A stretch of 64,000 nt of DNA. It comes from Neelides folsomi. Lineage: Eukaryota; Arthropoda; Collembola; Neelipleona; Neelidae. Each line of letters opens with the position of its first letter. The first letter of the stretch is position 1. A model generated the notes under the pieces. The model saw only the letters and a program-made list of their open reading frames with translations, did not search any database and had not been told where the DNA came from. The translations under genes and the position numbers were made by a program. The DNA lies in NCBI GenBank assembly GCA_034687125.1, contig JAQGBZ010000092.1, positions 124,001 through 188,000 of the forward strand. The letters are read 5' to 3'. Shown in pieces: positions 1 to 64,000 of this stretch.

Positions 1-984
1 AAGGATCCAAAATTCTCGGGTCGAGGATTGACATTTTGAGTTCTTCAATTTGTTCCAAAACTATAAAAAGATAATGAAGATAGATCAATTAAATATTTTT
101 AAAAGAATATTAAATACAAGTTCTTTGCTATTTAATTCATAGAAAATGATAGCCATATCATTTATCCCAAAATTTGTAAATATTAAGAAAAACTCATTTA
201 GATTACTGTATTTTTTCTCTTCAGATGAAATAAATGAATGAGTTGTGGTAAACGTAGTGTTCGAAATTGAACTGGTGAAAGTCGTAGTGATTGTTGTAGT
301 AGGAAGAGGATCATCATGCGAAACAACAACGTCTTCAATTTCACATCTATTTCAGAAAATTATACATTTTAACTAATCTAACTAACATTAAAAGTGATTT
401 AAAGGTTACTTACGCTTCTATAATATTGAAAACATCATAGGCATAATCAACAGCATAAGTCAAATATTCATAAAATGGGAATTCTTTATGTCCAAAGATA
501 TTTTTCTGTCTGTGGGCTTCCTCTTGAATCCATTGAATGAACACTTTGCGGAATTCCTGGTCATTGAACAATTCTGCTTTTGAAACATTGCGATCTAAAC
601 AATTTACATCGCCAGTTAATTAAAGTTTTATTGTATTCAAAATTTAATTGTATTCTTAAAGTTTATAATAAATATACCATTAATGTAATTATGTATAGGT
701 ATGTAATATATACTTATTATCTTACACTTACTAGAATATTCATTTATCGTACGATTCAAAACTCCAAAAATTGTTCCATAATTGATGAGAAAATGTGCAA
801 AATTATTTTTTGATCCTTCTTTCTCTTCCACTTTCATTTCTTCCCTTTTCCTTTCACTAATTCTTTTCTCGCCATTTTTAACTACTCGATTTTCCAAATA
901 GGAACTTCCTCTTTCTAAACAATTCCCCTCAGCTATCAAACAAATAACTGTAAGCAGTCCAGATGAAAAAACTATTAAATTCAT
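1..984 (-). CDS. Secreted protein of unknown function, 3' end outside window
   Basis: Four exons are visible: 984-732, 594-414, 346-207 and 60-1; the last runs off the window. All three introns have GT..AG ends and the junction phases (1, 2, 1) fit. The start at 984 gives a signal peptide (MNLIVFSSGLLTVICLIAEG, then Asn-Cys). A Lys/Glu-rich stretch follows, then a helical segment with the run FRKVFIQWIQEEAHRQKNIF in exon 2, then a Thr/Ser-rich linker in exon 3 (many Thr-Thr-Thr runs, likely O-glycosylated), then a short helical exon. I do not recognise the family. The exon 2 helices faintly recall insect allergen-repeat/G12 proteins, but that is weak. It is probably an extracellular or gut-lumen protein. 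No neighbour on this strand informs its role. Confidence 0.7.
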
Positions 985-1300
985 AGTTAAAATTTATAGT
1001 TAAAGTAAATCTACAGAATTTAGTAAATCAGTAAGAGGTGTTGAAATGAACTTCTCTCTCCGGTCCCTTTAGTTAAAATAACCTCTCCTTTATTATCACC
1101 TTTCTTTATCTACCTTATTCAACCCTTAAACCTTTAAGGCCCATTATTACAAGAAAATTCTTATTTATCCTATTTATTAAGAATAAAAGCTATTAAGTAT
1201 TTTAAAGCTTGTGGATTGAACTGGAGCATCAAATGTCATTTCCAAATGAGCCATGGACTCCTACAGAGCGGAGTGGAGAAAAAATTGAAATTATAGTGGA

Positions 1301-1525
1301 TTACAATTTTGACGGGTTGACAGGAGGGCCATGTTTCAGTCGAAAGGCAAAGAAATTAATAGCTCCCAAAATAAATAGCCAAGAAACCACTTCGGAACTC
1401 CAAACTCTCCTCATGGATTCGAAGCTCAAACTCTCAATGTAATTTTGTAATTTGGGCACTTGCTCATAAATGTTGACATCGAGTACATAAGGCGAAGATA
1501 CGCAGAACATCATAAATAAATACAT
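1301..1525 (-). CDS. Possible small membrane protein (74 aa) or isolated exon
   Basis: An open frame starts with ATG at 1525 (MYLFMMFCVSSPYVLDVNIY) and ends with a hydrophobic stretch (VVSWLFILGAINFFAFRLKH) and a Pro-containing tail. Its base composition is less AT-rich than the flanks, which favours coding, but the opposite strand is also open across 1209-1442 and I cannot decide between them. No family is recognised and no splice partner was found. It could be chance or a gene remnant. Confidence 0.25.
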   Translation of the reverse strand: MYLFMMFCVSSPYVLDVNIYEQVPKLQNYIESLSFESMRRVWSSEVVSWLFILGAINFFAFRLKHGPPVNPSKL

Positions 1526-1550
1526 TATGTATGTGAACCAAAAACTTAAA

Positions 1551-1579
1551 ATTAATATACAAGACTCTTGTATATTAAT
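1551..1579. repeat. Perfect inverted repeat, 14-bp arms
   Basis: Arms 1551-1564 (ATTAATATACAAGA) and 1566-1579 are exact reverse complements with a single C between them. The site is intergenic and AT-rich. It could form a cruciform or hairpin. No transposon borders or coding role were seen. Confidence 0.7.
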
Positions 1580-4154
1580 AAGAGTGTAAATAAATACATT
1601 CTTGGTAAATACTCAAGGTTTTTATACTATAAACATAATTATAGTAAAAGACTAGTTTATAATAAATCTATTTATTCAATGAGAAATACATTGAGGAAAT
1701 AAATGCATTAATGGTTGTTGTCAATTCCCATCCACTCACTACAGAACATGTGTAAATGTGTAAAGTGACTTTAAGCTTAAAGCACTTTAAAAGTGTGAAA
1801 CAGTTTGTTCCTCTCAACTTTTCAAAAAAATGAATGACAGATGAAAGCTTCTTATACCAAACGTATTTTTACTTAACAACTCTTAAACCTTTAAGGCAAA
1901 TACTTTTGCTTAAACCCTCCTTAATAACAATAAGGTACATTTGACATTCGAAAAATAAATTCTCATTTAAACGTTAACAAACCATTAATTAGTTCAAAGG
2001 TCAAAGGGTCAAAAGTTAATTAAAATTCTTATTTTTTTAAAACTTTTTTAATAAATGATCTGGACAGTTGGGCATAAAACTGCGTAATTTTCCATATGTG
2101 ATTTTGTCTTTGCCAAAGTTTTTTACGAATCACCAAGATTGTATCAATTAGAAAGGAGTTAAATCAAAGTTAATTTCCCCATCATTCCTCCCCTTCCCCA
2201 TTTCCCATTACAATCCTCGGCTCCCTCGGAGTTCCTCCATAGTTAAATCCCCAGTTAATGTTCCCAGTTAATAAAGTCGTAAAAAGAGTTTTGAGTTCAT
2301 AAAAGCCTGGATGGAATCGGATCTCTTTTTTTATTGCATAGTAATTTACCACCCTCCTGTCAGTGAGATGAAATGTAGAATCATCATTTCTCTTCCATCT
2401 CTTCGATCTCTCGCCGGCGTCTTTCAACGCCTTGTTCCTCAGCCGAATCCCCAAAGTCTCTTTAAATACACACAATCGGGATCTATTCCACATAAAACAC
2501 AAATAGCGATGTAACGATGTAATTCATAGAATTTCTTTAACTCTCCGGAGGGAACTGTGGATATCTGCAAAGGCTTGAACCAGATTCAAAACAAGTGTGC
2601 AAGCCGATGATAATAAGTAATAGTGAAAGAGCAATAAACATTACTTATAAAAGTAACTTTCCTCGTTCATCCGCCTTCCCCGCCATTCATTTCCACAAGA
2701 TCTCCGCCTCTCTTATCTCACAATTCTCCCCATGTTCTCACCAGTCACCAGCAATGGTGTAATGAAATCTGGGGAATTGGATCTCGAGAAAATGAATCCC
2801 ATCATTGATGGGGAAATTCTTTTAACTTATTCATAAATACATACTGATATAAATTACACTTGGGAAAAGTATTGGCTTGGTCCATAAAAATCCAAAATCA
2901 CACAACAGCATATTCAACATACCTAGCTATTATAGATAGTTACATTATAATATATAGTATATTAATATGGTATATTCGGTATACAGGTATTATGCATGTA
3001 CGTATGTGTTGGTAGATGCATAACTATTATTTATTATGTAGATATCTGAGATATGTTAAGAAAAGATAGATTATATGTACTTAGGTGTAAAGATGTATTT
3101 TAGATGTATTTGTGAAGAATGTGTTTTTATATTCTTTAGCGTCTCATTTGAGTTAATGATGAAAGAAGTTGTTTGATTCGAAGGCGGTCCCAACATGTGT
3201 TTGCGGACTTGAGCTTCCGAGATGGTGAAAGAGATTGTGTATGCGGAGGAATTGAGAGTGAAATGTGGGTAAGGTGAGGGGAACAGATGGTTGGATAGAA
3301 AGATAATAAACGGGGAGGATAATAATATCCCTGGCGGGGATCCAGCCAAAAGATTCGGATCCACTCTCTCACCCCTCGACCACTCCCGATCATCATAAAG
3401 AAGAATTTACAGGAGGAGTTCAGACTCAATAAGAGAAATAAACAAACATGAGGACCTTATTTAAGGTAACACACCTTTTTACCTTCCCTCACCTCAGTCG
3501 CTCTTCGCCTTCCGCCCACCCAGCACAACTCAAAACATTACCTAATATAAAACCCGTCACCCCAAAAGTACCTGATTAATCTCAATATGGAAATTGAGAA
3601 CTCTCTTGTTAAGAGCTATCTATAACTCCCTTTTTTCACTCGCCCTTTTTTATTTTTCAAGGAGTTCTAACAGGTGATTACAATTTTTGGTCTTTTGATT
3701 ATTTTAGAGTTAAATCACTTGTTGCGTTTTTGTTCATTTTAGAATATTTTTTCAATCAAGATTATTTTCATATATTTTTATTGGTGTTTTTAATTTTTAA
3801 TTTGGGGTTTTATCATTAATTATTTGTCCTTTTATATAACTTTAGATCAAGTTGGATTAAAAAAAGTAATTAAAAGGAATGATTAATTAATATTTAAGTG
3901 GGAAAGTATAAAAAAGTGCAAGAATTTATCGTGTTAATTTAGTAGGTTGATATTCTTGATATCAAATCGAGATACATAAATATCTGCTAGACGTGAATGT
4001 GTATAGAGACTGTATTAGTATTATAAGAGGAATTGGCATGCAATTGGGTTATAAAGGCTTCTATAAACTTAATGTAGATTTAATGGGAATGATTCTCGTG
4101 GTTGACATACCCGCTAATAGTTTTTCACTTCTTTTCCTCATTTCCTTTGAACAG
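1580..4154. other. Intergenic, no supported gene
   Basis: AT-rich DNA between the first gene and the coiled-coil gene. Short open frames at 2182-2514 and 3071-3429 overlap on both strands and look like chance. A 5' untranslated exon of the downstream gene probably lies here (for example around 3380-3465, which is less AT-rich and ends in a possible AG|GTAACA donor), but I cannot prove it. Confidence 0.5.
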
Positions 4155-5952
4155 AAACGGCTTGGAGATGATGCGACAAAGGAAGAAGGATTTGAACTTT
4201 AAGCCCAATCGGGTCCTCGACAAGAAAAGCGGCCGAGGAATGTTGTATGAAAATGAGGAGCTTCGTCTCAGGACAATTCACATCAACGACGAGGTCGACC
4301 GGGGACAACACGATATCAAAAAGCTCAAAAAGGAGAATGAACATCTCAAAAGGGAGATTTGGAGTTTGCGGGACAAATATGATAAAGTGAGTACAATGCT
4401 ACGACGGGTCATGAGCCAAGAAGAAACCTGTTTGTCCGACTACGATGAGAACTTTGACCTCAAATTGGAAGAACTCATCGAAGAGAATTCGATGAGCGAG
4501 GATGAGGAATATTATTCAAATGCTTCTGTCAACCTAGAGGAAAATTTGGAAAATCCTGAGATCAAAGTCACGAATTTTGATTTCATAGATGAAGAACCGA
4601 CAATTGTACCTTCAAATGTAACTTACACCTTAGATCCGACTATTGAATACAAAACGGAACAATCAGGTCAACCAGGTCAGGTCATCCAAGTCCAACCTTT
4701 TCTAAAAACATTTAAATCATTACCGCCAACCAGTGAAAAATTGCAGGATTTAGGTTGCATTACAGTCCTTCCAAAAACGTTCACTTCCGAAGTTCGGATT
4801 CCTCAAATGGTGAGTTCTCCAAGTCCCGTTAGGAGACGACTGAGATTAAACGAGATCAAAATGAATAAACACCGCCATTCGCTCGGAGGAGAAAAGAAAA
4901 TGAAAAAGGATGATGATGAGACTAAATCCTGTGATGTCTCAGTAAGTGAGCCAAGTTTAAACCTCATCCCTAACAATTCACGCTTGAACGAGGTCGAAGC
5001 TCAAGAATTGAATTATCTCCGGTTACTCAAACTCCGTCTGCATGAAACTCCATCGATGGACGTGGGGGTTTCAACCAGTTTAGTCAATTTGGTTAATAAT
5101 GTGATTGTCGGGACGCCAGAGACGCAAATCTCACCTGAGCTCAAGACCCAACACGTAATTGACGAGATCGAGAAATTGAACCCGCGACTCGACTTCCTCT
5201 CCGGTGTTCGTCTTCTCCAAGGCAAATTATTCATTTCGCTCAAAAGCGAAAGCGGCGTGAAGGACCTGATAGAAAAGACTGGCGGGAAACTCATTTTACT
5301 CAACAAGTACCTTTACAAATTGACCGAAGGATCTTTAGCTTCATCAACCATCGTTTTGTCCGGAGTGTCTGCGGAAGTTCCGGATTTGGCCGTTTTAGCA
5401 GTTTTGAATAATTTAGGCCAAGTTGTGTCCCCTTTAGAGAGGAAATATTACAAAGGGATTGATATCAGTGAGAGATTGACTAAAATCCATTTTGTTCATT
5501 TAAACATCCCTGCGAGTATTTCAATCAATGGGGTCACCGTAGGGTTAAGGGTTGAATCCGCCCAGGTTGGAATTTCTCTTCCTAACGCTAATACAAATGG
5601 GGGGATGAAAACTCCGGTGAATAAAAGAAACTCGTCCCCGTCTCCTTCTATCATGACCAATGGTTCTGGACTTCATCGAAAAGATACAATTCAGCATAAG
5701 TTGATGAATGTGATGAAGGACCATAAACCGGTTGGGAGAACGATCAGCTCTGCTCCAAGGCTTGAAATGACCCAAAGACAATCTTCATTTTATGGAGGGG
5801 AAGTTCACCATAAGAAACCCTTAGGGAGATCCAAAACGGAATGTGTGAGAACCTTTTCCAATAATAATGAGGAAATTGTGAGTAGAGTGATGAGTGAAAG
5901 TGGGAAAGATTCTTTGCCGTGGTGTGCTTGTTGGGGAAATGGATGTCTATAA
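4155..5952 (+). CDS. Coiled-coil protein with RRM-like C-terminal region and Cys/Trp tail
   Basis: One long exon begins at an acceptor (TTGAACAG, ends 4154). The first in-frame ATG codons are at 4168 and 4171, so the protein is about 595 aa if the upstream exon is untranslated. A charged coiled coil (NEELRLRT... and KKLKKENEHLKREIWSLRDK) fills roughly residues 25-90. An acidic disordered part follows, with a Lys-rich basic patch at the middle. Between about residues 330 and 470 there is an alternating hydrophobic region (LAVLAVLNNLGQVV, then KYYKGIDISERLTKIHF) that resembles an RRM-like fold; that is inference. The protein ends WCACWGNGCL. Poly(A) signals AATAAA lie at 5968 and 5979. I do not know the family. 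A cytoskeletal or RNA-associated adaptor is plausible but unproven. Confidence 0.75.
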
Positions 5953-6258
5953 ATTAAAATAATCCAAAATAAATGATAAATAAAGATTTAGTAGTTGTAT
6001 TATAAATAAATTGAGATTTGAGATATTTATGTAAACTTATTTAGTGTAGTGAACATATTCAAAGTGTTGTGGGATTGATTTGAATTTTTAATGTATGAAT
6101 TTTATTTTTAAATAAATGAAGATTTTGACAGTCTTTGACAGTTTTATTCACAGTTTGAATAAAATTAAAAGCTTTTTAGCGCTTTATTTAAAATAGGTAG
6201 TGTTTTACATTTTAAGTTATTTGAATGATTTGAATCACCGTGTCTTTTTTGATTAAAA

Positions 6259-8670
6259 TTATGGGGAATTTAAGTTGACGGCTCTTTCAGTCATTTTGTG
6301 AAACTCTCGATATTCCGTTGGCGTCATCAGCCCTCTATATTATTTATTTAAAGTTAAATTAAAAGTTTATGAAATTTAATATAAAAAGTTATTTAATTTT
6401 AATCAGTGAGCAGTTTTGATAATACAAAATACTATAAAAAAATGAAAATAACCTGAAAATGGCTTCAAATTTCACAATCGATCCGTTTTCCATCATTTTC
6501 TCATAAATGGTTGAACAAGTTTCTCTTTTCTTGGAGCTGAGAAATGAAAAGTCAATTCCTTTGAAAGTGCTTTGAGCTAATTCCTCCGGTGAAAATGGAT
6601 GTTCTTCTTTCCGCATCTTAACAATCTTCTCTTCAACTTCTTTCTTCGGCTTCTTTTTCTCTTTTTCCTTTGAGGTCTTTTCATTAATTAAACTCTTTTT
6701 ACTCACAACTTCAACTTTTCCTAGTGGCAAACTGAAATTAAAATATTTAAAAATTAATATATTTTTTAAGATCAATAATTGAAAATTAGTATAAATTCAT
6801 TATTTAATTATTTTCATCATTATGTTTAGTTTATTACGCTTTTAAAGGTCCTTTAATAACGGAAGTATTTAATGAACTCTTTGAAGCTGATTTAACCAAA
6901 TGCAAACGTTTTTCAGTTGAAGCTGTTTTAGGCCTCGCTTTCAAAATCCCATTCTTTTCCATTGGAGCAATTAAAGGTTTCTCGATTGATTTTCCTCTAG
7001 TTAAAATTTTCCGTTGTCTTGTTGGTTTATTACTGGAAGAATCTTCGTTTGAATCTCTTGTGTCCAAACTTGCACTGTGAATTAATTTTCTTTCTCTTTC
7101 CTTCCCACTGATTTCTTTGGGATAATCAGAGCCAATGTCAATATTGAGGGAAATCTGCTTTTTCAGAATTTTGTCATTTCGCTTTCTAATCACAGGTTTG
7201 GTTTTGTTTGGTGTAGATATTTGGATATTTGGCTCAATTTCAATTTCACTTTCAGCCACAGGCGAAGGTGATAATGAAGCGTTTAAATTATTTTCAGTTT
7301 TGAATCTATTCAAAAGCTTTTCGTTTTTTTCTTCAAGTTCTATGCATTTTTCTTTAATGAGTTTCTTCTTGGTTTCATAATTTTCCTTTTCTCGGGATTT
7401 GGGCGGATCGGAGAGCATTGTGGAGACTTCTGGGAGTTGACTCACATAAAGGGAATTCCCAAATTCGGGAAGTTCTGGGATGTTGGAAGGGAAATCAAAT
7501 GAAGCAAATTGTCTTGTGAGAGGTTTTCCCTTCTCTTCAATTTTAGATAAATTATTTTCAGATTTCCAATTTTGAGATGAAATTAAAGATTTTTCATAAT
7601 CTTTCTCAATATCAATTTCTAAAAATCAATTAAATATTTGCGCAGAATTAGCAGAATTAATGTAGTATAATTTACAAATTATATTACATTTATTTTGTAT
7701 AAAATATTTCAGATTGGTTTTGTTCATCTACGTGTATGTATTTTAAGTAGCATATGTTATAATTTAATTTTACCTTTAACTTCTTTAATTACACTTTCAT
7801 TTGATTTACTTAAGAGAATTTCATTGTCGAAGCTAATTGCTTTTGCTTTTTTAAAAGCGGATCTTTTCCTAACTGAAGAATTTGGAATTTCCATTTTATT
7901 TTCAATTCTCTCTTCAATTTCCGATTTAATGATTTCGGGGACTTCAGAGGCCTCATCTTTTTTATCCTCGTCGTCTCCGACTTCAAAGTTGATTCTTCCC
8001 TTTCTGTAATTGTCTTCCCAGTACATATTTTGTAAATCGATTTTAATCACATTTTGACTCTTTGTCTCTTCCTCCTTTGTCTTTAAAATTGAATTATCCA
8101 GGGACAAACTCCGAGTTTTCCTCCATCTTTTCCCTTTCTCAACTTCCATTTTTTTGGCGACGACGAAATTTTCTTCCTTTTTCTTCTCCATTTCTTCATC
8201 TTGAAACACGTCGATTGAATGAGTTTTAGAAAAATGGTAACTTTGAGGGCGAATTCTTCTATTCTCATTAACAGAATGATTTTCCTTGGATGAGGGTCTC
8301 GATAAACCAAAACTCCGATTTGTACTAATAAATCACAAGACGTTTATTATTAATAATTAAAACTATAAACTAATGTAAACTAATTTGCATGATTATTCAT
8401 AGTTTATGTCAAATGTAATCCTTTAACTATTGTGATTTAAGAATGTATGTATTTAGGGAAATATTATACCTAATTAACTAATCATGTTATATTGAAGTAA
8501 TTTGCAATGTTTATATAAAAGTAAGTATTAAACCTCAATTTGACTCTTGGATTAATAAAGAACTTCTTCGGAACCAGCCCGTAGAATTTATTAATCATGA
8601 GAATATCCGGGATATTTTTATTATCCCCAAAGATCGTGTTCCTCACATCGTGGTAATTTTTCTCGATCAT
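6259..8670 (-). CDS. Large basic, mostly disordered protein of unknown function (607 aa)
   Basis: Five exons: 8670-8534, 8324-7774, 7618-6838, 6731-6453, 6334-6259. All introns are GT..AG and the total is exactly 608 codons. The N-terminus is folded-looking (DVRNTIFGDNKNIPDILMIN, then KKFFINPRVKLS). The middle is Lys/Glu/Ser-rich with repeated basic-Ser-Leu patches (TRSLSLDN, KAISFDN, KQISLNID, IHSASLD) that look like kinase targets. The C-terminus is compact (HPFSPEELAQSTFKGIDF, then ending MTPTEYREFHKMTERAVN). The third exon meets a TAA six bases past its donor, so an unspliced reading would end early. The start at 8670 is the first in-frame ATG after a stop. It is convergent with the coiled-coil gene. 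I do not recognise it; a cytoskeletal or ciliary role is only a guess. Confidence 0.75.
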
Positions 8671-10632
8671 CCTGGAGCCACCTGATCCACGTGTGGGGAG
8701 TTTGGGTTATTGGGACTGACTGTTCACTTTGGAATTGAGAGCCCTTTGAGTGGTTGATTGCCTTCTCAGACCAAGCCAGATTGAGTGTTCGATAAAGTTG
8801 TCCTGGAGACCCGCAAGACTCTCCAGTCGGCCCTAACCTCATTACATCCAGAGTTTCCAGAAACAGTTGACAGACAAAATTTCACACTGTTATATCTATA
8901 TGAGGTTAACTCCTTACAATATAACATTAGTATAACATTTTTACTGTATAAGATACCTGAGTATGAATTTTCATTTATTATTGATCAAATATTCTTGGAA
9001 GTTCCTTTAGGACAATTCATGCACAAGATTTATTATTCATATTGTATGTATCTATAATATTTTCATGTTAGATTTGCATAGAGGAAATTGGTGACATTCT
9101 CCCTAATAGAAATACTATTAGATTAGTTAGATTATTTAGTTATAAAGGATTAATTATGCATGAGAGTGATCAATGAATTTCCCGATTCTTCATGTAGTAA
9201 ATTGGATGGAAAACAGAGACACTCTCAATTCCATTATTTCTCATACCTTGTCACTGTTGTCACACAAAAGAAATGATTTCCTCCTTTCACTCCCCTTCTA
9301 CCAACTCTATTAATTTACTGCATGGGAATTTGGTGCTCGGGTCGAGATGAATCAATAGCCATTTCAACGGTCAAATTAAGTTACTGTCAAAACTCACGGT
9401 CACTTCCTGTCACTTTCTTTAGGAGAGTAAATTGAGACAGGATGGATATTGAAACTCATTTGTCATCCTGTTTATTAGTTCTATATTTTCTGTTTTCGAT
9501 CCTGCACTTGATTTGTTTTGACAAGGGAATTTCATAAATTCTTTTATGCCATGGAGGTTAACAGATTCATCAATCATTACAATCTCAATGTGACCTTTAA
9601 TTTTTAATATCTAATTTTTAATTTCTCTACTCACATAAGTGAGTAGAGAAAGAAAAAAATCATCACGAGAGAAATATTTAATATTGGAAAATGATAGAAT
9701 TTGTTCTTTTTTGACAAAGTTGTAAAATTGAATGTGCCCGGGATGTGTTTTTAATTGCATGGACATTTAAATTAAAATGAGAAAAGTTTGGAATTGGAAA
9801 GAAATTCCATTGGAGTTCCTTGAGTTTTGTTTGAGTTCATGAGTCCTCGTGTCATTGGAGTATTAAAATGAACGAGTTTTTATTTTCTTTCCAACTCTAA
9901 TTTGATGATTTGGGGTAATAAAATTTTTCATTAATGGAAATGTATTAAAAGGAGAAATAAATGAGAGGAGTGAAAGCCGATTTTCAGGTCATATGAATTT
10001 TGTGGGGGTGATGGGTCTTATAACACCCAAACCATTTCCGAAACTTCTTTTCTTCAATCGGTCTTTTATTCAACTTACCTTGTTCCAATTTGTCCATTTC
10101 TTATGGGAAAATATCAAATGATTTTCATTTCCCATTACAATAAAGGCGCATAGAGTCATAAAAGCGCATAAAGACATTTCTAATAGTCTTCATGGAAGTC
10201 ATCGGAGTTTTAAATATAATTGAAGCTAAATATTTAATTTTATTTATTAATTTAAGAAATTAAATTACAATTAATAAAAAATAATGAAATTGAAGAATTC
10301 GTCTCACTCTGCCCCTTGGATGAAAATGAAAAAGAGAAAGTCGTCGTCTCACTTTGCCTCATAGGACGGACGAGAAAAAGTTTTTCTGAAAACTCCCAAG
10401 AGTTTCGTACCAAACGAGAATAATCAAACCTAGCAGAATATAAATCTTGCGGAAGGATTATTCGCTCAGGAGATTCGAACTTTCAGACGTCTCAGAATAT
10501 TGTGAATTTATTTTATTTGACCTCTCGGATTCTTGGTAAATAATTAAATTGTAATTAAACCTTCTACTCCTCGTTAAAGGGAAGTTTAATCTTTTAAATG
10601 CTCATTGATTACTTTTTGGTTAAAAGGGAAGA
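8671..10632. other. Intergenic with one strong hairpin
   Basis: AT-rich spacer between divergent genes; it should hold both promoters. No convincing coding exon was found; the open frames at 8621-8842 and 8785-9057 lack splice support. Apart from the hairpin at 9622-9651 I see nothing definite. Confidence 0.5.
9622..9651. repeat. Perfect hairpin, 13-bp arms, 4-nt loop
   Basis: TTTCTCTACTCAC at 9622-9634 is the exact reverse complement of 9639-9651, with loop ATAA. It is intergenic, roughly 1 kb from the nearest gene on either side, with no flanking T-run or target-site duplication. It may be a chance palindrome or the core of a small folded RNA. Confidence 0.7.
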
Positions 10633-11280
10633 ATGGCCGAAGAAAAGGACTTCTATGGGCGGAGGCAAATGGGGAATTTTCCTCCAGAAATCCTCAACCA
10701 TCCCATGTACCAACGTGGAGTTGAAGCCAATCTCGACCCCGACTGCTTCATGTTTCTCGGAGACTACGAAGATCGAACCATTAGTAAGCTCGTCCAACAT
10801 TGGCTTCCAGGAGGGTGCACAGTCTTGGGAGCAACAACTGTTTTTTTTCATAACCATTTTAGGAGAAGACCATGGTTCTCGAGTAAGCAATTTCCTCTAT
10901 ATAAATTATCTAATTGAGAAAATCTTCTCGAGAAAATAAAGTTGATTAATTTTGATTTGTTATGTGAATTTAGACGTGCCTGGAATTTTGGTGGCTTCAC
11001 TTGTTGGACTAGGGATCGGATGCTGGATGGAAAAATTTAAGAATTCGTATTTGGCTGAGAGAGACGTTCAATTATTTCATTATATGACTCTTCACCCGGA
11101 AGATTTCCAGCCCAAAGGTCAATGTTATATTAAAACAGTTAATTACAATCCTTAAGTTAATTTTTATGTATTTATAATATATTTCCTATTTGTTTTTAAA
11201 TATTTTAACAAGTTTTAATTCCATTTATAGAGAAAGTGAAGTACAGGGATTATCTCACCAGTTGGATTCCCATTCGCTAA
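10633..11280 (+). CDS. NDUFC2: NADH dehydrogenase (complex I) subunit C2, B14.5b
   Basis: Three exons: 10633-10882, 10974-11117, 11231-11280; total 148 codons with stop. NDUFC2 is an accessory subunit of mitochondrial complex I in the inner membrane. Family marks are a hydrophobic segment (PGILVASLVGLGIGCWME), then the conserved C-terminal half LAERDVQLFHYMTLHPEDF and the end SWIPIR, matching the HPEDF...F.PIR pattern of the family. The 147-aa length is slightly longer than usual (about 120 aa), mainly at the N-terminus. The ATG at 10633 is in frame with these marks; an upstream ATG at 10598 is out of frame. AATAAA at 11459 is a likely poly(A) signal. Confidence 0.93.
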
Positions 11281-12766
11281 AAGAATCGCCTTTGAATTTA
11301 TGATGACCGTAGTAAACGAGGAATTCAAGGTTTTCAATCAATATTCAAATTATTATTGAGGACTGAATTTCAAATGCCTGTTAATATTTAATTTAGTCGT
11401 GGATTTAGTGAGAAATGAATACAATTGTACGCTTCGATTTGAAATTTAAAAGGTGTAAAATAAACTGTTTATTAAAGTACAAACTTTGAGGAGCCTTGTT
11501 GAACTTTAAATTAAGTACATGTGTTCAAGTTTTTTTAGCACGGTTCCTGAGGACGAAAACCAAATTTGTAAGGTACACGGACGTTATGTCATATCATTAC
11601 ATAATTATAGGGTTTTACATTTTATTTAACTTTTACTTAATAATGTTAATTCCGAGGGCCTGATAGTACTGATAATGATTCATGAGCGAAAACATGGTTT
11701 TTTGAGATCTTAATTAAATTCAGACATTGAGTTAATCTTGATAGTACAAATTAGCACTTTATCCTAAACTTGACATTTTTTAAATTGAAACTTGAACTTT
11801 TCATCATTTCCTAAATTAAGTTTTAATTTCCTATTAAAATGGTTTTTGGCATCAGCATCTCTTTCCACTTCTTCTTGAAAGTATTTTAGCAATTGAGCAC
11901 ACTTGTACCTTTCGTACATTTAATCTTACAACTTACATTTAATTAACCAATGTTCATATTCGCACTAATTCATAATGAGATCTTTTCATTCAGCATTTAA
12001 GTATTACTCATTGTCAATTCAAAATTGATTTTCATTTTTCACCATATTTTCATTTTTTACACATTTGTAAAAAATCAATTTTTATATTCTTTGCCAAAAA
12101 TTAAAAAGCCGATTTTGCCTTATTTCTAATCTCAATCTTAATATTCAGTATATGCATATTAATTATCATTACAAAAGTATAGGGTTCAGAATTTCAGATC
12201 CAATAGATTAAATCTCAATTGACAAAAGTATAATAACAAGTTTACTTACATTTATTTAAAATCTAACATTTTTCTTATAAATATTGATCTATTTTAAATC
12301 TCACTTCATCTCACCTCAATAAATTACAGTATGCGAAACCATTAAAAGCTCGCAAGCAAACTACTTGTACAAATTGACTAAGTGTGCTGCAAAATACATA
12401 ACAAACTACAATGCTACAATCCAACCCACACTACAAATACCAATTGTTTTAATTAATCTCAATACTTACATACTAAAAACTCTTTACTCCCAATGAGCAC
12501 AAGTAAACGATAATGTATTAATAAATATAGTTAATTAGCACTTAATGTTTAATATTGTTTAAAGTTACAAGTTACACTCATTTAAATATAGCACTATATT
12601 GATAGTCTATAGTTTATGAATTATCAATCGTAGTTTACCATCATACACGAGAATTATTTAACTATGAACTTTTTCTCTAATTATTTACATACATTTCTCG
12701 ACTCTTTCCCATGAATTTCCACAATTTGACCATTTCCGAAATCTAAAACTAATATTTAATATCAAA
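11281..12766. other. Intergenic / 3' flanks of two convergent genes
   Basis: Very AT-rich spacer between NDUFC2 and the zinc-finger gene on the other strand, holding their 3' UTRs. I see no open frame, RNA gene or repeat that I can support. Confidence 0.5.
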
Positions 12767-15700
12767 TTAATCTCCTTTGTTATAAACTTTGAGGAAATCC
12801 TGATGAGTTTTGGATTTAAAATGTTCAGGGTAAAATTCCCTGCTTTTGACAATCACTCCACAAACGTGGCATTTAAACGGAGCGTCTTGCATCTTGCTCG
12901 CAAATCTCCTCTCGTGCCAATTCATATGCAATTCATAATTTTTAATAAACTTGATCTTCTTTCCACAATGAGGACACTCGAAATTTGCCAATCTCCCGCT
13001 CTCGATCTCGCTCTCGACATGAACCTCGTTAATATGGATCCTGAGCAAATACTTACACTCGTACTCTTTGTTACAATATCCACAGGCGAGCTTTTGAGAA
13101 TGGACATGTTGGAAATGACGATTGTAGTAAACTTCCGAATCGAAGATAATCCCACATTGGAAACATTTAAATTCACCGTATTCGTCCTCGTCCTCGTATT
13201 CGTCATCCTCGTCCGAATCCGTGTCATCTTCGACCATCTGCTTTCCCTTTTCTTCCGTCTCTTCCTTTTCCTCTTCCTCTGTGTTTTCTTTATCGTCCTT
13301 CCTGCAAAAATTATTCTTGGTTTCGATTATGAACTTGATGGGAAGATCGGTGGAGGAAGAAATCGTAGTTGTGGTTGTGATCGTGGAATAATTTGGCTTC
13401 TTCCCATTCACGTTATTTTTCTTTCCAGGGTCTCTGGACCGTCGTTGCGGGGGCTTTGGCGGATTTTTATTAACTGCGACAGCAGTCGTGGGCGGCGGGT
13501 TTGAATGTTCATTATTTGGACAATTCCGCCTTTTGCAATTATTATTATTTATTTGATTATTCGATGGTTTATTAATTTTATTTCCTGGATTGCTTTTCTC
13601 CTTTGCAATCTTTTTGCTTGAGCTGGGCGGCGGAGAGATTTCCTTCCGTTTACGTTTTAATTCCTCTTTGGACCGAGTTCGCGTCCCGCACCCGCACTTG
13701 ATCTTTGCAGAAGAGTCCAGAGAAGCTTGGTTAAAATCCGGACCTTTTTTCAATTGTTTTTTCCCATTGTAAATTGGGATCCCTTCAGCTTCGGCCTTTT
13801 CCCGTTCACGCATTATTATCCGTAAGATATTTTCCATTTCTTTTTGGCTCTCTTCGGCGATTGCTTTCTTCTCTTTTGGATCCGGTTCGGCACATTTTTT
13901 AATAGACCGTTTGTGGGAATCGAGACGTTTCTTATTGGGGAATTCTTTCTTACAATCACAGGTCAAAGGTGAATGGGTTTTCCGTTTATTTCCATCTTCA
14001 ACTGGTTCGACCTTCACTTGAGTTTCACAGGGTTTATTGACGATCGGAGTGTGTTTAATTGCAGGATGGGATAAAATGGCTGGTTTCCTTCTTTGTTGAT
14101 GATTTTTGAACAATTCCTCTTTGGCGATCGTCACAGGGAGATTGATTTTTCTTTTAATTTCGGGGATTTTAATGATTTCTTTGGTTTCTTTGGGTGGAAT
14201 GGTTGGGGGTTTGATGATGAACCCTTTGGGTGTGATTTGAGTTAAAGATTCATTTCGGATATTATTTTGACTCCTGGTGCTCATTTTGGAATTAGAAGCT
14301 GGGGGTTGAACCGATGGGGGCAAAACTTTCTTTTTATCTTCAGCCTGACCTTTAACATTTGCATCCTCAGTTGTAATGACTTGAGTTGGAATTTCAAGTT
14401 GATTAACTTTAGCATTAGCTTGATTTGGATTTGGATTCGATTTTGGATTCGCTTTCGGATTTGGATTTTTATTATCTATTTGTTCTTTTTTATTTGGAAT
14501 TTTCTCCTTTGAACAAATTACATCTTTTTTAATTCGCTTTGGGTCCGGTCGAGTTTTAGAATCCATTTCAGAGACTTTTGCTAATGATTTTTCAGGTTTG
14601 ATAATTCCGTTGGTTTTCCCTTGCTCGAACAATTTCGTATCTTCAATAACAGTTTTGAAGTCTTTTTTAATTGCGAATTTCTTAAAAAGCAAAGGCTTCA
14701 AATCTGCTCGATTGCTCCGATATCTTGTCGAAACCCCCATGGGATCTGAATGCTTGTAGTCGAAATGCATTTTGACATCTCGCTGGCTTTGGAATCGAGT
14801 TGGACAAACTTTACACGCATATTTGAAATCGTCAGCTTTCCCCGAGTGACAATTGAGATGATGAAGCAGGAGGGAAAAGTCGGTGAAAGTTGAGAAGCAA
14901 AGTTCGCATCGGAATCTCTTGGGATCATCTTTCATTCTCGAATAAAGAGATTTAATTTCATCCTCTGAATTATTTACAACATTCACTTCAGCATTTTCCC
15001 CATTTTGAGTTGATTTAACCGATTCTGTTTTATGATTCGATTTGACATTGCTATTTGCTTTCACGTTGTTTGATTGAACATTGTTGTTCATTTTATTTTC
15101 TTCTTCCTTTTTCTGGGTCATTTCGGCCAGAGATTCATGTTTGATCATTTGGATTTTATTGTTTGTTTGCGGCTGTTGAACTTGTTGGATGAGCGAGACT
15201 GTGGGGGGGATTAGTGCAAATTGAATGAGGCATGATTCTGGCATAATGATCAAACCATTGGGACGAGATTCGCTCGAAATGAAATTGACGCAGTTTAAGG
15301 TCATCATCTCACTCCTGTTGTTTTGAATGGTTTTTGCAGTCTTGGAAGTTTCCTCGTCGCCATCAGAGATTTCATTCACGATCATGGGAATGACATTGTC
15401 AATGAACATGTCCAGCTCGATATCCTCATTTAAGCCTTGGAGAATCAAATTAAATTTATTTAAAGTCCTTTTACTTATTGTGATAAACTCATTTTAGATT
15501 AAATATTAAAGTTATTTTAAAAGATTTCAGTGACCCTATTTTTTATCCTAATATTAACAATAAATGAGAAAAATTTAAATACTCACTTTCTTCAATGAGC
15601 GTTGGCTCATTTGGAATCTCAGCAAGCTCTTGAATATCAATATCACAAAGCTGAATGTTAGACTCAATCAAGTCAATTAAGGACAGCGTATCTTGATGAG

Positions 15701-16738
15701 CTTCCATTCCGCTTTTTCCATTCTCTTCACCCTCCATTGGCATATGATTCAATGATTCATTCATCCGCTCGATTTCAGCTAAACATTTGCAAAATTTTAA
15801 TGATTATAATAATTAGTAAAACGGATAATTAAAATATTTGTTTTAAATTCCGATTATACTTAAATATTTAAATAAAACTTATCTAAATTTTAAGTTAACT
15901 TTTAGATTATGTTCGACGAAATAAGCTAAAAGCTATGCTAAGCATTTTTTAATTTGTCTTACATTTGGAATTTTTGGCAACATTTCCGTCTTGTACATGG
16001 TTTGATGTGGAAAGCTCTTGATTCACTTTTTCATTCCCTTCAGCTTCACTTTCCGACGGGGTTGAACTCCTCGTTCCCATCCCCATTGAAGAATCCCCAA
16101 TTAGGTTGAAGAGTTCTTCTTCGGCAGGGGACAATTTGGAATTCTCGTGATGGAACCGAAAGTTTTTCTCCTTTCTGCTCTCAGGAGATTCTTCCTGCCC
16201 TTTGGCTTCATGATTGTCAGGAGTGGAGGAAAGTTGCGTAATCTCACAATGAGTAGCATCATTGAGCACAGACTTACTTACATTCAATGAACCTTGCTTA
16301 AAATTCCCACCTGTTTAAAAAAATTCAATATTTAAATCTTTAACTTTCGTAGCATTACTCACTTAACTATTTTAAAATAATCAACTCGATTAATTATATA
16401 TTTTAATACGATTTTATAAACGTCCATATTGTTCATTCTAAGAATTAACCATTACATAATACGTATACCTTACAAGTGAAATTGTAAGTGAAATTGAAAA
16501 TAAATACAAACAATCCAAATTATGGTTTAAAACAAATGTCCCCAAATCCACTATTTAACCCTCAGCAAATATGAGTAAATGAAATCAAGAAAAAGATAAA
16601 TGAAGATTTGAAATAATTAAAAAATTAATTATTAATCAATTGGGTCATACAGATATCTGGTGAAGGGGAAGATTCGCCATTTTCGCTCGTTTCGCTCCAG
16701 CAAGTCTCCTCCTTCGTGCCTTGAATCCTCGTTCTCAT
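12767..16738 (-). CDS. C2H2 zinc-finger protein (1098 aa), likely DNA-binding regulator
   Basis: Exons 16738-16651, 16310-15963, 15778-15587 and 15435-12767 splice in phase to exactly 1099 codons. The first three exons encode acidic, Ser-rich, disordered sequence. The large last exon carries two C2H2 fingers at its start (FRCELCFSTFTDFSLLLHHL...H and YACKVCPTRFQSQRDVKMHF...H), a long Lys/Pro/Asn-rich disordered middle with a CDCKKEF...H finger-like piece, an acidic run (Glu/Asp, about 13165-13285), and four C-terminal fingers (FKCFQCG, LACGYCN, FECPHCG, FKCHVCG). The fingers are spread out rather than in one array, so DNA contacts may be split. Start choice: ATG 16738; the same frame stays open upstream to a possible acceptor near 16806, so a further 5' exon is possible. 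It is unrelated in layout to the two ZAD genes downstream. Confidence 0.8.
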
Positions 16739-17928
16739 CCTTTTACAAGAAGGAGTTGTCCAAGGATGAAAATCGGCAAGGAAATCGTCACCACATTTCT
16801 CTAAATGGGAATAAGTCTATCTGTGTTTGAGTGTAGGGATGAAAGTGGCGAGGCCATTTCTCTTCATCTCTGTTGTGTGTTGTGTGGTGGTGGTCTGATC
16901 ACGCAGCAGCTACGCAATATTCCACCCCGCGACGAGTTCTATTCCGTTGTTAGTGAGGAAAGGGATCGATAAAAAGCCCGAGAAAGCATCCGGACGGGCA
17001 TTTAGGCTCAAAAGACCCTCCCAATCCTCTTCAATCATCTTCACAAGAGACAAATGAAACAACTGAAATTCAAGTCCACTCTCCCCTTCATCTTCCCATC
17101 CTTTTCCACTTCACTTCCTTCTATTTGTCATTTTATTGGCTTTTTTATATAGTATTTGCTGACTATACAACTAAAAGTATTTATATGTTTCTTTTCTATA
17201 CTCCCTTAAAAATTTCCTTATAAGACTTGAGCCATTTATTACGTATTTGTTTATAGACAACCAATGGATAAAATCCCTGCATCTTATGGTATTGCATAGT
17301 TTTCCCTTTTATTTGGAGATTGTAGACTCACAGATAAACATTGAGGATTTGAAGAATAGAATGATATAAAATTAGACAATGAGATTAAAATGAAACAATA
17401 AATAGATATTATTTCATTCAAAATTATTTCTGAACAAACTATGAATTTTACCATTGAATTAAAGCCGGCTGAATTTAATAAAATTTTATTAAATTTTTAA
17501 ATATTAACGCTTTATTTTTGCATACAATAATAACAATAACAAAACATTATGAATGCGTTAATTAACAATAAATGTAAATGATTAACAATTATGGATAGAA
17601 ATAAAATAGAAATCTTTGGGAGGTATTTATCTTATAATAACATTAAAATAAAATATTGTATTTGATAAAAGTATATTTATTTAACAGCATTACGCAAAAC
17701 AATCTTTAATAGATTTAATATCTATGATAAATGTTTGATCTTTAAAAGAGAGTGAAAGGTAGAATAAAATATTTGAGTAAATTAACAATTGCGGTAAAAT
17801 CTTGTATAAAATCTGTATAAAACATAAAAATATAAATAAAATCTGAAAATCTGTAAAACATATTTTTATAAAATAAATTAAATATAATCTGTGAAAATCA
17901 ACAATAAAAAGATTCAAAGGGTGTTTGA
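16739..17928. other. Intergenic: 5' flank of zinc-finger gene, 3' flank of membrane-protein gene
   Basis: 16739-17130 is less AT-rich and probably holds the 5' UTR and promoter of the zinc-finger gene on the minus strand. The rest is AT-rich. No other feature can be supported. Confidence 0.45.
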
Positions 17929-18804
17929 CTAGAAATAGGGCAAATCTTCCAGGAAGGATTCTTCATCTTCGTTGACCGACAGGATAAATTCAACAATCGC
18001 ATCTTCTGTTGATGTTTTCCCCCATACTTTCTCTGTAAAGTAAATGAGAAATCACAAATCGCTCAATTCAATGCTCCACAATTCACTATTTGTAAATAAA
18101 ATACATATTTGCATTGTAAATTGCAAAACAATAATTGGCTAATAAAATGCTATTCAAATTTAGTTTTGCCTTACTTGAAGAGGAAGCGAATCGAGTGAAT
18201 TGAGAAGTTTTGGGTCGGAGATCTGCATAAGATCCCCAGAAGCCCAAGAGAGCCAAAGTGAAGAGAAAGATGAGAAGAAGCCAAGAAATGTTCCAGCTCT
18301 TTTTCCCCTTTCCGCTCTCAATGTGAAGAATCGTTGGCCCCGGGTGATGAGTCGAAAGAACCTTCATACAAATTACATTATTTACATTCATTCCCTTGTC
18401 ACTTGTCACATTGATCATCCTCAATTCTGTGATTTATTCCCTTTAGGGTCATTTGGGAATTTAAAACCCCAAACGCGAAACGATCCAAATACGAACTATC
18501 CCCCATTGCAAGGTATATAGTGTATAAATTAGGTATGTAAATCTGTTTAGACTCTTCCACGACCGACACATTTTAAAATTTATTTTAAAATAAAAGAAAA
18601 TGAAAGATTTACCTCTGTGAGGAAAGATTGAGATTGTGGAGCGGAGGAGTAAAAATTGTAATCTTGATGAGCGCGTCTTTGTGATTGAGCGGAGAAAGTA
18701 TGGGGGAATTGTTGGACGTAAGTCGTAAGTTGTTGTTTCGGATAGCGACCCATCTTCTCACTTAAAGACTCCTGAATTTTCACAATGTCCGTCAATGGTG
18801 GAAT
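17929..18804 (-). CDS. Single-pass membrane protein of unknown function (5' end unresolved)
   Basis: Exons 18804-18613, 18361-18175 and 18032-17929 splice in phase to 160 codons plus stop. The first visible exon opens in frame at an acceptor (IPPLTDIVKIQESLSEKMGR); coding may begin at the internal ATG 18752 or in an unseen upstream exon. A Gln/Ser/Tyr-rich segment is followed by KGKKSW, one transmembrane helix (NISWLLLIFLFTLALLGFW) and a short tail of mixed charge ending in acidic residues (NEDEESFLEDLPYF). The Lys patch before the helix suggests the N-terminus stays in the cytosol. A longer open frame that starts at 18424 uses a different acceptor and is out of phase with the upstream exon. 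Family not recognised. Confidence 0.55.
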
Positions 18805-20082
18805 CTGGTAGATGAATGACCAGCTTATTCATATTATATTTCATGCTAAACAATTATGACATTTCTCCTTTATTTTAATGAGATGTTTTTCACAAAGACC
18901 AAAGACAGAAGATAAGAAAATACACATATTTGAATATTTCATGAATATAAACATGACTAATGCTTAAAGCATTTTACTATACGTTTCCTTCCATATAATT
19001 GAAAGTTTTATAACAATAAGAGACAATGACAGATCAAAAATTAATCAAACAATACTGGGTCATCCTTATACAGATATTTTATGAATTTATAGTTGAAAAT
19101 ACGGGACTTGATTTTTTAAAATATAAGGTATGTATGTATATCTCTGTAGGTAAATTCATATTACATATAATGTAAATATGACCGAGGCGAGGTTTATCGG
19201 GATTGATTACTAATATACTGTATAATACTATATACTGTGCTATCTGTATTTATCCAACTTAATACCTATGTATGTTAATGTTATGTACTCATATAAGAGT
19301 AAAGTTTTAACTTCATTAGTTTTTCGTTTCAATCCTCCTTTGTAGTGTCATAAGAATAGGATAAGAGAATAATTAATGACACACCCAAGAATGTGCATAA
19401 TTAAAATTACCTCTAGATAAGTTATCTTTCTCCAAAATAAAATAATCAGGACTAAGGATACCTCACGGGATGATTATCAAATCGTACTTCAAACAATACT
19501 TTTAGTCGCATTAATAAGTTGTTATGCTATTGATATGTCATCTCTGAATCAATTAAATGTTTTTACTTTTACTCAATAATTTTTATAAATTAATATGTAG
19601 AATTGCCACAGAAGGCCTAAGCTGGACATTGTACTTCGGACTTTATAATTTGTCACCCTTTACGTCTTTAAAATCATTGTCATTGTTGTATACCTATTGA
19701 AATGATCTTATGCATGAATGTATACCTATCCATTCCCATTAGATATCCATTGATAGATTACAATGTAGAAGCTCGTTTTGTTTATGGCATGACTTTACGA
19801 AAGAGGTGGATTATAAAATTATAATTGACAGTGTGAATGTGACCAATGAAAAGTTGGCAGAAATGCACATATTAGATCATTGGTCATTAGCTAATGTCCT
19901 TGAATTTGACTATTTAAGCCAATTGGACTTTACGGGAAGCCCGTAAAGCCATCGAGTTGAAATTTATTGAGTTTGAGAGGAATTGAATCCGGCTGTTGAA
20001 TTTTTGACGTAAAGTGTAGAAGTCTCACTTGAACAGCTTTTCAACCAAATTCCTAATTTGCCTTTTCTCTTTCTACATCAAT
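18805..20082. other. Intergenic, AT-rich, promoter side of two divergent genes
   Basis: Lies between the minus-strand membrane-protein gene and ethanolamine kinase. It may hide a first exon of the former. No repeat or RNA gene recognised. Confidence 0.45.
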
Positions 20083-21968
20083 ATGAATTCTTCAGACACT
20101 TCCTCTCCAATAAAGCAAGAAATTCCATATTTTGACATTGAAGTGGAGAATGAAGATGATTATTTTCACATACTCAAACAAATTAGACCTTCTTGGTTTG
20201 AACAAAATGCTCCAAAAATCACATCAAAGGTTTCAATACTAAAATTATTTAAAATTAAATATGGTCATTTGTGTCTGAATAATGTAGATTTTAATATTTA
20301 AACGCTTAATCTCAATTGTTTTAATATTTGTTCATTGTTTGTAATAATTATACTTTTATTAATTTAAACAGGTTTTTACTGGAGGAATTCAGAATAAGTT
20401 GATGGGATTTTCAATCAGTAAACACGATCTGGTTTTAATGAAAATGTTTGGGAGGAATACGGAAATCATGGTTGACAGAGACTTTGAAGGGAAACTTATG
20501 AAGGTTATTATTAAACAATAATGATATGATTAAATTAATTCACCCTTGTACTAGTGTTTAGCTTCGCTAATAAAAAAAACGACGTTATATCAAATCTAAA
20601 GATTATCAGATATAATACATAAATTATTTTAAAATTATTTAACCATTTACTACAATAATATAATTAACATTTTTGATTCCAGGTTCTAAAAAAGTACAAG
20701 TGTGGGCCGGATGTTTATGCGAGATTTAAAAATGGCATGGCATACGATTTTATCCCTGGAGCTCCAGTGGATGAAGAATTTGTGAAAAATCCGGCCAAAT
20801 ATCCTCTGATTGCTCTTGAGTTCGCCAAATGGCATTCAATTCCACATCAAGAACTTGGATCAACCAACGAAACAACTGCCATTTGGGACCTCACTTATAA
20901 GTTCATTAATCTTGCTCAAGAGAATTTCGATAAAAACCCTTCTCTAAAAGAACGGTATTATTATTAAAATTAAAAAAATTCATCATAGATGTTAAATACA
21001 AAATACTGATGCTTTATTGCTTTCAAACTTTTGAAATTAACTTTTATGTATTGTTATTATTATTATTAAAATATTTTTAAAATTAATTTTGGAATTTAAC
21101 TTTTAGGCTCGAAAAAGTTGGATTTACGAGAGAATATTGTGAAAATGCTGTTGAAGAATTGAAGAATCTTATTGAGAAAGAAAATATGCCAATTGCTCTT
21201 TGCCACAATGACCTCATATATGGCAATTGCATTTATGACAAAGAGAGTGATCACTTGTCATTCATTGATTTTGAATATTCATTCTATAATTACACGCCGT
21301 TTGATATTGCAAATCATTTTTGTGAATTTTCAGGTAATTAGCTCAAAATTTTACAATTGGCTAAAGGATTTTAAGTTTGATTATTTTAATAATGTTATTA
21401 GTGAGTTTAGTGAGCATGAAATAATCGTTTCATGATCAGATTATGACTAACCTTGTTATCTTTCACTTTCAGTAACTGTTCCTGTTGTCATTATAATATA
21501 CAATATTTTAGTACTTACTTAGATAATATTATATCTATCAGTATCATTCAAATTAATTTATAGAGAGGTTAAATGATTTTAGATGAATTAAAATAATGTA
21601 ATTTGATAGGCATTGAAAACATCGATTACACCAAGTGCCCCGATGATGATTTCATGCGACGTTGGATTAAAGTTTATTTAACCAAATTACAAACGAGTGA
21701 CCCAGATGACCAAGCAGTTGAAACTTATCTCAAATGGGTCAAGTTGTGTCAACCGCTTTCCCATTTTACTTGGGTACTTTGGGCTGCTGTCCAAATCGTT
21801 TACTCCGACATTGACTTTGACTATGAAGGGTAAAATATCATTATTGTATTTTGCCATTTTTGATCTTAATCAATAAGTCCTTTATTAACGATGATGATCA
21901 TCTGCAGGTATACACTGCAGAGAAGAGCCGAATATGAAAGAATTATGGAGAAGGCCCGAAAGCTTTAA
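20083..21968 (+). CDS. ETNK: Ethanolamine kinase
   Basis: Six exons: 20083-20229, 20372-20503, 20683-20954, 21107-21333, 21610-21829, 21908-21968; total 353 codons with stop. The enzyme phosphorylates ethanolamine with ATP, the first step of the CDP-ethanolamine route to phosphatidylethanolamine, in the cytosol. Family marks: the N-lobe FTGGIQNKLMGF (nucleotide-binding loop) and VLMKMFGRNTEIMVDRDFE; the Brenner's phosphotransferase motif HNDLIYGN (H217-N224) with catalytic Asp219; IDFEYSFYN (near residue 237), whose Asp binds metal; and YDFIPG and EFAKWHSIP typical of the choline/ethanolamine kinase family. The sequence fits ethanolamine kinase (fly easily shocked) better than choline kinase. 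AATAAA is at 21986. All key residues are present, so it should be active. Confidence 0.95.
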
Positions 21969-22526
21969 CGGAACATTGAAATCACAATAAAGTTGCAATT
22001 TCCAATTTTAAAGAAATCATTTATTTCAATCATATTCATAAGAAATCATTTAAAAAAGTTCTCTATTAATTTAAATAATAAAAATTATAGCTCATTTATT
22101 AAAATGATATTAAAAAGGAATTTAATACTCTATGTAGGTGTAGGTATCGGCTTATAGGATATATGATTTAGGATAGGTAGATGTTAAATTCTCTTTGGGG
22201 TACTTTATAACATTCGTATAGACATCTCATTAAAAGCTGGTAAGCCGAGAAGGAATTTTAGAATGAGAATAATTAAATGTTTAAATTAAATGAAAGATTT
22301 TTAATTGTTCAAAATAATGCATTATAACTATTTATTAACCTTATTAAAATTTAACTCAACATTAAATGATAAACAACACGTCTTGTCGTAATAAAAGGAT
22401 CATTAATCACGCGTCGCGTTATTTATTAATACAAAAGTTCAATTGGACGTTGTGAATTTGTGAATTTTATAAATGTTTAAGTTGATTTAAGCTTATCAAT
22501 GTAAAGGCATAAAGTTAAATATAAAT
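21969..22526. other. Intergenic / promoter of ZAD gene A
   Basis: AT-rich spacer holding the 3' UTR of ethanolamine kinase and the upstream region of the next gene. Nothing else supported. Confidence 0.5.
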
Positions 22527-25347
22527 ATGCCTAAGAGGAATTCCTACTCTATACAATATAAATTGGCTGCAGTTAAACGGGCTGAAAATACTTCCAATGA
22601 AAGAGCAGCAAGAGATTTCAGAGTTGATGCAAAGCAAATTCGTGAATGGAAAAAGAGAAAAGAAGTTTTTGGTAATTTGGCCAATGAAAGACACGATTTT
22701 AATGTTTTAAAATACTTAATAGCATCCGATTCATATTATATAGTATAATCATTAATTTAACATCATATTATTTTAATAAATTAATAAATATTTAGAGCAA
22801 CTTGAAATATCAAAAAGAAAACGATTGCCAAAAGGAGAAGGAGAATTTTTGAATGCAGTTACTGATGATACTCTCGGATGGGCTTTGGACAAAAGATCAT
22901 TGACAGGTTTATTTAACCAATTTAACATTAAAAAGGTCATTAAATAAGTTAACTTCTTTAAGTATTTGGATGTTTCACCTTATGTCATTCTGACTTTTTA
23001 CTTTAAACGTTATGCTTCAAATACATACCATACTTAATGTATCAATTATGATTGACCAGATGGAGAGTATTCCAATGCCGATGTAATTCCCAAGGACAAG
23101 TGTTTAATTTGCTACGTGGACACTCACCATTTTCCGGGAACATTCCACGATGGATTTTCCGATCCGATTACGACCGTCCTTCGACTTTTTAATTTGGAGC
23201 AGAATTTCCCTATCATTTCTAAACAATCCACCCCTTCTTTTTGCCAAGGCTGTTTGGGCATGATTGAAGCAATTAAGTCTACATTCGACGAACTTCAAAT
23301 CCTTTTAGAAAAGACTAAACATTTTAGGAAGAAAGTTGTCGATGAAGTCATTAAAGGATACAATAAAAGTTTGGAAAATGCAAATGACAATCAAGATAGT
23401 TTTCATTTCAGAAAGAAACTCGTCGACGGTAACAATCCTAACTTTTTTATATTTGTATTTAATAAACAGTAATTTTATTCTCATTAGTTAATTATCTCTT
23501 TCTCTAGAGTTAAATCTCATGTTTGATATTGCCAACAACGATGATGAGCAATTTAATCGACCGAGTATTTTTGATAACGCCACCTTCAATGAAGAATTAC
23601 CTGAACAAAATGAAGATTCAAATAGTGAGAATGTAAATGATTCAGATCTACCAAATATAACACCCAAAGTTGAACTTCCAGACATTTCCTTTTTACACAA
23701 CGAGAATTCCGACAATACTGTGTTCGATATGGAGACTTTCGAAGAAATCGAGAGCAAAAGAAAGCTCCAAATCCGAATCGAAAAATTGTCATTGCCCTCA
23801 ATACCAGAGACATCAAATGAGGAAAATGCTTCTTATTCTCGAACTCGAAGATCAATTGATAAAACATATAAACCTGAATCCGACAAATCCTGCTCAGACA
23901 CAGATTTAGATTTTGTTCCCTCAACATCCTCAACCGTAAAGAGAAGAGGAAGGAAAAGGAGGCCAGTTGAATTTGACGAATTTGGAAATGTTGTAAAAAG
24001 GAAGCGAATCAGAAAACCCACACATCCAGATGTAGTTTATGAAAAATGTCGTGAAGCCTCTTGCCCTGTCAAATTCCGTGTGGAGGAAGGCGACGTCGAA
24101 GCTCGGCTTGAAGCCCATTACAAAAAGGTTCATTTGGGTATTAAAGCCGCTTGGGTTTGCCGAATCCCCGGATGCAATCGAAATTTCCATTCAGTTACAA
24201 CTTTAAAAAGCCACGAGGAACACGGCCACGGAGAAGACAAAAAAAGTTTCCTATGTGAGTCGTGCGGTCAAGGGTTCAAAGAATCTCATAATTTAAAAAG
24301 TCATGTGAAAAACTTCCATGCTGAAAAACCCTTTTCATGTAAAACTTGTCCGAAAATCTTCGCTACACAATTCCAATTAGATGCTCATGAGGAACGACAC
24401 GTGGGACGTTTGCCATATAAATGTTCAATTTGTGAGGAACGGTTTTTAAACAAGAGGGAACTTCAGCACCATTGTGAAACAACTGGTCATCCCATTCCCG
24501 TTGTTTTGCCTTTTAGCTTCCAAAGGAAGAAGGTCGGCCGGGGGTCGGGAAGATTTAGGAAAATGGATTTAAAGGAAATGTATTGTGTCCCATGTGATAA
24601 ATATTTTGCTTCGAGGAATTCCTTCAAACATCATGAAAAGGTTCATTTGGGAAATTTTGACTACAAATGTGATCAATGCGATTATAAGACAACAAGGCAG
24701 AAGAGTTTGGAGCTTCATCAAGTGGTGCATTCAGATGAACGAAAATTCTCATGTGAAGTTTGTGAGAAAGCGTTTAAAAGAAAACAAGTCTTAATTGAAC
24801 ACATGAGGTAATATTAATGAGTAAATTCAAAATGAACTAAAACAAACTAAAAAAGATAAAAATATTTTTTAAAATATAAATTATGGAATAATTGACATTT
24901 CATTAAATTTATTTCTAATGTTAATTTAGGAAACATACAGGAGAACGTCCTTATAAATGTGCAATATGTGAGAAGCAATTCACTGGTGCGAAGAATCTGA
25001 GAGTGCACATGAGAAGTTGTGATAAAACAATCAATCTCCGATTTGAATGCATTGTTTGTGGTATGAAATTCACTTGTCGGAGCACAATGGCTAAGCACAT
25101 TAAAACCAAGCATGAGAATTTGGGTGAAGAAGAAGTTCAGAGAATCCTCGTTGCGACAAGAAAGGACAGATGGGATAATCTCGCAAATCCAAATACAAAT
25201 CAGTTCAAAGACTTGCTAAAAGAAATGACGAACCCTCAAGATTTATCCACAAGTTCCATATCCCTAGGATCGGAAACGATGAACAATGAAGAGGCTGAAG
25301 CTGAAGGTCAAAGTGAAACTATGAATTTTATTTTACAGAGTCAATAG
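22527..25347 (+). CDS. Brinker/pogo-type HTH + ZAD + C2H2 zinc-finger regulator (gene A)
   Basis: Five exons: 22527-22671, 22796-22906, 23060-23428, 23508-24807, 24930-25347; 780 aa, all phases agree. Exon 1 is a Brinker-type helix-turn-helix (YSIQYKLAAVKRAEN, then ERAARDFRVDAKQIREWKKR). Exon 2 (SKRKRLPKGEGEF, then LGWALDKR) matches the start of the CENP-B-type HTH that follows it in pogo-like transposases. Exon 3 is a ZAD: C100-x2-C103 and C147-x2-C150, the arthropod zinc-binding dimerisation domain. Exons 4-5 hold an acidic/basic linker and about ten C2H2 fingers; the finger ending MRSC has Cys as its last ligand. A basic patch (KRRGRKRR) is a likely nuclear signal. Each domain sits in its own exon. 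It is related to gene B (28069-31452) in the finger part. Probably a sequence-specific transcription factor; targets unknown. Confidence 0.88.
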
Positions 25348-26054
25348 ACGGTTTTACACTTCTCTCCTGATTCTCCCTAAACTGTTATGGTATAGGTGCT
25401 GTATTAGTATTTCACTTTGTTTTAAATATAAAAAACGTCTATAAACATTTTCTTGTAAATATCGTTTATTTGATTAATTATTTTAGTATAATTTAAATAG
25501 TTACAATTAGATTCCGATAGGTAGATATGTATATTTTATATGATTCAATTATCAATAATGTAATGGTAATGAATAATGAACGAGAGATGTTACTTGAATA
25601 AATTCATGAACCTTATTGGAAAATCGCTTTTACATACGAGTACTATCTACAATACTTTTATGTATATTATTAATTATCTTATATGTTATGTTATATATTT
25701 TCTCTTTGTGACAAATACAAATACATACACAAATGCACACATACATATTACTCCACACATTTCATAGCAATTTATTAAAATTAAATTAGCAATTGCAGTT
25801 GCTATTAAAGTTTGTATGCCGTTTAGACTTGAATAGAAATGATCTGGTTGGGTCCCGCGAATTCATCAATAGTTTGAATCATTGATACACACGAGGACGA
25901 TAGCCGACGACGACACATACCGACACTAGGATAAGACAGTCGTATAAATCGTCATTCTCGTGTCTGAATTTGATAACTCATTCAGGGTTCATCATCAACT
26001 CACTTATTTCGTCTCAATCAATTCAATTGTTTAATTTGTCGTTAGTAAAGAAGG
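25348..26054. other. Intergenic, promoter of METTL16
   Basis: AT-rich, becoming less so at 25850-25960 just upstream of METTL16, where CG-containing sequence likely marks its promoter. No coding or RNA feature seen. Confidence 0.45.
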
Positions 26055-27441
26055 ATGATGGAAAAGTCAGAAGAAGATGGAAATCGAAGTGAATCCAATT
26101 CTACAAAAAATTTGATCTCGCTCAAAATGCACCCGAGAAATATTTATAATGGGAAATTGGATTTCGTTCAACTGGGAGAACAGTTTCCGCTTTTCAAAAA
26201 ACTGCTAAGATTTGTAAGTTTTAATTTTTCAATATGCAAAATAACATCAGCTTTGCTATATCCGTTATCCCTTTTGAATGATTTCGATATAAAAAATATT
26301 TTTATAAAATACTTCTATATGTAATTTTCCTATAGAATAATCAAGGAAAAGCTCATGTCAATTTTAAAGATCATGAAGTGCTTCGAGTTCTATGTGAAAT
26401 ATTACTCGAAAGGGATTTCCAGCTGAAAGTTGATATTCCTCAAAACTACCTTGTACCAAGACTTCCTGTTCGACTCAATTACATTCTTTGGATTGAAGAT
26501 TTATTACAAGTCTCATCAGAAGATAATGCCAACATTTGTGGAATTGATATCGGTAATGATTATTGAATTATCAAATCATCAATTGGCAATGACACAGTCA
26601 GTTTAATAAACATTTATAATAATGTGATTTCGTTTTTACATAGGATGTGGTCCTGTTGCGATTTACTGTTTACTCGCACATAAGAAGAATAATTGGGAAA
26701 TGAAGGGGACCGACATTAATTTTGAGTCAATTCAAAATGCAAAAAAGATTGTTGACGAGAACAAATTGGAAGATAATATTGAAGGTATTACAATTTACTA
26801 TTTATTTCATATTTATGTATTAAAAATATTTACAAATGAAAAGTTTAAATAATAATTGTTAAAATTAATTTGTCAATTAGTGATATTCGTGGACGGTACT
26901 GAAGTGTTTGACACTCAAAGATTGTTCAAAGGCGATTCGACTTTTTCTTTCACAATGTGCAATCCTCCGTTTTTCTCTTCCAAAGAAGAGGCCAAAGGAA
27001 CAAAAAGAAGGAGAAATGCAAAAAGGGCACGACCACCTCCGCAAGGAGATCCAACTGGAGTCGAAGCAGAACTTATTGTTGAAGGTGGAGAATTGACTTT
27101 TATTGAAAAGCAAATTGAAGAGTCTAAAAAATTAAAAACATCTGTCTGGTAATATTTGTTTTAATAAACATAAATATCAAAAAAATCAACATTGTATGAG
27201 TTTGAGTAAATTAAAAATATTATACAACAAAAATCAAAATCAATGATGAGTTTTTTTTAATTGGGCTTGTTTCTTTTAAAGGTTCTTTACAACAATGATT
27301 GGAGTCAAAGCTCATATGAAGCCATTAGTAAATAAGCTTAAAGCAGAGAATATTAAGTATACAACTACAGAATTTTGTCAGGGACGAACGATGAGATGGG
27401 GTCTGGCTTGGACATTTACACGAGATTTTCCCAATAAATGA
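26055..27441 (+). CDS. METTL16: METTL16-type RNA N6-adenosine methyltransferase
   Basis: Five exons: 26055-26213, 26336-26552, 26644-26784, 26881-27148, 27282-27441; 314 aa. METTL16 methylates adenosine in U6 snRNA and, in mammals, MAT2A mRNA hairpins, using S-adenosylmethionine. Family marks: MHPRN.Y...LDFVQL near residue 25, KVDIP.NYLVPRLPVRLNYI, the SAM-binding motif GIDIGCGP, the catalytic CNPPFF (N200-F203), and TEFCQGRTMRWGLAWTF near the end. It stops about ten residues after this last motif, so the vertebrate C-terminal conserved region (VCR) is absent, as I recall for the fly homologue. The start could also be the second Met (26058). It sits between two zinc-finger paralogues with no functional link apparent. 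All catalytic residues are present. Confidence 0.95.
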
Positions 27442-28068
27442 AAACAATTCCACCTTGGACATTTCCATCTCTAACAATGGGATCAAATTCGATCGTTGAT
27501 ATTATAAATATTAGTACAATGTTTGTATTTTACACACAATTGTTTCATTTTATTACATTATTAATTTAAAATATAGTAAAATTTATCGCCATATATTTAT
27601 TTTATTACACATCGTTGGAATCATTCAAACACTCATGATTTTCCCAAGTTAAATATTTATATTTTAACTATTTAACTATTTGATTTATAAAATAAAGTTG
27701 CAGCATATAAGTTTATTATCTAAAAGTAAGATTATTTATTTATGAATGAGGTTATTTGGTGAAATACCTTTTACGCAAGGTTAGTTATTGCGAAAAATGT
27801 CTTTACCTGTATATTTGACTAAATTCCTTATAAAAGAAAAAGATTTTCTGGTTTTGTTTTGACTTTTACTTTTATTGACAAAAATTCTTAAATTGCTCAT
27901 TATTCTAATTGAGTTTCTGAATTTCAATCGAACTTGGGCCGATAAAAGATTGACCGTAGTAATTTGTTCGTAAAAACCAAACGAGTAATTCATATTTTCT
28001 CTTTGTGACAATTGTGAGTGGTTGTGAATCTTACTTTTTATCTTTTTTAATTTATTAATAACATTAAA
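27442..28068. other. Intergenic spacer
   Basis: AT-rich DNA with the METTL16 3' UTR (AATAAA at 27691) and the promoter of gene B. The minus-strand open frame 27781-28272 is a shadow of gene B exon 1. Nothing else supported. Confidence 0.5.
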
Positions 28069-31000
28069 ATGAGCGAGCTGACAATGAGTGACGAAATAAA
28101 ACCTAATCCGAACATGATCAAGCAAAAAAGGACAATGTTGAGTTTGAAAGATAAGGCTGGGATCTATGCGGATTTGGATGCGAATGTTAGTCGAAAGGTC
28201 ATTTACGCCAAGTATAATATTGTGAAATCGACACTGACAAGGCTTATTAAAAAAAGACCACTTATCGAACAATCATTCACTGAAATGTCTGAGGTATTAA
28301 ATATTAAACTCACATTAAAGCTAGTTAAAATTATAACCAACCAAACCCAGGGTGTAGTATTTCCTCTTTTTAATTGCTAGTTAAAATTCATTACCTCTTA
28401 TTTTCATTTTCATTCTTTAACAAATTGCTTTTAAAAAAATTCATTTGTTTTAGAATATGAAGAGGGTGAGAAAATCAAAATATCCCGAATTAGATGATCT
28501 CCTTTTCCAATGGTACATCAATCGTCTAAATGAAACTCTTCCCATCAATTTGAGAATCCTTGCTGATCAAGCAAACTATTTTGTTGAACAATTAAATCTG
28601 AAGGAAAGTATTGGGATCGTCACAACAAGCTCGAATTGGATATTCAGATTCAGAAAAAGACATGCTATAACTTTCCTAACTGAAGAGGCTTACGAAGGTC
28701 CAAATGTTGATTTACCTCATGGACAAAATCCACAAGAAAATTTTTCAATCCAAGAACAAGACCAAATAGAAAATTATGTAACAGAATTTACAAATGATCC
28801 CAACTCATTTAACAACGTACCTCCAGAGGAAAGCTCTTCATTAGAAAGTAATAAATAAAAATACTTTTAAATAAAAATCGATCGTTTTGGGGTTATAATC
28901 AAAAATATTTTATACCTGTATTAATTATTTTAAAATGAATTACAGGGATGTTAAATTGTTTTATCTGCTTTGATAAAATTCCATTTTCGGATGAATTGAC
29001 AAAGCAAACAGTTTCCTCTCAAGCAGTCACCACTTTAGTTAATTTATTCGAAGAGATAAAAGGAAAAAGCTCCATGCAGAAACGAGCAACATATAAAGCC
29101 ATGCTTTGCTACGTCTGTCTTGGCAAGGCTCAAGTTGTTGAGCAGTTGTTGAAAAATATTGAAGAAATCAAAGAAAAGTTGTATCATTTCCATACTGAAA
29201 TCAAAGGAAGGGTCCTTCAAAGTTTCCATCAAACCGAGGATTTGACGACTGAACAACTTCAATTAGCCGATTTAGGAAATACGAGAAAGTATTTTGTTGA
29301 AGGTAAAAACTTTAATTACTCATTTTATCTTTACCAATTTAAGTTTCTATATGCTAATAATCTTATCTTTAATTATATAATTATTATCAACAATGTATTT
29401 TTTATAGAATTAAAGCTTTTGCCACAAAATGACTCGCCATTAAAATCTCAAAAGTCAAAGAAAGCAACTCCAAATTTACACATGAGATATATGAGACCCG
29501 TACCAAAGATGAAAGATGATTTTATCAATGAAGATGAATCAAATGAGAATTTCGTCCAAGTCAAAACAGAACCCGATGAAGAATATTATGAAGAGGAAGA
29601 TTATGACGAGAATTACATTCAATCAGCAACTATCTACGACGACGATTATTGTCCTGAAATTGATTCCTCTGATACAATCTCAGAATCAGAATTCCAAGAA
29701 GAAATCAATTACAATTTCAATGGTCTTAATTTCACCACCACCACAAAAATCTTTTCAAGTTTAATGAACAAATCAGCCAAACTGGAACTTGTCCGACTCG
29801 AAGACATGGAAGAATTCAAAGACTACATTTTATCAGACGAATACACTGTCACACTCCCAAATAAATACACAAGAAGAAGGCCAAAATACTGCAGGAAGAA
29901 AATCATCATACAAAAGAATAAAAACCAGAATTCGGTTCAACCAGGAGATTTGCCCCTCAAGGAACGCATTGAGCTTTTAAAATCCAAATACCCGCCATCG
30001 GCCCAAGCCGGTGAAATCCAATATTGTGATTTTCCCAAATGCACTTACAGGTCAAGAAGTAAAGTGTACATAGAAGGTCATTACAAAATCGTTCATTTAG
30101 GAATTCCAAAACCCTTCGTTTGTGATTATCCTGATTGTAAAAGTGAATTCCGCCAATTTCATCATTTGGAAGAACATAAGATTTCCCACACTGGGGAAAA
30201 TCCATATTTGTGCGATGTATGTGCAGCTCCTTTCAATAATTATTACACTATGAGAAAACACGCGAGTGAAAAGCATATCCAGAAACCCTGCCAATGTGCC
30301 ATTTGTCCAAAGTCTTTTAAAACGGAATTTGAACTGCGGGCTCATGAGAGGAAACACAATGGGATGAAACCTTATTTATGTATTGTGGTAAACTGTGGAT
30401 GTGATTTTGATAATGTCAACTTTTTGGAGTATCATCATAAGGAAGCTCATCCGGAGATTCCTTTCATTCTCCCAGATTCAACTCCAGTACAAGGAGAAAG
30501 GAAAAGGATTTTGAGATATGCAACAATTCCACCTTTGAGAAAGAGAAAAGATTACAAAAGAACAAGTCAAACTAATAAGGTCAAAATTAAAAAGAGGAAA
30601 GAATCGTTGCTGGATTGTAAATGCGAATTTTGTGGACATATCTTGTCATCTGTTAAAGCACTCAGGTTCGTCTATTACAATTTAATTGCCTATTTAATTT
30701 TTTATATAATATTTTTCAAAGTTTATTAATTTGATAAATTATTTTTTAGAAATCATGTAAAAGCTCATAAAGGAGAATTAGATTTCGCATGCGAAGTATG
30801 CCCATTTAGAACAGCCACGGTGAGTTTTCTTATTTTAATTTATGTCAAACATGAAATTGAATCATATAAAATTAATAAAATGACATTATTTAATAGATTA
30901 AGATAAGAGTAAGTCGTCAAATTAAATTAATTTAATTGGCTTGATTATTTATTAAAGATAACCCGACTAAGAGAGCACATGATTTCTCACAACGAACGAA

Positions 31001-31452
31001 CTTGGAAATGCGAGATTTGCGACAAAAGCTACAAAAGGAGCGTTGGGCTTATCGAACATAAACGAATTCATACTGGAGAAAGACCTTACATTTGTCCTAA
31101 ATGTGGAAAATCCTTCACAACCCATAAAAACCTTCGTTCGCATCTTGGAAGCTGCGACAAGGAAAAATATTGCAATTATGCGTGTCCTTTGTGCTCTTCA
31201 AAATTCCCCACAAGATCCGTTTTCACCCTTCATCTTAAAAAACATCGCGAGTGTACTGCAGAGGAAATTGAAAAACTAATTGTGGAAACGAGACGGACCA
31301 ACAGATACGCTACGAATGAACAACTCCAAGTGGAACCAGCAACTTTGGCAATTCCAATTGCAAAAAGACCTAATTGGTTCCAACTGACTGAAATGGACCA
31401 TTCTACCAGTTTTCCTGATGTTGGCGCTTCAGCTTCAGATTCCAAAGTGTAA
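28069..31452 (+). CDS. CENP-B/pogo-type double HTH + ZAD + C2H2 zinc-finger regulator (gene B)
   Basis: Six exons: 28069-28293, 28454-28847, 28946-29302, 29408-30665, 30750-30819, 30958-31452; 932 aa. Residues 20-70 are a CENP-B N-terminal HTH (KRTMLSLKDKAGIYADLDAN). Residues 76-145 are the second, CENP-B/Tc5-type HTH (KSKYPELDDLLFQWYINRLN, then SNWIFRFRKRHAI). Together they form the DNA-binding half of a pogo/Tigger transposase; no DDE catalytic domain follows. Next is a ZAD (C211-x2-C214, C261-x2-C264), an acidic linker, and about ten C2H2 fingers. Finger order and spacing, including a conserved break (HPEIPFILP here, HPIPVVLPF in gene A), show that genes A and B are paralogues. The 105-nt intron 29303-29407 has no stop and keeps frame, so a retained-intron form is possible. 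AATAAA at 31624. Confidence 0.88.
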
Positions 31453-31694
31453 TAAAGTAATAATGGTGGAGTTATTCGATTTGGTGCTAATTTTTACTAT
31501 TTACTTCTGATAATTTTGATATCTCTTCGTTTTAGCATGTTATAATTGTTATATATTAGTATTGTATTGTGAGGTTAAACTTAAGACTTATTGTTAAATA
31601 GTTTTGATTGAAGTAATGGTGCAAATAAAAATAAATTGAAAGTGTAAATTAAATTATAAATTACTTGTTTATTGACTAATAACAAAAGCTTTAA

Positions 31695-34600
31695 TCATTT
31701 TTTCTTTTTTCTTGTATTCGTGATCCTCGGGGGAGGTTTTGCCATTGATTCAAATCCTTCTTTTGAGTCTTCCTGATTTACAAATACAAATTACAAATTA
31801 ATAATTTTGTAATTGAAAATGTTATTGAAAATTGCATTGATAAATTATTTTTTATTAACTTGGCCTTCTTCGCTCCATTCAGATTTAAGTTCTTCGAGCA
31901 TTTTAGGCGTAATGAGTCCTTGTGATAAAAGTCTTTCGGTCAATCGCCCTTTCCCGATAAAATTTCCAGTCTTTTTTGAAATTATTGAAGCTTTGTTGTT
32001 CACCGATTCCTCATCGGATTCAATTTTAAATGCCGAATTACTAATTCCTAAATAGTAATAATAATAATATACAAAATTGCCTAAAAGATTTAAATTTTGA
32101 CGGTATGGGATAAGCTATAGGACGTGGGCTACATACAATAAAACGTATCTTGTTCTTTTCATAAAAAGACAAAAGCATTGTTGCAAGATTTCCCCTTCGA
32201 ATCAATTTAATTCATACCTATTGAACCCTTTGTTCTCAATTGATGTGTATTTGTATAGGTTTATGCCAAATATTGGTAAAAATTGAATTCGGGTTAAAAT
32301 TGAAGTAACACGGCAAATCGACTATTTCTTCAAATCATACTTTTTATATACAGAATTTAATGCTCTTTAAAATGGCTATAGTGAATTTGATGGCCGTGTA
32401 CGAAATTTTTTATTTCTTAACATATTTAACTAATTATTTGTTTTTCCATAATTTTAATAAGTGAATATTTTTTTAACTATGCATTTTAGAAGAAAATGTT
32501 GAAGAACTTTTTTGAAGGGCTAACTATGATGAACAACTTTTATATTATCTATTATTTAAAAATATTTTTTGTTTAAAAGTTAAATGTATTTAAAAGTCTG
32601 CTATTAAATACATAATACAAATCTTGCAACACTGTGATAGCCCACGTCCTATAGCTTATTCCATACAGCCCTTTAACTTTTGATTAATTTATTGACTGAC
32701 CTCTAAGAAAACTTTGCTTTTTCCTCGAAGTAGTGAAATTATCTTCATCGGTTGAGTCCCCATTTTGTTGAACCATTTCTGAATTTTTGAGGAGACGGGT
32801 GATGTTGAATACACCAAGTTGGATAATTGAATCCAATTCCTTCTGTGTGTCTCGAACAAGTACAGAGTCATGGAATAAATCTTGGAAACGGTAACTTGAA
32901 AGAATAAAATTATTTATTAATAATTATCTTATAAATTATGCTGCTATTATTATAAATTGGTATTAAGCTTACCTTAACCAGAGATATAAATCTAATACAT
33001 CAAAAATAGATTCCAGATGAACCAGGTCAAGAATTGTATTCGGAGGGTTAAACGGCCATCCAACATGGCGACAAAGCCAATCAAATGAAATCGGTTCGTT
33101 CTTACTGTACTGTCTTGCAAACTGCACAAATTAAATTATTTAAATTATTCAATTCCTTTATGTTTAGTTTAAGTAGTTTACAATATGAGAGGAGGAATAC
33201 AATTTTTAAAGTGACCTTTAGGAACATTGTACAAACAAAAGGCATCTTTCTATTAATTGGAGAGCAGCAGAAGACATAACGAGCCCGAAGTGGCAAAGGA
33301 ACATGTTGGATCATATCAGCCAGAAACTTGAAATCATCAATGTTGCACATAAAGTAGAGGGAATCATCCACAGTGCACAAACTCACAAAAATGTCCTTAA
33401 ATCCAAATCATTTAAAAAATTAAATTTTTATTAAAACACATATGTTAGTTCCATTTAAACCATTTTTGTATATTATCATTTAATATGAGAATTGTTTTTT
33501 TATACCATGAGATTGCTCAATGTGGCATTTGGAAGATGATAGGCGTACATTTCAATTTGATCCGCTGTTGGGTGAAGTCCTGCTTGAATGAGTTCTTCAG
33601 GTTGATCGGCCATCAAAGCTTGAAGAGTTTCCAAATCATCTTCTTTGAATGTTGTTACTAAACCCTTTTTAAGAAATTAAATGTCAAATTTTATTATTTT
33701 AATTTTTACAATTTAATTAATTCCAATTAATTCTTATATTTAGTAGTGTGATATTACTATTAATTAAATTACTTACTTTTGAAAACTGTGTCCCGTATCT
33801 TCCGGCTCTTCCTCCAATTTGTAGTGCTTGAGAAGTGGAAATTGTATCCATCTCCCTCTCTCCTTTCTCATTAATGGTAGGTTTAATCAACGAGTAAAAA
33901 ATGACTCGTCTTATACTCCTATTAAAGTTAATAAAAAATTTTAAATTAATATTTCAACTTTAAAATTAAAAATATATTTTGGATTTTAATGGGATTGTGT
34001 TACATATTAAGAATTAAAATGACTTACAAATTAAGACCCATTCCAATAGCATCAGTGGCAACTAGAATTTTACACGGATTGTCAGGATCATTGAATTTTT
34101 GAGCTTGGGCAACTTTCGTGCCCGGAGGAAGACCGCCGTAAATTACAGCAACTTCTTTCCCATCCTTTTCAATCTAATAGATTGGATTTAATTTAATTAA
34201 AACAATAACGCCAAATGCTATTTAATTAAATTACTAAATTAAGAAAAATTAATTATTAACAAGTTCACAGTATTAGTGTCTTGAAACATTTTGGAACATA
34301 CAAATGGCCAGGTTAAATTTACCTGTCTTGATACTGAATAAATATCGTTCTTGCTAAAGCAAACAATGCAATCTCCAGGTTGAACTTTCTTTAAACTTCC
34401 TAAAGCTTTATTTTCAATATTTAAATCTGTAAGGCGCTTGTACTTATAAACCTGTTAAAATAATTAACATTTAATGTAATATCAAAAACATAATATAAGA
34501 TTTAAAAAGTCTTGAGTTTATATATCTAAAATATAATATTTTTTTAATAAAATAAAGAATCAAACTTCTAATTCTTCCCCCGTTGTAATTAAAAGACTTC

Positions 34601-36082
34601 GAATAAGCTCAATTGACGCTGCTTCCCCACAAAGGTGAATTTCATCTGCCATTATACCAAGTAAAGCTCGCGTCCAAGCCCAACCTCTTTGAGCATCTTT
34701 GATCATCTGAATCTCGTCAATTACAGCAACTTCATCTATTAATAATAAAAATACTCCCAACTTAACTCAAATATCTTTTGTCATATGAAAGAATCATTTC
34801 CTTACAAGGAGTTGTAACTGATGTCATTTCCACGGTGCAGGCGACATGACTTGCTGGAGATTGTTGGTCGGGATTTCCGAACCTTCTTTCTTCTCCAGTT
34901 ACGAGATCACAAATTGTCCCCTTTAAAAACAATGAACAAACATGAAATATTAACGAATCCATAATACTTTTTTACCATAATTATAAAATGAGTAGAAAAT
35001 GGTAATGGCAGTGAATGATAAAATTGAATATAAAGTTAATAATGAGTTTTTAAACTTTTTATACTTTTTGGTTAGCCTTTTGAAAAACTTCGTTAGCTAA
35101 TAGTTTTAGCGGCCCACAATAAACCCCAGACTTGGCGTCAAGAAATCGTTCCAAAGCTTGATACGTTTTTCCACTATTTGTAGGACCAGCGTGGAAAATA
35201 ACTTTTCGTAGCAAACCTCGAGCTTCAGGATACCTTTAAAATTATGAATTAAGTTATGCCCAAAAAAGTAAATTAAATATAAATAAGTAAAGTATATAAA
35301 TAGTAAATACTGATACCAATTAGCAGGAGATCGGAGATCAGAAATCTTCTTAAGATCGTCCATGCATTCAAGATGTGGGAAAGTTTGTTTCGCATGTCGC
35401 ATAAAGTACGGGAACAAATCGTCAATGTGAGCCATCCCCTTTGCCGCAATGATGTCATTTAAAACTATGTGGAGATCAGTCGGAACACTTTCGTTTTCGA
35501 CACAAAATCGTCGGAAACTAATGAATGCTTGATGAAACAGATAATCTAAAAATCAAAGAAAAATTTACTACTGATAAGTAGTAATGATAATAAAATTGTA
35601 ATTTTTACATCAATCTTTTCATAATTTATAATTTAGAAATGACAATTCACAGAAGATTTTGAATTTCACTTACTGTCAAGACCATTTTCTAACGAAAGTA
35701 ATTTGATTTCACTCCGAATGAAGAATTTGTTGAGAACTTTGAGAACTTCTTGTTTCACGAGCTTCCCACTCAACTCCACTCCGACATTCAACTCATCTGT
35801 AGTTGGTTTGACGGGGACAGGAACGAAAAGATGAGATTGGGAAGCTGAGAACGGCGGGGTCGAAGGGCCATTCTCGTGTCTTTTGTATCTCTTCTGAACA
35901 ACAATTCCATTTTGGTCTTTCTTCAACAAAATCGGAGATGAATTGGGATTGATGTGATTTCTTGAAGTTGAGCTCGACCTATAGTTCCATTCGCCGATCT
36001 CTACATTTAGTAATGTCCTTTCCAAATAACTATACTTTAACTTACTACTTCGAATTAAAAAAGTCCTTCCAATTAGGGACAT
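31695..36082 (-). CDS. SUPV3L1: SUV3-type mitochondrial ATP-dependent RNA helicase
   Basis: Fourteen exons: 36082-35674, 35545-35317, 35233-35065, 34920-34806, 34735-34566, 34451-34323, 34173-34028, 33918-33777, 33664-33506, 33395-33216, 33121-32973, 32894-32701, 32047-31860, 31772-31695. They sum to exactly 819 codons (818 aa; human about 786). SUPV3L1 unwinds RNA in the mitochondrial matrix and feeds it to PNPase. Motifs: Walker [29 protein letters not shown], motif [39 protein letters not shown] and motif [10 protein letters not shown]. The SUV3 C-terminal domain follows ([19 protein letters not shown], then [19 protein letters not shown]). The N-terminus is basic and Ser-rich, as for mitochondrial import. 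Intron 12 carries a MITE. A minus-strand poly(A) signal is near 31670; the 3' end faces gene B tail to tail. Confidence 0.95.
32099..32670. mobile_element. Non-autonomous DNA transposon (MITE) in SUPV3L1 intron 12
   Basis: About 33-bp terminal inverted repeats at 32099-32131 and 32638-32670, three mismatches; the shared core is ATAAGCTATAGGACGTGGGC. A second inverted pair, TGTTGCAAGATTT-like, lies further inside near both ends. The 572-bp element has no coding capacity and makes this the longest intron of the gene. I could not find a clear target-site duplication, so the superfamily is not assigned. Confidence 0.8.
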
Positions 36083-36844
36083 TGAAACAGAAAAATCACA
36101 ATTATTCTATCAGCTCACTTTAAACAAGTTACGCCGGTTCAAATCTCTAAATTATAATGATGATGCAATGAAATTTTGCCAATTAAATTAACTAGGATTT
36201 TGTGTGAATGTATAAGTAGTTTCTACTTAAAGTTAATGACCCATATTAGTAATTGTCATAAAATAAATAATTGTTAATTAAGAATTTAACTGACTTAACT
36301 TAATCCCACTCTCAATTTTGATTATAGTTTTATATAGCAAGAAAGTTCTGTAATAAGAAAAGAAGTGTGGAGTTCTTGAAAATAGCGCGATCTTTCCCAA
36401 TGGATAGAACATAGAACTTTGTAAACTTTGAGCAAAAGTGCAAAACCATTTCGCTTCCACAGTCAGTCAGTTGCTCCAAACCTGTGAGGATTCTCCGCAT
36501 TTTCTCCCATTCTAACGGAGTGCATTTAAAAATTGAAGTTGTAGAATTTAAATATTAATTAAGATTTTTAATTATTTAATATAAAATAGGAGTCTTTAAA
36601 ATATTTTAAATGAATAATCTTCAGAGTTATTTAAAAGTTTTACAGTGAGATGAATTTTGATGATGCATCAAAAAGCATTTAACATTTAATCCAAACTTTA
36701 ACCCAAACCGCTTTTTTACAATTTAATGAACTATATCCATAATATATTTATTAAAAGCGTCAGGCTTGTTAAATGTATAAATGATACACTATTTTACCAC
36801 TATAAATTAAACTCTTCATGTGCGAGTAAATTCAATCTTTCAAA
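36083..36844. promoter_or_regulatory. Shared spacer between divergent SUPV3L1 and TAF2
   Basis: The start codons of SUPV3L1 (minus) and TAF2 (plus) are 762 bp apart, so both promoters, possibly with a 5' UTR exon, must lie here. 36370-36530 is less AT-rich. The minus-strand open frame 36278-36460 has no family match or splice partner. A GTTCAAATC B-box-like string at 36140 has no matching A box, so no tRNA is called. Confidence 0.5.
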
Positions 36845-39800
36845 ATGAATGGGAGAAACAAATTTGAAATTACTCCTGAGGAATGGCGTCCATACAAGTT
36901 ATGAGTATTTAATCCAAATTTCCACATTTTTCTGACAATATATTTAATTGGAGAATGAGTTTTTCTAACTTTGTTATTTTGTTTCAGCACGTTGCATCAA
37001 GAGATTTCTCTCACTGGGATCAACATACAGAGGAAAACAATCATGGTACAATTAAATTTTTTCAGCTACAATAGTGTTTTATGCTTTATTATATCTTTTA
37101 AGAGAATGTGTATTGGATAACCTATTTAGGTGTTTTCGATTTATATCAGATTATTTAACAAATGTATTTATTTCAGGGCCTTGTGGAAATGACATTTATA
37201 CCGAAATCGAGCAGCTTGAGAAACATCAAAGTCAATGTGAAGCAATGCAAAGTTTATCGAATTTTAATACAAGAAACTTTTGAAGCCAGTTTCGAATATT
37301 ATGATCTCACCCAAGAAATCACAATTAGGGAAGCTCCGAACAACAATTATAGCATTGATCAATTTTCTCTTAATCATCGAAATGCTGTTTTGGAATGCGA
37401 TACGGATGCTGGTGGAGGTAGATTCACAAATCCCAAATATCCGAATAAAATTTAACCGCCAATTGAATCTCGTTTAACTTTTATATTTGTCTTTTAGCCG
37501 AAGTAATTATAAGATTGCCAGTTGAAGCTTCCCATCTTATCGCTGAGGGTCGACCACTAAAAGTGAAAATTGAGTTTTCCTTGGAGAATCCTTCAGCAGG
37601 AATTCATTTTTACTCTCCAGAAGATCCAAATAGTGCTGAGGTATTATCATCGTTCAACTGAATGAGAAATATTTATTAAAGTCCATTCACAAAATCTTTA
37701 CCCGTGAGTTTAAATGAGCCGCTAAAATATCATTGAAAATACATATGTGGGGCCCAGGAAACGCTTGTACAAGTTACCATGTAAGCTCGATCATTAGCAT
37801 TTTTAATAATATTTTAGCGGCTCATTTAAACTCATGGGTAAAGATTTTGTGAATCGACTTTAATTAATATTTCTCATAATACCTCATCGTTCATCGTTCA
37901 TTCCTTTAATATGAGATTTTTTACCAGAAAGGGCATATGTTTACAACGAGAAATGAAAACAGTTCGCGGCTTTGGTTCCCATGTATTGACAGCTACTCGG
38001 AAGTTTGCACTTGGAAATTGGAGTTTACTGTGGATGAATCTTTGACTGCCATTTCTGTAGGAGATTTGCTCCAAGTCATCCAATCTCCTTTGGCGGATCG
38101 GCAAAAAACATTTCATTATTATCTCGCTACTCCAACTGCCGCTCCGAATATTGGTTTAGCTGTTGGACCTTTTGAAATCTATGTGGATCCCAATATGCAC
38201 GAAGTAACTCATTTTTGTCTCCCTGGTCTGATGCATTTACTACGATGGACATCGAGATTTCTTCACGAGGTTAAAGATCTTAAATATTAATATAGTTAAA
38301 AAGATACTACATTTTACATTTATCCAATAATTCAATGATAATATATTAAGTGCAGATTTAAGAAATTTTAAATAAATGGTGAAATTATGGTAAAGTGATG
38401 CAGTTAAGAAATGAATTTTACAAATGAATTTTTAGATTTTCGAATTTTACGAAGAATCGCTCGGGACGAGATTTCCATATTCATGTTTTAAGAATGTTTA
38501 TGTGAATGAAGCTTATGCTGAAATGACTTCTTACGCGTCGTTGTGTATTTTAAAGTAAAAATTAATTATTTTAATGTTTACTACGAATAAGTATTCGTAG
38601 TTTCTTGAGGGTTTTGTACTGTTTAATCTTATAAATTAATATGTTTTTATATATTAATTACAAATTAAATTTAACGTGTACAATTGTAAATATAATTTAT
38701 ATTGTAGTACCAATTTACTTCACACTTCTGCAATTGTTGATCAAACTTACATAACAAGGAGGTTTTCTGCTCTTTCTTTGGCTGAACAATTTTATTCTTG
38801 TTATATCTCAAATCAACATTCGTCGGACGCTTGGCTTTCTAAAGGAATTTCCTACTATATGACTGGACTTTATCTTAAAAAGTTTTTTGGAAACAACGAG
38901 TACAGACATTGGATCCACTCGGTAATTAAATGATCTCAATTAATTTTAAAGTGTAATAAACAATAATAACAATTGTTCCTCTAATTCAACTTTTTAAATT
39001 ACATTTAGGAACTACAAGAAGTTATTAAATATGAACAACATTACGGAGGAATTATTTTAGACCCAAGTCTTTTACATCAACCTCAAACTTCAGTTCAAAC
39101 TGGCAGTAATAGCAATAGCAATTCTCATATCCGTCCTACAAAACAAGTAAATAATTTATATTGTTTATTTTATTGAATTTTGTATAGAGATAAGTTTTTT
39201 TCGATCTAGCAATCGAGCAACCCAACGGCTGGCGGCGAAGGAGGATTTTACTTTTCGCTACAAAATCCCCATACAATGTCTCCAGCATATTTGGAAATGT
39301 ATGCGAAGAAAGCGCATTTGGTCATTAGAATGCTCGAGCATAGAATTGGAAATCAACTTCTTTTACAAGTATAAACCAAAAGATATTTATTCATAAAACC
39401 ATATTACAAAATGTTAGTAATACCTTATGATAAACATAATATTAAATAATTATTGTCCATTTATAGGTTCTCAATAAGCAATTGTCTCTTGCGACAATTT
39501 ACATTGGGCAGACTCAACAGTCTGGTATGGGTTTGCTTCCAGTTGGACAATTAGGAAATCAAGGGAATCAAACAGGGGCATCGGGTAATTATTACATTTG
39601 ACATTTTATCAACTAAATTCAATTTATTATATACATTTTCCTTCTACAGTATAACTCTTAACATTCTCGATTTAACTCTTATTGTGATTTTAAGGTCCTG
39701 GTAATAATCCGTCAAATCCGATGCTCATCAGTACAGCGTCGTTTACAAGAGCGATTTTCACTGTAACTGGGAAAGACATGACGGTATTTATGGATCAGTG

Positions 39801-42800
39801 GGTTCGTCAAGGAGGACACGTTCGATTTCATATGTCTTTCATATTTAATCGAAAAAGGTAATTTTATTTGTTAAATTATAATAGTTAGAATGAAGCTTTT
39901 TATCTAACAAATATTTAGAGTTTTAATTCAATACTTAAATTAGAATTTTAAAGCTTTTTTTTTAAAAAAAAAGGAATACGGTCGAGCTTGAATTAAAGCA
40001 AGAATGTCTTCAGCAACTTGGAGTTAAAAGATATGTTGGACCTTTAACTGTTTCCCTACAAGAATTGGACGGAACCTTCAAACACGTTTTGCAAATTGAA
40101 GGGACCCATGCTAAAGCCGATATTGTGTGTCACTCGAAGAGTCGAAGGCAGAAAAAGAAGAAAATTCCACTTTGCACAGGAGAGGAAGTCGACATGGACC
40201 TCAGCACTATGGAGTAAAATAATCATTAAAATAAAAAAATAGTCGTATGAAATATTACGTTAGTTAAGAATCGTGTAGAATCGGATAAATTATATTTTTA
40301 ATATTTTCATTTGAAGTTTTATTAGTTTTAATTAAAATTTTAGTACGGACTCACCAGTTTTGTGGATACGACTTGACCCAGAAATGACATTGATAAGAGC
40401 TGTTGATACCCGTCAGCCTGATTTCCAGTGGCAATATCAACTTCGACACGAACGCGACGTTACAGCACAGATTGAAGCTATTTGGGCTTTGGAAGCGTAA
40501 TAATTAGACAAATTAAGATTTATGAATCTATCAAAAGAGAATTAATTTTTTAATTTAATTTATATTAAAGTTATCCAACGGCTCAAACTCGTCTAGCTCT
40601 TACCGATTTGATAGAGAGCGAACAAGCGTTTTACAAAGTTAGATGCGAGGCTTGCTTCTGTCTATCAAAGGTAGAGTAATTGTAAGATTGAGTTTAAGAA
40701 GCGCTAATAATTAATAATGTTTTATTTTTACTAGGTTGCCAATTCAATGGTATCAAATTGGTCCGGTCCACCCGCAATGCTCAATATCTTTAGAAAACTT
40801 TTTGGTTCTTTCTCCTGTCCACATATTGTGAAATACAATGACTTTTCTAACCTACAACACTATTTCCTTCAAAAGGTTTGAATTTAAAAAATGTGGCTAT
40901 TTGAATAGAAATTAATGTAATTATTACAATGATTCCAATAATGATTCTAATAACTTAATAAACAAAGTTTTAAATGTGAAATTCCCGAATTTTTAATTTC
41001 AGACTATACCAGTTGCAATGGCCAATTTACGAAATATTCATGGAATTTGTCCAGCCGAAGTTCAAAAGTTTCTTATTGACCTTTTTAAGTACAATGATAA
41101 TAGCCGGAATCGATTGTCTGATAATTACTACAAAGCTGCACTTGTTAAGGCTTTAGGCAATACAATCACTCCTGTAGTTTCAATTATCCATCCAGGGTAA
41201 ATTCTAATAAATTCATGCCGATATCTGGTATTAATATATTTTATTTAATATTTACTAATAACTATTGTTTTGTTATATAGAAACGATATCACACATGATT
41301 CAATGTCTGGTGATACGAGAGCGATAATGGAAGAAGTGACGAGATGCCTCAATTTGGAAAAGATGCTTCAATCATACAAATATACTGTGACCGTTGAATG
41401 TCTCAGGGCTTTGAGGAAACTTCAAAAGTTTGGCCATTTGCCCAATAATGTTGAATTGTTCCGAACTTATGCTGTTTATGGACAATTTTATGGTATGATT
41501 TATTTTTATGAATTTCTATTATTTGACATTTAAATATTACAAAATTTTACTGAATCGCTGATATTGAATTGAGTATTAAAATTGAAATTATTTATTAGAT
41601 GTTCGGGTTGCCGCTTTGGAAGCGATAGTTGATTATACGAAATCTGATGGAAATTGTCGGGACTCTGAGTATCTTTTGGATATTGTTGAAACGGATCCAG
41701 TTCCAACACTTCGGTATGACCTCGTGAAGATAATCATTCAAGCATATTCAGAGAAAACGGTATGTATCTTTACTTTTAATAAGAAAATTCTTAATATTTT
41801 AGATAATATTTTATTTATTTAAGAACATTGTTTTGATAATTTAATATAGAACGATAGAAGAAAGTTTCGATCACCGTTTCACTCCAAAGACGTTGCCATC
41901 AGGATTTGGAATAAGTTCAAGTATGATTTTAAACTTTATTAACAATAATTATCTAATTATCTTGAACTTTAATTTTTATTATTTAAAAAATCTCGCCATT
42001 GCAGTTATGATTTGAGTGTTGACGCCCGTCTTCGATGTGCTCTTGTGGATTTGTACGTAACACTATTTTCCACAAGAAAACCAATCTGCATGTTGGACGA
42101 AGAACAACAACAGCTTTACGCCGATTTGCATTCTAAAGATGAAGTCAGCAGCAGGCGGAAATCTCCTCTGACGACTCGAGAAGGGATTGAAGAATTCAAA
42201 AGGGTAAATATAACAATTATTTTAATATAAAGATTAAAGATTTAATATTGTTAAATTAATAACATATAATATGTTATTATAATTTAGGATGGTGATGGGA
42301 TTGCTGAGGAAGTAGAAGTTGAAACCCCAAAGATGATTCCAGCCAAAGTCATTTCATCTAAAAGAGAGTCGATGGGCTCTGACAATTCTGGAGATCTTCC
42401 TGAAACTATGGACATGACCCTCCCCACATCCTTCCAACCAGGAATGTTCAAAAAGGAAGAAAACCTTGAGGAAGTGTTACTAGAAGTTGTGCCCCAAGAT
42501 CCTCCACCCCATTCTTCCCATCATAAAAAACACCGTCATTCACATTCACATAGGAAGGACAAAGATTTAGATCATGATGGACATAGCAAGGTATGAAATA
42601 TATTTGAAATTAATAAATTTATTATTAAACAATATTTTATTATGTAGCAAATGTTAAATCGGTAGTTATAAAATTAATTTACTTTTGAATTAACATAATG
42701 TTATTACTTACTTAATTTTAAATTGAAATTAAATAAATTTTGAATATAGGATAAAAAGAAGAAGAAGGAAAAGAAGAAGAAGCACAAACATAAGCATCAT

Positions 42801-42899
42801 AAGCACAAACACAGTCATGATCATAAAAGTAAACCAGTTCGGAAAGAGGGGACATTGAGCTCTGCAAGTTCAACGGAATCTCTTTCTCATCACATGTAA
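36845..42899 (+). CDS. TAF2: Transcription initiation factor TFIID subunit 2
   Basis: Twenty-two exons: 36845-36897, 36988-37045, 37177-37417, 37498-37640, 37928-38269, 38436-38554, 38708-38921, 39009-39146, 39210-39368, 39467-39584, 39695-39857, 39974-40213, 40344-40496, 40571-40670, 40735-40875, 41003-41196, 41281-41492, 41599-41759, 41850-41920, 42005-42203, 42288-42590, 42750-42899. Sum 1224 codons (1223 aa; human about 1199). TAF2 is the aminopeptidase-like TFIID subunit that contacts core-promoter Initiator DNA. Clear matches: [104 protein letters not shown]. The zinc-binding HExxH of true aminopeptidases is absent, as usual for TAF2. The end is a His/Lys-rich tail, also seen in other TAF2 proteins. 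AATAAA at 42975. Intron 4 carries a MITE. Confidence 0.96.
37662..37877. mobile_element. 216-bp MITE with ~68-bp inverted arms in TAF2 intron 4
   Basis: Arms of roughly 68 bp (37662-37730 and 37809-37877) are inverted copies with about four mismatches; both include AATGAGCCGCTAAAATAT or its complement. The loop is about 80 bp and non-coding. The direct repeat TCATCGTTCA flanks both sides and may be a target duplication or pre-existing sequence. The near-identical arms suggest recent insertion or maintenance by pairing. Confidence 0.85.
38580..38601. repeat. Perfect inverted repeat, 10-bp arms, TAF2 intron 6
   Basis: ACTACGAATA and its exact complement separated by AG. Located in an intron of TAF2, about 25 bases after the exon 6 donor. 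It may be chance. Confidence 0.6.
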
Positions 42900-43144
42900 A
42901 GTCGATGTGTAAATTTTTATTTAAGTATTTTAATATTTGTTTATACATATTTATTGTTCCTTAATGGAATGTGTAATAAAAGAGGGTTATAATTGTAATA
43001 TCTGTAATTTCGACCATCTAATTATGTATGTAGATGTATAAAATTCATTTAAATAAAACTATTTGATTTTTTAATAAGATGTAAATTGCATATTCTTTGC
43101 ATGACCATGAATTTAAAATATGATCATTAAATGATCTCATTTTC

Positions 43145-43420
43145 AGTCCCATGCTTTAGATAAGATATCCGGGCTAATTTTGAAATGTTTTTTATAATGT
43201 TTGCATCAACATTGATGCTCAAAATAATTTAACGATTATTCATAATCGTTTGAAGAATACTGTACATTAATTTCAGGTTGAGAAAATGATTTTGCTTCGA
43301 TTGATAAATCAGACCGTTAGGGTCAAAAATATATGTAAAGAGATAAGAAATTTCATATACCAAGCATACAAAAATATTATGCATCAAAATTATATCATGG
43401 TTATTAGTGTAATACGTGGA
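43145..43420. repeat. Diverged interspersed repeat, copy 1
   Basis: This stretch can be aligned by eye with 63715-63985: shared blocks include TAGATAAGA..., GGGCT.ATTT, AATGTT.GCAT, TTGAGAAAAT.ATT, a run like GTCAAAAATATATGTA, and TATATCATGG, in the same order and orientation. Identity is clearly below that of a recent duplicate. It lies between TAF2 and the mobile-element block. No coding capacity; family unknown. Confidence 0.45.
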
Positions 43421-43494
43421 AAATTTAATCCATTTTCGATTAGACTTAAAACCAAGTTGCGAAAATTAATGGTTAATTAAATAAAGAACATTTC

Positions 43495-45350
43495 AAAGGA
43501 GAGGAAGTGTTCCTCGACTTCCCAACAGGGACGATGGTGTCCCGACGATCTTAGGGCGAGTTGGGCTCTTCGGTCCGATTGGGCGATTACTCTTCGGGGG
43601 ATTCGGGGAGTGGGGGAGGGGAATCAGGATTTCCAATGGGAGCTCTTGGGGAGCTCGGGGCCGTGGTGGCGAGGGTGTAGAGCGAGTTCGGCCTCTTCGG
43701 AGCGGTTGGAGTCGAGAGAGTCGAGGAGGATGTATCGGGTGACGGAGATTGAAGGAGCAGGAGGGGGGTGTAGAGGACGGGAGAGATTGGATCCGATTGG
43801 GATCGTGTCGGAAGAGTTGGGGGTTCCTCTATATGTTATGTTCCTCTCGCAACCCGTAAAAGCGAGTTCTTGGCCTCTGTGGGGTTGGGGTTTGAGATCG
43901 GCTCGCGAACTGGGATGGTCGATGGGAACTCTTCGGCTTCTTTGAGCCACGGGGACGCTTTTCGGCTTCTCTGAGCCACGGGGTGGGCCATGGCTGAGAC
44001 AGGGACAATAGCAAGGGCAGGCCTTTGAAGGCTGAGGACCTCGGCCAGATCTACGTCCATTGGACTGGTCACAAGGAGGATGATGGCCCTGACGAGGGTT
44101 TGGGTTGCCTCGGTTACGGGGCACATTTCGGTGTCTCTTCGTGGGAACCGGGTAGGGCTTTGTAGAGGGCTCTGGGCGATCATGTGCGCCAAGGGGTTTC
44201 TCAACAGCCTTCTCTAAGGCGAGGGAAGCCGACGATGGGATCGAACCCAGAGAAGCGCCCTCTTAACTGGAGCTTGGCCTCGTGGGGCGATAAAAACCTC
44301 CATGGTCATGTGGAGGCAGAGGAGGAGGTGGGCGTCCTCAAGGGATCTCTTGGATCTCCGCCAGGTTCACGATTTGAACGAGTACTTCGGGGGAGTCATT
44401 CGAAGGAAAGGGAGGAGGTGGTGTCAAAAAGGGCGGTATTCAAATTGGGGGCAAGAAAGGGTTGCACTGAAGAGTTGAATATCTCAAGAACCTCCTCGTG
44501 GACATCGTAAGGGAGGTGAGGGATTTGTGGGACATCACTCCATAGCGCAATTTGTCCATGGTCTCCCTCTTGGGGAGGGAGTATCAGCGGCACGGGGGGA
44601 TGACTGGGCCGTATCCAAGGTAGGCCACGATCTGGGCCAAGGCTTCTGGAGGGAAGGTTCCGTTCTGGTTCGCAAACCATTGGGTATCATTGATACCTAG
44701 AGGGTTCACCATCTAAAAATAAATAGAGAATTAGGAAAACTGGTTTTTCAAGGAGAATATCGGTTTGGGGACTTTCTATTTCTTTGGGAGAGACGAAGTG
44801 GAAATTCTGATTCCGTATCGTATCCGAGTTGGATGTGATGACGGTGAATTTGTGCGGTTGGAGGCTAAGGGATCATCTTGCAAGTCTTCCGTTTGGGTCT
44901 TTTAGGGTCAATAAAGAGAACAATGGTCTGTTACCACTTTGAACTCTTTACACGATAGGGGGCTTTTCTGACAGGTAGGGAATCACCAGTGTCTATTTTA
45001 TATTCTACAAGGTCTGTCCTAATTCTTCAGGTCTGAAGGCGAAAGCTTTGCGGTATTTGGATAGAAGGGAATAGAGGGTATATTTCTGAGAAACGTCGAG
45101 TTCGTCATTCAAACGCATTGTGAGGATATCTTCATCAAGATGAGGAATAGTGCCAGGACCGTTCAACGCATTAGCTTCATCCGGCAGCTGCCCGAGGATG
45201 TCGTCCTCATTAAGAGATTTAACTGTTCCTAGTTTGGTCCCTTTGCGTATAATTATGGGGAAGTTAGTAGGGTTCAATGCGAAAGTATAAGCTGTATTAT
45301 CAGAGAAAGCTGTATGTATCAATGCATATTATACCCCTAGCTCATAGGGT
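43495..45350 (-). mobile_element. LTR retrotransposon remnant (Ty3/gypsy-like), broken fossil
   Basis: A block markedly richer in G+C than its surroundings, with abrupt edges. On the minus strand a fragment near 45005-45322 resembles the segment between protease and reverse transcriptase of gypsy-type pol, and a trace near 44930 recalls the RNase H region. The rest (44680-43620) is open in places, Pro/Arg/Ser-rich, and may be gag- or spacer-derived; that is uncertain. The element is heavily truncated and broken in several places. No LTR pair was found. Likely old, or inserted as a fragment. Confidence 0.6.
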
Positions 45351-45448
45351 CCAAAAGAAAAGAAACTAGCACAACTAAATTTTTATGTACTTATTGTCAT
45401 ACCGGCGTAATGAAAAGATAAACTAAAATGCGCGTAGAAAGAAAGTCT

Positions 45449-48291
45449 CATTGCAGGACAGGACGCAAATCACTCATTACAAATTCTAGTCCCACTCATT
45501 GTTCCAATAATTAATTTACAGTTAACATTACTTTCTGCCCATTTAAATAATAAATAGCTTTTAAAATACACAAGATGGTAGTTAATTGTGCCGTTGCTGA
45601 GTGCAATCAAATTGGAAAATATAAAAAGATATCATTTCATCGATTTCCATTAAAAAATTGTCATTATTAAAAATTTGGAAATTGAGTTACCTGCGTAAAG
45701 ACAAGAGTTTTAATCCCTTAACAGCTTATATCTGTTCTGATCATTTTAAATTGACCGATTTTGAACGAAGGGCAGAATATGAAGCTTTGAACGAACTATA
45801 TACCAAAAGATTAAAAACCGGCATTGTTCCAACAGTGTTTTTAAATCGGAAATCACCCGAAGTTCCAAATGAAAGAACTGCACGAGCTTGTAGAAGATTA
45901 AACGAAGCATTAATTATTGATGGTAAGATTTATTTAAACAAAGGTAGATTGGAATTTATATGTTGAATATTATTATAGTAATGTATTATTTTAGAAATTG
46001 AATCAAATGATGAAGTGGAGTATCCAGTGGGTCATGTTTGTACATCGGCACAAACAGAACGATTGGAATCGTTTCATTGCCATTCACAGATATTCAAGGT
46101 ATTAAAAATTGCTTTAAAATATTATAATACATAATTATTATTTAATTTCTATTAAGAATATTAACTAATTGTAATTTTATTTTATAGGCACATTAATGGA
46201 TGATGAAATAAACAGAAAGCTTACCGAATACGAAATAAAAATTTCAAGTTTAGAAAATGAATTGAGATCTCTGAAGCAATTACAACGAAAAGCTCAATTC
46301 TTAGAACCAGCAATGAAAGGAATTAAAACAAGATTTTCAAACTCGCAAATTAAAATGGAGTGAAAAGGATATTGTTTCGGCACTTGCACTAAAAAGAGTT
46401 TCACTAAAATCTTATGCAACTGCGCGTTGCAAGTGGAAAATCCCGTTGCCTTGTCCACGCACATTACAATATTGGATGAGAAACTTTGCCTGCTCGAAGG
46501 GACTTCTAATGGACGTTTTAGCAGTATTGAAAAAACATCAGAAAACATTTGCCCAAGAACAAGAATTTGCGGATTATTATTTGATGAAATGGCGACAGAT
46601 TCCTCATATGTACGTGATCCTACTCTTGATCAAATTTCATCCCATTCAAAGACTCAAATGGTTATGTTAAGAGGACTTTGTGAGCATTGGAAACAACTGA
46701 TTTTCTACAATTTTAATACAAAAATAACTAAAGAATTGTTATTCAATATTATCATGGAAATTGAAAAGTGTGGCTTTTCAATATATTCAGTTACCTGTGA
46801 TCTTGGGCCAGACAATCAGGCCTTTTTCAAAATATTAAGTGTTAATGAAAACAAATGCTCATTTAACAACCCTTTTGACCAATCAAGGAACATCTACGTT
46901 TTTGCCGATCCACCGCATATGTTGAAATTAATTAGGAATCATATTTTGGACGATGGTGTTGAACTTGAAGACGGTACAATAATAAACAAAGAATTATTCG
47001 AAGATATGTTGTCAAATAATGGTCTCGAAGTGAAATTATGCCCAAAATTATCACAAGAAATTCTGAATGTGAAACAAGCAGAAAGAATGAGAGTCCGCCC
47101 TGCTGCTCAATTGCTTTCTAATCGGATCGGCACTTGCAAAATATTTGTACCCAAACCTTCGATATCAAACTTTTTCAAAATCATTAATGACGGACTCGAT
47201 GTCATGAATTCTCGCTTTCGAGAAGATCAAAACAATCCTCTTAAATGTGGTTTTGGACTAAAGTTAGAATTACAACTTGTGGTCTTAGAAAAGTTTTATT
47301 TTTTGAAATCCATGAAAAACAAAAAGAAGTGTCAAATACCATGCCAAAAAGGTTTCATAGGTAAAAGGGTACTGTTAATTCACTTAAAAGTTTGTATACG
47401 GATTTAAATGAAAATCATTCAATTACTTATATTTTATCGTCTTATGTAAATCAAGATGCTTTGGAAAGTTTATTTTCAATGATAAGGAACTTTAAAGGTT
47501 CATCAAATTCCAACCCTGATTTTGCCTCCTTTAAATATCGACTTCGTTTAATTTTGTTAGGTTCTAAATTAAGAGAGCCAAAAAACACCAATTCTTTGTA
47601 TGATGATGTAAGCTCTGAGTTATTGAGTAATAAGAATTGCCATTCATAAATTTCTCCTATTCAATCTAAAAGCTTAAATTCTTTCAACAAAAGCAAAGAT
47701 ATAGTTAATATGACGAAAAAGGTTTGAGATTTATTTTAAGATATATCGTATGGAAAATTAAAAGAAAGGGTAAAGGTATATTTGGAACTCCTACATCTTT
47801 TGCGCCTGAGAATTTAACTGGGTGGATTGAAACTCTTTCTCGTGGAGGTCTTTTAATTCCATCTGAATACATTCATAAATTTGTAGTTTGGAATGATGTT
47901 AATGTTAGTGATAAGTTAAAAAATCGGTTACAATACATTTCTTGATTCTAATCTCGACATTGTTAATGAGTATGTAAAAGTTCGGATAAAGATCAGAGTA
48001 AAGAAATTAAATTCAACTAAGGTTTTTAAGTATATAAATAATAGAAAAATGAAACAATTTGTTAAAAGCGGCAAGAATAAAGCAATTAATTAAAATTAAA
48101 TTTTTCGATTATTATATATGTTCCCGAGTCATTTAATTTGGCATATTGATTAGTTAGTTAAATTATTAATTGGAAAAAAGCAACACACTAATTTTAATCT
48201 CATGCTACCTTAAGTTCATTATAAAATTTCATTGGTTTATATGCATTTCTGGTAATGTATTAATATATGGAATGAATGGAGTCCTGCAGTG
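45449..48291 (+). mobile_element. P-element-like DNA transposon with THAP domain, decayed
   Basis: Coding remains run from ATG 45575 to about 47945. In order: a THAP zinc finger (CAVAEC, FHRFPL, ICSDHF, ending IVPTVF); a short exon; a coiled coil (LENELRSLKQLQ); the P-element transposase region (SEKDIVSALALKRVSLKSYA, LPLPCPRTLQYW, FADPPHMLKLIRNH); the C-terminal block (YVNQDALESLFSMIRNFKG and SFKYRLRLIL); and the tail RGGLLIPSEYIHKF. The frame shifts within the THAP domain (after about 45660), again near 46560-46650 and near 47400, with stops, so it is not functional. Candidate terminal inverted repeats: CTCATTGCAGGAC at 45447-45459 and its near complement at 48281-48293, giving a length of about 2.85 kb, close to the classic P element. 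No clear 8-bp target duplication. Confidence 0.8.
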
Positions 48292-48293
48292 AG

Positions 48294-48899
48294 TCACGCC
48301 GAGTTTGGTAGGAGGAGTTTCAAGTCTAATGCGTATCCTTCTACTTCTCTATAATCCTTGCTTATTGTTATCATTAAAAGAATTGGAGCATTTTTTTGAC
48401 TTGTTTAGAAAGGATAAAATGATAAAATATAAAGGAACCATAAATTCGTAAATTGGATTTTTTCCTTTTTAACATGGTATTATTTGATTTAATATGGTAT
48501 TACATATTGTGGGTATAAAGGAATGCTATAAAGGTATGTAAAGTACTTATAAATTGTAGCATTGAGATTATTCTGAAACGAGATGTGAATTGTGTTACAT
48601 AATTTGCCAATTTTGTCCACATTGGCAAAATCTCAAATCTATTCATTTGATCCAGATTCACAAATACATAATTGGTTTATATTTCATATTATTATATTAT
48701 TCAATTTGATTGTTCTATTCTTTTCCCTAATTTCCTATTCGTTCGTCATTGTCATCCCAATTCCGTACATATTTAAAAGCCTCAACGATTTCCCCTTGAA
48801 ACCTTTCCACAATTCCCTTATTGTCTATCAGTCCGATAGACAATTCTTATGAACAATTTCATTTAAAATAAAAAAGTCTTGATTAAAAAATTGTAAAAA
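48294..48899. other. Intergenic, promoter and 5' UTR of the protease gene
   Basis: AT-rich spacer between the P-like element and the subtilisin gene. The open frame 48592-48852 is hydrophobic and out of context. A hairpin at 48820-48844 precedes the protease start. Nothing else is supported. Confidence 0.45.
48820..48844. promoter_or_regulatory. Hairpin just upstream of the protease start codon
   Basis: ATTGTCTATC and its exact complement with loop AGTCC, ending 56 bases before the ATG at 48900. If transcribed it would form a 10-bp stem in the 5' UTR. Function unknown. Confidence 0.55.
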
Positions 48900-50528
48900 A
48901 TGAAGTCTTCTATTTTATTATTAATAGTCGCCATTGATCAAATATCCTCTTCCGCAGATAAAATCGATCCCGAACTCTATTCAGTTCTTTTAGCAAAGGG
49001 AGCATCCAAAAATGTATTTGTCATGATGAAGGGCGGCACTTCCGATGTCATTAGAAGAATCAATTCCCGAAGTTATCCAACCCGAGAAAGTAAAATCCGA
49101 GCTCTGACTTCCAGTTTGGTCCGAAATGCTGATTTCTCCCAACAAAACGTTCTCCAATTCCTTAATGCCATTTCCTTCAAAAACTTTGACACTTTCCCGA
49201 TCAGCAATGAAATCTATATTAAAGGAGCCGATTTGAGTATTGTCAACGCCATTGCTAATTTCCCAAATGTGGAGAAAATCCGTGAAGAGGAATTGATGTA
49301 TATTACCAAGCCTGAAGAACCAATTGAGATCAGAGAAGAAAAAGAGGCTGAATGGGGAGTGAAGGCAATTCGAGCTGATGAAGTTTGGAAAGATTATAAA
49401 ATTGATGGAACTGGAATTGTTACAGCTATTATTGAGTAAGATAAAATCTTAAAGATTTTTCTCATCTCTATGTTTTGCGATTAATTTTTTATTTACTTTA
49501 AATTAATTTTATTAATTTGACCTTATATTTAATTTTACACAGTTCAGGAGTAAATGTTGATCATGATGATTTACGAGAAAACTTCCGTGGTGGTGAATAT
49601 TCCTGGTATGATCCAACACCTTGGCCATTCAACACAGCCAAACCTTCTGATAATGTCGGCCATGGAACGCACGTTTGTGGAACAGTGTCAGGTAAAAACG
49701 GCATCGGAGTTGCTCCCGGATCGAAATGGATCGCATGTCGCGGATGTACCACAATCACCTGTGCTGAACCATTCCTTAAGAAATGTGGTGAATGGGCCCT
49801 TTGCCCCTGGAAGAGTGGTGGTGGATGGAGAAGGGATAAATGCGATGCTGGAAAAGCTCCCCATGTGGTCAATAACAGTTGGGGTGGTAGCGAAGGACGA
49901 GATTTTTACAACGAGATCATTGCTGCTTGGAGTGCCGTTAACATTATCCCGGTATTTGCTGTCGGGAATGATGGGGACAAATGTAGCACTTTGGGATCCC
50001 CGGGAGATCAAGCGGGAGTTATTGGTGTAGGAGCGACAACTAATACAAATTCTGTGGCAAAGTTTAGCAGTCGAGGGCCAACTGAAGATGGGCGACTTAA
50101 ACCTGATTTGGCTGCTCCAGGAGCGGCTATTATTTCAGCTTCAAATACTGGGAAAACGGGGAGAAGGAAAATGTCAGGAACTTCGATGGCTTCACCACAT
50201 GTGGCTGGAGCGGTTGCTCTTCTTAAATGTGTTCGGGCCAACATGACCACGGTAATTTGATGAAGATATTTAATTCGGTCTCTATTAAGTTTTTTTAATT
50301 TGTGGAGATAATTATTTTTTTAATTTTTAATTTTAGGAGGAAGTGAGGGGTTATTTGTTAAGTCAATCAAGACCAACAGTCCCAACAGGGAAATCTTGTG
50401 GAAGTGGAAAGGATGAAATTGAAGATTCCAAATATCCAAATTACATGGTTGGCCAAGGTCTTATTGACATTTACAATTCTTTCCTTGAAGCAAGCGGCAT
50501 TCCAATTGTTGCTCCAGGATCATCATAA
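48900..50528 (+). CDS. Secreted subtilisin-like serine protease, bacillopeptidase F type (S8)
   Basis: Three exons: 48900-49435, 49543-50251, 50337-50528; 478 aa. A signal peptide (MKSSILLLIVAIDQISSSAD) is followed by an inhibitor-like propeptide (to about residue 150) and the S8 catalytic domain. The triad is complete: D179 (codon spans intron 1; context IIDSGVN), H219 (GHGTHVCGT) and S393 (GTSMASPHVAG), with oxyanion N321 (FAVGNDGD). The segment ACRGC...LKKCGEWALCPW and KAPHVVNNSWGG is characteristic of bacterial bacillopeptidase F-like enzymes rather than animal kexin or proprotein convertases. Several Cys pairs could form disulfides. The large C-terminal part of bacterial bacillopeptidase F is absent. 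Likely an extracellular digestive enzyme. Introns show it is a true nuclear gene. Confidence 0.92.
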
Positions 50529-51761
50529 GAATCATAACTCATCTTTTGCCAATGGCTATAAATTTTTTTATTTGTGCGTTCTTCTTAATAATTATTAAAG
50601 GAAAATGAATGTCAACGATGGACATTTAATAGTCATTAAACTCATTAAACTCTTGATTATGACGTGATTAAACCACATGTTGAATAATTAGAATTCTCCG
50701 ATTCATTAAACTTTAATAAAATCCTATCTGGTCGTTGAGAATTACACATATGATTAAATCAATGCTGGCAATTGTTCATTGTCATTTCAAATCCTAAAGG
50801 AATGAGAATGATTAAGTGACGCCTAATCCAGGTGAATACAATGCCTTTTTTCATACAGGCCCAATAAAATAAATATTAATGAAGGTACATTTGGATATAA
50901 CCTCATAACTATTGGTGTAAATAAACACCGATGGTCCGATACTAAATCCTTATCTGCTTAAATCAACTGCAACTAACACAAAATATGAAATCATTATCAT
51001 TATTGAACCACAACTTATAAAAAAGTATTTTTTCTTATTGGTTTGGTATATTGAAGGTTTAAGCTGATGGTGATCGAAGATTAATGATGAAAAAACATAA
51101 ACTTGCAAGAATTCTAAATGTCAATTATATCTCCAATCAATAAGAAAATCAGGGTTAATACTTTTGTTTCCTTTTTTCACTTCCGTTTGTTTTCATATAT
51201 TTACATGCTAGAAAATTAGCTCTCCTACTAATATTTATATATATTTTATTATATAACATATACTAAATACCTAATACCTAATATGTTATAAGTATAAATA
51301 TTTGCTAACATACTTAGGTCTAACTCTATTGGGAATAAAATTGAGTGTCAAAAATGAAGTAATATTTGGCATTACTGCATTTACTCTATTTTCTCTGAGC
51401 TATGGTATATCTGTTAAAATTATTGGATACTCTAAACTCTAATAAAACACAAAGTATTTTGCACGGGTGGATATTTTATATGGAGAAATAGAACAAAAAT
51501 ATTGGCGTTGAGAAACTATGCTTTCTTGTTTTCGATTTTAAAAATGTTTTTCGATCGTTATTATTTACTCTATTATTCAACTTATTGATTAATCAATCAC
51601 CAATGTCCTTTATTTTCACAAATTCCATTGGGCTTTGTATTAATATAAATATTATGAATCAAGATTTGTCAACTTCAGTTGGGAGTTGGACCTCTGGATA
51701 TACAGAATAAATAGTTGCGTAAAAAATTATTATAACTTTTCCATTTAGATATTGTTAAAGA
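50529..51761. other. Intergenic, AT-rich
   Basis: No open frame, RNA gene or repeat that I can support between the protease and the next gene. Confidence 0.5.
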
Positions 51762-52825
51762 ATGTCTTGGACACTTCCCTTTGCATCCTATGAGGAAACA
51801 ATGGTGGAACGACCAGTTTCTGGAAATCACATTAGTAAGAAATTAATAAAAATTTAAACTAATTCATATAAAAATCATTTATTTCTCAAAATTACATTCT
51901 TAAATCCTTCTTTTATTCCATTTCTCATTCACAGTGGCTTCATTTGATGAAACTTCAATTGTCTTATACACATTTTGCACAACGAATGACGGATATTTGG
52001 CCCAATCTTTTCAGCCCTATTACCTAAAAACAAACAGTGCCAAAGTAAACATCAACACAATATTTATTTATAACTTAACTAATATAATAATGTTATTTAA
52101 ATCATTAAATAAATATGTCTCTGTTAAAAAAATTAAAACGGGCTTAAAATGTTCTAAATTAGATTGGGCAAGTTTGGGAGCTTCGGACAACATTCGACGC
52201 TTCTTTAGTAGCCTCAGACTGGGGAAATAAAAAAGGTAAAGATTCTATCATTGCTTTGACAATTCCAAGAGACGCGTTTGAAGAAATCGTCGCTACTTCG
52301 CTTCAACCCAAGCAAAGGGAAAATGTATCTTTTTCATGGGAAATGGGAGCTGATATTTTTGGAGATAGATGTGGACCAAATAATCTTGTACTTAGAGTTG
52401 GTGGCGAACTTCTTTCACATTTAACAAGGTGAAATTGAAAGAACATTTCATTTTCTATATCTTAAATAACATTGTTAAACGATGACTGATTAAATTACTA
52501 CAATGTACTAATATTGTATGCGTATTTAATTCACAGGTATTGGATTCTTCAAGTTCTTCACATGTCGCTTTATACAGATGCTGCAAAGGACTTTGTTAAG
52601 AATAAAGATTCTGAAATGATTCAAGTTCCTCTTGAGAGAGTTTACCCTTTGAATCCAGAGCTAAGAGAACCTCTCGGGCTCCAAGCACTTCTCTACTTTG
52701 ATTTAGAAATGGATGTTCTTCATCGAGGTAAAAAGAGCAATTACGTCCCTTTCAATATGAAATTCAACCTTCATAAGGATGAATTCCAAGGGACACAAAG
52801 CCCCGATGATGGATATCTCGAATAA
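51762..52825 (+). CDS. Protein of unknown function, 239 aa
   Basis: Four exons: 51762-51834, 51935-52044, 52181-52428, 52537-52825; total 240 codons in phase. The acceptor of exon 3 (TTTGGGAG) has a weak pyrimidine tract but is the one that preserves frame. The protein starts MSWTLPFASYEETMVERPVS, has a mixed alpha/beta look (SIVLYTFCTTNDGYLAQSF, IIALTIPRDAFEEIVATSL, NVSFSWEMGADIFG), and ends with an acidic tail. No signal peptide or membrane segment. I recognise no family; clean splicing argues for a real gene. Confidence 0.7.
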
Positions 52826-53759
52826 AAAATATTGAAAAATGAATCAACTACATGATTACTTAATTGATAAAACTTAACATTCATACATTATTTAAATCTT
52901 TCCTGAATATTGTTAATGCATAATTTATATGTTTTATGATAATTATACTCTTTACCAATAAAATACTAAATATTCTTAAATGCATAAATTATTCATATTT
53001 ATCAAGCTCATGTTAAGTTGTAGAATTCCATAAAATACATTGCTTAATTTCTATGCAATGTATGTCCTATGAATAAAGTAAAATTGATTTCTTTGATTTA
53101 CTAAAAATAGTATTTTACTCAAATCACACACACCATTCAGTTATTATTCTTATTATTAATTCTTATGATCAAAATTAATATTATTTAATATAAATTTATT
53201 GTATGTATATAGGTTAGGGTAATATAATCTAAAGTATAGTGAAGTAATATACAAGATTCGATTTTTAAGTGTTATTTGCTGATTTGATTATCGGAGCGTC
53301 AGAATGAATGATGTGGATTGCAAATTGTATTTACTTTATCTCTTACGGTAAAAGACATTCTCAATTATGTTGACATGTTTGATAATCTCTGAAATAGCTT
53401 ATTCAAATGATGTAAAAATAATGTTTGTGTAGTGAAATATTTCGTAAAAACTTTATTCAACAAGGGATTGGTGATTTTCAATTAGGAAACACTTAAGGGA
53501 AAACTGCATATATTGTGCAAAATGAATAATTTCTATTTTCAGCAAATATAGAAACATCGCTTTACTATAAGAATGTCTATAAATTGCGAAATATATATAT
53601 ATTATAGCGTATATAGGTATAAGTGATTAATGGATTATAGCTTCTTATTATATAATTTATGTTCAACCATTTTTTATTAAATTAAAACCAATTTAAGAGT
53701 ATACTTTTAATATTGAAGTTTAGTTTAGTATATTTATTGAAAACATGTACAAATATTAT
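52826..53759. other. Intergenic, AT-rich
   Basis: No supported gene or RNA. AATAAA at 52961 may serve the upstream gene. Confidence 0.45.
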
Positions 53760-54744
53760 AATTAAAGCCCGGACATTTATGTTTTTGCATATGGCTTGCA
53801 TATTTTACATAATTTACATATTTTCCAACTTTCTGCATATTTTGCATATTATATTTTAATTAGTCCAATGTATTTAAATTAAATATTTTATTTATTATTC
53901 GTCTTAAAGGAAAATTTATGAAGTGTTTTAGGCTTCAAAACTGGCATTTTATTGGGTATTATGAGAAATCATAAGAGCAAAAGTATAAATAATGGATAGT
54001 TGAAGTTAGTTTTAAAACGTTTTAGCTTTAACAGGTGTATTCTCTTATAATTTCTTCCTAATTTAATTTGTTAATTTATTACCTGAAATAATAAAATGCC
54101 TAAAGTCAATCCTCATTTAAAAGATTGGATTAAAAAGGTCGAACCGAGTCAGTACACAACAGATGAAGAAATTATTTATTGCCAGGTAATAATATTAATA
54201 ATTAATATTTACTTATTAATTTATCCGGCGATTAATTCTAAATGGAACGACTATTTATTTCATTATTTTAGCCTTGTCAAAAGAGCTTGATTTGGACCAA
54301 ACTTAAAAATCCAGTTTTACGAAGATTTCTGGAAGGAAGCTGTAAATTATCATTACCAGACGAATCTACATTACGGGGAAATGAACTCCAAAAGATTTAT
54401 GACAGGGTATAAAAATTCATAAATAATCCAATTTCAAATAATTACAAAATCAATTCATTAATAAAAAATGTGTATTAATTTATATGAAAATTATTAAGGT
54501 TATTGAAAGAATAATTGAAAAATTGGGAAATCAACCATTTTGGCTAGCTGTGGATGAAACCAAAGATCAACTTGGACGCCAAATGGCAAATGTGATTGTA
54601 GGCGCTTTATCACAAGACAGTCATTCAGAAGGCTATTTACTTTGTAAACAAGAACTTGAAAAGACAAATAATGCAACAATTGGCAATCTTATTAATAAAG
54701 CTTTGCGTAATAAATTTTATAAAATATACATACAATTCACATAG
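53760..54744 (+). mobile_element. hAT-superfamily transposase remnant (CGGBP1-like N-terminal half)
   Basis: Three exon-like blocks: 54096-54185 (MPKVNPHLKDWIKK, then TDEEIIYCQ), 54273-54406 (WTKLKNPVLRRFLE, PDESTLRGNELQKIYDR) and 54499-54710 (FWLAVDETKDQLGRQMANVI, then LEKTNNATIGNLINKALR). The pattern VDET.D..GR..AN.IVG followed by LEKTN is typical of hAT transposases whose N-terminus resembles CGGBP1. The Cys/His finger that should follow IYCQ is incomplete, and the catalytic C-terminal half is missing. Upstream, 53783-53855 holds several TGCATATTTT-like repeats, as expected of subterminal transposase-binding sites, so the left end probably lies near 53760. The blocks are separated by short intron-like gaps with GT..AG ends. 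Non-functional as a transposase; a captured fragment cannot be excluded. Confidence 0.65.
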
Positions 54745-55059
54745 AATTTAATTTTTATTGTAATTTAATAATTAATTTAAACTGCTAATATTGGAATTAT
54801 TTTAAATATTTTCAAAACCTTACTTTTAAAGTATTTCAAACTTTTCCCGTATTTCTAAACTGGAGAATAAGTCTTATTTTTGTAGAGATTTTGATGAATA
54901 GGGATTATTAGTGTAGGGATTTTTATAGTGATCCGTTTTCGAAATATTACACAAACATTCGATTTGCATTTTACAAACCTAAATAAATCATGTTCAATTA
55001 TTTGGAATTCTATTCGTTTTAAACATTTATTGAATTTTTATTATTAAACATTTATTAAA

Positions 55060-55090
55060 CAAGAATTGAAGTTATTATCTTCAATTCTTG
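55060..55090. repeat. Perfect inverted repeat, 12-bp arms
   Basis: CAAGAATTGAAG at 55060-55071 and its exact complement at 55079-55090, loop TTATTAT. It lies between the hAT remnant and the following exon-like block; possibly part of the same element. Confidence 0.6.
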
Positions 55091-55241
55091 GGAATTATTT
55101 TAAAGGTTCGGGTTAAATTTAATTAGCTTTTTTTAAATAACAAAATGGATTTTCTCATCTAAATTTTATTTTGTTAAAGATTTTAATAAAAAGCTATATT
55201 AAATAAAATTATACTGTTATTTATTTTTCATTTCTATTTAG

Positions 55242-55481
55242 GCTTGGATGATGAAAATACAGATATTTTATTGAATGGATTTGCTTCATGTCAAAATCGA
55301 GTTTCATTAAATGCGAGCGAGAATTGTGCCCTTGCTTGTTCTTGGATCAAAAACGCAGATGGACTTGGGGATATCTTTATATGAAATGTGTTTGCTCTTA
55401 CAAAAAATTAAATGGAAACTCAATGAAATTGGACTCAACTCCAAAGATTTGAATGCGTTAATTAACTCAATAAAGATTTGA
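55242..55481 (+). pseudogene. Exon-like block of unknown origin, probably broken
   Basis: After an acceptor (TTTCTATTTAG) the frame reads LDDENTDILLNGFASCQNRV and ALACSWIKNADGLGDI, then stops; a second frame continues SLYEMCLLLQKIKWKLNEIG to a stop at 55481. The two frames joined by a small shift read like one helical protein end, suggesting a frameshifted remnant. Its phase also fits a splice from the hAT block (...NKALR), so it may be the far end of that unit. Not recognised. Confidence 0.35.
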
Positions 55482-55989
55482 AAAATGAAACTGGAATGAA
55501 CAATTATTATTTAACAACATTAATCCCATTTTTATAATTCACCATCAACTTTTCTTACTTTTTTAATATCAGTTTTCTTTGAAATAAATATTAGAATTTT
55601 TTATTCAATAATTAATTATTTTACGACAACCAATCACCTCCTTCTCAAAATCGATCTCATTTATCTCAAAAGTAATTATTCTAATCATCACATTCTCATT
55701 TATAAATAATTTATAAACTAGGTAGTCAATTGGCATATTAGAGAAATTAATTTAGCATTTTCTAAAATCTGGGAGGTCTCTACAACCACAAGGAATGCAC
55801 CGCAATGCTCGAAATTGTCACTAGAAATACGTTTTTAAGTTTTTTACCTTTTTGATGGTTTTTTGACCTTTTCGACAATAAACTTTTTGTTCTTGATAAA
55901 GCGTCGTCGAACTTGTCCAGTTGTCCACTGAAGTTAAAATATATACCTTGACATAATGAAGTAAGATTAATTCTTTTGATTTGAAAATT
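55482..55989. other. Intergenic, AT-rich
   Basis: No supported feature; the minus-strand open frame at 55780-56001 has no support. Confidence 0.4.
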
Positions 55990-56448
55990 ATGAAAAATCA
56001 CTCGGGCTCAATGTTTTAATTGTTTTTATTTTGTAGAGTTGAAAAGCTTGCAGACGGTGCTGTTTCATTAATAGTGACTGGGATTGACTTTTCTATACTT
56101 AATATGGTGGTTGGGTAAGTAATTAATTATTGACTCTTTTCGATTAAATAAATCCATGAAATGATGTAGATACTCAAATTGACAAACAATCGATCTAGAA
56201 TTGAGAAATGAAGAGAAATGGAGATGGATGAGCTTTGTTTTAGCATTGCTTTTTATTTTAGCCAACTTCATAGAGACAAATCAGTTATTTATATTGGGAT
56301 CAGCCAAGAATCTCCTGAAGAAGAAGTGGTCAACATTCGGTTGAAGACAGTGAACAGGAACGACGCCAAAGAAGTATTGATCAAGGCCATAGAAGCACAA
56401 ATTGCCACCATCCGCCGGTTTCGAATAGCTTTAGCTGGCAATTTTTAA
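55990..56448 (+). CDS. Small conserved-looking protein of unknown function (95 aa)
   Basis: Three exons: 55990-56012, 56037-56114, 56262-56448; 96 codons with stop, all phases agree. The first coding exon is only 23 nt (MKNHSGS plus two bases) and the first intron only 24 nt, which is very short, so the true start may instead lie in another exon. The rest is compact: VEKLADGAVSLIVTGIDFSI, SVIYIGISQESPEEEVVNIR, then a helix EVLIKAIEAQIATIRRFRIA. It has no signal peptide. Alternating strands and a final helix suggest a small folded cytosolic subunit. I do not recognise the family. Confidence 0.55.
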
Positions 56449-58474
56449 TTTATCCTAAAGTTTTATTTAATACGCAATAAGCCCGGCCTTTTTGACTTAT
56501 GAACTTAAAATGCTTAATGGTGTAGCAAGTTTATAATATTATTTTAATATTTAAAACACACATTTATGTTGAGCTCAAAATGGATCATTTCGATTTTGAC
56601 GTACTAATAAAACTAATTATAAAATGTTATTCCACAATAAAGCGCTATTAACACTATTCAGAGAGGCACGGACTTATTGCATCACAGGATACATTATGTA
56701 TGTATGTATATATTATATTATGTAGTTATCATTTGCTCCTTAATGTTAATTTAATCTGCGATATGAATCTATAAAAAATGGGAAATGGTTGTAAAAAGAG
56801 AATTGCGTGAATTGAAGGGAAAAGGAACTTTTCCGAAGTTTGACATTGGTTTGAAAAGAGTTGTTTTCCTTCTCAACCTGTTCCTTACCTTCAAAACTAC
56901 CCTCAATGAGATTTATACAGAGAATCCCTATTACGTCAAGATTCAAAGAAACCAATCATTTATTTAGATGCAGTTCTCCAATCTTTTAACTATTCCTGGC
57001 ATATCCTGACGGTCATAGACATTTTCAACTTTAATTTAAATACCATGAAGTTTTATAATGATTTTACAATGCGTCTTTTCTAATAATCACTCCCTACTCC
57101 CTATACGACCACTTTGCATTTTGTTCTATATGACATGGTCCCATAGCAAGTGCGGAGACTCTGTATATTTCGATTTTATACACCATTACCTATTTTTTAC
57201 AATACATTGATTTTAAACGTTCAGTTTTCAGTGCATTGAAAAATTGAAATCCCTTAAATTAATACATGGACGTGAATTAATACAACAGACTTTAACCTCA
57301 TGGACAAAATATGATTCTTATTCGGATCATTGAGGTTATCAATAATACTAGTTTAATATTAGAATAAAATGTTATTATTGTCAAATTGAAATAATCTATT
57401 TAAACGCGTGGTTAATGAGGAATTATAATCTATATATTACTCGTTCCTCATTTAATGTCATTCATAACGTTGGAAAATGCCATTTATTGATAGCTAAATT
57501 GAGTTTTTCAGCTTTCAGTTGTGTAATTCGAGTACAAGTACATTTTAATTGATATTACAGAGTTAAAATTAATAATTTAGCGTTAGTATTTACTCTATAA
57601 GAAATATTTAGCTATTATTTTTTGTATAAATGAAGGTACTCATTACTTATTGGTTTATTAAAAAATACTAACTGAACCACACTAAGCTTATTGCAGTTAA
57701 TAATACCTTTTATTGGCCACAATCCACAATCCAATTGCCTATGATATAGGTAGTGGTGAAATGATAATGAAATGATATTGACTAATGTTGTCTTAAACAA
57801 TTGAAAATATCGAAATAGTTTGGAATACTCATACAAACATTTTTGCACATTTATTTAACCATTTTTTATATTTATGCAATCTCTTTTGCACTTTAATACA
57901 AAAGTGGAGATATTACAATTTAATTTTTATATGAAATTGCAAAGGATGAGTGTATATAAGTGTACATTACGTGTATATAAGTGGTGTATATTATTATTGC
58001 GCATAGATAGACTAATAAGAATAAACAATTGATATCAACTCGTCCTTTGATATACATACCTATATACTTCAATTATTCTCAATATCAGTACATTCCTATA
58101 TTTCCTATATAAACATTCTTCTGCGTTGTGCAAGGTTAAGTGAATAAAAAATTTCCGAGTTCCTCAATTAAGTTCATGTTCCTCCACATGTCATTTTCCT
58201 CTCATTGAGTTAGTCAAGAAGCGAACGTGTAATCGTCCGCTTCAATCATTTTATCTCTCACTATTTGCCCCCGACTTATCACTTGACCAAAACACTTTTA
58301 TTAGAATTATCTGTTTTCATCATAAGTGGTTCAACTCTTCACTTGTTCCTTTCTCAATTATTCTCATTACAAAACCACAGTGTTGGAATCGATTTTTAAA
58401 CTTTTCGTTTCTTACGCATACCTAAGTGAATTTGATCGTTTTTAAGAGTTAAGAACCTTAAATTGACATTTAAA
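56449..58474. other. Intergenic, AT-rich, promoter of the SEC14-like gene
   Basis: No supported gene. Overlapping open frames on both strands at 56746-56967 have no homologue or splice partner known to me. 58180-58440 is slightly less AT-rich and probably holds promoter and 5' UTR. Confidence 0.45.
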
Positions 58475-61400
58475 ATGGCTGCTCCTAGTCAAAAAGAAAT
58501 TGAGCTTCTTTCAAAGGTAATTTTCAAATATTAATCGTTAGTCATCATTTCATCATAATTGTACACTCTTAGCAGAAATTTTATGTGATTTTAGGATTTT
58601 ACTTCTAAACCTCACCCTCACAGACATTTCCGATTTTAAATTTACAATATATTTATTTCAAAATTTCCTAATTTTAAGCTTTTAATCATACAAGCTTTTA
58701 ATGTAAGTTGAAGATTAATTAGAAGTTGTAATTAGAAAATGTTTTGTTTAAAAGTTTCGTTCAGCGTTGGGTGACTTGAAGCTCGAAGGAGATTTCAACA
58801 CGGACGTTTTCCTTCTCAGATGGCTTCGAGGTAATTATTTTTTATATTTTTTCATATATCTATTTTCATGGAACTTTGACGTAGCTACGAATATTATATT
58901 ATCAGTAGCGTAGTGCCAGGGAGATCCGAGGAGACGAGCCATCCGGGCCGGACGGTCAAGAGGGTCGTACCTCGAACCCACTTTGCACTAGATTTAGTTG
59001 ACTTTGGCCGATTTAATTAAAAATAATCAAGTTTTAGTAGATCTCAGATATCTCTTTTATGCTACCTTTAAGTGAAAATTCAATATTTGAAATTGCGGCT
59101 CTAATACACTCGACAAATAATATGAAACTGTTCAGACATGAAACTGTTCATGACAAGACCCTGTTAAAAATGCACCAATATTAATACCTGTGTATAAGGG
59201 GGTTTGAAAGTTAAGACTAAATAGAAATTGAAACAAAATCGAAAAAATTTCGCATTATCTAATGATTCTTAAATAAAATTTTGCGCTGAATTTTAAATAA
59301 AATTGGGACCTGATGACCTGAAGTCCCGAAATCCAATTTCAAAATACATTTCCGAATTCTGATTTCGTTTTATAAAATTTTCATAAAGCAAATAGTGTAA
59401 TTTCAAAAATATTCTTCAGACCTAAAATTCCATATAACATTTTAACCCTTGAATATCTTAAAAAAACTTCAGAACCTCTAAATTCCTTTGAAATGTAACC
59501 CGAATATCCCGATAACTATTACAGAATAATTTTTTAAAAGAAATACTAAAAAAGAGTTATTAAAAAAATTCGATAAAATTGATTAAAATGGCAAAAAAAT
59601 TTTCGGGACCTTCAGGTTTTATAGTAGGGGCTAGGGGATAGGAATTTGAAATGCGATATTTTGGATAGTATTACATAATGTTAAAAATTTATCTATTTTT
59701 TGAGACCCTGTACATTTTTACTAAAATGAGGGGCCTTACCAGGCCACCCTACTCCGGGCCGGACCATCTCATGCTACGGCTCTGTTTATTATGTAACTAT
59801 TATACCAATCTAGATTTAATATGAATCTATAATATATATGCTTATATAGTTTATAGTAGGAATAGGATTATAAGTATTATATATGTATATATGTAATGTA
59901 TTCCAGTTAATAATATTGTACATAGGAATGTACGCGTATATTTTATGTATGATATAAAGATCAAGGCTAAATCTATAGTTTATAATAATAAAATTAATAT
60001 ATCTATCATGCAAAAATTTATACAATAGTATATATGCCATTAAGTTTTTAATAAACCTAATTCAATTGGATCTTTTATCCATAATGAACCAATCACATTT
60101 AACTCAATTTTATTTTAAATTATCCAATGTTTTTGCCACTCATTCTTTTACCGAATCTTGGGATATGGTCAAGGTCAATCGTACAATTATATGCAACTTG
60201 ATCTTGAAAGGATATGCTCATTAAACCTTTGCAATTTTGGTTTATTATTTATTTCGAATCGTCCATTAAAACTTAAAAAACTCCATTTGGACTTTAAGCT
60301 TTGGATTTTTTATGTTGTGGGATTAGGGCTAAATTTTAAATGGTTTAATAATGATAATTTTTTTTGTTTTAATGCAAAAATTGTGATTAACTTTTTTTTT
60401 ACTTTAATAAGCTCGAGATTTAAACTTGAAAAAGGCGGAACAAATGATCCGTGATGTAAGCAAATAAACGTTTTGTTAATTATTCAAGAACTAATATTTA
60501 TTTCCTTAAATATTTTTTATTTTGACAATTTAAAGATTTGAATTTATGATCAATTTTCTTTTATTAAATAATAATTACTTATAATCTTATGTTGAATCAT
60601 TTTAGTATATGAAATTCCGGGATGAAAATGATCAGGACAATATATTAACATGGGAAGCTCCTGAGCTGTACCCGAACGAGTTCAAGTATGACATCACTGG
60701 ATATACGCCTGAACTCAATCCAGGTACATATTTTTCTTCTTTTTTAATTATAATTATTGGTAAAATGTTTAATAAAGTTTTAATTTCAGTGGTTTTTATT
60801 CCACTTGGAAGATGGGATATCAAATACAGCGTTTGTGAGTTGGGCCAAAAAGACATTTACGTCAAGTACGTGGATCAACTCTTTGAACGAGCTACGAATT
60901 TAATGAAAGGAAAAATTGATCCAAATAATCAAATGCCAGTAACTCAGCTTGTCGTCGTTTTCGATATGGATAAATATTCATATAGTCAACTTACGGCATT
61001 TGGAGGTTGATTAAAAAAGATTAGATTTAAAAATAATAATTTTTAATGTCTTTTAAATAACTTATGAAAAGTTTATTACTTTCATTTAATAATCCCAATC
61101 ATCAATAAAATTTAAAATATTTAACGAATTTCCTTATTCTTTTTTAGCCACGAATGCTTTACTCGAAACTGTGAGACATTTTGAATCAAATTTTCCAGAG
61201 ACGCTTAAATCAGCTATCGTCATCAACGGTAATATAAATTATTGATTAGCAAAATAATTAATGCTTTATCTTTTATGAAGGTTTCTACATAATTTTAATA
61301 TTTTAAACATGAGTTAAATTATATTTTTAATTTTGTACAGCACCAAAGGTGTTTTCGATTCTCTTCAGCCTTGTGAAGCCATTGCTTACAGCGAGAACTC

Positions 61401-62440
61401 TTGGGAAAGTTGTGATTTACGGTCATAATAATGAGAAATGGAAGCCAATTTTGTACAAGGCCGTTCCCCTAAGTGCCATTCCAACCAACTACGGTGGAAC
61501 TTGCGAAAAAATTGTAATTATCCTCCATCACACATTTTTAAAATTTTTAACTACTGAAGAAATTTTTACCTGAAAGATTCTAAAAACACTTTATTTAATA
61601 TTGATTTAACAATAATTAATTATGGATTATCTAATAATACAAAATTGAAAACTTTCAGATTATGAATCAAAACGGTGAAATGAACGTTGGATTTTCTGGT
61701 TGGGTGAAGAATGGAGACGAGGACAGCGAATATGACGCCATTACTGTTGAGGCTGGGCAGAAACTCAAAATTGAATATGAGATTGATCAGGAGAACACCA
61801 CTTTGAGGTAATAATATTTGTACACATGAACAATACATGGAGAAGTATCTACTATACATTATTTATTTAATTGATAATTACAAACATTGATATTAGGCGA
61901 CGTTGCTGGACAAATACAGTACGAATTTATGAATGTCAAATGTGTCATTATTATTATTAGCTGGAAGTTTCGAACTGACGGTTTCGACATTGGATTCTCT
62001 GTTTTATATACAAGCGATCTGGATTCGGATGATGAGAATTCAAAGGCCAGTGAAGTTGTGCCATATGAGAGATTCGATTCTCACATGAAACACGTGGAAG
62101 GATCTTATGTTTGCTCAAATCCAGGAAGATGTAAGATTTTAAATTTACATTACATAAACCAAGTTTTACATATTAAGATATTAAATATAAATAAATATTT
62201 ATCTTGTAAGTAATGTATTTCTTCATGTAACTACATAGTTTTTGCAGTTTTATTTTTAATGATTCATTACGTATTTAATCAATTTTTGAATAATTTAAAA
62301 ATATAATTATTTTCTTTGAAGATTTCCTTTGTTTTGACAACTCCTACAGCCGAATGAGGGCAAAGACTCTTCATTATTTTGTTGATTTTGAAGTTCCACT
62401 CGGAGATCAAAATGGGGAGAATGGGAACGTGTCTCATTAA
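58475..62440 (+). CDS. SEC14-like lipid-transfer protein (CRAL-TRIO + GOLD)
   Basis: Ten exons: 58475-58516, 58755-58830, 60412-60455, 60606-60723, 60790-61005, 61148-61228, 61341-61513, 61659-61807, 61961-62130, 62322-62440; 396 codons with stop (395 aa; human SEC14L2 about 403). Domains: CRAL-TRIO N (FLLRWLRARDLNLKKAEQMI); the CRAL-TRIO lipid pocket (VTQLVVVFDMDKYSYSQLT, FPETLKSAIVINAPKVFSIL, IPTNYGGTCE); and a C-terminal GOLD domain (WKFRTDGFDIGFSV, CSNPGRYFLCFDNSYSRMRA). Such proteins shuttle hydrophobic ligands (phosphoinositides, tocopherol, retinoids) between membranes; the ligand here is unknown. No transmembrane segment. The exon 9 acceptor at 61959-61960 is chosen because it joins TTL to WKF as in the family; an upstream AG (61896) would lead to a stop. 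Intron 2 (1.6 kb) is enlarged by a hAT-like MITE. AATAAA at 62632. Confidence 0.94.
58903..59784. mobile_element. Non-autonomous hAT-like element in the SEC14-like gene
   Basis: Begins CAGTAGCGTAG and ends with the imperfect complement (CTACGGCTCTG), fitting the CAG...GCGTAG ends of hAT elements. GC-rich inner pieces (CCGGGCCGGAC left, CCGGGCCGGACC right) lie near both ends. Flanks TATATTAT and TTTATTAT match at 7 of 8 bases, consistent with an 8-bp target duplication. 882 bp, no transposase coding. Confidence 0.75.
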
Positions 62441-62997
62441 CATTCTTTATTTGGTTTGAGTTTTTCTTAATTGTTTTAAATTTAGATTCGGATATTAATT
62501 ATCCGCTGGTTTTGTGTAAATATTGTATACATCATAAGTACTTATGTAAGATACTTACAAATGATATTACAAACATTATTTTTAAACCTTAAAATGGCCT
62601 CTCTATATTTAATAGATTTATTTACAACTTGAATAAAATGTTTACACATACATTTTAATACCACTGTAATCTCATTTCACACTTTCTTTCATACTATGCA
62701 TTATTGTGTGTTTTGGATAAATGTCATTATTATGGTAAAAGTCTAGTTGGTGGGCGGAGCCCGCCAACATGATCGCCCGCCCATTTATCGGTAATATCGT
62801 TTCATATAGCCCAATTAATTAAAACGAAACAATCATAAGATGTTGGTAATTTTAATCATTTTCAATTTAAATCTAAAATCATTCAATTCAAAAATCAATT
62901 TTTTTTCGCCTATATGGAAACGATTTTTAATGCATTATTTTTAGATCGTTGTTTAGATTGAATAAAAATTCGAGTCTTTTTAGCAATAAGCACAAAG
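62441..62997. other. Intergenic with a GC-rich hairpin
   Basis: 3' UTR of the SEC14-like gene, then a spacer. GTTGGTGGGC at 62746-62755 pairs with 62759-62768 (one mismatch, 3-nt loop) in otherwise AT-rich DNA. Confidence 0.5.
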
Positions 62998-63536
62998 ATG
63001 TTTAAAAAAGTGTTCGTATTCATCCTGCTAGCCGCATTAACCCACAAGTCTTTTGGTAACTTAATATTATATTAATTATTATAATTAATTTCCGTTAATT
63101 CTTCATGTTTATTTTTATTAAAGAAATGCATCGTACAACCTCATTGTGATTTTTTAAAAATTGTTTATTTTTCCTCAAGGTCTGAAATGTTACGTTTGCA
63201 GTACTCTCGTGAATGAAACCTCATGCAGGGATCCCTTAAAACACCCACATTTCCTAATGGACTGCGAAGAACAAAAGGAGATTTTTGAAAATTTGATTGT
63301 TGGATCGGAACCCACAACTACACCGCCTACAACTACGACAGCAACAACTACAACCACAGTTAAAACAGGAGGTAAAAATGAAAATGGAGCCCCAAATACT
63401 ACCCCAACTACATCAGCTCCCATAAATACTACAACACCACCAAATAAGGGAGCGTGGATCTGTGTCAAAATGGTCATCACTTCTGAACTTGATTACAAAG
63501 ACAAAGAAAATAAAATGAAAATTTCTGCCAAGGACC
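62998..63536 (+). CDS. Ly6/three-finger-type secreted or GPI-anchored protein, 3' end outside window
   Basis: Two exons are visible: 62998-63055 (signal peptide MFKKVFVFILLAALTHKSFG) and 63180-63536, which ends at a donor (GACC|GTAAGT, phase 1). The mature protein begins LKCYVCSTLVNETSCRDPL, the usual start of arthropod Ly6 proteins (as in the quiver/sleepless and boudin group), followed by DCEEQ and, after a long Thr/Pro-rich insert (63313-63450), WICVKMVI. The remaining Cys residues and any GPI-anchor signal must lie in exons to the right. The Thr-rich insert between the Cys loops is unusual for this family. An inner stretch (63370-63400) contains GTAAAAATG that could act as an alternative donor and remove part of the insert. 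Role unknown. Confidence 0.75.
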
Positions 63537-63714
63537 GTAAGTTGATTAATTTTATTCATTAATTTTTCTATTTCTATTTAGATCTATTACAGCATGCATT
63601 AGTTTCAATAACAAATCGAAAACAATTAATAAATAATCAATAACCATTTAAATAATTAGACCATTTAATCTTAAATCATTAAATTCAATTTTTTTCTATC
63701 GGTTAAATCAACTC

Positions 63715-63985
63715 TAAAGGAGAGCATTCATTAGATAAGAAAACTGGGCTGATTTATAATGAAATTTTTCACAATGTTAGCATGAAGTATGGAACTTGAA
63801 ATTTTGCATTTGTATTCTTGTGTGTAGATTAACTCATATGAATTTCATATTGAGAAAATCATTTGAAGTACTAAAGAAAAGTCTTAGAGTAAAAAATGTA
63901 TATAATCAAATGTATGAAAAATATAAAAGTACTTAGCATAAATATTCACCTGGGTTTTTACATATATCATGGGCAGAATTTTATT
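63715..63985. repeat. Diverged interspersed repeat, copy 2
   Basis: Aligns by eye with 43145-43420 in the same orientation (see that entry). Located in the intron or flank after the Ly6-type exon. Non-coding. Confidence 0.45.
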
Positions 63986-64000
63986 GAGAATTCATAACAT

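Follow-up and report, generated by a model that had tools for sequence, protein, structure and literature searches.

Two neighboring genes of the collembolan Neelides folsomi, which we call A and B, are probably ZAD-like C2H2 paralogues, each of which independently acquired an HTH module by exonizing 5' exons from a pogo element. Both lie on the forward strand of the window, the 64,000-nucleotide stretch of DNA analyzed here (contig C92 in our numbering; the genome searched comprises 75.1 Mb in 840 contigs), gene A at 22527–25347 and gene B at 28069–31452, and the gene between them is one that we take to be METTL16, judging from its NPPF motif. With GT-AG introns, the splice models of both genes read from ATG to stop without interruption and give proteins of 780 residues for A and 932 residues for B, and with this predicted splicing the host and transposase parts share one reading frame in A and in B. 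Over the first 10,000 of its 15,157 bases, the mitochondrial contig of the genome has a gene order of arthropod type (genes identified by eye).

The N-terminal exons of both genes encode HTHs of transposase type. In gene A, exon 1 (22527–22671) contains a BrkDBD-type HTH that reaches 28.2 bits with the Pfam BrkDBD profile (cut-off 23.4), and the CENP-B_N profile also matches this N-terminus at 21.7 bits, narrowly over its cut-off of 21.2. Exon 2 (22796–22906) adds a linker, KRKRLPKGEGE, and begins a Tc5-type HTH, which is cut off there and forms a stump ending after about its first helix. The sequence-only reading of this DNA had described A as a Brinker-type HTH plus a CENP-B-like start; both assignments pass the Pfam cut-offs, with the correction that the second HTH ends early. 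A profile of A and five resident elements reached Brinker (2glo) at E = 0.075, its best match being another small protein, 2jn6 (Cgl2762), at E = 0.0036. In gene B, exon 1 (28069–28293) encodes a CENP-B_N HTH (22.6 bits, cut-off 21.2) and exon 2 (28454–28847) a complete HTH_Tnp_Tc5 domain at about 28454–28705 (43.7 bits, cut-off 22.2), followed by a tail without further genomic matches at E ≤ 0.01; single-sequence AlphaFold gave this exon a pLDDT of 43, and we set that model aside. The B sequence by itself matches the CENP-B DNA-binding domain 1hlv across both HTHs (residues 20–145, E = 3.1e-8), and a profile of B with its resident relatives does so at E = 1.4e-16, which bears out the earlier description of B as a CENP-B N-terminal HTH with a full Tc5/CENP-B HTH. 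The same reading had noted that neither gene has a DDE domain, and indeed the 30 DDE_1 places listed are all on contigs other than that of A and B. A search for terminal inverted repeats around the two genes returned only short, mostly AT-rich pairs, among which nothing looked transposon-like by eye.

The two HTH modules match different transposons of the same genome. Resident pogo elements are of two kinds, BrkDBD-type and Tigger-type (CENP-B_N/Tc5), and profiles built from residents only (nine BrkDBD-type and five Tigger-type sequences) split A from B. Gene A scores 61.5 bits with the BrkDBD kind and 1.9 bits with the Tigger kind, whereas B scores 140.2 bits with the Tigger kind and 14.3 bits with the BrkDBD kind, and the first HTH of B is 62% identical to a resident element on contig C192. 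The first introns follow the same division. Exon 1 of A ends in phase 1, where resident BrkDBD-type elements also have an intron: at the residue and phase of A's donor site, 8 of 10 elements have G/GT (the slash marks the splice junction), one has G/GC (L026) and one has neither (L021), four further elements (L020, L072, L074 and L075) lying outside the comparison. Exon 1 of B ends in phase 0 (EMSE/gt), the position at which resident Tigger-type elements have their intron; this donor after the SE codons is shared with two of three elements (L002 and L005), and the third (L003) has the same donor letters out of frame. Here L017, L019 and L037 lay outside the comparison, and the acceptor comparison covers L002 alone. 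Because the intron of each gene matches the position and phase of its donor kind, the parts look as if they were taken as exons, consistent with the exon shuffling that had been suggested earlier, and the profile scores likewise agree with the suggestion that one lineage took different pogo-type DNA-binding parts. The transposase-derived domains of A and B can thus be traced to transposon lineages through Pfam, the resident profiles, the introns and 1hlv, and these comparisons support two independent captures from different pogo lineages.

Downstream of the HTH exons, both genes continue with a domain containing four conserved cysteines (C4). In gene A this domain, running from CLIC to CQGC, is encoded by exon 3 (23060–23428) behind an intron of 153 nt (22907–23059) that contains no AATAAA, and there is no in-frame Met ahead of CLIC. 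In gene B it is encoded by exon 3 (28946–29302), which has the family-type start MLNCFIC at 28948, behind an intron of 98 nt (28848–28945) that contains AATAAA three times. The sequence-only reading had labeled the domain a ZAD, a label that we have withdrawn in favor of "ZAD-like" because the zf-AD profile, the PDB profile search and the fold search all failed to recognize a ZAD. The zf-AD profile had no match in A or B at E ≤ 1 and, when 19 family members were searched, was absent among the 25 of 46 families listed, and a PDB profile search of the C4 family returned 36 matches up to E = 10 with no ZAD among them. A two-row model of B's domain had a middling pLDDT of 67.7 and no PDB fold matches at E ≤ 0.001. 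The single zf-AD place in this genome scores 26.1 bits, under the cut-off of 28, and its sequence reads as a canonical ZAD; hhalign gave the C4 family a probability of 2.3% against it. What the domain has is two CxxC pairs N-terminal to the C2H2 fingers, and in these pairs, in its N-terminal place and in a predicted following helix it resembles a ZAD, a likeness from which we do not claim membership.

One genome search found 26 places of the C4 family at E ≤ 0.001, A included, and in an alignment of 19 members no column except the four Cys is invariant. We surveyed where these proteins start at 30 loci (L041–L070), which left 20 rows once repeats and loci without the pattern were dropped, two of the rows being A and B. 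A Met stands two or three positions ahead of the first Cys in 15 of the 18 other rows; the exceptions are L050, where the pattern caught another stretch (the start there is KMECLIC), L058, which has a longer N-terminus, and L069, which is a finger stretch and not a C4 domain. Members other than A and B thus appear mostly to begin right at the C4 domain, so that the HTH exons appear to have been added in A and B. Gene B has kept its own Met three positions ahead of the first Cys. Since the ZAD-like exon of A has no start codon, it needs an upstream exon, not necessarily the HTH exons.

The remaining exons encode an acidic linker and the fingers, numbered here by eye. Exon 4 of A (23508–24807) contains the linker, fingers 1–5, a break, fingers 6–7 and the start of finger 8, and exon 5 (24930–25347) contains the rest of finger 8, fingers 9–10 and the C-terminus. 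In B, exon 4 (29408–30665) contains the linker, fingers 1–5, the break and the start of finger 6, exon 5 (30750–30819) the rest of finger 6 and the start of finger 7, and exon 6 (30958–31452) the rest of finger 7, fingers 8–10 and the C-terminus. By eye, both arrays consist of five fingers, a basic break and five more fingers (ten C2H2), and a finger pattern search lists 9 in A, the first finger of which is irregular, and 10 in B. In both genes the last finger exon exceeds the zf-C2H2 cut-off, and so does the main array of A; in the main array of B no finger model reaches its cut-off (zf-C2H2 20.7 against 25.2; zf-H2C2_2 38.5 against 40). Searched with part of the A array (254 aa), the genome gives B as the best place other than A itself (2.8e-21, with 149 of 533 candidates scored), and a search with part of the B array (213 aa) likewise gives A (5.3e-22, with 150 of 463 candidates scored); aligned to each other, the fingers of A and B are 35.7% identical (E = 2.3e-61). 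Furthermore, the C4 exon is followed in both genes by an intron at a common residue and phase (VDE/LNL in A, VEE/LKL in B). We therefore agree that A and B are paralogues, as had been proposed, given arrays that are reciprocal best matches among the scored candidates and this common intron.

We then weighed other explanations for the HTH exons. That they are chance insertions of pogo fragments upstream of the fingers, part of no product, is extremely unlikely in our estimate. HTHs of these kinds are common in the genome (42 merged places, A and B included, 11 of which have a DDE_1 place within 3 kb), which speaks for chance; against it, A and B are the only cases in which an HTH lies within 1 kb upstream, on the same strand, of any of 53 ZAD-like places, a merged set that includes weaker matches (E up to 1 or 10) of which some may be false, and only 0.0148 such placements are expected (Poisson P(≥2) = 1.1e-4). 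Three of the 38 CENP-B_N/HTH_Tnp_Tc5 loci examined are A or B (L006, L008 and L023), and within flanks of up to 1.5 kb the remaining 35 have a finger-like match only at L012, a single one on the opposite strand. At 9 of the 18 BrkDBD places, sense frames of at least 55 aa were examined from about 2 to 5 kb downstream, and fingers or the C4 pattern were found at none of the nine. That no listed DDE_1 place is on this contig also speaks against chance, as do the stop-free frames: in 2000 runs of simulated neutral decay to 20% divergence, the frame remained free of stops in 3.5% for A and 0.05% for B. For B, moreover, pN is well below pS. Counted at codons on which the residents used (two or three of L002, L003 and L005) agree, the HTH of B has 23.5 changes at 85.0 N sites (0.28) and 17.5 at 17.0 S sites (1.03, saturated), which shows purifying selection on this module, although part of the signal may date to its time as a transposon, ahead of capture. 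For the HTH of A, pN is 0.39–0.46 and pS 0.67–0.90, pairwise values that do not describe A's own branch. Codon scores are positive for the HTH exons and negative for the introns, in a test whose training included some of the tested introns and which, for the HTH exons of B, failed to distinguish the true frame from the others.

On the unlikely side, in our view, is a split of B, and perhaps of A, into two genes: a small pogo-derived one with DNA-binding parts only, ending about 90 nt upstream of an ordinary ZAD-like finger gene with an ATG of its own. Gene B could be so divided because its ZAD-like exon keeps MLNCFIC, the family's own start, and because the intron ahead of it has three AATAAA around the stop of the HTH frame, which ends 11 nt past exon 2; so many were reached in 65 of 5000 shuffles. 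The selection seen on the HTH exons by themselves would also fit a separate gene. However, AATAAA is not a sure gene end here, because it also occurs within introns A1 (two), A3 (one) and B5 (one). Furthermore, the gaps of 98 and 153 nt fit the size of the introns elsewhere in these two genes, seven in all with lengths of 79–160 nt, whereas local gaps between genes are about 560–710 nt (gene ends as read), and in A it is the missing Met before CLIC that calls for an upstream exon of some kind. The donor of A ahead of its ZAD-like exon, CAG/GTTTAT, is not strong. We rejected the open GT-AG join as proof of fusion, since random gaps allow one about half the time (281 of 500 and 237 of 500), and count it as weak evidence. 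The acceptor 2 nt ahead of B's ATG was likewise dropped as a sign of fusion, an AG that close being seen by eye in 3 of 15 family starts (L042, L046 and L053). Trans-splicing or an operon may also be involved at B. If instead the common ancestor had made a single capture and the two HTHs had since diverged to resemble different pogo kinds, this would explain why paralogues have HTHs at the same place and why the ZAD-like exon begins in phase 1 in both, but we hold it to be very unlikely: each gene is a far better match for a different resident lineage, and their first introns agree with those lineages in position and phase (1 versus 0).

Under the reading that we favor, separate exonization in each paralogue, a pogo element would have landed just upstream of a ZAD-like C2H2 gene, once for A and once for B, and its 5' exons would have been exonized by splicing to provide an N-terminal DNA-binding module, with loss of the catalytic part. 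The donor of A would have been a BrkDBD-type (POGK-like) element and that of B a Tigger-type (CENP-B_N/Tc5) element. We propose this lending of 5' exons by splicing by analogy with published host-transposase fusions. The product would be a protein that contacts DNA through two heads, one an HTH and the other of ten fingers, linked by the C4 domain, which is presumably zinc-binding and possibly dimerizing. Its targets would most likely be sites in the host or sites that derive from the ends of transposons, where it would presumably recruit chromatin factors and may affect transcription. Such proteins would have two unlike DNA-reading parts, and their targets could be guessed from the ends of the donors. 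It is conceivable, if unlikely, that the ZAD-like C2H2 pair is a hot spot for capture, having acquired DNA-binding exons at its 5' end twice, from two pogo lineages that persist in the genome, and that the HTH head finds pogo-derived sites while the fingers and C4 domain act there; in that case the host would be policing transposons by means of DNA-binding parts taken from them.

Fusion between host and transposase parts is a proposed route to new transcription factors, and host-transposase fusions in tetrapods have reportedly been surveyed on a large scale by Cosby et al. in 2021. To our knowledge, no HTH has been described in ZAD proteins. Insect ZAD-C2H2 proteins, like A and B, have an N-terminal four-Cys domain followed by C2H2 fingers, and ZAD domains of flies can dimerize, according to the accessible part of PMC5081699; unlike them, A and B are not matched by the zf-AD profile. 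The closest pogo-derived proteins, in the part of PMC7386202 available to us, are POGK, which combines BrkDBD/HTH_Tnp_Tc5 and DDE_1 with KRAB, and POGZ, which combines HTH_Tnp_Tc5 and DDE_1 with fingers. These join the same types of pogo parts to KRAB or zinc fingers as A and B do to their host parts; however, POGK and POGZ keep the DDE domain, which that text describes as fully retained in every domesticated gene studied, whereas none was found in A and B, and the order and the host parts also differ. An HTH-only capture comparable to that in A and B is described in the available portion of PMC12062965, which reports a screen of 10 million proteins and Caenorhabditis F-box A2 genes with a Mos1 HTH, acquired by one branch of a multicopy family and under purifying selection. 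There the host part is an F-box, the donor a mariner element and the origin single, and the HTH reportedly has no role in transcriptional regulation; the text of that paper contains none of the words pogo, CENP-B or C2H2.

The sequence-only reading knew of no described family with the architecture of A and B. This fits our reading of the literature on the exact combination, in that proteins with a pogo HTH and ZAD-like C2H2 parts do not appear in the best-ranked titles and abstract openings of thousands, a body mostly without subscription literature, nor does the architecture appear in the accessible parts of PMC10027918 (from whose text the words "fusion", "C2H2" and "ZAD" are absent) or PMC10547256 (from whose text "transposase" is absent). 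It does not hold for the wider kind, since host-transposase fusions are already known and were proposed to form by splicing (Cosby et al. 2021, as cited in the available parts of PMC12062965 and PMC8616336). Like those fusion genes, so far as these excerpts describe them, A and B join a transposase DNA-binding part to a host regulatory domain; unlike the tetrapod fusions as described there, they involve two captures from two lineages in adjacent paralogues, with introns at the positions of the donors. Because both donor kinds are resident and the introns are at donor positions, exon capture is directly readable, twice, in sister genes, which makes the mechanism of capture and its repeatability testable in an arthropod. 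A and B look like a variant of host-transposase fusion, with two donors and sister host genes.

A family of C2H2 genes carrying a ZAD-like C4 domain at the front, the four-cysteine N-terminal domain that the zf-AD profile does not recognise, is found genome-wide (for example at loci L041-L048, L051-L054, L059, L063 and L070), with many of its places clustered on contig C66. A single genome search placed the domain at 26 positions with E ≤ 0.001; merging in weaker matches brings the total to 53. Among the Pfam families shown for the aligned members, no common model for this domain was found. The sole zf-AD match in the search of the species' own genome was L001 (C248:17626; 26.1 bits, under the cut-off of 28), whose sequence, interrupted by an intron, looks like that of a canonical ZAD. 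In this genome true ZADs seem either to be rare or to be split and missed. Within the window, the minus strand at 12767-15493 holds an open frame of 908 amino acids that, judged by eye, encodes a few C2H2-like fingers with long charged linkers.

The 98-nucleotide predicted intron of gene B (28848-28945) contains three AATAAA motifs, a count matched in 65 of 5000 shuffles, and this trio is a possible alternative poly(A) site 3' of the HTH exons.

Elsewhere in the window, frames at 45625-47407 resemble, by eye, a THAP domain and a P-element-type transposase. The block at 42001-46000 shows raised G+C (0.37-0.43), a strong GC skew (0.19) and long, overlapping frames on both strands.

Frames with an HTH also occur at L032 on contig C377 (Tc5, 24.3 bits; cut-off 22.2) and at L035 on C137 (20.9 bits, same cut-off), the latter followed downstream by a strongly acidic frame. 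Neither locus has a DDE_1 place within 3 kb among those listed, and both may be additional domesticated genes that retain the DNA-binding part only.
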